This document shows, piece after piece, positions 1-28,236 of a stretch of 28,236 nt of DNA. Each line of letters opens with the position of its first letter. Position 1 is the stretch's first letter. The notes under the pieces were generated by a model. The model was not told the origin of the DNA, ran no database searches, and saw only the letters and a list, made by a program, of their open reading frames with translations. The DNA comes from a virus, in IMG/VR virus record IMGVR_UViG_3300022693_000624, positions 1 through 28,236 of that record. One strand, 5' to 3'. The translations under genes were made by a program, and so were the position numbers.

Positions 1-165
1 TTCTTCGCGCACCTCCGCAACGGCTTCAATTGCCAGCTCCACTTTGCTGTTTATTTCTTCGCGCTCCTTTTTTAGAGGGTCTCGCTTTTCGTCTAGCTCG
101 GCCATCTGTACATCGATAATGTTTAGTCGATCCTGCATTTCTCGTATTTGTTTTAGTGCGCTCAT
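1..165 (-). CDS. Coiled-coil protein, cut by left edge
   Basis: Minus-strand frame open from an ATG at 165 to the window edge, giving 55 residues with no stop. The start is preceded by AAGGAA about 9 nt upstream and overlaps the stop of the upstream lipoprotein gene in a TAATG junction, which supports it being a real gene. The visible part (starting MSALKQIREMQDRLN) is almost entirely charged amphipathic helix rich in Glu, Lys and Leu, predicted coiled coil, with no N-terminal membrane segment. It is the last visible gene of the lysis operon. By position it could be a spanin partner, but an inner-membrane spanin would be expected to begin with a transmembrane segment, which is absent, so function is left open. 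Confidence 0.7.
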   Translation of the reverse strand, partial: MSALKQIREMQDRLNIIDVQMAELDEKRDPLKKEREEINSKVELAIEAVAEVREE

Positions 166-284
166 TATGCAATTCCTTCGTAATAATTTATTGGCAGATC
201 AAAATTGTGGATAGGTTTGTTGATACCCTGTATACAAGCTGTGGATGAACAGCTTGTTAGTAGTAATAGTAATAAGTATTTCAT
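165..284 (-). CDS. 39-residue lipoprotein, candidate outer spanin (Rz1-like)
   Basis: A 39-codon gene read leftward. Its ATG overlaps the holin-like stop as ATGA and its TAA overlaps the next ATG. The product begins MKYLLLLLLTSCSS, a very short leucine-rich signal followed by the lipobox LLTSC with Cys12 as the expected lipidated residue. The mature part would be about 28 residues and contains two prolines and a second Cys at residue 17. Outer spanins of Gram-negative phages are tiny lipoproteins in lysis cassettes, and the position directly after the holin fits that role. No clear inner-membrane partner is visible in the window. It could also be an unrelated small lipoprotein. Confidence 0.7.
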   Translation of the reverse strand: MKYLLLLLLTSCSSTACIQGINKPIHNFDLPINYYEGIA

Positions 285-793
285 TTCTTGCCCTTACCTA
301 TGTTTCCGCCGCGGCTACCGAACCACCACGACACGCATGTAACAGTTAGAAATATGGCGGCGCTAATCATCATCATAAGCATTTCGACGAGCTCAGCGCT
401 TGGGATACTGTTCAAGCCGCCGACCTTATGCCAAACGACAGCGAATAAAGCGCTCGAGGCGAGCAACATATAAAAGGTGATGCCAGGTCGAACCCATCTT
501 AGAAAGCCATCCACCTTATTGGACTTTTGACTTTCCTGAAATGCGCCCACCTCGAGCGCCTCCACCTTAATTTCACCCTCTACTTGAGCTCGCTCCACCA
601 TCTTGTCGGCCATTTGGAGCTCATGCCCGCGTTCGTGCTCTGCCTCTTTCAAGTCCTTATCGCGCATTTTCAGCTCGAAGTTCATCTCGAGTGCTGCTTG
701 CTTGAGCTCGAGACGCTTTGTAATTAAGCCGCCGGCAAGACCAACAATCGACCCTAGCCCGGAGCTACTTAAAACAGTCATTAGCCAATCCAT
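281..793 (-). CDS. 3TM-type holin-like protein
   Basis: 170 residues. The N-terminus (residues about 8-24) is weakly hydrophobic and Gly-rich. Residues about 28-85 form a long charged coiled coil rich in Glu, Lys and Met. Two strong membrane segments follow at about 103-120 and 134-157, ending in a WWFGSRG motif and a basic tail. This arrangement and the RPGITFYMLL and WWFGSR signatures resemble the GTA/phage 3TM holin family (PF11351). It would sit in the inner membrane and time lysis or support export of the cell-wall enzyme. Its ATG overlaps the stop of the DUF5675 gene by one base (TAATG), and its own stop overlaps the lipoprotein gene. Family assignment is from memory of the pattern, not a search. 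Confidence 0.75.
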   Translation of the reverse strand: MDWLMTVLSSSGLGSIVGLAGGLITKRLELKQAALEMNFELKMRDKDLKEAEHERGHELQMADKMVERAQVEGEIKVEALEVGAFQESQKSNKVDGFLRWVRPGITFYMLLASSALFAVVWHKVGGLNSIPSAELVEMLMMMISAAIFLTVTCVSWWFGSRGGNIGKGKK

Positions 794-1188
794 TATATTA
801 CCCTCAGTTTATTGTGATGTGGTACCGCGGCGCCGAGCTCACGAAGTGCGGATATAGAATTAAGTACCGCGGGCCGGCCGGCAAGGGTGCCAACTTTACG
901 CCCAATAATAATGCAGCCCTTTGTATGCGCCGGCACATTTCCATTATGAATAAGTATTTGTGATCGGCCGGCAACATTCTTTATATGAAAACAACCGCGG
1001 TATTTGCCGCTAGATGATCGCCTCATGTAGTCACAGTCATACTCGCCGGCGGGAATGCATGAACGATTGCGCTCATTGTTGCGCCAAGGGAGCTCTAGCG
1101 TGCTGAATACCCGAGCTCCAACAATCAGTATGCCAAATATGCATGTGTCACCTACCGCGGCATATCTGATGAGTGTGATCTCCCCCAT
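793..1188 (-). CDS. DUF5675 family protein, candidate cell-wall enzyme of the lysis block
   Basis: 131 residues matching the DUF5675 (PF18925) pattern: LELPWRNNERNRSCIPAGEY near residues 31-50, then IKNVAGRSQILIHNGN around residues 69-84, then GCIIIGRKVG near 91-100. The IHNGN ... GCIIIG layout recalls the His and Cys motifs of L,D-transpeptidase (YkuD) folds, so a peptidoglycan-acting role is plausible. No other endolysin (lysozyme, amidase, endopeptidase) is visible in the window, and the gene is immediately upstream of and coupled to the holin-like gene, which is where an endolysin would be. There is no signal peptide. Enzymatic activity is inference; the family has no assigned function that I can cite. 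Confidence 0.75.
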   Translation of the reverse strand: MGEITLIRYAAVGDTCIFGILIVGARVFSTLELPWRNNERNRSCIPAGEYDCDYMRRSSSGKYRGCFHIKNVAGRSQILIHNGNVPAHTKGCIIIGRKVGTLAGRPAVLNSISALRELGAAVPHHNKLRVI

Positions 1189-1379
1189 TATTCATATGAC
1201 TCCCGATATCTAGCCGGCACAAGGCAATGCTTACCCTTGCTATTAATGATAACAAGGTGGCCGAGTCTATTAGCCTGACTAACAAGCTGCCGAGACACGC
1301 CGCTTAGCTTAACTAGGTCTGACTGTTTAAGGTCATTCTCGGCTAGCCATTCCTCTACTGTCAATCTATCTGTATTAAT
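1188..1379 (-). CDS. Small HTH DNA-binding protein, probable AUU start
   Basis: A 63-residue product if translation starts at ATT 1379, or 58 residues from TTG 1364. No ATG or GTG exists in the open frame. A strong Shine-Dalgarno sequence GGAGGTG (1393-1387) sits 7 nt before the ATT, while the TTG is 22 nt away, so ATT is the better placed start. Residues about 17-38 (LKQSDLVKLSGVSRQLVSQA) look like a helix-turn-helix. The stop overlaps the DUF5675 start as TAATG, so this is the first gene of the leftward operon. It is probably a regulator of the divergent promoters just upstream, comparable in size and position to Cro-type proteins. Start codon and target are inferred. Confidence 0.7.
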   Translation of the reverse strand: MNTDRLTVEEWLAENDLKQSDLVKLSGVSRQLVSQANRLGHLVIINSKGKHCLVPARYRESYE

Positions 1380-1382
1380 TTG

Positions 1383-1411
1383 TTGACACCTCCAATGTAT
1401 AGTATTAATAT
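1383..1411 (+). promoter_or_regulatory. Sigma-70-like promoter for the rightward early operon
   Basis: TTGACA (1383-1388), a 17-nt spacer, then TAATAT (1406-1411). The -35 is perfect and the -10 matches 4 of 6. Predicted transcription starts near 1418, about 31 nt before the first small gene at 1449. The -35 lies over the HTH gene's Shine-Dalgarno region on the other strand. Confidence 0.7.
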
Positions 1412-1415
1412 TAAT
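1404..1415. promoter_or_regulatory. 12-bp perfect palindrome over both -10 boxes, candidate operator
   Basis: ATTAATATTAAT is a perfect 12-bp palindrome that covers both overlapping -10 elements. A protein binding here would block both promoters or switch between them. The adjacent HTH gene is the natural candidate ligand. AT-rich promoter sequence can be palindromic by chance, so this is tentative. Confidence 0.4.
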
Positions 1416-1436
1416 TCATATTAAGCAATTAATCAA
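1408..1436 (-). promoter_or_regulatory. Sigma-70-like promoter for the leftward HTH/lysis operon
   Basis: On the minus strand TTGATT (1436-1431), a 17-nt spacer, then TAATAT (1413-1408). Predicted start is near 1401, leaving a leader of about 20 nt with GGAGGTG. Its -10 overlaps that of the rightward promoter, so the two cannot be occupied together. Confidence 0.55.
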
Positions 1437-1448
1437 TCGGGGATTAAG

Positions 1449-1535
1449 ATGAAAAGCTGGCGAGACTTACTAATTCAGGAAATGACACCGCAACAGATTA
1501 GATATTTTCTAGCTATGAGGAGGTGGTGCAAATGA
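1449..1535 (+). CDS. 28-residue leader-type peptide, hypothetical
   Basis: A 28-codon frame beginning MKSWRDLLIQEMTPQQIRYF, first after the rightward promoter. Its stop overlaps the next ATG as ATGA, consistent with a translated gene. The upstream ribosome site is weak (GGGGAT, about 6 nt before the ATG). The peptide is an amphipathic helix with a basic, Trp-containing end. No function recognised; it could simply help load ribosomes for the next gene. Confidence 0.45.
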   Translation: MKSWRDLLIQEMTPQQIRYFLAMRRWCK

Positions 1536-1675
1536 CAATGTCTCAGTACTTACAGCTTAAGCGCAAGATGCTCAAGGATTACGTCTATTACCGGCGCCGT
1601 GGGATAAACCCAATTCCCATGGGCAAAATACTCAGAACGCTTAAGGCGCAGAAGAGGCTAGTTACCAATGCTTAA
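1532..1675 (+). CDS. 47-residue basic hypothetical protein
   Basis: A 47-residue product, MTMSQYLQLKRKML..., with a strong AGGAGGT ribosome site (within 1518-1525) 7 nt before the ATG. It is rich in Lys, Arg and Tyr (YVYYRRRG), which suggests nucleic-acid or membrane-surface contact, and it lacks cysteines. It overlaps the preceding gene by 4 nt and the following one by 8 nt. No family recognised. Confidence 0.6.
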   Translation: MTMSQYLQLKRKMLKDYVYYRRRGINPIPMGKILRTLKAQKRLVTNA

Positions 1676-1850
1676 CGTAATCAACATGGCCGACGCCGTA
1701 CAAGATCTATATGTGATTGGGCCGATTGATGAATCAGACGCACACAAACGATTAGTAGCAAAACGACTAGGGGCAGATCATGATTATATCACTAGAATTC
1801 TCAAGGGGACGATTGGACGGGAAGAAATCGAGACCAGTTTCAAGCGGTAG
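1668..1850 (+). CDS. 60-residue hypothetical protein, possible HTH
   Basis: Starts at ATG 1668 with GAAGAGG about 10 nt upstream, overlapping the preceding gene by 8 nt. An internal ATG at 1686 lacks a ribosome site. Residues about 30-47 (LVAKRLGADHDYITRILKG) resemble the turn and recognition helix of an Xre-type helix-turn-helix. The whole protein is small for a repressor. A regulatory role in the early operon is a weak inference; 'hypothetical' is the safe label. Confidence 0.55.
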   Translation: MLNVINMADAVQDLYVIGPIDESDAHKRLVAKRLGADHDYITRILKGTIGREEIETSFKR

Positions 1851-1891
1851 GACTAACGATTATTATATAGGTTATAAGGAGGGTGCAGAAT

Positions 1892-2680
1892 ATGCCAGAG
1901 ATACAAGACCAATCAAGAAACATTTACCAGCGCGTTAATGCGGTGATGCAGGAAATTAAATATATCCAGAAAGACGCCAAAGTCCAAGGGTATCTAGCAG
2001 TTACCCACGACAAGGTTACGTCTGTGCTTCGCCAGCCGCTTGTGGATAACGGAATAGTGGTGGTTATACAGCAAGAGAAAGGCGAGATACTAGAGCGAAG
2101 AGACAAGGCTAATGGCGTTAACATGCTCTTGTACTCTGGCGCTTACGTTATTAATTTCGTAAACATAGATGACCCAAAGGACTCTATACCCGTTCGCATC
2201 GAAGCGCACGCGGCTGACAATGGCGACAAGGCCCCCGGCAAGGCTGCAAGCTACGCGACCAAACACGCAATGCTTAAGCTGTTTAGCTTGGAGACTGGCG
2301 AGAACGACGAGAGCAGAGAGGCTGAGCCATTGCTACATAGCGATATACAGCAAGCGAATTTTGAGGATTTACTCTCAAGGCAAGACGGCCTAGGCATGAC
2401 TATATTCTCGCAGACTGTAGGTCATGACGTTATGTCATCACTCACAAATACATTCAAAAAAGGTGAGATATCGTCAAGCAAGGCCCTACTTAGAGAGCTA
2501 ATAAACAGCGGCTTTGATGACATTATCAGGACGGCTACTCAGATATCTGATTTGATAGCAAGTGATGATCCCGCCGTAACTGAGCTTACAGATGAGCTTG
2601 AAGGTATGGAAAAGAGACTCGTTGCTAAGCAGTTAAGCAAAAGCGATATTGAGCACTTAAAAAAACTAAAACAGGATTAA
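1892..2680 (+). CDS. erf: ERF family single-strand annealing recombinase
   Basis: 262 residues from ATG 1892. The strong site AAGGAGGG (1876-1883) is 8 nt before this ATG and overlaps the in-frame GTG at 1883, so the GTG cannot be the start. The N-terminal half carries ERF superfamily (PF04404) features: an early helix (YQRVNAVMQEIKYIQKDAK), the YLAVTHDKVTSVLRQPLVDN segment, and GKAASYATKHAMLKLFSLETGE near residues 116-137, where ERF proteins have their conserved G/S-A-x-TYA-x-K region. The C-terminal half is charged and helical. ERF proteins anneal complementary single strands during recombination and circularisation of phage DNA, as in P22. The SSB-like gene follows after 3 nt. Confidence 0.9.
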   Translation: MPEIQDQSRNIYQRVNAVMQEIKYIQKDAKVQGYLAVTHDKVTSVLRQPLVDNGIVVVIQQEKGEILERRDKANGVNMLLYSGAYVINFVNIDDPKDSIPVRIEAHAADNGDKAPGKAASYATKHAMLKLFSLETGENDESREAEPLLHSDIQQANFEDLLSRQDGLGMTIFSQTVGHDVMSSLTNTFKKGEISSSKALLRELINSGFDDIIRTATQISDLIASDDPAVTELTDELEGMEKRLVAKQLSKSDIEHLKKLKQD

Positions 2681-2683
2681 ATA

Positions 2684-3028
2684 ATGAAGATAGGCGTAAG
2701 TTTGAATTTAGATGTAATGAAGATAGACAAGGCAAGACTGGTTGCCGGGAGTAAAGGCACGTACTTAGATGCCACCGTGTTTATAGAGATCGATATAAAA
2801 GACCAGTACGGCAACAGCGGCATGATCACTCAGAACGTAAGCAAGGATGAAAAAAACAACGGCATCAAAGGAAACATCCTCGGAAACTGTAAGGTGTTCT
2901 GGTCTGACACGCAAAGAAATGAAGCTCATGCTCAAGGTCATGCGCAGGTTGCTCAAACCGTAGCCCCTCAAGCTCAGCAGCCACCGCCCCCAGCAATAGA
3001 TAATTTTGACGATGACATCCCGTTTTAA
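2684..3028 (+). CDS. Single-stranded DNA-binding protein with SSB-type acidic tail
   Basis: 114 residues. Residues 1-80 are predicted beta-rich, consistent with a small OB-like fold (repeated hydrophobic strands such as YLDATVFIEIDIKD). Residues about 83-103 are a Gln/Pro/Ala linker, and the end, DNFDDDIPF, is the classic SSB C-terminal tip that docks partner proteins. It starts 3 nt after the erf stop, so the two are co-translated; SSB and annealase partnering is common in phages. It lacks obvious sequence similarity to E. coli SSB in the N-terminal domain, so the call rests on tail, size and context. Confidence 0.8.
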   Translation: MKIGVSLNLDVMKIDKARLVAGSKGTYLDATVFIEIDIKDQYGNSGMITQNVSKDEKNNGIKGNILGNCKVFWSDTQRNEAHAQGHAQVAQTVAPQAQQPPPPAIDNFDDDIPF

Positions 3029-3036
3029 CTTAACAG

Positions 3037-3490
3037 CCATACCCAAAGGACAGAAATGAAAACTTTAATTATTTTAACTGTAGCACTTACCATTCTTGTA
3101 ACTGGCTGCGAGCGTGATGCGCAAACGGCCTCTCGCAACCTCTCAAAGGCTGGCGATATGTTCGAGATACAAAGGCGCATTGTTTTTTACAACGGCATAA
3201 ATGGTGAGTACATGCTGACTGTTGAGGGTAGGTGCTCAATCAAGGATAGCAATCGACAACTTGAGGTTACATGTAAGACCGGGCCTAAAGCTTTCAAGAA
3301 GCACTTCTTGGGGCTATCTGACAATGTCACATATTTTGCTGAGCAATTAGGCGCAATAAAGGTCAGTACGTACCATAGCCGCATTATCTGGAAGCCTCAA
3401 AGCATCATCCCGAATATTGATGTAAACGCCTCGTCTTCTGATTTTGTTGAGACTATGACCAAGTAAACATCCATAACCATACCCAAGGAC
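3037..3490 (+). repeat. Short direct repeats flanking the lipoprotein gene
   Basis: CCATACCCAAAGGAC (3037-3051) lies just before the lipoprotein gene and CCATACCCAAGGAC (3477-3490) just after it, differing by one A. The repeats include the ribosome-site core AAGGAC. The unit bounded by the repeats is about 440 bp and contains exactly one gene. Confidence 0.6.
3056..3466 (+). CDS. Phage lipoprotein (beta-sandwich type)
   Basis: 136 residues with a signal peptide (MKTLIILTVALTILVTGC) and lipobox LVTGC, Cys18 being the lipidation site. The mature part has a predicted short helix, then beta strands (RRIVFYNGINGEYMLTVEG, residues about 41-59) and conserved-looking cysteines at 61 and 73. It resembles proteins annotated in enterobacterial phages as 'beta-sandwich lipoprotein', for which an outer-membrane, superinfection-related role has been suggested by analogy with other phage lipoproteins; I cannot confirm that. 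The ribosome site is AAAGGAC. The gene is flanked on both sides by nearly identical 14-15 bp sequences, so it may be a removable accessory gene. Confidence 0.75.
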   Translation: MKTLIILTVALTILVTGCERDAQTASRNLSKAGDMFEIQRRIVFYNGINGEYMLTVEGRCSIKDSNRQLEVTCKTGPKAFKKHFLGLSDNVTYFAEQLGAIKVSTYHSRIIWKPQSIIPNIDVNASSSDFVETMTK

Positions 3491-3509
3491 GGGTAGAGGA
3501 GAGTGAATA

Positions 3510-3593
3510 ATGTTTGAAACAATAGCGGTATGTGCATTTACGGGCGCGGTATTTTTAGTGATGGGCGTATTGATGAGTAGACGCGATGTCTAA
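3510..3593 (+). CDS. 27-residue single-pass membrane peptide
   Basis: MFETIAVCAFTGAVFLVMGV followed by LMSRRDV: one hydrophobic segment (residues about 5-22) with a positively charged C-terminus, which predicts the C-terminus in the cytoplasm. The upstream AGAGGAGAGTG gives a good ribosome site, and the stop overlaps the YbcO-like gene by 8 nt. No function recognised. Size and topology fit small phage membrane effectors, but this is inference. Confidence 0.55.
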   Translation: MFETIAVCAFTGAVFLVMGVLMSRRDV

Positions 3594-3879
3594 ACTAACT
3601 AAAGCAGCGAGGGGGCAAGAATGCACAGTACAGCTATATCCATATTGCAACGGAAACACAGAAACGGTAGTACTTGCTCATGCGCCTTGTGAGGATAAGG
3701 GAATGGGTTTTAAATCCCCTGATTGGTGGGGCGCTGATTGCTGTAGCGCTTGCCACGATATTATTGACGCGCGCACCCGTGTGGCTGATATTCCCAATAG
3801 TGAAATATATAGACGTGTTATATGTGGCGTATACCGAACGCTTAAAAGGCGCATAGAGCAGGGTGTAATTAAAATATGA
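3586..3879 (+). CDS. YbcO-like (DUF1364) nuclease-domain protein
   Basis: 97 residues beginning MSKLTKAARGQECTVQLYPY, the characteristic opening of the lambda YbcO/DUF1364 family (PF07102). Likely metal ligands are Cys13, Cys21, His32, Cys35 and the CCSACHD motif at 52-58. The family has a zinc-stabilised HNH-like fold and is found in the nin-type recombination regions of lambdoid and P22-like phages, where it is thought to act as a nuclease. Here it is followed by a RusA-like resolvase, matching that context. It is coupled to the following gene by an ATGA overlap. Confidence 0.85.
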   Translation: MSKLTKAARGQECTVQLYPYCNGNTETVVLAHAPCEDKGMGFKSPDWWGADCCSACHDIIDARTRVADIPNSEIYRRVICGVYRTLKRRIEQGVIKI

Positions 3880-4148
3880 TTGTTATCGAACTACCTTTTC
3901 CGCTGCCAACGTGGAATAGATTACTTGGAATGAACTGCTGGGAGAGAAAGAAATTAATAGACTTAACACACCGCATGACCTTGTTGTGCACTCAGTACGA
4001 AAAAGACTCGCAGACATTGACGGTATCTCCGCAAAGGCAGTTATTGATGGACTCATACATGCCGGGCTACTTGTTGATGATTCGGCCGCGTTCATCAAAA
4101 GCATCAGGTTCACCCAAGAAAAGGGCAAGGTCGAGAAGACGACGCTGA
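3876..4148 (+). CDS. RusA-like resolvase, N-terminal half (frame A)
   Basis: The 90-codon frame starts at ATG 3876, overlapping the YbcO-like stop as ATGA. Residues 1-37 (MIVIELPFPLPTWNRLLGMN, then WERKKLIDLTHRM) look like a RusA N-terminus: a first beta strand, Pro-rich turn, Asn, and basic helix. From about residue 40 the frame becomes low-quality and ends in a run of Arg, which is what the antisense-like overlap with the real C-terminal frame would give. The conserved RusA aspartates are missing here and found in the -1 frame from 3986. Either a -1 frameshift joins them, or the gene is broken, or these are two separate genes. Confidence 0.6.
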   Translation: MIVIELPFPLPTWNRLLGMNCWERKKLIDLTHRMTLLCTQYEKDSQTLTVSPQRQLLMDSYMPGYLLMIRPRSSKASGSPKKRARSRRRR

Positions 4149-4168
4149 CTTTTACGGAATGCAAATGA
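3986..4168 (+). CDS. RusA-like resolvase, C-terminal half (frame B)
   Basis: The frame is open from 3920 after a TAG, with the first usable start at GTG 3986; no ribosome site is obvious there. The product carries the RusA catalytic signature: RKRLADIDGISAKAVIDGL with Asp residues spaced as in D-x-D/N-xxxK, then AGLLVDDSAAFIKSI with the paired Asp, then a final strand. RusA enzymes are homodimeric Mg-dependent Holliday-junction resolvases using these acidic residues. Without the frame A half the protein would be only 60 residues, about half the family's usual 120. Its stop overlaps the next ATG (ATGA), so translation through here seems to matter. Confidence 0.6.
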   Translation: MHSVRKRLADIDGISAKAVIDGLIHAGLLVDDSAAFIKSIRFTQEKGKVEKTTLTFTECK

Positions 4169-4332
4169 AAGTAATTGATAATAAAGCATTTAAAACCGGC
4201 GAGGTTATACGCGTGAATTCATACCGTACTTGGATTGTGAAATGGCACAACGGCGATCGGTGCGGGCTAACTCCGCTGGACAGGAAAGAGAAATTTTATG
4301 GCAAGCCAAGATACGAGGTGATAGATGATTGA
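4165..4332 (+). CDS. 55-residue hypothetical protein
   Basis: Starts ATG 4165 (an in-frame ATG at 4159 is an alternative) and ends TGA 4330-4332, overlapping neighbours by 4 and 8 nt. Contains strand-like stretches (GEVIRVNSYRTWIVKWHNGD) and a basic, aromatic C-terminus. It looks like a compact beta-barrel of SH3 or KOW size, but no family is recognised. Confidence 0.6.
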   Translation: MKVIDNKAFKTGEVIRVNSYRTWIVKWHNGDRCGLTPLDRKEKFYGKPRYEVIDD

Positions 4333-4648
4333 TTTAACAGATGCAGAGAAAGCTTTAGACTTTTTAAAGAATACAGACAAGGAGTGCGCAAGATTAAAGG
4401 CTCGTGCCACCGCTCTTGATGGCATGAAGAAGTCCGTTGTGGCCCTACTGTATAACGAGATAGAAAGCGGTAGTGCTGCTGACAAGCTAAAGAAGTCTGA
4501 GGGGCATCCTGACAATATCGCGCACCTAGAAAATCTTAGGCAAGCAAACGAAGAGTTTCATAGCATGAACAATCAGAGGCTTACCGCATCAACACAGATC
4601 GATATGTGGCGTTCGGTTAATTCAAATCAAAGGAAGGGCAATATTTAA
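4325..4648 (+). CDS. 107-residue coiled-coil hypothetical protein
   Basis: Almost entirely helical and charged, with AEKALDFLKNTDKECARLKA near residues 7-26 and a second helical stretch ending in an IDMWRSVNSNQR motif (about 92-103). This resembles small conserved proteins in recombination/replication regions of many siphoviruses and podoviruses whose ends contain a similar '...E.WR..... R' helix. Function unknown. The ribosome site is GAGGTG just before ATG 4325, inside the preceding gene. It follows the recombination genes and is probably expressed with them. Confidence 0.75.
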   Translation: MIDLTDAEKALDFLKNTDKECARLKARATALDGMKKSVVALLYNEIESGSAADKLKKSEGHPDNIAHLENLRQANEEFHSMNNQRLTASTQIDMWRSVNSNQRKGNI

Positions 4649-4649
4649 C

Positions 4650-5246
4650 ATGAAGTATTTATTGGTATTAATTTTAGTGACTCTAATTAGTTGCGGTAAA
4701 AGCTCAACGACAAATCAGAATGTTGCGACTGTAGCTCCTGTAGAGCCAAGCAAGACGTATTTAATCACCGGGCAATCCAACGCTTTACGCTGTGATTGGT
4801 CGTACTTTACACACACTTACGGTCATGATGTTTATATGATTGCAGAAGGCGGCGCACCGATTAAGCGACTAATCAATAACTACAATGGATTGAGCGGGGA
4901 ATTTGCAGGGATATTCTTTATTCACGGTGAGTCTGATGCGGGCAATAAAAAAGATCCGAATGTTTACGTCAGCCAGAGTATAAATTACTTCAGCAAAATC
5001 TATAGTGATATAGGCACGGTCCCGGTCTACATATCAACAGTTGGCTATCACAAAAAAGCACAGCCGGAACATTACGACGCGCTAAGAATTGCAATGAATG
5101 AAGAAGCAGAAATAAATGATCTATGGACGATAGCTTTCGACGATGCTCAATCATTCCCTGATCGAGACATGCTGACCGATAACGTCCACTTCACCCCCGA
5201 AGGTTGCAGGGAAATGATGGACAACTTCGCGGTTAGTATTCGTTAA
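4650..5246 (+). CDS. Lipoprotein SGNH hydrolase, sialate O-acetylesterase-like
   Basis: 198 residues. Signal peptide with lipobox LISC (Cys15) followed by a Ser/Thr/Pro linker to about residue 35. The catalytic domain shows TYLITGQSNA (GQSN at 41-44, Ser43 the likely nucleophile), FIHGESDAG (92-98, the GES-D/oxyanion block) and DNVHFTPEG (Asp177 and His180, the final DxxH block). These are the SGNH/SASA (PF03629) blocks in order. Members remove acetyl groups from sugars. Lipidation would anchor it in the host envelope rather than in the virion. Its 3' end overlaps the tailspike 3' end by 14 nt on the opposite strand. Substrate is inferred to be a surface polysaccharide. Confidence 0.85.
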   Translation: MKYLLVLILVTLISCGKSSTTNQNVATVAPVEPSKTYLITGQSNALRCDWSYFTHTYGHDVYMIAEGGAPIKRLINNYNGLSGEFAGIFFIHGESDAGNKKDPNVYVSQSINYFSKIYSDIGTVPVYISTVGYHKKAQPEHYDALRIAMNEEAEINDLWTIAFDDAQSFPDRDMLTDNVHFTPEGCREMMDNFAVSIR

Positions 5247-7602
5247 GTTCTGCAACCCAACTTACGGAAGCAGTATCACCCGCCGCGAAATTGCCCCCGT
5301 CCGAGGTCTGAATGCCTACAGTGAATCCCGTGGCAGATATACCCTGATAAAAAGTATTGTATGGGTCACCGCCAACGTTAGCCCCCTCGCCTGTGATTTG
5401 CACGTTGGGGTTTTTACCAAATCCGGTAGGCAAAACTACAGCGGTAGTAAATACATCGCTTGAGTTCGTCACAGTTATAGTCTCAGTTCCCGCAACTCTC
5501 AATCCTCGGATTTTAGTTGTAACACTACCCGCACCTGCAACGTACAAAGTCACACCCCCGGGGTCTACATTGGAAAACTCTGCAAATTCTGGATCGTCAC
5601 CAGTACCAGCATCAAAATCGATTATCTCACCAATATTTGGCGCGTTTAGCTTTAGATCTCTAAACGATATGCCGTATTTATCGCCAGTGTAGCCGCGATT
5701 TTCAAACCGTACAAAATCGCCTGTAGCATTTGGCGCGTTGATTTGCCCTGATATTCTAGTGACTCCACCGTACAATGTATTTGCATCTAAAACTGACCCA
5801 ACTTGATTGCCTATATCGATAAGCTGCCGACCACTACCCATGTTTACATCGCTGTAATAATTAACAACAGTATCAGCAGTGCCTAGTATGTGATCAAATC
5901 CCGATAGCTCAAACGGCGTATAAATAGGCGCGATAGTTGCTAAAGTTGGCACATTAATACTCCCGCCCTTAAAGAAAAACTGATTGCCGGAATACCCAAC
6001 GCCACCGCCGTAAACATGCACGTTATCCATTCCGCAACCTTCTTGCGCACCGTGAACATTTGCAGCATTAACGTTTAGCAGCGATAAATTACCCGTACAT
6101 GTCGAGTTGACCCATGTGCAGCTTATACAGATCTTTCTAATGCCGCCGGTTACAACCCCAGATACTGGCCCGCAATCTATACCATGTCTAAAGCCTGTAA
6201 AATCCCCGCTCGCTGTGCACTTATCAGAGCTGTTAAATCTAAAGCCGTAATTAGTGTTGAATGTATTTATGTCTGTAACTTGTTTAGTACCAAGATTTGT
6301 ACCATGCAGCTCGTAGCACATGTCAAATGTCATTGATGTATTATCTGAACCACCACAATCAACGTTATCGATAGCGCCCCGGCAATATCTAAATGAGATA
6401 TCAGTAGCCGAATTGTCAGATACATTATTACCACCCGCACCTATAACGCTAAAGTTTTTCCAATACCCATCAGCTATAGCGACAATGTAAACTATAGTTG
6501 GCGATGAACCATAACCTAACCTGAGCCCATCCCTAAGTGTCACAGTCGAACCTGAGACCGCGTCAACGACCTGAAATTCACCCTTCTGATTTTGCACTCT
6601 AAATCCGGTGTAGCTAAAATCAGTTGGATCATGGAGAAGTATTAGATCTCCAGCAACCAAACTCGGCGACGATGTTAATTCAATCGATTTATCACCGGCC
6701 GATGCTGATACGTTCAAACTCTCGATTTGCGTTACACCTGCACCCTCAATGGTTAAACACGCTTGATTGCTGATAGTTCCCGTTGCAGCGCTAAAGTCAA
6801 AAACAGCGTCGTTTAAATCAATATTCCAACGAGATCCGTCAATTATAACTTCAGCATCAAAAGCGTAAGTGGCTTTCTGGCCTCGGATAATTCCCGTGTT
6901 TGCGTCGAGGAATGTTTTCATGCCTGCAAATGCAGAGGAGTTTGCCGTACCTGTGGCAGATTGGAATATCCCGAAGTCTTCTAAATAGACTTCATCTCCA
7001 TCTCTCACACGCACCCATGCACCAAGCCCTCCCGTGATATCAGAGTTTGACGCGACATATTTCCCGCCCTGAGGGTCAGATGTGACCTCTGCCGTTAGGT
7101 TGGTGGCAGACCAAACAAAAGGCCCGCCGCCACCATTAAACCCGGCTAACCTAACCGCTACATTAATGGGGTCGTTATCTTGCAGCTCAGCAATGATAAT
7201 AGCGCGAAATTCTATATAGTCTGCAACCCCGGTATTGCCTAGCCGGTCCTCTACGGTAGCTGCCGAGGTGTACGAAACATCGCTAGCATCAATAAACCCA
7301 ACGTTATTAGGCACATAGTAAACTTGCTTGCTGCTTGAGTTTAAAACCTTTATCGCAAAGGCTCCGTCAACCAATATTCTTACAGGGGAGTTTTGATACA
7401 TGACAACGCCGCCCGCACCCGTTCTCAATGGCTGGCCAACATCAACACTAGAGCCGTCTTGCAGTAAGAGCGTGACTTGCTTCTGATTTGCCGCTATCTC
7501 TGGATCTTCATCGGGTTCGCCAACAAATACAAAGCCGTTAAAAACAGGCCTGCCTTGTGTTGGATCTGGGAAATATTCAATGCCTAAAAATACCGCTGTC
7601 AT
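5233..7602 (-). CDS. Tailspike, P22-type head-binding domain and beta-helix
   Basis: 789 residues, a homotrimeric receptor-binding spike by family analogy. Residues about 1-110 match the P22 gp9 head-binding domain: FPDPTQGRPVFNGFVFVGEP, then DPEIAANQKQVTLLLQDG, VGQPLRTGAGGVVMYQ, and VRILVDGAFAIKVLNSSSKQ. A linker domain follows (GGGGPFVWSATN, about 156-167), then a long Gly/Asn/Ser-rich series of short strands typical of a right-handed parallel beta-helix (about 190-690), and a C-terminal beta domain. The body likely binds or cleaves host surface polysaccharide, though catalytic residues cannot be assigned. The ribosome site is AAAAAGGG before ATG 7602. It is last in the late gene order, as in P22. 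Confidence 0.93.
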   Translation of the reverse strand: MTAVFLGIEYFPDPTQGRPVFNGFVFVGEPDEDPEIAANQKQVTLLLQDGSSVDVGQPLRTGAGGVVMYQNSPVRILVDGAFAIKVLNSSSKQVYYVPNNVGFIDASDVSYTSAATVEDRLGNTGVADYIEFRAIIIAELQDNDPINVAVRLAGFNGGGGPFVWSATNLTAEVTSDPQGGKYVASNSDITGGLGAWVRVRDGDEVYLEDFGIFQSATGTANSSAFAGMKTFLDANTGIIRGQKATYAFDAEVIIDGSRWNIDLNDAVFDFSAATGTISNQACLTIEGAGVTQIESLNVSASAGDKSIELTSSPSLVAGDLILLHDPTDFSYTGFRVQNQKGEFQVVDAVSGSTVTLRDGLRLGYGSSPTIVYIVAIADGYWKNFSVIGAGGNNVSDNSATDISFRYCRGAIDNVDCGGSDNTSMTFDMCYELHGTNLGTKQVTDINTFNTNYGFRFNSSDKCTASGDFTGFRHGIDCGPVSGVVTGGIRKICISCTWVNSTCTGNLSLLNVNAANVHGAQEGCGMDNVHVYGGGVGYSGNQFFFKGGSINVPTLATIAPIYTPFELSGFDHILGTADTVVNYYSDVNMGSGRQLIDIGNQVGSVLDANTLYGGVTRISGQINAPNATGDFVRFENRGYTGDKYGISFRDLKLNAPNIGEIIDFDAGTGDDPEFAEFSNVDPGGVTLYVAGAGSVTTKIRGLRVAGTETITVTNSSDVFTTAVVLPTGFGKNPNVQITGEGANVGGDPYNTFYQGISATGFTVGIQTSDGGNFAAGDTASVSWVAELNEY

Positions 7603-7641
7603 GATGTAACCCTTTTTGATTTAGTTTGTGGGTGTTATAGT

Positions 7642-7656
7642 GTGTAAAAAATACAC
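7642..7656. promoter_or_regulatory. Inverted repeat upstream of the 44-residue membrane gene
   Basis: GTGTA-AAAAA-TACAC: perfect 5-bp arms around five A. It sits between a weak -10 like TATAGT (7636-7641) and the AGGTGA ribosome site of the plus-strand gene at 7667, a sensible place for an operator. Short arms make chance occurrence possible. Confidence 0.35.
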
Positions 7657-7666
7657 AGGTGATTAA

Positions 7667-7801
7667 ATGATAATATTTATGCTGATACTGACAATAGCCT
7701 TTGGTAGCGCTCTGTTTATGATTCATCCCGCTCTACTCGTGGCGTGGTTATCCGTCATTGCTTTTAGCGTTTTTGGGCCGAAGAAAGCAACTGCTCGATA
7801 G
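7667..7801 (+). CDS. 44-residue membrane protein between gp16-like and tailspike genes
   Basis: A plus-strand gene of 44 codons with AGGTGA 5 nt before the ATG. The product is nearly all hydrophobic: MIIFMLILTIAFGSALFMIH then PALLVAWLSVIAFSVFG, two possible membrane segments separated by His-Pro, and a basic tail (PKKATAR). It lies opposite to the surrounding late genes and overlaps the gp16-like 3' end by 38 nt. In P22 this interval between genes 16 and 9 holds sieA and the immI genes, which are expressed in the lysogen or early. A role in superinfection exclusion is therefore a reasonable guess, but sequence alone shows only a small membrane protein. Confidence 0.5.
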   Translation: MIIFMLILTIAFGSALFMIHPALLVAWLSVIAFSVFGPKKATAR

Positions 7802-9470
7802 ATTTAATTAGATTCTCCTCATTGACGCGTTTGGCTATATTTTTAGCGGCAAGGGCGCCCTCCACAGCAAGTCCTGTAAATCCTCCCTGAGCCGCTGACC
7901 GTATGGCTTGCTCAGAAACTCGACCTGTTGCTCTTTCGATTTGCCCAGCAAATGACATAGGAGCTGACGACCCAAACAGCTTCTCTAGTTCATCCATCCA
8001 CACAGCTTGTTTCATGACGTCATCTGGAAACTTTGCGCCGTACTTTTTCGCCACTTCTTGCAGTCCGTTGATTGCCTCCATGGCTGGCACTCGGTTTGTG
8101 TTATTGCTCATCAATGTGCGCACCTGACTAACAAGCTTCTTGTTTGCATCTGGCGAGGCTGGATCAAACTTTTTTCCTACAATCGTTTTGAAGTCATTTA
8201 TTGCGCCAACAGTGTCAGAGAACTTTTTATTGGCGTCACCATAGGCTTTTGATGACGTGGAAAGCGTGTCGTTTATATCCTTTCTCAACCCCTTAAGAAG
8301 GCTCTCACCCTTGCTTAATATGGGGTCTGTGGTGCTTTTTTTGCCGAACTCAACAGATCCATCAATCACTTTTTTTAGTCGATGTGCCGACAACCCATTA
8401 ATCTTTTCTTTTTTTGATCGATTAGCAAAATAATCTAATGCTTTTTGGGTGCCAGCCGATCGCGCAAACTCTGAGTTTTCGTACTTACCGACAAGCTTTC
8501 CCTTAACTTCGGAAAATGTTATCCCCATGCCTTCCATTTTTTGTATGAAGCTATTGTGCGCCTGAGACAGATCGACCGTTTTAGCCTTGAGTTTGTTTGC
8601 TGCAACATTGACCGCTTGACCAGCCTTCTTGTTCATAATCTCAACGGTCTTTAGACGACGATAAAGCAAGTCACCCGCCGCATCTCCCGGCCGAGTAGTG
8701 ACAGCACCAGTCTTGCCTTCCGATGTTTGGCGCTTATTATCCTTCAGTATCTTTATAGCCTTACGCATTGCGCCCTTATCGGCTGCACTGGCATTGCGAA
8801 CAAGGTCAATAGTCCCTTTGTCCATGCCTTGCTTCTCGGCAAACTTGGCGGCTTTTTTGTTTATTCCAAGTTTTTGGGCAGGGATTGATTTATCAAACGC
8901 CTTAGCTGAAAAGCTTTTGATTTGTGCAGGGTCTGAGTTCTTCTCGACAAGCTCAGCAACCTTTGTTTTAGTTGGCGAGCTACGTTTGAACGCCAAGCTT
9001 AAAGGGGCCTTGGTGCCCATAGTGATAGCTTGTATTTCGGCCAAAGGCGGAATAGCCGAGAGTGGAGCTAAAGCCTTACCTGTAGCCTTTAAAAACTCTT
9101 TCCCAGCTTCTGATTCTGGCGTGTTAGTAAATTCACCCATACGCTGTGTAGCCAAGGCTTTGATTCTTTCGGCGGCCTCGGCCGTGCCAAACTTTCCAGC
9201 AGCGACCTCTTTTAAAACGCCTTCAATCGTGCCGCCAGTCAATCCAACTAGGCCAGTTGTTGCACCGGTAGCGAGAGCTTTTCCTGTCTCCCAGACACCC
9301 TCAGCCGTCTCACCAAGGGTTCTTTCTGGCGCTTCCGGGATTGGAGCTATGCTGTCAGTAGGGTCTTCAGGAATAAAAACCTCTGGCACTTCCTGAGACG
9401 CTATATAAGCATCTGGATCAAAAGCGGGCTGAGCCTTAGAGGCGATGTAAGCATCTGGATCAAAAGCCAT
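7764..9470 (-). CDS. Ejection protein, P22 gp16-like
   Basis: 568 residues (P22 gp16 is about 610). The N-terminus contains two copies of FDPDAYIAS (residues 3-11 and 17-25). A hydrophobic Gly/Ala/Thr segment (about 61-87) and another near 128-150 could enter membranes. The remainder is helical and Lys-rich. P22 gp16 is packaged in the head and ejected into the host with gp7 and gp20 to form a DNA-translocation channel across the envelope. The assignment rests mainly on order (after gp7-like and gp20-like, before the tailspike) plus the helical, partly amphipathic character. Starts at ATG 9470 with a TAATG overlap. Confidence 0.8.
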   Translation of the reverse strand: MAFDPDAYIASKAQPAFDPDAYIASQEVPEVFIPEDPTDSIAPIPEAPERTLGETAEGVWETGKALATGATTGLVGLTGGTIEGVLKEVAAGKFGTAEAAERIKALATQRMGEFTNTPESEAGKEFLKATGKALAPLSAIPPLAEIQAITMGTKAPLSLAFKRSSPTKTKVAELVEKNSDPAQIKSFSAKAFDKSIPAQKLGINKKAAKFAEKQGMDKGTIDLVRNASAADKGAMRKAIKILKDNKRQTSEGKTGAVTTRPGDAAGDLLYRRLKTVEIMNKKAGQAVNVAANKLKAKTVDLSQAHNSFIQKMEGMGITFSEVKGKLVGKYENSEFARSAGTQKALDYFANRSKKEKINGLSAHRLKKVIDGSVEFGKKSTTDPILSKGESLLKGLRKDINDTLSTSSKAYGDANKKFSDTVGAINDFKTIVGKKFDPASPDANKKLVSQVRTLMSNNTNRVPAMEAINGLQEVAKKYGAKFPDDVMKQAVWMDELEKLFGSSAPMSFAGQIERATGRVSEQAIRSAAQGGFTGLAVEGALAAKNIAKRVNEENLIKSIEQLLSSAQKR

Positions 9471-10837
9471 TATCTAGCGCCTTGCATTTGTAGTATTTGT
9501 GCGGCTCTCGGATCATCTGGATTAGCTCTAGCCCAGTCAATAGCCTGCTGATCTTGTGATACGTCTTGAGCTGCTGGAGCCTCAGGACTTGGCCCGCCTT
9601 GAGATTCAATCATGCTATCAAAGCCAGACGTATACATCGCGTTATCGTCTTTGTATGCGGTTTCAAGCCTAGTAATGCTGCTTTGGCTTGCCTCAAGTAT
9701 TTGATCGATAACCCGTATCATTTCAGCGTTATCACCTTTTTGATCGAGCGCACCAAGCTTAGCTTCTAATAGCACAAGCTCTGAGCCAGATATAGCGCCT
9801 AATGAGCCGCCCGATTCTTTCAGGTCAATTAATGTGGTGAATGCGGAGTGAGCCTTAAGCGTGTTAATTAAGCCCTTGAGCTTTCTTGCTTGAGTTCCCG
9901 GCAATCCAGAAAGTGACGCACCATGCTTAGTTGACCAATTGTTTAGATTCTTTTTAATCTCATCAGCCGTAGCTTTCATTATCTTTTGGCTAGACTTAGC
10001 CGAGCCAATCTTGCTTCTATACTTGCTCTTACTTTTGCGCCACTCGCCTTGCTGCTCAGCAAAGTCCACTCGTGATTTCTTGTCAGCTTCAATATTAGCC
10101 ATAGCCTTAGCGTCATCGGAAACCCGCCCAGATTTAACATCAACAACAGGTATCCATTGCTTTGTGATTTCGTCTTGCTGATACGGAACGCCATTGATAT
10201 CTATGGTCTTGGAGCGGAATCGAACAAGATCGCCCTTGTCGCCGCTCTGCTCATAAGCGGCTACTGACTCAACAGTGAAGTCCTTCATGCTTATGGGTAG
10301 AACCTTAGTTTGATCGCCGCCACCTAGAGTTTTAGAGTAATTCTCATAAGCTTTAGGATCGATCATGGCAACATCTTTTTCAGCCATCGATTTAAGCTCG
10401 GCATCTGACTTAGTATTGAGCGCCTCTTTTAGCTTTGACGCATCACCACCCTTAGATTCAATTTCTTCTACTCTCGCCTGATATGCTGTTCTGGCTTCCA
10501 TTCGACCACTTAGAACATCCTTAGCTACAGATAGTCTAGGCCTAGATGAGAACTTGTCTTGCAAGTCGATAGCCCTTGTAAACGTCTCCCTATGCTTAGG
10601 GTTTCTTATTGCCCACTGAGCCAAAGCCAAAGAGTCTTCACTTTCTAGCAAGGCAGCACCCTCTTTTAGAGTCTCAATTCGCTTCATTTCTTCCTGCTGA
10701 ATCGCCGCTCTATCATCTCGCTGGAACTGACGCTGTTCTTCAGTGATATCATATTGCTGTCTTTGCATACGCATACCCTGCAAGCCCTCAGCCGTACTTA
10801 GCGCAACCTGACCAGCATTTACAAATCCGTTAGACAT
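9470..10837 (-). CDS. Ejection protein, P22 gp20-like
   Basis: 455 residues when started at ATG 10837 (MSNGFVNAGQVALS), which has GGCGG/GCGGAA upstream and overlaps the gp7-like stop by 8 nt; the frame is open further to 10891 but that would overlap 62 nt without reason. P22 gp20 is 471 residues. The product is mainly helical with Gln/Arg-rich N-terminal helix (MRMQRQQYDITEEQRQFQRD, about 22-41) and an acidic Pro/Ala/Gln-rich C-terminus. By position and character it is the second ejectosome protein. No catalytic motif is visible. Confidence 0.8.
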   Translation of the reverse strand: MSNGFVNAGQVALSTAEGLQGMRMQRQQYDITEEQRQFQRDDRAAIQQEEMKRIETLKEGAALLESEDSLALAQWAIRNPKHRETFTRAIDLQDKFSSRPRLSVAKDVLSGRMEARTAYQARVEEIESKGGDASKLKEALNTKSDAELKSMAEKDVAMIDPKAYENYSKTLGGGDQTKVLPISMKDFTVESVAAYEQSGDKGDLVRFRSKTIDINGVPYQQDEITKQWIPVVDVKSGRVSDDAKAMANIEADKKSRVDFAEQQGEWRKSKSKYRSKIGSAKSSQKIMKATADEIKKNLNNWSTKHGASLSGLPGTQARKLKGLINTLKAHSAFTTLIDLKESGGSLGAISGSELVLLEAKLGALDQKGDNAEMIRVIDQILEASQSSITRLETAYKDDNAMYTSGFDSMIESQGGPSPEAPAAQDVSQDQQAIDWARANPDDPRAAQILQMQGAR

Positions 10838-11462
10838 TTCCGCCACCGCCTTGACCCCGATTATTGAAATAGCTGGACGCCATACCTCCAAGAGTACCCG
10901 CCGCCTGACCGTATATGTTGCCCTGATTGATTGCAGCTTGACCCTGTATTTGGCCTATGTTTCCTAGCCTCATACCAAGAGACGAGCCCAACGCTTGAGC
11001 CCCAGCCGCACCTTGAGACGCGGCACCCATGCCCATGTTAGCAATGCCTGTTAATCGATTTTGCTGACCAGCCATAAATTGTTGACCGAGTTGAGGCGCA
11101 ATCTGACCTATTGCCGCCTCACTTGCGCCGCTTCTAAGGCCACCAGTTGCACCCTGAGTTCTCAGTATGTCAGAGGAGGCTTGGTCTGATAGTGCCGCGT
11201 ATTCATCACTTTCATAGTAACCCGTCAGCATTTCACCTCTAGCCTCCGGATCTAGCATACCCTGAAGGCCTTCTAGCGCTCCATAGCCAGCCTCTCGATA
11301 AGGTTGCTGCAATTCTAGAGAGTCTTGAAACATACGCTCCTCAACACTCATAGCCTCCCTTTGCGAGGCCTGCTGAGCCTTGGAGGACTCTTTATTCGAG
11401 TTACTATTTATAACCGCACCAACGACCGTAGCCGCTGCAACTGCAACCATTCCCCAGCTCAT
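10830..11462 (-). CDS. Ejection protein, P22 gp7-like
   Basis: 210 residues. The N-terminus has a Val/Ala-rich segment (MSWGMVAVAAATVVGAVINS) that could be membrane-active, followed by a Gln/Ser/Glu-rich helix and a YREAGYGALEGLQGMLDPEA stretch. The C-terminal half is an Ala/Gly/Gln-rich helical array ending in Gly-rich GQGGGGNV. Proteins of this type are common in the first ejection-protein slot of P22-like and related podoviruses. It would be packaged in the virion and released at infection. ATGA overlap with the upstream cupin gene. Confidence 0.8.
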   Translation of the reverse strand: MSWGMVAVAAATVVGAVINSNSNKESSKAQQASQREAMSVEERMFQDSLELQQPYREAGYGALEGLQGMLDPEARGEMLTGYYESDEYAALSDQASSDILRTQGATGGLRSGASEAAIGQIAPQLGQQFMAGQQNRLTGIANMGMGAASQGAAGAQALGSSLGMRLGNIGQIQGQAAINQGNIYGQAAGTLGGMASSYFNNRGQGGGGNV

Positions 11463-11896
11463 ACCGATAACCTCTTTGCTTGCTCAATCAAGCTATCTAT
11501 TTTTAGTTCGCCATAGCTTTCCACTATAACCTCTTTTTCAATCTGCTCTAAATCCGTACTTTCAGTAACGTGTATAGTCTGCCAAATACAATCTGTGTGC
11601 ATATAAACGACCTTCTGCACTCCAGCACCACTAATAAATGTATAAGGAGCCTTCAGCCTCTCCTGTCCAGCCGCTGTTATCACAGTGACATCACCTTTAA
11701 GCAATATATTAAAATGCTCAGTCGCGTGAATCTTACCAATGATAATTGTATCTTTCGGCATGAATATCTCTCGCAGATATACACCCTTAGAGAATCTATG
11801 AGTTACCGGGCAATCGACTTGAGGATACTTTTTAAACTCCTCCGCGATAAAGGCAATCTTGTCTCGCTTATCATTTATGCTGGCTACCGTACTCAT
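11459..11896 (-). CDS. Cupin-fold protein in the P22 gp14 slot
   Basis: 145 residues. The central part (about 34-115) shows the cupin pattern found in many phage proteins: YLREIFMPKDTIIIGKIHAT, then HFNILLKGDVTVITAAG, then a turn (APYTFISGAGVQKVVYMHTD) and WQTIHVTE. His residues at the two strand ends are candidates for metal binding. The gene lies between the tail-plug genes and gp7-like, where P22 has gene 14, whose protein helps assembly, but sequence relation to gp14 is not visible. Function in the virion or in sugar metabolism is unknown. Confidence 0.75.
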   Translation of the reverse strand: MSTVASINDKRDKIAFIAEEFKKYPQVDCPVTHRFSKGVYLREIFMPKDTIIIGKIHATEHFNILLKGDVTVITAAGQERLKAPYTFISGAGVQKVVYMHTDCIWQTIHVTESTDLEQIEKEVIVESYGELKIDSLIEQAKRLSV

Positions 11897-12231
11897 GTAG
11901 TCACCGTCTTAGTGATCTTAATATTTGTCCCGATCGCACTGGCGAAGACTATTATATTCTGCCCAACCTCGTAGCCTTGGCCAATTATCTCGCCAACATC
12001 TATAGAACCATTAGCTGCCAATGTGGGGTATTCAGCGATTAGTATACCGCTAGCAATAGTAAGATCCGGACTCTCGTAGAAGTCAACGTCAATAGTCGCG
12101 CCTGTAGTGTTGTGCAGGCTGGCGCCCTGTATGCCTTCTCTAATACTTGGCGCTACAGGGTTTAATACAGTGGTATCTGTAGTTGCCGGGATATCTATTA
12201 CCGCCTGACCGACATTAACTGTGATTGTCAT
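11893..12231 (-). CDS. 112-residue beta-rich structural-region protein
   Basis: Predicted all-beta: alternating Val/Ile/Thr strands (MTITVNVGQAVIDIP, ASLHNTTGATIDVDFY, QNIIVFASAIGTNIKITK). The middle contains YESPDLTIASGILIAEY, reminiscent of small virion proteins that form beta-sandwich decorations or adaptors. It is coupled by ATGA to both neighbours, so it is made with the needle-like and cupin proteins. No family name can be given with confidence. Confidence 0.7.
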   Translation of the reverse strand: MTITVNVGQAVIDIPATTDTTVLNPVAPSIREGIQGASLHNTTGATIDVDFYESPDLTIASGILIAEYPTLAANGSIDVGEIIGQGYEVGQNIIVFASAIGTNIKITKTVTT

Positions 12232-12626
12232 ACTCGGCCCGCCAGTTGTGAGTTATCGTTCATAATTGACCTATTGCTTAGTATCTCAGCCTGTAGCTTA
12301 CCGTTTTGTATCATAAGTGCGCCCACCAACTGAGTTACATCTTCAATGTTGTTTAGGTTTACGAGTATCGCAGCTGCATTAACCAATATGTCCGAAGCGT
12401 TAACGATGATAGCAGCGGCATTTGTAGCTATATCAGCACTGTTAATCAGTATCGCAGCGGTATTGGCTTCAATATTCAGCGTGTTAATGTCAATCTGATC
12501 TGCAAAAACATCCTCAACTTGAGTGATGCCAAGATAATCATTGATCATCAAGTGCTTCCAGCCAGTTTCTTCCTCAACGCTGTCGTAGTTTAATCTAGCC
12601 CTAAGTACCAAATCAGCTACAGCCAT
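12228..12626 (-). CDS. Trimeric coiled-coil protein, candidate tail needle (gp26 position)
   Basis: 132 residues in the slot after gp10-like, where P22 has the tail needle gp26. Residues 45-94 comprise seven uninterrupted heptads of the form I-x-x-N-x-x-x (Ile at 45, 52, 59, 66, 73, 80, 87; Asn at 48, 55, 62, 69, 76, 83, 90). Ile at position a with Asn at position d is the pattern known from trimeric coiled coils of autotransporter adhesins. The N-terminal 40 residues would bind the gp10-like plug, and a further helix closes the C-terminus (about 96-118). It is shorter than gp26 (233) and has no obvious knob, so the needle would be short or completed by another protein. Confidence 0.7.
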   Translation of the reverse strand: MAVADLVLRARLNYDSVEEETGWKHLMINDYLGITQVEDVFADQIDINTLNIEANTAAILINSADIATNAAAIIVNASDILVNAAAILVNLNNIEDVTQLVGALMIQNGKLQAEILSNRSIMNDNSQLAGRV

Positions 12627-14032
12627 TAGCTAGCCTCGATATTTAAAAATGCGAATGACATCCTAGACCTAGACGCACCCCGGAATCTATAAGCTATAAA
12701 GCGGCGGACATAACCAAGGCCACGAATATAAAAACGCTGGTCATAATCAAGATTCTCAGCGTATAGCTCGACTTCCTCATTTGACCATACCTTGCCATCT
12801 ACCGTTTGACTTAAGAATAAAGTAGCGTCCTCGTCAGGGGCAACACCGGGAATAGTCTCAAGCTCAAGAACGTCAACGCTTCTGGTCTCCATGTTCACCA
12901 GCGGTGTGAATAATAACCACTCTGCAATATCGCCATAATGAGTAGCGACTGAAGGGTCAAGAAATCCAATGTTTCCACCTCGCTTATCTCCTCCGATCCA
13001 TTTTGACGTATCCGATGACCGCACAAAGTTCTTACCTCTGTAAATCTTGGTACCACTAACATCTGATCGTAATATAGTCCAAGCGACATTAGTACCTAGA
13101 GCATCGCCAATGTTTTGGTTATACAGCAACACTTGATTAGGAAGATGAATGATCACGTAATTAATGGCGTCGACAATGATTGAGTCCATCGTTACCGATC
13201 TAAGTCCGCCGTCTGATGTTTCATCAAGGATTTTATCGACTTCTCTAGAGCTAATGCGCTTAGACCCACCGCCTTGCACTATGTAAATGCCAGGGCTTGA
13301 TTCTTCTCTGCGACCGACCACAAACCAAGTAGCTGACTTCTCGGTTTTGCAGTGGGTACCAAGGATGCCGAGCTTTAACGCTTTAAGACTTATACGAGCA
13401 TACTGAAAGTTTTGCTTTCCTTGGTTTGTGTAGTATTCAGTGGTGTTCTCACCAAACGCTATTAGTTCGTTGTCTTCATTGATTCCGAGGCCGTAAGTAA
13501 CATCAGGCCTGAATTCAGCAGTAGCGAAATCTAAAACTAAGTACTCTTCTTCGTTGGTAATATCTGAGTGGTATATGATCTCGCCATCGGTAAGTATAAA
13601 GACGCCATCAGCCCAAACTATATCTATAGGGCTTCCAATTTCAGGGTCAACAATCTGTCTAAATCCATCGTCCGGGTTGTAGTAGTAAAGATTACCATCA
13701 GCAACGATAGCGATATTATTGAAGGAGAATGCTATTCGAATTTGCTCAGAACCGGGAACGACACCAAGAACCGTAGTCGATCCATTTGAGTTAACTTTAA
13801 TAAATGAATTGCCACTTACTCGATAGTGGCCTTGAAAATCAGACCTAGATACCCACCTTGCGCCACGATCAACACCCTCGCCATCAGCAAATAAAGATAG
13901 ACCAAACCATTGGTACATGTAGCCCTGAGCACCCTTGATAGGGTGGTTTATGGCGGTCATATTGACGGGTAGGGCGTCACGATAATCGACGTTATCGTCT
14001 ACTGCATCCCCTTTGATTAGTGGTATTTGCAT
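12626..14032 (-). CDS. Packaged-DNA stabilisation protein, P22 gp10-like
   Basis: 468 residues, close to P22 gp10 (472). Matching segments run in order: NVDYRDALPVNM near residue 14, GDAVD start region, GILGTHCKTEKSATWFVVGR (about 221-240, compare gp10 GIAGTYCKT), YVIIHLPNQVLLYNQN, and LLFTPLVNMETRSVDVLELE near 380-400, ending in a strand-rich C-terminus with RRFIAYRFRG. gp10 forms the tail hub between gp4 and the needle and closes the portal after packaging. The upstream gap of 41 nt to the gp4-like gene holds an AGG-type ribosome site. Confidence 0.9.
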   Translation of the reverse strand: MQIPLIKGDAVDDNVDYRDALPVNMTAINHPIKGAQGYMYQWFGLSLFADGEGVDRGARWVSRSDFQGHYRVSGNSFIKVNSNGSTTVLGVVPGSEQIRIAFSFNNIAIVADGNLYYYNPDDGFRQIVDPEIGSPIDIVWADGVFILTDGEIIYHSDITNEEEYLVLDFATAEFRPDVTYGLGINEDNELIAFGENTTEYYTNQGKQNFQYARISLKALKLGILGTHCKTEKSATWFVVGRREESSPGIYIVQGGGSKRISSREVDKILDETSDGGLRSVTMDSIIVDAINYVIIHLPNQVLLYNQNIGDALGTNVAWTILRSDVSGTKIYRGKNFVRSSDTSKWIGGDKRGGNIGFLDPSVATHYGDIAEWLLFTPLVNMETRSVDVLELETIPGVAPDEDATLFLSQTVDGKVWSNEEVELYAENLDYDQRFYIRGLGYVRRFIAYRFRGASRSRMSFAFLNIEAS

Positions 14033-14073
14033 CTAGTAAGCCTATGTTTGAGCAATTATAACACCCTGCCAGA

Positions 14074-14805
14074 TTAGTTGATAAGTGTCGCGCCAACAGC
14101 TGAGAAGTTAATTGTAAACAACTGCGTTCGTCCAATGCTGGTGTTAACCGTGAATTGCACTTGCTGAAAATTCTGCGCATTAATGTTTGCTTCAGCGCGG
14201 TATGAAAATATAGGGCTGGCGAAGTCATCGATCAATAATGTAAGGCCTGTAGTTACTGATGTGGTGCGGCTTGTGACTGTCTCGCCATCTTGTAAATAGT
14301 CAACAATAGAGAATGTGTAGTCGTTAATAGATCCGCGCGTGATCGTCTCGGTATCGCATGAGATAGGAGCATTGGGTGCGTCTTTGTAATAGCGAATCCA
14401 GTTTGGCCCGCGGAAGTTGTTGCCGCTGCCTCTGGCTTGTCTGCGAGGATGTCCAATAGGATTAGTTACGGATGCTCTAGCCGACCAATTAGACATACTT
14501 TGATTAGCTTGCATGCGCTGATCTGTCGTGACAACTTTGCCAAAATCTGGAGCCATTCTTACGCCCAAATTAATAGATGCGGCCCAAAAAAAAGGATTAT
14601 CGATTCCGCTTTCTGTCGCAGGGTCTGGCACATCTTCAAAGTTGAAAGAGGTGCATATATTCCGTGAGTCCAGCTCATAGGCCATGCTCTCCAAAACATC
14701 TAGAGCGTTTTCAACTTCATTAGGCTGAGGCTTGCGGGTCAACCCGCTGATTCTAAGCCATGAATAGGCCTTGTTAACAATGTCGCCCTTGGTCTTAGTC
14801 GGCAT
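14074..14805 (-). CDS. P22 gp4-like tail accessory protein with extra C-terminal domain
   Basis: 243 residues versus 166 in P22. The N-terminal part starts TKTKGDIVNKAYSWL and continues with NALDVLESMAYELDSR and GVRMAPDFG, matching gp4 (TKGDLV..., the LE-M helix, and RIAPDY). Residues about 120-150 contain the RRQARGSGNNF segment equivalent to gp4's C-terminal loop. From about 153 to 240 an additional all-beta domain is present with DYLQDGETVTS, TTGLTLLIDD and TVNTSIGRTQLFTINF, resembling small phage 'fiber-tail adaptor' proteins. It would bridge portal and gp10-like hub. Start ATG overlaps the upstream stop as TAATG. Confidence 0.88.
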   Translation of the reverse strand: MPTKTKGDIVNKAYSWLRISGLTRKPQPNEVENALDVLESMAYELDSRNICTSFNFEDVPDPATESGIDNPFFWAASINLGVRMAPDFGKVVTTDQRMQANQSMSNWSARASVTNPIGHPRRQARGSGNNFRGPNWIRYYKDAPNAPISCDTETITRGSINDYTFSIVDYLQDGETVTSRTTSVTTGLTLLIDDFASPIFSYRAEANINAQNFQQVQFTVNTSIGRTQLFTINFSAVGATLIN

Positions 14806-15017
14806 TATTTATCCCCTGATTTGACCGCTTTCTTAGCTGGAACTTTGATCGTCTTCTTAATTTCCTCAAGCACTAAATCAGCTTGCAGGGAGCTATCACC
14901 TTTGGATTCAACTGGCTTAACCTTGGGAGATGCTGAATAACCATGTCTAAGCATATGCTCTACAAACTCAGCTTTGACGCGCTCTTCTTGTCCGTCTTTA
15001 TATAAAATACAGCTCAT
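14805..15017 (-). CDS. 70-residue small protein downstream of coat
   Basis: Starts at ATG 15017 with GAGGT 7 nt upstream (an in-frame GTG at 15020 is less likely). It opens MSCILYKDGQEERVKAEFVE with a short strand and helix, then a linker and a Lys-rich tail (KKTIKVPAKKAVKSGDK). Similar short proteins with a 'LYKDG' opening occur next to head genes of many podoviruses and siphoviruses; role unknown. A stable hairpin separates it from the coat gene. Confidence 0.7.
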   Translation of the reverse strand: MSCILYKDGQEERVKAEFVEHMLRHGYSASPKVKPVESKGDSSLQADLVLEEIKKTIKVPAKKAVKSGDK

Positions 15018-15037
15018 CACTAAAACCTCAAATGAGT

Positions 15038-15055
15038 GGAGGCCCGAAGGCCCCC
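15038..15055 (-). terminator. UUCG hairpin after the coat gene
   Basis: In the minus-strand transcript: GGGGGCC-UUCG-GGCCUCC, a 7-bp stem (one G-U pair) capped by the very stable C(UUCG)G loop, starting 6 nt after the coat stop. No run of U follows, so it is more likely an attenuator or 3'-end mRNA stabiliser for the coat message than a full terminator. Confidence 0.65.
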
Positions 15056-15060
15056 GTAGA

Positions 15061-16341
15061 TTAGATTGTTACAGCAACACCTGCACGAGACGGGTCTTTC
15101 ATGGTTAAACCATACCATGTAAACAACCTATATCGCAGCGTTAAACCGGCCAATTCTGCATCGTAAATCATATACATATTAAGACCGTTGCTCATGGTTT
15201 CAGAGATAACTTTCATCCCGTCAAACTGTCCCATAAGCTCCATTGGTACATCACCACCAAGTACCTCGATAGCGTCAACATCCCAAAACAGGTTAGTCTT
15301 ATTAGTTGCTTGAGTATTGATACGCTCTATTGTTGCGCCACTAGTGATAGTAGTGTCAACGTTAGCATACGCCAGCTCAGTCACACTCAACGCACCGTCG
15401 TCAGCCGCAATAGGCTTGGGGAAGAACGTTAAAGAGGTTCCCGTAGGTTTGGCAACAACGGTAAACGTCATATCCTGACCTGTTGCGCTTTTATCAGCTA
15501 GGCCGAGAGACTGAATAGGCGTGCCGCCATTATCGATAGTGAACTTATCACCAATATCGTAGCCTGCCGATGCTGTTACCGCGATAGTTGCTACACGATA
15601 ATCAACGTTGGTCACGATGCTTGTGGATGGATCAACAGAACCGCCCTCAGGTGCAAACGAGGCCGAAGCTGTTGTAGTCGTGCTTACTGCTGCACCACCA
15701 GTTAGGACGGGATTAAACGAACCTACGAAAAGATCGAACTCAGCAACATTTGAACCGATTTGGCCAGTCTTCCACGTATCAGCAGGTTGGCCTTTAAGGG
15801 TTTGTCGTGAAGCCAAGTCCTGGCCAAACGTTTGATTATCCCGGTCATTCAGAACGAAACATCTACGAGTGTGATTGCCTTGACGCTCATTCATAAGAGC
15901 CTGAGCTTCCGAGATAAAGTCAAACCCGCTAGTAACATTTGACTCATAGTAAAGCGAGCCTGAGTTTTTAATAAGCTCAGCAATTCGCTTGTTCAGCTCC
16001 GTTGCTTGCTGCTTACCTGCCTGCTTGCCTCGACGCTCCCAGAATGTAGAATCTCTAAGGTTATCAATTCGTTGCTGTACGAAATCATTCGTTGGAGCGC
16101 CCAATACTGCCGGGTAGGTCTCCTCGATAATTTCCTGCTCTTGGCCTGTTAAGCTAAAGCCGTCCAATATTGGTGCGTGTTGTTGAACAGGTCGCCAAAT
16201 AACATTATTGGCGTTCTGCATGGTGCCAGGATCTGGCGTGAAAACATCAGTCTTATCGACTAACATCATTTGGTCTTCGTAAGTATCTAGAGCGTTCTCA
16301 AATAGAACCTCGGCGATCTTACCCGATGCTAAAGTGGTCAT
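15061..16341 (-). CDS. Major coat protein, P22 gp5-like
   Basis: 426 residues against 430 for P22 coat. Matching landmarks: NNVIWRPVQQHAPILDGF (about 44-61), NDFVQQRIDNLRDSTFWERR (about 84-103), the NERQGNHTRRCFVLND stretch, the inserted I-domain with VDYRVATIAVTASAGYDIGD and KFTIDNGG (about 246-272), FFPKPIAADDGALSVTELAY (compare P22 ITPKPVALDD), and TNLFWDVDAIEVLG. It has the HK97 fold with an insertion domain by homology, and assembles with the scaffold upstream. Ribosome site AAAGG precedes the ATG. Confidence 0.93.
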   Translation of the reverse strand: MTTLASGKIAEVLFENALDTYEDQMMLVDKTDVFTPDPGTMQNANNVIWRPVQQHAPILDGFSLTGQEQEIIEETYPAVLGAPTNDFVQQRIDNLRDSTFWERRGKQAGKQQATELNKRIAELIKNSGSLYYESNVTSGFDFISEAQALMNERQGNHTRRCFVLNDRDNQTFGQDLASRQTLKGQPADTWKTGQIGSNVAEFDLFVGSFNPVLTGGAAVSTTTTASASFAPEGGSVDPSTSIVTNVDYRVATIAVTASAGYDIGDKFTIDNGGTPIQSLGLADKSATGQDMTFTVVAKPTGTSLTFFPKPIAADDGALSVTELAYANVDTTITSGATIERINTQATNKTNLFWDVDAIEVLGGDVPMELMGQFDGMKVISETMSNGLNMYMIYDAELAGLTLRYRLFTWYGLTMKDPSRAGVAVTI

Positions 16342-16358
16342 AATATATTACCTTTAAA

Positions 16359-17384
16359 TTACCATTGACTAGTGTCAACACCCTTATGCTTAGCGGCTCG
16401 CTTGATACTTATGCGGGCCTGAACATCATTACCGGCTTTCTGATATTGCTTGTGGAATGTCCCAGATGGGCCACCACTTGCGCCTTCTCCGTCTGCCTTA
16501 GATGCTGGCTTGGGTGTTGTGCTTTTTCTTTTATTCGGAGAGGTTATGCTTGACTGTAGTGAGCCCAAAAATGCCGCTGCTGATAATCCACTTGGATCAC
16601 TTTGCATTAAGGCTTTAAGTCTACCAAGCTTTGCAGGGTTAACCCCCAGCTGGAACATCACCTTGTCGCTATCCTCTCCAGTTTGACTAAGTGTATTAAT
16701 AAGGCTGTCTGTGACTGAATCGCCTTGGCCGGGGAATATAGTGTCCATGGTTTGCCGTACTAAACTATCAGCTCCCAAGTACGCCTCTTCTGTGACCTTG
16801 CCGGATTCGACCAGCTTGTTCGCCCTATCGTAATGACCGTCTATAGCTAGCTTTAATGCAGACTGAGTTTTGTTCGCTTGGTCTTGCTGCTGAGTATTCT
16901 GGCTATGAGTCGCAAATCTTGCATCGATCTTCTTGTCATTCCAGTCATCAACTGCTACGTCATATGCTTCGTCGTCGAAGTCAAAGTCTTCCCGTTTTGG
17001 TCGGGCTGATACTTGACTTGGCGTTGCTACATTTCCGCTTGCCTCTAGCGCTTCAATCCTAGCCTTTAAAGCCTCGTTTTCATCCTTCACTACTCCAAGC
17101 TTGGCTTTTAGTTTGCGCCTTACTGAAGCTACTGCATGGTTAGGGACAAATCCGCCTTTCTGGTCATCTTCCGAGTTCTCTGCTTCCTCGGTTTGCATCC
17201 AAGCTTCTGGTGTTTCTTCTTCGGTAGGCTCTGTTACTACTTCGGCCTGCTCCGCTTCGGGCTCACTTGCTGCTTCGTCATTAGTAGGCTCTACTTCGGG
17301 ATTGATAACCTTTTCAACCACCTTGCCTTCCTCAACTACGTCAGCGTTTTCTGCTTTCAGCTCTTTCAGAGATAAACTTTCCAC
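16359..17384 (-). CDS. Scaffolding protein, P22 gp8-like
   Basis: 341 residues starting at GTG 17384 with GAGGA 9 nt upstream. The N-terminal third is extremely acidic (EEAENSEDD, runs of Glu/Thr/Pro), the middle is a helical coiled coil, and the C-terminus is basic with RISIKRAAKHKGVD, matching the scaffold helix-loop-helix that contacts coat. P22 gp8 is 303 residues. It catalyses procapsid assembly and exits before maturation. It sits between portal and coat in the conserved order, but is separated from the portal gene by the reversed cassette. Confidence 0.88.
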   Translation of the reverse strand: MESLSLKELKAENADVVEEGKVVEKVINPEVEPTNDEAASEPEAEQAEVVTEPTEEETPEAWMQTEEAENSEDDQKGGFVPNHAVASVRRKLKAKLGVVKDENEALKARIEALEASGNVATPSQVSARPKREDFDFDDEAYDVAVDDWNDKKIDARFATHSQNTQQQDQANKTQSALKLAIDGHYDRANKLVESGKVTEEAYLGADSLVRQTMDTIFPGQGDSVTDSLINTLSQTGEDSDKVMFQLGVNPAKLGRLKALMQSDPSGLSAAAFLGSLQSSITSPNKRKSTTPKPASKADGEGASGGPSGTFHKQYQKAGNDVQARISIKRAAKHKGVDTSQW

Positions 17385-17478
17385 TTAATATTCCTCGTCG
17401 TGTCAACGATAATCCGCATGTACCCATACGTAGGTGCGCTCTATTTTCCCGTAAAGCATCGGTAATGTGATTTTACTA

Positions 17479-17507
17479 TTGATAAGAATTAAAAGCAGTG
17501 TTAGAGT
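17479..17507 (+). promoter_or_regulatory. Sigma-70-like promoter of the reversed cassette
   Basis: TTGATA (17479-17484), 17-nt spacer, TAGAGT (17502-17507): 5/6 and 4/6 matches. It lies 40 nt before the first cassette gene at 17548, reads rightward into it and lies outside any coding region (the 163-bp gap 17385-17547). Confidence 0.6.
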
Positions 17508-17547
17508 CCCTTTTGCAGTCACCAGAATCACCAGAGGAGTTAGAGTA

Positions 17548-17880
17548 ATGTGTACCTATACAGCAAAAGACTTTAGACAAAAACACACTGCCAAGGCATA
17601 CCTTGAGGCCGCCACAGGCCATACGGTTATTATTAACAACGATAGATATAAGGGGTTAGTGTTTGAGCTGACCGCAAGACCTAGAGACCCATTGAAGGGC
17701 TCTGTAACAGTGTGCGGGGACGTGGTTGTTGATAATGATGGAATATATCACCAAGGGGAGCTGAAGGAGGGTGAGCTAACGCCGCTTTATAGTTTTGGCG
17801 ATTCCACAATCGAGACGGTTGGCGAAACGGCATTCGAAAGAGGTGAGGATTCAACTAACGGGGAAGAAGGCAATGATTAA
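17548..17880 (+). CDS. Reversed cassette gene 1, hypothetical (110 residues)
   Basis: Starts at ATG 17548, chosen because AGAGGAG lies 9 nt upstream; the frame is open to 17467 but without a ribosome site. Product begins MCTYTAKDFRQKHTAKAYLE, has strands around GHTVIINNDRYKGLVFELTA and GSVTVCGDVVVDNDG, and ends acidic. It would be a small soluble alpha/beta protein. No family recognised. Overlaps the next gene by 8 nt. Confidence 0.65.
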   Translation: MCTYTAKDFRQKHTAKAYLEAATGHTVIINNDRYKGLVFELTARPRDPLKGSVTVCGDVVVDNDGIYHQGELKEGELTPLYSFGDSTIETVGETAFERGEDSTNGEEGND

Positions 17881-18274
17881 TCTAGACGAGCTGGAAATAG
17901 TAAAGCAAATAATTGGAGACCTAAGCGGTGTAGGTATATGGGCAATGTTGGGCTTTATCGCCTACAAGCTGCTAAAGATCATATTCACATTCTGGGCTGC
18001 TATATGGCTTGTGAATAAGGTTGTAACAAAGTGGTTCGAATACATTAAGTCACCGCTCAATAAGAAAGAGTGCGAGGCCCTTGTAGATAAAGAGACGGCA
18101 CTATTGAAAAGACTTGATGCTTCTGAATACACACTATCAAGCGCTAAGAACGTGCACACACAGGAAATGGAAGCCCTCAAGATAACCATGCGTAATGTTA
18201 GACAAGAGGCGCAAATTAAGGTGGATCTATACAAGCACAAGTATGAAGTTATGACTGGTGAAAAGGATGCATGA
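17873..18274 (+). CDS. Reversed cassette gene 2, membrane plus coiled-coil protein (133 residues)
   Basis: Start ATG 17873 with GGGGAAGAAGG upstream; a longer frame to 17795 would lie inside gene 1. Residues about 19-48 are hydrophobic with two possible membrane passes (GVGIWAMLGFIAYKLLKIIF, then TFWAAIWLVNKVV). The rest, about 60-133, is a charged helix with ALVDKETALLKRLDASEY. The topology resembles holin-like or phage membrane effectors, but it is far from the lysis genes. Confidence 0.65.
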   Translation: MINLDELEIVKQIIGDLSGVGIWAMLGFIAYKLLKIIFTFWAAIWLVNKVVTKWFEYIKSPLNKKECEALVDKETALLKRLDASEYTLSSAKNVHTQEMEALKITMRNVRQEAQIKVDLYKHKYEVMTGEKDA

Positions 18275-18536
18275 CGGGCTTTTCGGAATTGGGCAGTTCT
18301 TACAGGGCGCGGCAGGCCCAGCAGGGAATGCCTTTAGGCGGGAACAAATGGCCGCAACTTATTGCGGACAGGATCAGGCAGCAGCTCTAGGAGCCGAGCA
18401 AGCAATGAGGGCGGGATCAGCAGGGCCAATGTTTGCCCAAGCTCCCCCAGAATCAAAGCTAGACATTCACTACAGAATGTCTACTCCAGCCTCGCTAGAT
18501 AACGACTATAAGGAGTGGAAAGACGATGCCAGTTAA
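18267..18536 (+). CDS. Reversed cassette gene 3, Gly/Ala-rich hypothetical (89 residues)
   Basis: Start ATG 18267 (GTG 18258 is an alternative); it overlaps gene 2 by 8 nt. The product MHDGLFGIGQFLQGAAGPAG... is rich in Gly, Ala, Gln and Met up to about residue 60, then ends with a conserved-looking YRMSTPASLDNDYKEWKDD. Low complexity; no family recognised. Followed by an 11-nt overlap into gene 4. Confidence 0.5.
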   Translation: MHDGLFGIGQFLQGAAGPAGNAFRREQMAATYCGQDQAAALGAEQAMRAGSAGPMFAQAPPESKLDIHYRMSTPASLDNDYKEWKDDAS

Positions 18537-18720
18537 AACAAGCAGGATACTATTAGGCGATATCAATGGCGAGGCTGTCTATGCTATCGGCCCATACGCT
18601 CAGAGAATAAGCGATATAGTTATGTCTCAGGCTAAGGAGATTAGAGAGCTTAAGGAGAAAGTCGTACTAAAGATGGCAAAAGATTTCGATAATGTATTTG
18701 ATGGTGAATATAGTGAATAA
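18526..18720 (+). CDS. Reversed cassette gene 4, hypothetical (64 residues)
   Basis: ATG 18526 with AAGGAG 10 nt upstream. Product starts MPVKTSRILLGDINGEAVYA, then a helix (SQAKEIRELKEKVVLKMAKD) and an acidic end. It looks like a small dimerising coiled-coil protein. Function unknown. Confidence 0.6.
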   Translation: MPVKTSRILLGDINGEAVYAIGPYAQRISDIVMSQAKEIRELKEKVVLKMAKDFDNVFDGEYSE

Positions 18721-18883
18721 ACACGAAAGAACGCTATGGATTTTAAAGCTAGAGAGCGAACACATAAAGCAAAAGAATGAGGGCAAAATGAGGAATGAGG
18801 CCTACAGGCGCACTGAGCGTAGAATTGTAGAAGCGGCGCAAATGGCCTGCCTTATACAGAGAGTGATGGTGCCAATACTATGA
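18713..18883 (+). CDS. Reversed cassette gene 5, basic helical hypothetical
   Basis: Probably starts at GTG 18713 (GGTGA 7 nt upstream; ATG 18701 or 18692 are alternatives) and ends 18883. Product begins VNKHERTLWILKLESEHIKQ and is a mostly charged helix with RRTERRIVEAAQ and a hydrophobic end. Overlaps neighbours by 8 and 4 nt. The positive charge could suit nucleic-acid binding or an inhibitor role; neither is shown. Confidence 0.5.
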   Translation: MNKHERTLWILKLESEHIKQKNEGKMRNEAYRRTERRIVEAAQMACLIQRVMVPIL

Positions 18884-19095
18884 TTGAATATAGAGTTATA
18901 TCAAACGATTGCCCGAGGAGCCTTGACCATTCCGTGAACGAAGCCATCAAGGATGGGTGGCGACCTATTGGAGGAGTCTCTACAGCTGTACGGAAGGCCG
19001 GGTGGCAGCAATACTGCAAGATGTACCAAGCTATGACAAGGGACTGCGACGCTGTAGAGTTGACGTTCATGGATATCGATAATGATGATAAGTAA
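18880..19095 (+). CDS. Reversed cassette gene 6, DUF1737-like protein
   Basis: 71 residues: IEYRVISNDCPRSLDHSVNE, AIKDGWRPIGGVSTA, then YCKMYQAMTRD. This matches the DUF1737 (PF08410) layout of 'Y.vv....p..Le..Vne.l.eGW.p.GGvs......yyQAM...'. These small proteins are widespread in phages and bacteria without known function. ATGA overlap with gene 5. Confidence 0.75.
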   Translation: MIEYRVISNDCPRSLDHSVNEAIKDGWRPIGGVSTAVRKAGWQQYCKMYQAMTRDCDAVELTFMDIDNDDK

Positions 19096-19255
19096 GCCCC
19101 ACATACAGTGGCACCAACCTTCAAAAAGATGGGCCTGCACGTCCTCAACCATTAATGTAGGCGGAAAGACTCCGATAGAAGCGTACAACTCATGGCGATA
19201 TCATCGCCGTCGTCGGGCAGAAAAAAACTACCTACTAACCCACAGCACCTCGTAA
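19082..19255 (+). CDS. Reversed cassette gene 7, short Trp-rich protein (57 residues)
   Basis: ATG 19082, overlapping gene 6 by 14 nt (second Met at 19085). Contains QWHQPSKRWACTSS and GKTPIEAYNSWRYHRRRR, the pattern of small phage proteins with a short beta hairpin holding a Trp/Cys and a 'TP..AY..W' helix. Its 3' end overlaps the portal 3' end by 21 nt on the other strand. Function unknown. Confidence 0.55.
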   Translation: MMISKPHIQWHQPSKRWACTSSTINVGGKTPIEAYNSWRYHRRRRAEKNYLLTHSTS

Positions 19256-21307
19256 TTTCAGGGTGTTGTCTATCTGCTTGCCAACCGTACTAACTTGAGT
19301 ATCTCTAATCTTAACGCCAGCTTCAGCCGCTTGAATTTGTACTTTCTGGCGGCCTGTTTCGGCTTCAAATTCATCCACTGCAATCTTATTGGCATCGTTA
19401 ACTTTGTCTTGTAGTGCTGCCTCGCCTTCCATCATTCTAGCCTGACCTTCCAGCATTAGAGGATCTTGCTGATTATCCTTCTCTTGTGCGGCTTGATCCA
19501 TCATGGCTTTTTCTTCATCAGTCTCAGGTGGTTTAACACCAGCTAAGATTAATTGCTTGCGGCCGTAATCTCTAAGATCCTTGAATAGCGAACCGTCTAC
19601 CAATGTAAGGTAAGTGTTCATTAACATGGTGTACTCAGGTGATCCGGGCATAGAACCATTAATCAGCTCCTTCAATTCCTCTTTGTTCTGCTCTTTGACT
19701 GACTCGAAGCTTGGGCCGATATCTGCGTAAACATCAAACGTCATAGATGTAACATCGTTGATAGTGCGAGTATTCATCGTGTCATAGTTCATTTCAGAGC
19801 TATTGATCATTTCTTTAGTGCGTGTTCCGTCAACCTTAACTAGCGCTACCTCTTGCTCTGAGTCATACACGTCACGAGCCATTGAGGCGTATACCTCACC
19901 ATCTCGACGTACTGCATGCTTGTGATTGTCTTGGTAAGTATAGCTCTGCATGTCTAAGCGTTTTTGCATAGACTGAATGGCTTTACCGCTCAAATCTGTG
20001 TCTGTGATATCGGCAGGTAAGCCAGCACCGGCAACGTCATCTACAGCGGCTCTAGTTTCCTGCATGCTCATCATTAGAGCTGGTGGAACTTCGGGTGCCT
20101 TGATGTATCCTACCGGGCCAACAGGCAAAGGATTTCCGTTAGCATCGTTAGCATTTTGTAGAGTGTAGGGCAGATTGTTATCAGAACCCGCAATCTCATA
20201 CATGTCCTCAAAGCCTTGGATCTGCTCAGCTGTAAAGATGGGCTTTTCTCTTGGGCTCATTGATACAATGTCAGCAAGGTAGGACATTTGGAAGTTACGT
20301 AAACGCTGTGGATCTTTAGCTAAGCGAATGATTCCTTCGTAATGCTCCTCGCCTTCAATGTGTGCCCGCTCTCCATACTGTGGAATAACAGGAATATGCT
20401 CACCGGGGATAATAGATTCTTCTAGAATCTCATCACCAGACGCAATATATTTTGTTACAACATAACGCTTAACCGTTCGCTCATTTGTTAGCTCGTAGGA
20501 GCCTTCCGCCATCTCGTCTTCATGATCGTCCATGTCTAATTCAGAGATAGTTTTTGATGCGCCAAACATGTCGGTAAATGTGTAGTACTTAATGTCCCGC
20601 TTTACGCGATGGTAAAAGCGAGTGACATAGATCTTGTTTGATTCAGATATCCAGGGGAATACATAGCTAATTTCAGGCGATTTGAATGAGTCGCCAGCGT
20701 TGCCAGACTTGATATCGTCCATATCACGGCCGGTTAGCTCGTGAACTAGATCTTTGTAGCCATCCTCAGAGTAACTTACCAAACAGCTTACATAGTTAGC
20801 ATCTGATTTATCTTTAAGCTTAGCGTTAGGGTCCCACATAACATTGTTGTTAGCTTCGAACAAAGGATAGCGTCGAATAACTTGACGATCATCACCAGCT
20901 CGATTGGTCTTGTACTCTGCTCGCAGCTCCCATGCACCCACACCACACACGACAGTTTCTTGACTAGCGTTCTGCTTGGCCTCTTGCGCTGTGTTGTTGC
21001 GCATATCAGAGCGATACATGCCGTCGATTAAATCAGCAGCACTGTCATTAGTGTCATCAATAGGATCGAAATCAACTTGTACAGGGTTTAGGACTAGATC
21101 TGTGAGTATTTGGCGTGTGGCTTTGCGGCATATATTAAACTCACCTCGAAAGCCTATATCTGACTCTTGTAGGTATGTGTCGTCCCACTGAGAAATGTAA
21201 GCAAACAACATATCATCGGCGGCTTTTAATCTCGTATCGTACCCACTCTGATAGGCCTTATCGTGCAGTTTTTTTAGATCTTCTAACGTAAGCTTTTCGT
21301 ACTGCAT
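19235..21307 (-). CDS. Portal protein, P22 gp1-like
   Basis: 690 residues (P22 portal 725). Early segment LRNFQMSYLADIVSMSPREK and TAEQIQGFEDMY near 345-370, with RNNTAQEAKQNASQETVVCG (about 97-116) and AGLPADITDTDLSGKAIQSM near 430-450, are typical of P22-type portals. The C-terminal 100 residues are a Gln/Glu/Ala-rich helix (MLEGQARMMEGEAALQDKV), matching the barrel region. It forms the dodecameric DNA channel at the capsid vertex, nucleates assembly and senses headful. Starts immediately after the large terminase stop. Confidence 0.93.
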   Translation of the reverse strand: MQYEKLTLEDLKKLHDKAYQSGYDTRLKAADDMLFAYISQWDDTYLQESDIGFRGEFNICRKATRQILTDLVLNPVQVDFDPIDDTNDSAADLIDGMYRSDMRNNTAQEAKQNASQETVVCGVGAWELRAEYKTNRAGDDRQVIRRYPLFEANNNVMWDPNAKLKDKSDANYVSCLVSYSEDGYKDLVHELTGRDMDDIKSGNAGDSFKSPEISYVFPWISESNKIYVTRFYHRVKRDIKYYTFTDMFGASKTISELDMDDHEDEMAEGSYELTNERTVKRYVVTKYIASGDEILEESIIPGEHIPVIPQYGERAHIEGEEHYEGIIRLAKDPQRLRNFQMSYLADIVSMSPREKPIFTAEQIQGFEDMYEIAGSDNNLPYTLQNANDANGNPLPVGPVGYIKAPEVPPALMMSMQETRAAVDDVAGAGLPADITDTDLSGKAIQSMQKRLDMQSYTYQDNHKHAVRRDGEVYASMARDVYDSEQEVALVKVDGTRTKEMINSSEMNYDTMNTRTINDVTSMTFDVYADIGPSFESVKEQNKEELKELINGSMPGSPEYTMLMNTYLTLVDGSLFKDLRDYGRKQLILAGVKPPETDEEKAMMDQAAQEKDNQQDPLMLEGQARMMEGEAALQDKVNDANKIAVDEFEAETGRQKVQIQAAEAGVKIRDTQVSTVGKQIDNTLKLRGAVG

Positions 21308-23002
21308 TTAGCGCCTCTGCATTATCTTTCGTGGTCTTGGCCGATGGGTCTTATCTATCACGTTATTATTTATTATACCAGCGTAATCAAAACTAAGCAC
21401 GACGGCATCAAATAGGTTGGGAGAGGGTATAGAGATACGATTGCCGTCTGGCATTAGCACACCTTTTCGCAGCTCCTCTTTAGTGTAGAAATTGACTGTT
21501 GAGCCCGGTTTAATGGGTGTCTTACATGCTTCTGCTTTCAGCTTCTCCATCATTTCAGGCTTGATTGAAGCTGAGTCAAAGCTTATCAATGTGTCGTGGT
21601 CTTGATATCGCTTAGTGGGGTCTGTTACTGCTTCATGTGTTCTGTAGATTCTCTCGGCTAAGCCTATGATGTTCTGAGCCTTTTTATTCCTAAGCGCGTC
21701 CTTGTTCTTAAGGTTATCGGTTTGTCTGTCTAGGTTAGCTGTGACGCTCTTGAATTGGGCTTCTGGATGGTGGACTTCAGTCGAGCCCTTATATGCCACG
21801 ATCTTAACTTTCTTGCCACTAAAAGCAGTAGCCACATTATCTCTAAGTGTTGCGCCCAATCCATCAGCATCGTATATAAACGTATCGCAGCCGCCTAGAA
21901 TGGCCCTCTTACAGGCTTCATCCATTTTGCGGTTACCGTTCTCGCCTTCTATCTCATCAATGTCATAAAAGACCACGCCTTTTCTAGCAGCATAGCCGAA
22001 TGGATCTTTGCCCACATCAGAAGGATCACCGCCAACAGTAATAGCGCCTTTAGCCTCGAACCCTAATACCTTATGAGCGTCTATGCAGGACTTGAACCAA
22101 TCTTCATGTATGACAGAAGATGAAATATCATCGTTAAACTTGCCAAGCCATATACCGTCAAATCTTGATTGACTCATGATTCCCTTATCCACTTTGATTT
22201 GATCCTTTTCGACCTCATTAGTTAGTGATTCATCATGCTTGAACCAAGGATTATCCTCGTATGTCAGCTTAACAATTAAGTGGTACTTGTCCTCATAGAT
22301 ACCGTACTTGTCTAATTCGGCTTGATAAGGTGATATAAATTCATGACTCATGGCATCTTGCGAGCTGCCAGTGTTCCATAAATACCAAAGGGTAGCGCCG
22401 GGCATATCTCTCAATGTTGGGCCAAGCGTATCAATAGTCTTCTGCTTGGCGTCTTCAGCTTCCTCCATTAAGAAATGCTTAAAGTCTGAGGTTCCCTTCA
22501 TATCCAAAATATTTTTCATCCCACCGAATACGAACTTACCCCGGTTACCATTCCTAATCTCCCATTTAGACGGCACTGACAGAAATCCGCCCAGCTCCAT
22601 CTTGGCTATCGTTGACTCTATGCCTGAAAATACAGACTCCTTTAACGAGGTCATTCGCTCCCTAAGTACATACACCTTGCTACCATGCGAATGAACATTG
22701 GCAGCTAGTACATTCTGAGCAAATCTAGTCTTTGTCCCACCTCGGCCACCAAACAAGCATTTGTACTTCTTGTTCTTGAGAATGAAAGGCTCAAGCTTTT
22801 CTATTAACAATACGGTAGGCTCATCATCTGTAGGCACCATGCTTCCAATGTCACCCTTCCACGCCCGGATAACATTAGATACTAGCTTGCCATCGATATT
22901 ATCAACCCTATCTATAATTCCATACACAGAAGGCTCTAAGTTTCCAGATGCAGCTTGTGCTAAAGGCTCTATAGCATCTAATCGTCTAGCGAGGTTAAGC
23001 AT
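21308..23002 (-). CDS. Terminase large subunit
   Basis: 564 residues. An N-terminal extension of about 60 residues precedes the motor. Walker A GGRGGTKT at 85-92, Walker B around FLMEEAED (177-184), coupling motif near LWNTGS (208-213). The RNase H-like nuclease has VGGDPSDVGKD (Asp326), FIYDADGLGA (Asp378/380) and FDAVVLSFDYAG near the C-terminus. It powers packaging and cuts headful-length DNA from a concatemer. Overlaps terS by 8 nt. Longer than P22 gp2 (499) because of the N-terminal segment. Confidence 0.95.
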   Translation of the reverse strand: MLNLARRLDAIEPLAQAASGNLEPSVYGIIDRVDNIDGKLVSNVIRAWKGDIGSMVPTDDEPTVLLIEKLEPFILKNKKYKCLFGGRGGTKTRFAQNVLAANVHSHGSKVYVLRERMTSLKESVFSGIESTIAKMELGGFLSVPSKWEIRNGNRGKFVFGGMKNILDMKGTSDFKHFLMEEAEDAKQKTIDTLGPTLRDMPGATLWYLWNTGSSQDAMSHEFISPYQAELDKYGIYEDKYHLIVKLTYEDNPWFKHDESLTNEVEKDQIKVDKGIMSQSRFDGIWLGKFNDDISSSVIHEDWFKSCIDAHKVLGFEAKGAITVGGDPSDVGKDPFGYAARKGVVFYDIDEIEGENGNRKMDEACKRAILGGCDTFIYDADGLGATLRDNVATAFSGKKVKIVAYKGSTEVHHPEAQFKSVTANLDRQTDNLKNKDALRNKKAQNIIGLAERIYRTHEAVTDPTKRYQDHDTLISFDSASIKPEMMEKLKAEACKTPIKPGSTVNFYTKEELRKGVLMPDGNRISIPSPNLFDAVVLSFDYAGIINNNVIDKTHRPRPRKIMQRR

Positions 23003-23408
23003 TCAGCATAAGCTCTAGCTTTTCTATACGTGCCTTAAGCTCAGTATTAACCTCGATCTCTATAGCGCTTTTGATTGCGACGATAAGCATACTTGCTACA
23101 TCAGGGGGAATATCACCGTTACTTGCGGCGTCTAGGAGTTGTGTTACTTGCTGCACAGGGGTTCCGGCAGCATTGAAGTTAAATTCAACGTCTGGCATAA
23201 CTGATTTTTTTAGGGGGGAGAATCTATTAAGTACTTCACGTAGAGCAAAGGTGTCTTCAGGGTCTAAAGCCCTTTCTATAAGGTGATCATAAAACCCGTT
23301 CTCAGTTTTCCCTGCGCGCTTTAAGGCCTCTAGTATCTTTGTTCTCTCGGCCTTACCGCGCTTTGGAGGGGGGTTTTCTCCACTAAATGTTGTAGATGAT
23401 CTAGCCAT
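22995..23408 (-). CDS. Terminase small subunit
   Basis: 137 residues with FYDHLIERALDPEDTFALRE (about 39-58) and FSPLKKSVMPDVEF, then DAASNGDIPPDVASMLIVAI and an ELKARIEKLELMLNA C-terminal helix, the pattern of podovirus small terminases. Recognises the packaging site and recruits the large subunit. Located directly upstream of terL in the conserved order. Confidence 0.8.
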   Translation of the reverse strand: MARSSTTFSGENPPPKRGKAERTKILEALKRAGKTENGFYDHLIERALDPEDTFALREVLNRFSPLKKSVMPDVEFNFNAAGTPVQQVTQLLDAASNGDIPPDVASMLIVAIKSAIEIEVNTELKARIEKLELMLNA

Positions 23409-23411
23409 ATG

Positions 23412-23441
23412 TAACCCATAATTAACCCGTTAATAGGGTTA
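23412..23441. repeat. TAACCC/GGGTTA hexamer cluster before terS
   Basis: TAACCC at 23412 and 23423 and its complement GGGTTA at 23436, the last two forming a 6-bp inverted repeat around GTTAATA. Located between terS and the basic ORFs. Possible protein-binding or mRNA-hairpin site. Confidence 0.4.
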
Positions 23442-23451
23442 TTATATAACA

Positions 23452-23574
23452 TTAGTAGCTTTTATTCTTACCTGTCATCGTTTTCTTCTTTTTGGCGGGA
23501 ACTCCCTTTCTTGATTTATTTTTCGCCTTGTTCGTTTTTGTGCGTCCACCGCGACCGGGTAGTTTATGTTGCAT
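23452..23574 (-). CDS. 40-residue Lys/Arg-rich protein
   Basis: ATG 23574 with AAGGAG 9 nt upstream. Product MQHKLPGRGGRTKTNKAKNK followed by a stretch with four consecutive Lys, ending NKSY; about 40% Lys/Arg, so probably nucleic-acid binding. No hydrophobic core, likely disordered. Upstream of terS in the same orientation. Confidence 0.65.
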   Translation of the reverse strand: MQHKLPGRGGRTKTNKAKNKSRKGVPAKKKKTMTGKNKSY

Positions 23575-23684
23575 TACTTTAGCTCCTTATCTTTTTGGCT
23601 TCTTGCTCGTAATCTTCGTTGGTAGTTTCTTGTGTTTCGCTGTCTTGACCTTAGATTCTTTCGCAGTCTTAACCTTATTCGCAT
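23574..23684 (-). CDS. 36-residue Arg-rich ORF of uncertain frame
   Basis: ATG 23684 with GGAG 8-9 nt upstream; its stop overlaps the next ATG as TAATG, like several real junctions here. Yet the product MRIRLRLRKNLRSRQRNTRN uses many AGA/AGG/CGA codons, while a second open frame over the same DNA reads as a Lys-rich protein (KVKTAKESKVKTAKHKKLP) but lacks a normal start. Either could be translated. Confidence 0.4.
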   Translation of the reverse strand: MRIRLRLRKNLRSRQRNTRNYQRRLRARSQKDKELK

Positions 23685-23707
23685 AAAGATAACTCCATTG
23701 AAGGGTG

Positions 23708-24064
23708 TTAGGTGCACGACTCTCCTACGATTAGCGTAGTGTCATCGCCATAGAATAGCTTTGGTGTAGCGTCTTGATATTCAGTGCATACCGTCCAATC
23801 GCCTTTGCCGCCAGGGGTTCCGCCAGCAATAAACTCTGTGCCGTCCGTTGTGTATTTCATATAAGTGCTAGCGGGCAATATCCCCAAATCAGGTATAGCG
23901 GGGCTTGGTACGGCTGGAGCTGATACACCATCGGCCGTTGTCTTGCTAAAGCTTATCGTGCCATCCGGACTAGTGAACCTTATGGTCAACTCGGTGAATG
24001 CGCTTAGATCGAAAGTAGTAGACACAAAGTAATCCCTACCTATTTCGCCATCTCTTATAGTCAT
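23708..24064 (-). CDS. 118-residue beta-sandwich protein
   Basis: Starts MTIRDGEIGRDYFVSTTFDL; strand pattern FTELTIRFTSPDGTISFSKT and YMKYTTDGTEFI then GKGDWTVCTEYQD matches small phage domains in which a '...PDGt...' hairpin and 'G.W.....' strand form an Ig-like sandwich (BppU N-terminal-like). Likely a virion or adaptor component acting with the fibre upstream. ATGA overlap with the preceding gene. Confidence 0.65.
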   Translation of the reverse strand: MTIRDGEIGRDYFVSTTFDLSAFTELTIRFTSPDGTISFSKTTADGVSAPAVPSPAIPDLGILPASTYMKYTTDGTEFIAGGTPGGKGDWTVCTEYQDATPKLFYGDDTTLIVGESCT

Positions 24065-24369
24065 ATCATTTTACTCTCGCTGCCAGTTGGCCCGCTTCTA
24101 ATGCTTGATTTTGATCCTGTCTGCCCATCACTTATTGCACTTACTGAGCCAAAGTCCTGCTCTATTAGGCTAATGCTCGCAGATATCGCTGTAGATATTG
24201 ACGATATAGAGCCTGTAGTGTCTCCATTGATAGTGCTTACTGACCCAAAAGGAAGGCCGGGGGTTACAGTTATTGCCGATGTTGCGCTATGTATGGTTTG
24301 AAATATGCCTCTAATTGCATACTTTATGCCCCCTACAAAACCTGCCTTACCGCCTCGCCAATTAATCAT
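24061..24369 (-). CDS. 102-residue protein with 11-residue Gly/Ser repeats
   Basis: N-terminal 40 residues MINWRGGKAGFVGGIKYAIR... then about five 11-residue units of the form G-S-x-S-x-I-x-x-x-x-T from residue 42 to the end (GSVSTINGDTT, GSISSISTAIS, GSVSAISDGQT, GSKSSIRSGPT). This could be a thin beta-solenoid or a flexible spacer. It overlaps both neighbours by 4 nt, so it is made with the fibre-like protein. Confidence 0.6.
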   Translation of the reverse strand: MINWRGGKAGFVGGIKYAIRGIFQTIHSATSAITVTPGLPFGSVSTINGDTTGSISSISTAISASISLIEQDFGSVSAISDGQTGSKSSIRSGPTGSESKMI

Positions 24370-27300
24370 GTGACAGTCTGGAACGTAATGAAAGTATCGT
24401 CAGCAGTGCCTGAGATAAAGCGCCAAGTAATTACATCACCGTTTGTATCAGCGGCCAATGCGTCAAATTGATATATTCCATTACTTACTTCTGCAATCGT
24501 GCCGCTCACACCTGAGAACGCACCACCGTTAATGCTCTTCTGCCCTGTTACTGTTAGACCTGTTGCCGGGGTTACATGATCACTAGCAAGAACCATCAGG
24601 AATTCAAAGTTAGAGAACGCTTGATTCTTCGTAATAGACAATCCGCTTATCTGAGCTGGTAAAGTTGTGTTTGTATCATCAAAAATATTAGCTATCAATC
24701 CTTGAGTGATCGTAACTGCTCCACCTGAATTATCAATGACATCAATATCACCAGCGTATAAGAGTGTGCCGCCTGTACAGTTAGCATTTATAGTAATAAC
24801 ACCATCCCCGTACACGCCCGCTACGTTCCCAGATACCATATTTTGAAAATCTACTTCGCCACTCATGCCGGATATTTGGGCAACTACTGCTGCGTCATCA
24901 AAATCTAACACACAGTTTCTAGCAAATAATACAGTCAAGAAAACCTGTATGTCAGGTGTTGCTATCGTCAATGTGCTGTCAATCACAACGTTCAAGTAGG
25001 CCACTGTAGCTCTTACTGTGACGTTAGCCATGACTGTTTCTTTAAACGCTAAAGGCCTTGCTGTGCTTGGAGTGCCTGTATCCCCTGCGACTGTAAGATT
25101 TGTAAACCGTGATCCTGCGACATCCTGACCGTTAAGAAGCACTGTCCCACCCGGCCCGGTAAATGACCAATCTGTATACGCCTCATCTAATGATATTAAC
25201 GATCCTTCTTTAAGTCTGTAGGCCTGCAATCCTTCACCGACCGAATCAGCAATAATTCTAGCCGATGCAATAGTACTTACTGCTTGATCGCTGGTTCCAT
25301 CCACGTAAGGCACTGTCTCAGTATTACTACCATTAGTATTAAGAAATACCTGTCCGTCAACATACCCCTGAAGGCCGGGACGGTTAATATTAGCCAATTC
25401 TGTAATATCGATAGCGCCGCCGCTATTGTCTACACGACGCTCGAAAATGCCGCGTATGTTTATGGACCCACCTGTTCCATTCAATGTGACCGTTCCGCCA
25501 ATTCCCTCAAGAGTTACAACGTCTCCGGCCTGCATATTCGTGAGTGTAATTCCGCCCTGCCACCCTCTAATAGACAAGTTTATTGCTCCAACAGCTGCCC
25601 CAAGATCAATAGTTGGAGCGCCTGAGCCAGCAACGAGAGAATCACAGTTAATTAATCCGTAATCGCCAGGGGAGCCCAGTGTTAATGTTGTAGCAAATCC
25701 GCTATTGCTGTTTATTTTACAGGGTGGAACTGTTGTGTTAAAAAATGTGCAATGTTCAAATCTAGGGAATGACACTCCTGTGCATATGCCTGAAACTGTG
25801 GAACCCTCAATAATCGAAGCAGAACAACTTTGCCCGCCTAACTCTAATGTCCAATTATCGCCCTGCCAAGACTCATTGTCGTGCGATTCCAGCCACGTTA
25901 TTGTTGATCCATTAATTACATGGAATCTATGAAGTCCAACGTTAGACGCAATGGTGATCGCGTCCGCTAAGTTATCCACAGGGTTGTCGGCGGTGCCATT
26001 AACAAATGAGGCGGTGCCAGAAGTCCCGGTTAGAGTGTCTATCCATACTGAGCCATCTGCATAACCCACAGACTGGAACACAACAGCGTAAGACGTGATA
26101 ATTCGATCGACTCTTAATGTTGCCGAAGTAAGTCCCGTGCCTTCAAATCTAATTCTTACTTTTCCTAGATTAATACCCGTTCCCGTATGCCTTACGAGTA
26201 AATCAGGTGTTAGTGACGTATCTGTAGAACCGTTTGTACCTGCTAGTGAATCGACAACATCCCAAGATGCGCCGCCCCAATCAAATGCGTAAACAGTCAC
26301 AGCGTCATTACTGCCGTTGATTCTCACGTCTATTTGCGTACTAGAGGCTGTGCCGTTTCCCGTCACATCAAATTGATAATAGATATCGATAGCGCCAGCC
26401 GTATCAGTATGTTCGTGATAAACACCATCAATTGTGGCAGTGTCGGAGAATGTACCGCTAGATTGAACACCTGTTGTTAGTACGTAACTTTCGGCTTGAA
26501 TACTAATTGCGCTAGATCCCGATGAAATGAGGCCTACCGAGGTTTGAACGTTTGCTATATCAGTAGATATATCAGCTGCAACCGGTGGCCCGATTCTTAC
26601 AAAGTTGTCGCCAGTTTGCGGTATGCCGAGCTGCCCAGTGTCAATTCTTGCAGCATCGATCAATACAATACCTGTTGGCAGTGACCCGGTTAATCTCATT
26701 TGACCGCTTACAATTACTGTAGCAGTTGTAGCCGCATCTGTTAGCGCTAATGAACCTCGACCACTTACTGTCACATTTGCAGCGTCATCAAGATTAGATA
26801 GATCAAGACCTCCAGCGTATTTAGTAAATGACAAGCTAAGCCCAACGACATTATTTGCATCTATGCCGGGATTACCAATGCCGGGCAGCGTACTGTCACA
26901 ATCCCTGAAATTAGAATTACCTGTTAATGTAACGCTCGGATTTTGAGGGAGTGTACACAGTTGGAAAAACCCCTCCGTAGTGAGCCCCTTTAATGAACAT
27001 TGTGTTGCGTCAATTTCACCTACAAACACACCCTCCAACTGCATATTTAGGAATACAGCCCCGTCTGTTGACTGCCCATTTCCGTTGACCGTTCCGCCGA
27101 ATACGACAGATACAAACTGCCAATTGTCGTAATTTTGATCAAGTGTTAGGGCTGTGGTAAATCCCTCAAGGACATATCTATTAAATCCTAGAGCATCCGC
27201 TAATATCCTAGCATCCACAAGATTGTTTGAGGGGTTACCCGGCGTTCCGTTTAGCCCTATATCAGTGCCGGGAACCCCGTTTTCAGTGTCGATTGTAATC

Positions 27301-28236
27301 GCGGCTAGGCCGTAATTTCGTTGAGGGTTTGCATTGTTTAACACGTCTAAGAAGTCGCCCAGAGTTACACCGGATTTAATCCAGTTAACATGGGTAACAT
27401 CTATATTCCAATCATCGCCAGCGGCCACTTTGCCGGATACGGTCAAATCATAAAGGAACCGTATCCTCACATCACCATCAACACCGGGCGTTCCTGCTTG
27501 ACCACGCCTAACATGACTATCTGTTAAGCCTAATGTGATGTCGTTTAAAGAGCTTGCAGTGTTTTGCACTCCCCCTCTATTTTCGTATGCGTTTTGGTTA
27601 AAATTAAACGCTTGGATTTGCAGTACGCGGCCCTTACCCGAATCAAAATTGGCCACCATGCTAAGGCTTGAGGGTATTTCGGAATCAGTGCCGATATTAA
27701 AGATAAGCTCCGCATCTATACCACCAGCAACGGATGTTAGTGTCCAAAGAGTCCCGTCTTGCAGCAGAGTATTAGCCGATGTGCCTGTCTGTGTTCCAGT
27801 CGTCACCACGTCAGATGTGCGACCTTGCTCAACTGGGTTTTGGCTTTCTTGATTGATAAGTATAGTGTCTAGCTTGTCATCAAGTGCGCCCAGCCCATCA
27901 GTACCATTTGCTAAGTCTTTGGCCGCTGCACTCGCATCTAAACTAAACTTAAAAGCCGTCTCACCAATAACACTGACGCCGCTTACCTCACCGGCAGAAA
28001 TAACCGCCTCATAAAAGCTGCCAGACTGGAACCCGTTGCCGCCTGTTGCCACGATAGTAAGATGGTTTAATCCGGTTATGCTGTCAAAATCAACAACTAG
28101 GGTTATACCTGCCGTGATCTCTGTTGTGCTGTCATCTTCATAAACGACAACCACCGGGGTGTCCTCAAGTGTCGCCGGGATGCCCGTTGCAAACTCACGC
28201 GATGGGAATTTATGATAAATTGTATCGCCTACCTCA
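24366..28236 (-). CDS. Giant modular beta-helix fibre-like protein, 5' end outside window
   Basis: The frame is open to the right edge, and the GTG at 28154 is internal: 27 codons upstream encode VGDTIYHKFPSREFATGIPA..., an N-terminal module common in phage structural proteins. At least 1289 residues. Numbering from the GTG: N-terminal sandwich 1-75, a second sandwich about 120-255, beta-helix module A 290-505 (GVPGTDIGLNGTP), a jelly-roll-like domain 550-690, beta-helix modules B 697-920 (DGSVWIDT...) and C 930-1160 (DGQVFLNT...), and a C-terminal domain with GLTVTGQKSINGGAFSGVSG. The three beta-helix modules share 'PV.NLADA..IA...GL' phrases and are tandem duplicates. A tail fibre or receptor-binding role is likely. 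Confidence 0.8.
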   Translation of the reverse strand, partial: EVGDTIYHKFPSREFATGIPATLEDTPVVVVYEDDSTTEITAGITLVVDFDSITGLNHLTIVATGGNGFQSGSFYEAVISAGEVSGVSVIGETAFKFSLDASAAAKDLANGTDGLGALDDKLDTILINQESQNPVEQGRTSDVVTTGTQTGTSANTLLQDGTLWTLTSVAGGIDAELIFNIGTDSEIPSSLSMVANFDSGKGRVLQIQAFNFNQNAYENRGGVQNTASSLNDITLGLTDSHVRRGQAGTPGVDGDVRIRFLYDLTVSGKVAAGDDWNIDVTHVNWIKSGVTLGDFLDVLNNANPQRNYGLAAITIDTENGVPGTDIGLNGTPGNPSNNLVDARILADALGFNRYVLEGFTTALTLDQNYDNWQFVSVVFGGTVNGNGQSTDGAVFLNMQLEGVFVGEIDATQCSLKGLTTEGFFQLCTLPQNPSVTLTGNSNFRDCDSTLPGIGNPGIDANNVVGLSLSFTKYAGGLDLSNLDDAANVTVSGRGSLALTDAATTATVIVSGQMRLTGSLPTGIVLIDAARIDTGQLGIPQTGDNFVRIGPPVAADISTDIANVQTSVGLISSGSSAISIQAESYVLTTGVQSSGTFSDTATIDGVYHEHTDTAGAIDIYYQFDVTGNGTASSTQIDVRINGSNDAVTVYAFDWGGASWDVVDSLAGTNGSTDTSLTPDLLVRHTGTGINLGKVRIRFEGTGLTSATLRVDRIITSYAVVFQSVGYADGSVWIDTLTGTSGTASFVNGTADNPVDNLADAITIASNVGLHRFHVINGSTITWLESHDNESWQGDNWTLELGGQSCSASIIEGSTVSGICTGVSFPRFEHCTFFNTTVPPCKINSNSGFATTLTLGSPGDYGLINCDSLVAGSGAPTIDLGAAVGAINLSIRGWQGGITLTNMQAGDVVTLEGIGGTVTLNGTGGSINIRGIFERRVDNSGGAIDITELANINRPGLQGYVDGQVFLNTNGSNTETVPYVDGTSDQAVSTIASARIIADSVGEGLQAYRLKEGSLISLDEAYTDWSFTGPGGTVLLNGQDVAGSRFTNLTVAGDTGTPSTARPLAFKETVMANVTVRATVAYLNVVIDSTLTIATPDIQVFLTVLFARNCVLDFDDAAVVAQISGMSGEVDFQNMVSGNVAGVYGDGVITINANCTGGTLLYAGDIDVIDNSGGAVTITQGLIANIFDDTNTTLPAQISGLSITKNQAFSNFEFLMVLASDHVTPATGLTVTGQKSINGGAFSGVSGTIAEVSNGIYQFDALAADTNGDVITWRFISGTADDTFITFQTVT

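Follow-up and report, generated by a model that had tools for sequence, protein, structure and literature searches.

The window, by which we mean the whole 28.2-kb stretch of DNA analysed (28,236 nucleotides), is the partial genome of a P22-like phage that is a distant relative of Salmonella phage P22. Its minus strand encodes P22-type terminase, portal, scaffold, coat, head-closure, ejection and tailspike proteins. The coat protein shares 68% identity with a counterpart from a Pseudomonadales MAG and 63% with that of Pseudomonas phage AH02. From position 1883 onward, the plus strand carries a tightly packed string of genes led by erf (1883-2680; Pfam ERF, 3.6e-10; phrog_155, 1.5e-15) and an ssb-like gene for a small protein (2684-3028; weak phrog matches, and 69% identity over 74 aa to a counterpart in L028). 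The string continues through a VG64-family ORF with a lipobox, a YbcO nuclease, pieces of RusA and small ORFs, and its last gene (4650-5246, plus strand) encodes a predicted lipoprotein of the SASA (SGNH) type, hereafter the esterase. This gene ends 14 bases inside the tailspike gene on the opposite strand (5233-7602, minus strand; Head_binding, 1.7e-10; TSP_Ig-like, 4e-9; phrog_13768, 5.6e-26), such that the two lie tail-to-tail with overlapping 3′ ends. The P22 Head_binding and TSP_Ig-like domains confirm that the esterase's neighbour is indeed a tailspike, as the original prediction had stated. Among the scanned ORFs of this incomplete contig we identified no integrase or repressor, and Rfam found no family in the window.

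Several other ORFs of the window deserve mention. The VG64-family ORF (3056-3466, plus strand; Phage_VG64, PF25682, 2.6e-51) is the second ORF of the string with a lipobox (LVTGC); PHROGs names its family (phrog_478) a recombination directionality factor, and its Vibrio phage homologues bear the annotation membrane lipoprotein. The RusA-like resolvase (3876-4168, plus strand) appears to be divided between two reading frames (3876-4148 and 3986-4168), the second of which matches phrog_34; the division suggests a frameshift or an assembly error. Upstream of the terminase genes, a 1262-aa ORF (24366-28154, minus strand) has no match in Pfam, PHROGs or NCBIfam and is partly like the viral contig L002. 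The roughly 1.8 kb between the scaffold and portal genes (17385-19234) contains small ORFs only, and the three tested have no PHROGs match.

The esterase ORF is intact: opened by an ATG and closed by a TAA, it specifies 198 aa. Read in its own frame it scores +0.10 bits per codon, and the remaining five frames give -0.10 to -0.37; the score is below those of erf and ssb, yet coding-like in its own frame alone. The purine-rich stretch AAAGGAAGGG precedes the ATG, and a single base separates the start from the stop of the 107-aa ORF directly upstream (4325-4648, plus strand), which matches no Pfam or PHROGs family above cut-off. We found no promoter above chance in 3400-5500. Residues 1–15 (MKYLLVLILVTLISC; 4650-4694) form a lipoprotein signal with the lipobox LISC, in which L12, I13 and S14 precede Cys15 (4692-4694), leaving CGKSS as the mature N-terminus. 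Read by eye from the sequence, the signal peptide MKYLLVLILVTLIS followed by C, together with its lipobox, is that of a bacterial lipoprotein.

SASA (PF03629) is the single Pfam family matched by the ORF (E=6e-7; 29.7 bits against a cut-off of 24.8), over residues 75–194. The match excludes block I, and the GQSN motif was tied in by a separate home-made SASA profile and an alignment. This profile, built from bacterial SASA proteins, picks up the esterase at GQSN and again in its C-terminal part; against a second home-made SASA profile the esterase scored 19.6 bits, where the highest-scoring of 500 shuffles reached 9.7. Shuffling the mature protein 200,000 times never produced the ordered trio of motifs, and a family test with hhalign returned E=3.8e-5 at a probability of 71%. 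We then aligned the esterase with four bacterial SASA proteins, drawn from 342 genomes of a Pseudomonadales order, to which it is 20–25% identical. GQSN, A65, G68, G93-E94, P125, D177 and H180 are invariant across the five sequences. Profile, alignment and motif positions place block I (GQSN, residues 41–44) at 4770-4781, with Ser43 as the predicted nucleophile, and the alignment places block II (AEGG, residues 65–68, including the invariant A65 and G68) at 4842-4853, block III (HGESD, residues 92–96, including G93-E94) at 4923-4937, and block V (DNVH, residues 177–180, including Asp177 and His180) at 5178-5189, all on the plus strand. The predicted catalytic triad is Ser43-Asp177-His180. At position 92, a histidine replaces the glutamine of the aligned family members. 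Blocks I and II are separated by 20 residues, a distance far longer in the aligned bacterial homologues, which marks the esterase as a compact and divergent SASA member. Elsewhere, NCBIfam and PADLOC gave no match for the ORF, PADLOC indicated no role for it in a defence system, PHROGs offered a marginal tail-fibre match (E=0.058), and two AlphaFold runs on the single sequence reached pLDDT values of 33 and 32, too low to yield a usable model of the three-layer alpha/beta SGNH fold. The claim that the SGNH/SASA blocks are intact behind a lipobox thus holds, with GQSN, HGESD, DNVH and LISC all in place, and the above-threshold PF03629 match and the retention of every catalytic block support the SASA-type signature. 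These features predict that ORF 4650-5246 encodes a SASA-type (SGNH) carbohydrate esterase.

Relatives of this protein proved elusive. Tblastn recovered no esterase homologue from phages or plasmids, and still none from phages at E=10. Scanning viral and genome contigs with the single sequence, a method sensitive to close relatives only, found none either. Protein searches covered about 1,000 genomes in all. In the 342 Pseudomonadales-order genomes they gave seven weak matches (best E=0.0075), which we rejected as homologues: six of the seven loci were inspected and all lack the catalytic motifs. No homologue emerged from 369 genomes of the class holding that order, where an empty answer proves little, or from a protein search of 346 Photobacterium-order genomes. 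When DNA was scanned for the compact spacing of GQSN, GESD and DxxH, with a separate scan for each glycine codon, 12 stretches came back and none was a SASA ORF. A looser HGESD scan returned 17 stretches, mostly of one unrelated protein; one hit, in L048, is a large SASA protein with a different block spacing. SASA was also absent from 21 portal-related viral records, three prophage-bearing genomes and ten related phages, and the family-wide SASA alignment was too diverse to serve for a collection scan. Because no homologue was found in the collections searched, conservation cannot back the function of the esterase.

The position of the gene offers a different kind of clue. In all five temperate P22-like phages that we compared, a hand-picked set, the tail-to-tail neighbour of the tailspike gene is a modifier of the receptor glycan: gtrC (of gtrCBA) in P22, gtrC in epsilon34, oac in Sf6, an O-antigen modification gene in HK620, and neuO in CUS-3, where it is annotated only by a repeat domain. 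The esterase occupies the same place, in the same orientation, as gtrCBA, oac and neuO, that is, the tail-to-tail position of a conversion gene. Because the comparison phages were picked by hand, the argument is suggestive rather than statistical. In Skarpretter, a virulent relative, the genes leading to the tailspike are erf, ssb, an endonuclease and a regulator, a layout very like that of the window minus the esterase. In the nearest metagenomic relatives (G004, G006 and G008), the slot is filled by lysis, unassigned and NinG-like genes. By analogy, the slot is suggestive of a receptor-glycan role, with the esterase standing in for a transferase. The original prediction had cast the enzyme as an alternative to acetylase-type seroconversion, and the five-of-five occupancy by receptor-glycan modifiers makes this analogy stronger than first thought; the unrelated slot genes of Skarpretter and the nearest relatives, and the lack of a promoter above chance, count against it.

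We tentatively favor a reading to which we give somewhat less than an even chance: the esterase may be a periplasm-exposed lipoprotein O-acetylesterase of the infected cell that alters an envelope glycan, most likely the receptor of the adjacent tailspike, thus cutting superinfection or aiding the release of progeny. The locus displays an intact gene, a family signature, a lipobox, operon-like packing and a place beside the tailspike; from these we infer esterase activity, substrate, topology, timing and an effect on adsorption. The gene is probably co-transcribed with the erf-led recombination genes during infection. Its product would be exported, acylated at Cys15 and tethered to the inner or the outer membrane, the catalytic domain lying in the periplasm. 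During or after export, O-acetyl groups would be taken off an envelope glycan, most likely the polysaccharide recognised by the adjacent tailspike, and fewer acetylated receptors could then mean less wasted re-adsorption and superinfection, or easier progeny release. The SASA blocks, the lipoprotein signal and the slot support this role, as do the phage SASA/SGNH esterases that act on receptor glycans and the parallel of T5 Llp. Against it speak the unrelated slot genes in Skarpretter and in G004, G006 and G008, the lack of a promoter above chance in 3400-5500 and of an integrase or repressor among the scanned ORFs, the empty homologue searches and the want of a usable structure model. A bolder version of the proposal, which we consider rather unlikely, is that the protein acts as an enzyme-type superinfection-exclusion lipoprotein: stand-alone, membrane-anchored and made early, it would strip acetyl groups from the glycan to which the phage's own tailspike binds during the lytic cycle, the chemical reverse of oac/neuO conversion.

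The topology of the protein bears on the choice of substrate. Lipoproteins of the inner or the outer membrane normally face the periplasm. The mature esterase starts with CGKSS, placing glycine at +2, lysine at +3 and serine at +4. Under the E. coli rule a +2 glycine points to the outer membrane; +3 lysine and +4 serine have been suggested as inner-membrane signals, though not absolute ones, in P. aeruginosa (PMC6469965). The esterase could accordingly be sorted to the outer membrane by the first rule or to the inner membrane by the Pseudomonas rule. Of the earlier proposal that it is anchored in the host envelope, the predicted anchor is supported by the LISC lipoprotein signal, and a location at the surface is an assumption, as CGKSS fits either membrane. 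A periplasm-facing enzyme would not quickly change acetyl groups already at the surface, which argues against the receptor-glycan role; a periplasmic esterase would fit newly exported glycan better than surface glycan.

This topology gives rise to the main rival substrate, peptidoglycan, which a periplasm-facing membrane lipoprotein would reach directly. In Gram-negatives, O-acetylation of peptidoglycan takes place via PatA/PatB (PMC12148441), and periplasmic removal of the MurNAc acetyl groups would let phage or host muramidases and lytic transglycosylases cut, aiding DNA entry or lysis. We nevertheless judge this unlikely: the gene belongs to the erf-led strand rather than the late one, the window's lysis-like gene (DUF5675, 793-1188) has no muramidase family match, and the tailspike-side position would be a coincidence. 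The slot and orientation shared with gtrCBA, oac and neuO would also suit lysogenic conversion proper, in which a prophage-expressed esterase permanently alters the surface glycan of the lysogen, as gtr or oac does. That the incomplete contig shows no integrase, repressor or promoter for the gene itself, and that the distance between stop and start points to a transcript shared with the erf string, makes such conversion quite improbable.

Two further readings carry a slim chance each. The NanS-p proteins of Stx phages are SASA esterases encoded beside toxin genes, outside the tail (PMC10462455), and the window's enzyme might likewise be metabolic cargo that deacetylates environmental sugars for host nutrition; its lipoprotein anchoring, its lack of NanS-p accessory domains and its place next to the tailspike all speak against this. 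Alternatively, its SGNH domain might be inactive, or might work with a host protein of the MBOAT or AT3 kind as an acyl carrier or acyltransferase. MBOAT/AT3 acyltransferases with SGNH partners are known (PMC12148441, PMC7448272), and the esterase is divergent, with His92 for the family glutamine, but every catalytic block is intact and the family matched in Pfam is one of hydrolases. We rejected the reading of the esterase as a virion tail part in view of its stand-alone ORF, its lipoprotein signal and its location on the strand opposite the tail genes.

In the part of the literature that we searched, we found no account of a SASA esterase that is a stand-alone lipoprotein and occupies the P22-like tailspike slot. 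The elements are already known separately: phage SASA/SGNH domains as virion parts or NanS-p, exclusion lipoproteins, and conversion genes in the slot. If the receptor-glycan reading is true, a glycan-trimming enzyme, and not transferases alone, can occupy the site beside the tailspike in P22-like phages, and the themes of the exclusion lipoprotein and the glycan-modifying conversion gene are joined in one small protein. If the substrate is instead peptidoglycan, the protein would assist phage lysis or entry in an unusual way.

With the SASA esterases (PF03629), NanS and NanS-p, the esterase shares the GQSN block, the Ala/Gly of block II and the G-E and D..H blocks; it differs from the bacterial SASA/NanS proteins in being compact, at 198 aa, and a lipoprotein. 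Phages that target Vi (Vi06, Vi II-E1 and Vi01) bear a SASA domain in their tail proteins. The SGNH fibres of Klebsiella prophages are active esterases, and gp63.1 of G7C deacetylates LPS (PMC13123978). Common to these and, putatively, to the esterase is a phage-borne esterase domain tied to receptor polysaccharides. Theirs, however, are virion tail parts, whereas the window's esterase has a gene to itself, carries an export signal and is encoded on the strand opposite the tail genes. Another phage pairing of a glycan lyase with an esterase occurs in Pseudomonas phage AH02 (L024), where, at 34306-36594, an Alginate_lyase2 gene (1.3e-18) is followed by an annotated esterase with no Pfam match, upstream of the holin. 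The P22-like gtrABC genes (P22, epsilon34), oac, neuO and the HK620 gene lie tail-to-tail with the tailspike as the esterase does, but these genes add groups or change polymerisation, whereas the esterase is predicted to remove acetyl groups. P22 gtr and Sf6 oac also have annotated promoters, in contrast to the esterase, which is packed into an erf-led string without a promoter above chance. T5 Llp is a superinfection-exclusion lipoprotein encoded next to the gene for the receptor-binding protein (PMC9586334). Like the esterase, Llp and Cor are phage lipoproteins, in their case for superinfection exclusion, and Llp shares with it a location beside a receptor-binding protein gene. Llp is not an enzyme and blocks a protein receptor by binding it, whereas the lipoprotein of the window is predicted to be an enzyme.

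Follow-up and report, generated by a model that had tools for sequence, protein, structure and literature searches.

A variable gene slot between the portal and scaffold genes of a P22-like phage, with a predicted Phd/YefM-fold protein as its recurrent member

The window analyzed here comprises the complete stretch of 28,236 nucleotides (positions 1 to 28,236 of the IMG/VR virus record IMGVR_UViG_3300022693_000624). Between a portal and a scaffold gene on the minus strand, it carries a backward block of overlapping plus-strand ORFs (17548–19255). This block is real: the seven overlapping ORFs that the first-pass annotation had placed on the other strand from portal and scaffold were seen again. 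The flanking genes form the boundaries of a slot, with the following features.

16359–17384, minus strand: scaffold gene, one slot boundary (tblastn: AH02 scaffolding protein 33%, L003 65%).
17385–17466, minus strand: scaffold mRNA leader with a predicted 5' H-type pseudoknot.
17470–17475, minus strand: candidate −10 of the scaffold promoter, TAAAAT, aligned with the −10 of relatives (L003 TAAAAT).
17479–17507, plus strand: cassette promoter candidate, TTGATA-17-TAGAGT, with TG before the −10.
17519–17545, plus strand: 9-bp direct repeats TCACCAGAA TCACCAGAG (with GAGTTAGAG as a weak third), operator candidate.
17548–17880, plus strand: gene 1, 110 aa, predicted Phd/YefM-fold N-terminal domain and low-confidence tail.
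17873–18274, plus strand: gene 2, 133 aa, codon z 4.3, overlapping the gene 1 stop (ATGATTAA).
18267–18536, plus strand: gene 3, 89 aa, codon z 3.6.
18526–18720, plus strand: gene 4, 64 aa, codon z 4.4.
18713–18883, plus strand: ORF 5, 56 aa from GTG 18713 (63 aa from ATG 18692), coding doubtful.
18880–19095, plus strand: gene 6, 71 aa, DUF1737 (Pfam PF08410, E 1.8e-8, 34.5 bits, above cut-off).
19082–19255, plus strand: ORF 7, 57 aa, codon z −1.3, coding doubtful.
19235–21307, minus strand: portal gene, other slot boundary (tblastn: AH02 portal 49%, L003 portal 82%).

Independent support was obtained for five of the seven ORFs: genes 1–4 through codon usage (z of 3.6 to 4.4, calculated for each ORF against shuffles), and gene 6 through its DUF1737 match, its codon z of 2.0 being marginal. 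A reading as chance ORFs was rejected for these five, but not for ORF 5 (z 0.2 over the tested span 18710–18883) and ORF 7. The lengths given earlier hold for six ORFs (110, 133, 89, 64, 71, and 57 aa), but not for ORF 5, which had been listed with 57 residues. The reported 21-nt overlap of ORF 7 with the 3' end of the portal gene is present, but may be accidental, since codon usage lends this ORF no support.

By eye, the gene 2 protein combines a hydrophobic segment with a long charged stretch after it, and it gave a sub-threshold match to DUF2730 (E 6.6e-4). Family searches yielded no convincing match for gene 3 and ORF 7, and none for gene 4. Among 50,697 phage records, gene 1 with two of its homologues, gene 2 and gene 6 had no relatives at E ≤ 0.1; in IMG/VR, no relative was found for gene 2 and two for gene 6, one of these a match of 19 residues only; a relative of gene 6 lies in L183. 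Family and PADLOC searches, the latter covering defence systems and not Acrs, revealed no convincing defence or counter-defence match and no toxin match among the cassette proteins. A PADLOC assignment of gene 1 to BrxA (0.022) was judged to be chance, as no stretch passes on its own. A largely open-access literature search found no paper that evidently deals with this slot.

The first-pass annotation missed the character of gene 1: its product is predicted to adopt the Phd/YefM fold, and its family is the sole one found to recur widely at this position, in either orientation. The AF2 model shows residues 1–45 (pLDDT about 90) as the β-α-α-β-β DNA-binding fold of Phd/YefM antitoxins, and this holds for both the sense and the antisense branch, which constitute one family (hhalign probability 94.8, E 5.4e-8). 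In Foldseek, antitoxins or toxin–antitoxin complexes of the Phd/YefM kind occupy ranks 1–29 for the window protein and 1–26 for its homologue in L008, with best E-values of 0.12 and 0.027, respectively, and none ≤ 0.001. In VIA-align such antitoxins fill rows 1–21 (Z 5.1–2.7), with the first unrelated row at Z 2.5, a result that is not decisive alone. Complexes of P1 Phd with its operator are among the best structural matches. The tail of the family is modeled with low confidence and varies in length and sequence. At the sequence level, window gene 1 gave no match to Pfam PF02604 (gathering score 29.8 bits), and in three sets of family members 9 of 30, 4 of 17, and 3 of 14 matched it at E ≤ 1. 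The gathering score was reached by none of L004 (12.3 bits), L008 (14.2), L010 (16.4), L166 (15), L168 (14.1), and L172 (19.9, the best member), and a PDB sequence search with the family profile returned four chance-like matches. The Phd/YefM fold of gene 1 is well supported as a prediction.

To place the block among related phages, we compared 90 distinct portal–scaffold junctions (including near-copies of one phage; L006, L091, L102), which range in length from −17 to 3999 bp. A gene 1 homologue is present antisense to the late genes in 11 of these and in the sense direction in another 11; other cargo occupies 21, and the remaining 47 measure ≤ 260 bp, as in AH02 (113 bp) and Vibrio 1.275.O (171 bp). 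The adjacency of portal, scaffold and coat genes ascribed to P22-type phages thus holds only in part for this lineage, with 43 of the junctions being longer. Even near-identical phages differ: L057, L070, and L083 have junctions of 95–129 bp, where L059, L073, and L078 carry antisense operons with a Phd-like gene, and L061 and L146 contain other sense genes. Mapped onto a tree of 85 portals, the four junction states require 21 changes, compared to a shuffled mean of 39.0; the antisense state alone needs 10, three of which are forced by well-supported branches. Contents thus vary strongly between close relatives, as the first-pass annotation had proposed to check, and this rules out that all relatives hold the same genes under late control.

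At E ≤ 1.8e-7, a profile of the Phd-like family matched 41 ORFs, with six contigs represented twice. The 28 matches in loci with a defined junction all sit inside it; the other 13 are not judgeable. A DNA-motif scan of IMG/VR recovered the gene in 16 of 17 stretches; nine of the contigs were new, and eight of these contained it, in seven cases with portal and/or scaffold alongside on the other strand. Among 38 whole records, 17 have the gene and 21 gave no match. In at least three phages (L003, L020, L168) it stands alone, without toxin partner or cargo. The position of the slot and the variability of its contents are well supported, and the data support that the block behaves like accessory cargo.

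A σ70-like site matching at 8 or more of 12 positions ends 58–90 nt before the scaffold gene in 50 of 72 junctions, compared to 14.1 expected from shuffles. Since in most relatives scaffold is preceded by a promoter of its own and a structured leader, the slot marks a border between transcription units. This weakens the earlier proposal that the late transcript is antisense to the whole cassette: with the scaffold promoter located beyond the cassette in those 50 junctions, only read-through from terL–portal would run antisense. In the window itself the scaffold promoter is poor, with a bad −35, and an automatic scan chose another site; its −10 candidate lies 3 bp behind the −35 of the cassette promoter, resulting in divergent, overlapping promoter candidates (17470–17484). 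The predicted pseudoknot of the leader is formed by stems P1 (17462–17460/17451–17449) and P2 (17458–17452/17443–17437). Rfam showed no match for the window leader at E ≤ 1 apart from one unrelated, and none at gathering for the leaders of eight relatives, with int-alpA found elsewhere in L064 only. A palindrome TCGT..ACGA before scaffold was rejected as a gene 1 target, as it is also present in many phages without gene 1; it corresponds to a leader stem.

The σ70-like promoter described for the cassette is found at 17479–17507, where the region scores at p 0.03 against shuffles of the upstream sequence, but as a single site it is weak evidence, with 20 sites of its kind in 8 kb where 13.4 are expected. 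As a group, 15 homologous operons score above shuffles (Stouffer 3.4), with p < 0.05 singly in 4 of the 15; this set leaves out L173 and L175 (repeat-negative), L166 and L149 (positive, near-copies of L167 and L059), and L073. No plus-strand terminator-like site was found after gene 7 within 14000–22000, and no late-strand terminator in the portal–scaffold gap of the window. Sense-branch cassettes (L007, L009, L010, L025, L026) have terminators starting 96–169 nt before scaffold.

In many antisense operons the first gene is preceded by a 9-bp direct repeat, which differs in sequence by phage and is constant in period. Within 36 nt before gene 1 of the window the lag-9 z is 3.3 to 3.6, although on its own this repeat does not rank higher than the top 0.9% of positions. 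Over all 20 operons, in many of which the period was first spotted by eye before testing, lag 9 reaches a Stouffer value of 8.1 (36 nt), 7.8 (50 nt), or 7.2 (70 nt), and the other lags from 4 to 15 stay within 2.3. Controls are not flat, with values of 5.0 (lag 6) and 4.6 (lag 9) over 299 upstream regions, where the mean z is only about 0.27. Of five operons added later, L172, L109, and L073 contain the repeat and L078 and L086 do not. No clear lag-9 signal was seen in L003, L120, L133, L173, and L175; in the latter two the Phd-like gene is not the first of the operon. Upstream of Phd-like genes in a non-first position no such repeat is seen (Stouffer −0.9, n = 9), and the sense branch shows a weak signal (1.8, n = 14). 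The promoter region of the window cassette contains no perfect palindrome with arms of at least 7.

We give a slightly better than even chance to the reading that the slot holds a variable, moron-like accessory island, with the Phd-fold protein as its autorepressor, comparable to the Aca proteins of anti-CRISPR loci. The cassette would be seated at the boundary of two late transcription units, terL–portal and scaffold–coat, and read backwards from its own σ70-type promoter. Its first gene, the family of which appears to keep its place while the rest varies, would encode a Phd/YefM-fold DNA-binding protein with the 9-bp direct repeats, a short way downstream of the promoter −10, as its most likely target; after a first burst it would most likely shut the cassette off, like an Aca. 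The small genes behind gene 1 would be expendable and exchangeable cargo that most likely targets the host or its defences at an early stage of infection. Against autorepression, the three stand-alone genes have no cargo to repress. A more far-reaching proposal, which we consider doubtful, is that the toxin-free Phd-fold protein is the dedicated switch of the cargo slot, reading a 9-bp iteron with a fixed period and a sequence rewritten between phages, and also timing the shift from accessory to capsid genes, back-to-back with the scaffold–coat promoter.

The term moron denotes the extra transcription units of lambdoid phages. Like these, the slot contains an extra unit with its own promoter-like site between genes that are adjacent in relatives; unlike these, the cassette is multi-gene, often antisense and tied to one regulator family, and in the window no terminator was found after it. 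In acr–aca loci, as outlined in the cited reports, a position-fixed small DNA-binding protein is likewise combined with shuffled small cargo and a host-type promoter (PMC7648647, PMC9410906): aca5 holds its position as the acr candidates are shuffled (PMC7648647), and Aca proteins repress their own promoters (PMC9410906), where for the slot autorepression is only expected. Aca proteins are, however, of the helix-turn-helix type and encoded downstream of the cargo, whereas the slot regulator has a predicted Phd/YefM fold and is often encoded first; Aca operators are described as inverted repeats (PMC9410906), unlike the direct 9-bp operator candidate. If the 9-bp repeats serve as the operator, their direct arrangement would be unusual for a protein of the Phd fold; P1 Phd binds inverted repeats according to the titles of PDB entries 4zm0 and 4zm2. 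The hotspots of P2/P4 phages, as outlined in PMC9122126, resemble the slot in being one phage family's site filled with differing cargo; theirs consists of anti-phage systems, and the cassette proteins of the window gave no convincing match of this kind. The Phd-like gene provides a searchable handle for a cargo slot with almost wholly uncharacterized contents. Should the comparison with Aca proteins prove right, the genes that follow it would be candidate sources of new counter-defence proteins, to be sought in related phages at the same fixed junction.

Gene 1 shares its predicted N-terminal fold with the Phd/YefM antitoxins (P1 Phd, E. coli YefM), and could be a trans-acting orphan antitoxin that neutralizes host toxins of the Doc/YoeB kind, which would otherwise abort infection, with the variable tail binding the toxin. 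The fold, the low-confidence tail of variable length and sequence, and the stand-alone copies without a cis partner agree with this explanation. We nevertheless consider it unlikely, as it leaves the tie of the gene to one junction and the preceding 9-bp array unexplained, and no member with Pfam bits at hand attains the gathering score; the absence of a linked toxin and the repeat architecture also set gene 1 apart from these antitoxins.

Alternatively, the Phd-fold protein might mainly regulate the divergent scaffold–coat promoter as a late switch, with the cargo as passengers. The two promoter candidates in the window are 3 bp apart, so that their simultaneous use by RNA polymerase is hardly conceivable, L003 and L020 keep the gene alone beside the scaffold promoter, and a palindrome like TTGGTCAATTTGACCAA occurs upstream of scaffold in 7 of 16 loci (15 of the sense branch and L142; exact in L011 and L152, one mismatch in L008, three in L009, L025, and L026, four in L095). 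This explanation appears improbable to us, given that the gene is missing from 68 of the 90 junctions, many with a good scaffold promoter, that nine of the 16 loci lack the palindrome, and that the 9-bp repeats sit on the cassette side.

Very improbable is that the slot is a mere permissive intergenic site for homing or selfish elements and random genes, in which the Phd-like gene has no regulatory role: an HNH endonuclease (L059), an LPD23 protein (L061), a sub-threshold ART-like match (L069), and the int-alpA RNA (L064) speak in favour of this reading, but one small family recurs in the slot in both orientations across divergent portals, and a second, weak Phd-like copy elsewhere is present in only 2 of the 17 records with the gene. 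A toxin–antitoxin module was rejected, since no toxin was found and three phages carry the Phd-like gene alone.

The window corresponds to one entire IMG/VR virus record (28,236 bases). Its late genes are organized on the minus strand as follows:

15061-16341, minus strand, coat (late gene)
16359-17384, minus strand, scaffold (late gene)
17385-17466, minus strand, scaffold mRNA leader, predicted H-type pseudoknot at its 5' start
19235-21307, minus strand, portal (late gene)
21308-23002, minus strand, terL (late gene)

The portal-scaffold gap carries a run of seven short overlapping ORFs on the plus strand (the cassette). The lengths assigned in the first-pass annotation hold for six of these, but ORF 5 encodes 56 aa if started at GTG 18713 and 63 aa if started at ATG 18692. 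A codon-usage test, trained on the long genes of the phage, supported ORFs 1 to 4 (z 4.2, 4.3, 3.6, and 4.4), was marginal for ORF 6 (z 2.0; DUF1737, E 1.8e-8) and gave no support for ORFs 5 and 7 (z 0.2 and -1.3). The proposed promoter, TTGATA-17-TAGAGT, is present at 17479-17507, but such sites are common (20 in 8 kb vs 13.4 expected). No cassette protein had a known counter-defence match. Another P22-like phage carries a gene 6 relative of the DUF1737 family (31% identity) between its terL and portal genes (L183, 5001-5186), and DUF1737 cargo is therefore present at two structural-gene junctions. Another plus-strand block of the window encodes an Erf-like annealing protein (1883-2680) and a match to the PHROG "recombination directionality factor" (3056-3466, E 5.8e-50); the record may be a fragment, which limits what its gene content says on a temperate lifestyle.

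Portal and coat searches of IMG/VR yielded at least 162 loci of related phages, some from contigs cut twice; two further phage records complete the set. Portal and scaffold were both matched in 115 sequences including the window, giving, among the matches listed, 90 distinct junctions, a few of which are near-copies of a single phage (L006, L091, L102). Among these 90, the portal-scaffold distance ranges from -17 to 3999 bp; 11 contain a Phd-like gene (gene 1 of the cassette and its relatives) antisense to the late genes, 11 a Phd-like gene in the sense orientation, 21 other inserts of >260 bp, and 47 measure ≤260 bp. Occupants of the slot in individual loci include:

L059, HNH endonuclease
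L061, LPD23 protein (E 2e-13)
L064, 8200-8263, int-alpA RNA
L069, ART-PolyVal match below the cut-off
L120, small protein, lipoprotein-like by eye

The closest relative among the matches listed (L003, portal 82%) carries gene 1 alone, in antisense orientation and with the stops of gene 1 and portal in contact; compared with L003, ORFs 2-7 of the window are therefore additions, placed between gene 1 and portal. A tree of 85 portals, made by a quick method and with some long branches, requires 21 changes among the four junction states (shuffled mean 39.0). The antisense state alone takes 10 changes, 3 of them forced by well-supported branches, and the sense state 3, 2 of them forced. Junction state differs among near-identical phages, and L059 and L073 share sequence with L057 and L070, both short junctions, from the -35 of the scaffold promoter onward.

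A ten-sequence profile matched 41 ORFs in the loci at E ≤ 1.8e-7 (six contigs counted twice). All 28 matches in loci with a defined junction fall inside it, the other 13 being in loci where the two anchors are not both present; the loci searched here had been retrieved through portal and coat. A less biased motif scan of IMG/VR, covering the antisense branch only, used DNA encoding I-[N/K]-H-D-R-Y-x-[D/N]-x-x-F with one hydrophobic-type codon before F. It returned 17 stretches, three in loci where the gene had already been identified (L020, L101, L149). Thirteen of the 14 newly cut loci contain the Phd-like gene (all except L169), and in 12 of these 13 portal and/or scaffold adjoins it on the opposite strand; in L174 only terL is visible, likewise on the opposite strand. 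These 14 comprise five contigs already encountered and nine new ones; eight of the nine have the gene, seven of them with portal and/or scaffold. By portal, scaffold or coat, L166, L167, L172, and L178 are more distant phages (E 2e-6 to 4e-57); the terL of L166 is nevertheless close (1.7e-206). The same motif gave three stretches in the genome collection, none with a Phd-like gene. Among 38 whole records, which as virus records may be fragments, 17 have the gene, the best matches being copies already described, and 21, including AH02 and Vibrio phage 1.275.O, have no match. A second, weaker Phd-like ORF lies outside the junction in two records that also have the junction copy (L185, 1916-2077, minus; L186, 1522-1761, plus).

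The gene 1 product is predicted to adopt a Phd/YefM DNA-binding fold. AF2 (38 sequences) modeled residues 1-45 as strand-helix-helix-strand-strand at pLDDT about 90, with low confidence for the remainder. In Foldseek against the PDB, rows 1-29 are all Phd/YefM-kind antitoxins or toxin-antitoxin complexes, operator-bound P1 Phd among them (best E 0.12, none reaching E 0.001; target TM 0.39-0.77). VIA-align likewise placed such antitoxins in rows 1-21, at Z 5.1 to 2.7 (first unrelated row 2.5), values under 8 that may reflect merely a common arrangement. The sense-branch protein of L008 (pLDDT 94) retrieved Phd/YefM-kind antitoxins in its first 26 rows (best E 0.027), and a profile of antisense members alone matched one of sense members alone (probability 94.8, E 5.4e-8). 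Pfam PF02604 was matched at E ≤ 1 by 9/30, 4/17, and 3/14 members (best 6.3e-4, 19.9 bits, L172), every member with bits shown staying below the 29.8-bit cut-off; other families gave similar E-values with single or few members each.

Upstream of many of the antisense genes we observed a 9-bp direct repeat, first spotted by eye and then scored. In the 36 nt before 15 such genes, lag 9 reached a Stouffer score of 7.0 and was the best lag in 10/15, with no repetition at the other lags from 3 to 15. Scoring the first gene per operon in another set of 15, which left out the negative L173 and L175, where other same-strand ORFs precede the Phd-like gene, gave 8.2. For all 20 operons lag 9 scored 8.1, 7.8, and 7.2 within 36, 50, and 70 nt (best lag in 13, 12, and 9 of 20), other lags from 4 to 15 remaining within 2.3. 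Control regions ahead of 299 portal, coat, scaffold, and terL genes had a lag 9 mean z of about 0.27; these controls are not flat (Stouffer 5.0 at lag 6, 4.6 at lag 9), presumably from coding sequence. The unit varies by phage: TCAGACGGA three times in L168, CGAGACACG in L101, GGCAGGACA in L084, TCACCAGAA/TCACCAGAG in the window, and TTAAGAGAG in L020. Five loci (L003, L078, L086, L120, L133) show no clear lag-9 signal at 36 nt, and the window's own repeat ranks no higher than the top 0.9% of positions there. The repeats of the window, L020, L084, and L168 are located downstream of the best-scoring -10 and ahead of the start codon, a position where an autorepressor could act.

By analogy, this architecture matches acr-aca loci in its logic: a fixed small regulator, shuffled cargo and a host-type promoter. 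In those loci aca5 holds a constant position whereas the acr candidates shuffle (PMC7648647), and Aca proteins act through inverted repeats to repress the promoters from which they are expressed (PMC9410906). The slot differs in fold and repeat type, with a predicted Phd/YefM fold and 9-bp direct repeats instead of inverted ones. Because the Phd-like gene also occurs alone, two other readings stay alive, namely that its product acts as an antitoxin without a linked toxin, or that it acts on the scaffold promoter. The product was not classed as the antitoxin of a toxin-antitoxin pair, since a linked toxin was not found and L003, L020, and L168 carry the gene alone.

A sigma70-like site with at least 8/12 matches ends 58-90 nt before scaffold in 50/72 junctions (14.1 expected from shuffles), and one with at least 9/12 in 36/72 (3.6 expected), with or without a cassette. 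In the window the counterpart -10 is TAAAAT (17470-17475, minus), located 3 bp behind the -35 of the cassette and paired with a poor -35 of its own. Intrinsic terminators close the sense-branch cassettes of L007, L009, L010, L025, and L026 shortly before scaffold. A scan of 74 junctions located a terminator somewhere in 27, and none in that of the window. In most relatives the slot is thus a boundary between transcription units, which would explain its tolerance of inserts. A palindrome like TTGGTCAATTTGACCAA (0 to 4 mismatches), a possible operator, lies near the scaffold promoter in 7/16 loci examined (L008, L009, L011, L025, L026, L095, L152).

The scaffold protein of P22 regulates its own synthesis. 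In many phages a predicted H-type pseudoknot opens the scaffold leader, some 72-79 nt ahead of the start codon; the leader had no Rfam match in the window or in eight relatives. Alignment-free scoring of 30 leaders gave a Stouffer score of 6.9, with p < 0.05 in 13/30 and some picking other helices; a stricter scan of 73 junctions gave p < 0.1 in only 25. In eight sense-branch leaders, the same from which the structure was drawn, 95.1% of cells pair and 14 differ on both sides, 11 of which belong to the pseudoknot stem; shuffles averaged 5.1 such cells, and 0/500 reached 14. Double-sided change affects 5 pairs, a count that 71/500 shuffles reached. The second stem shows compensatory pair changes between phages. 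In position, the pseudoknot resembles the autoregulatory leader of T4 gene 32, whose pseudoknot lies 67 nt upstream of the start (PMC3014915).
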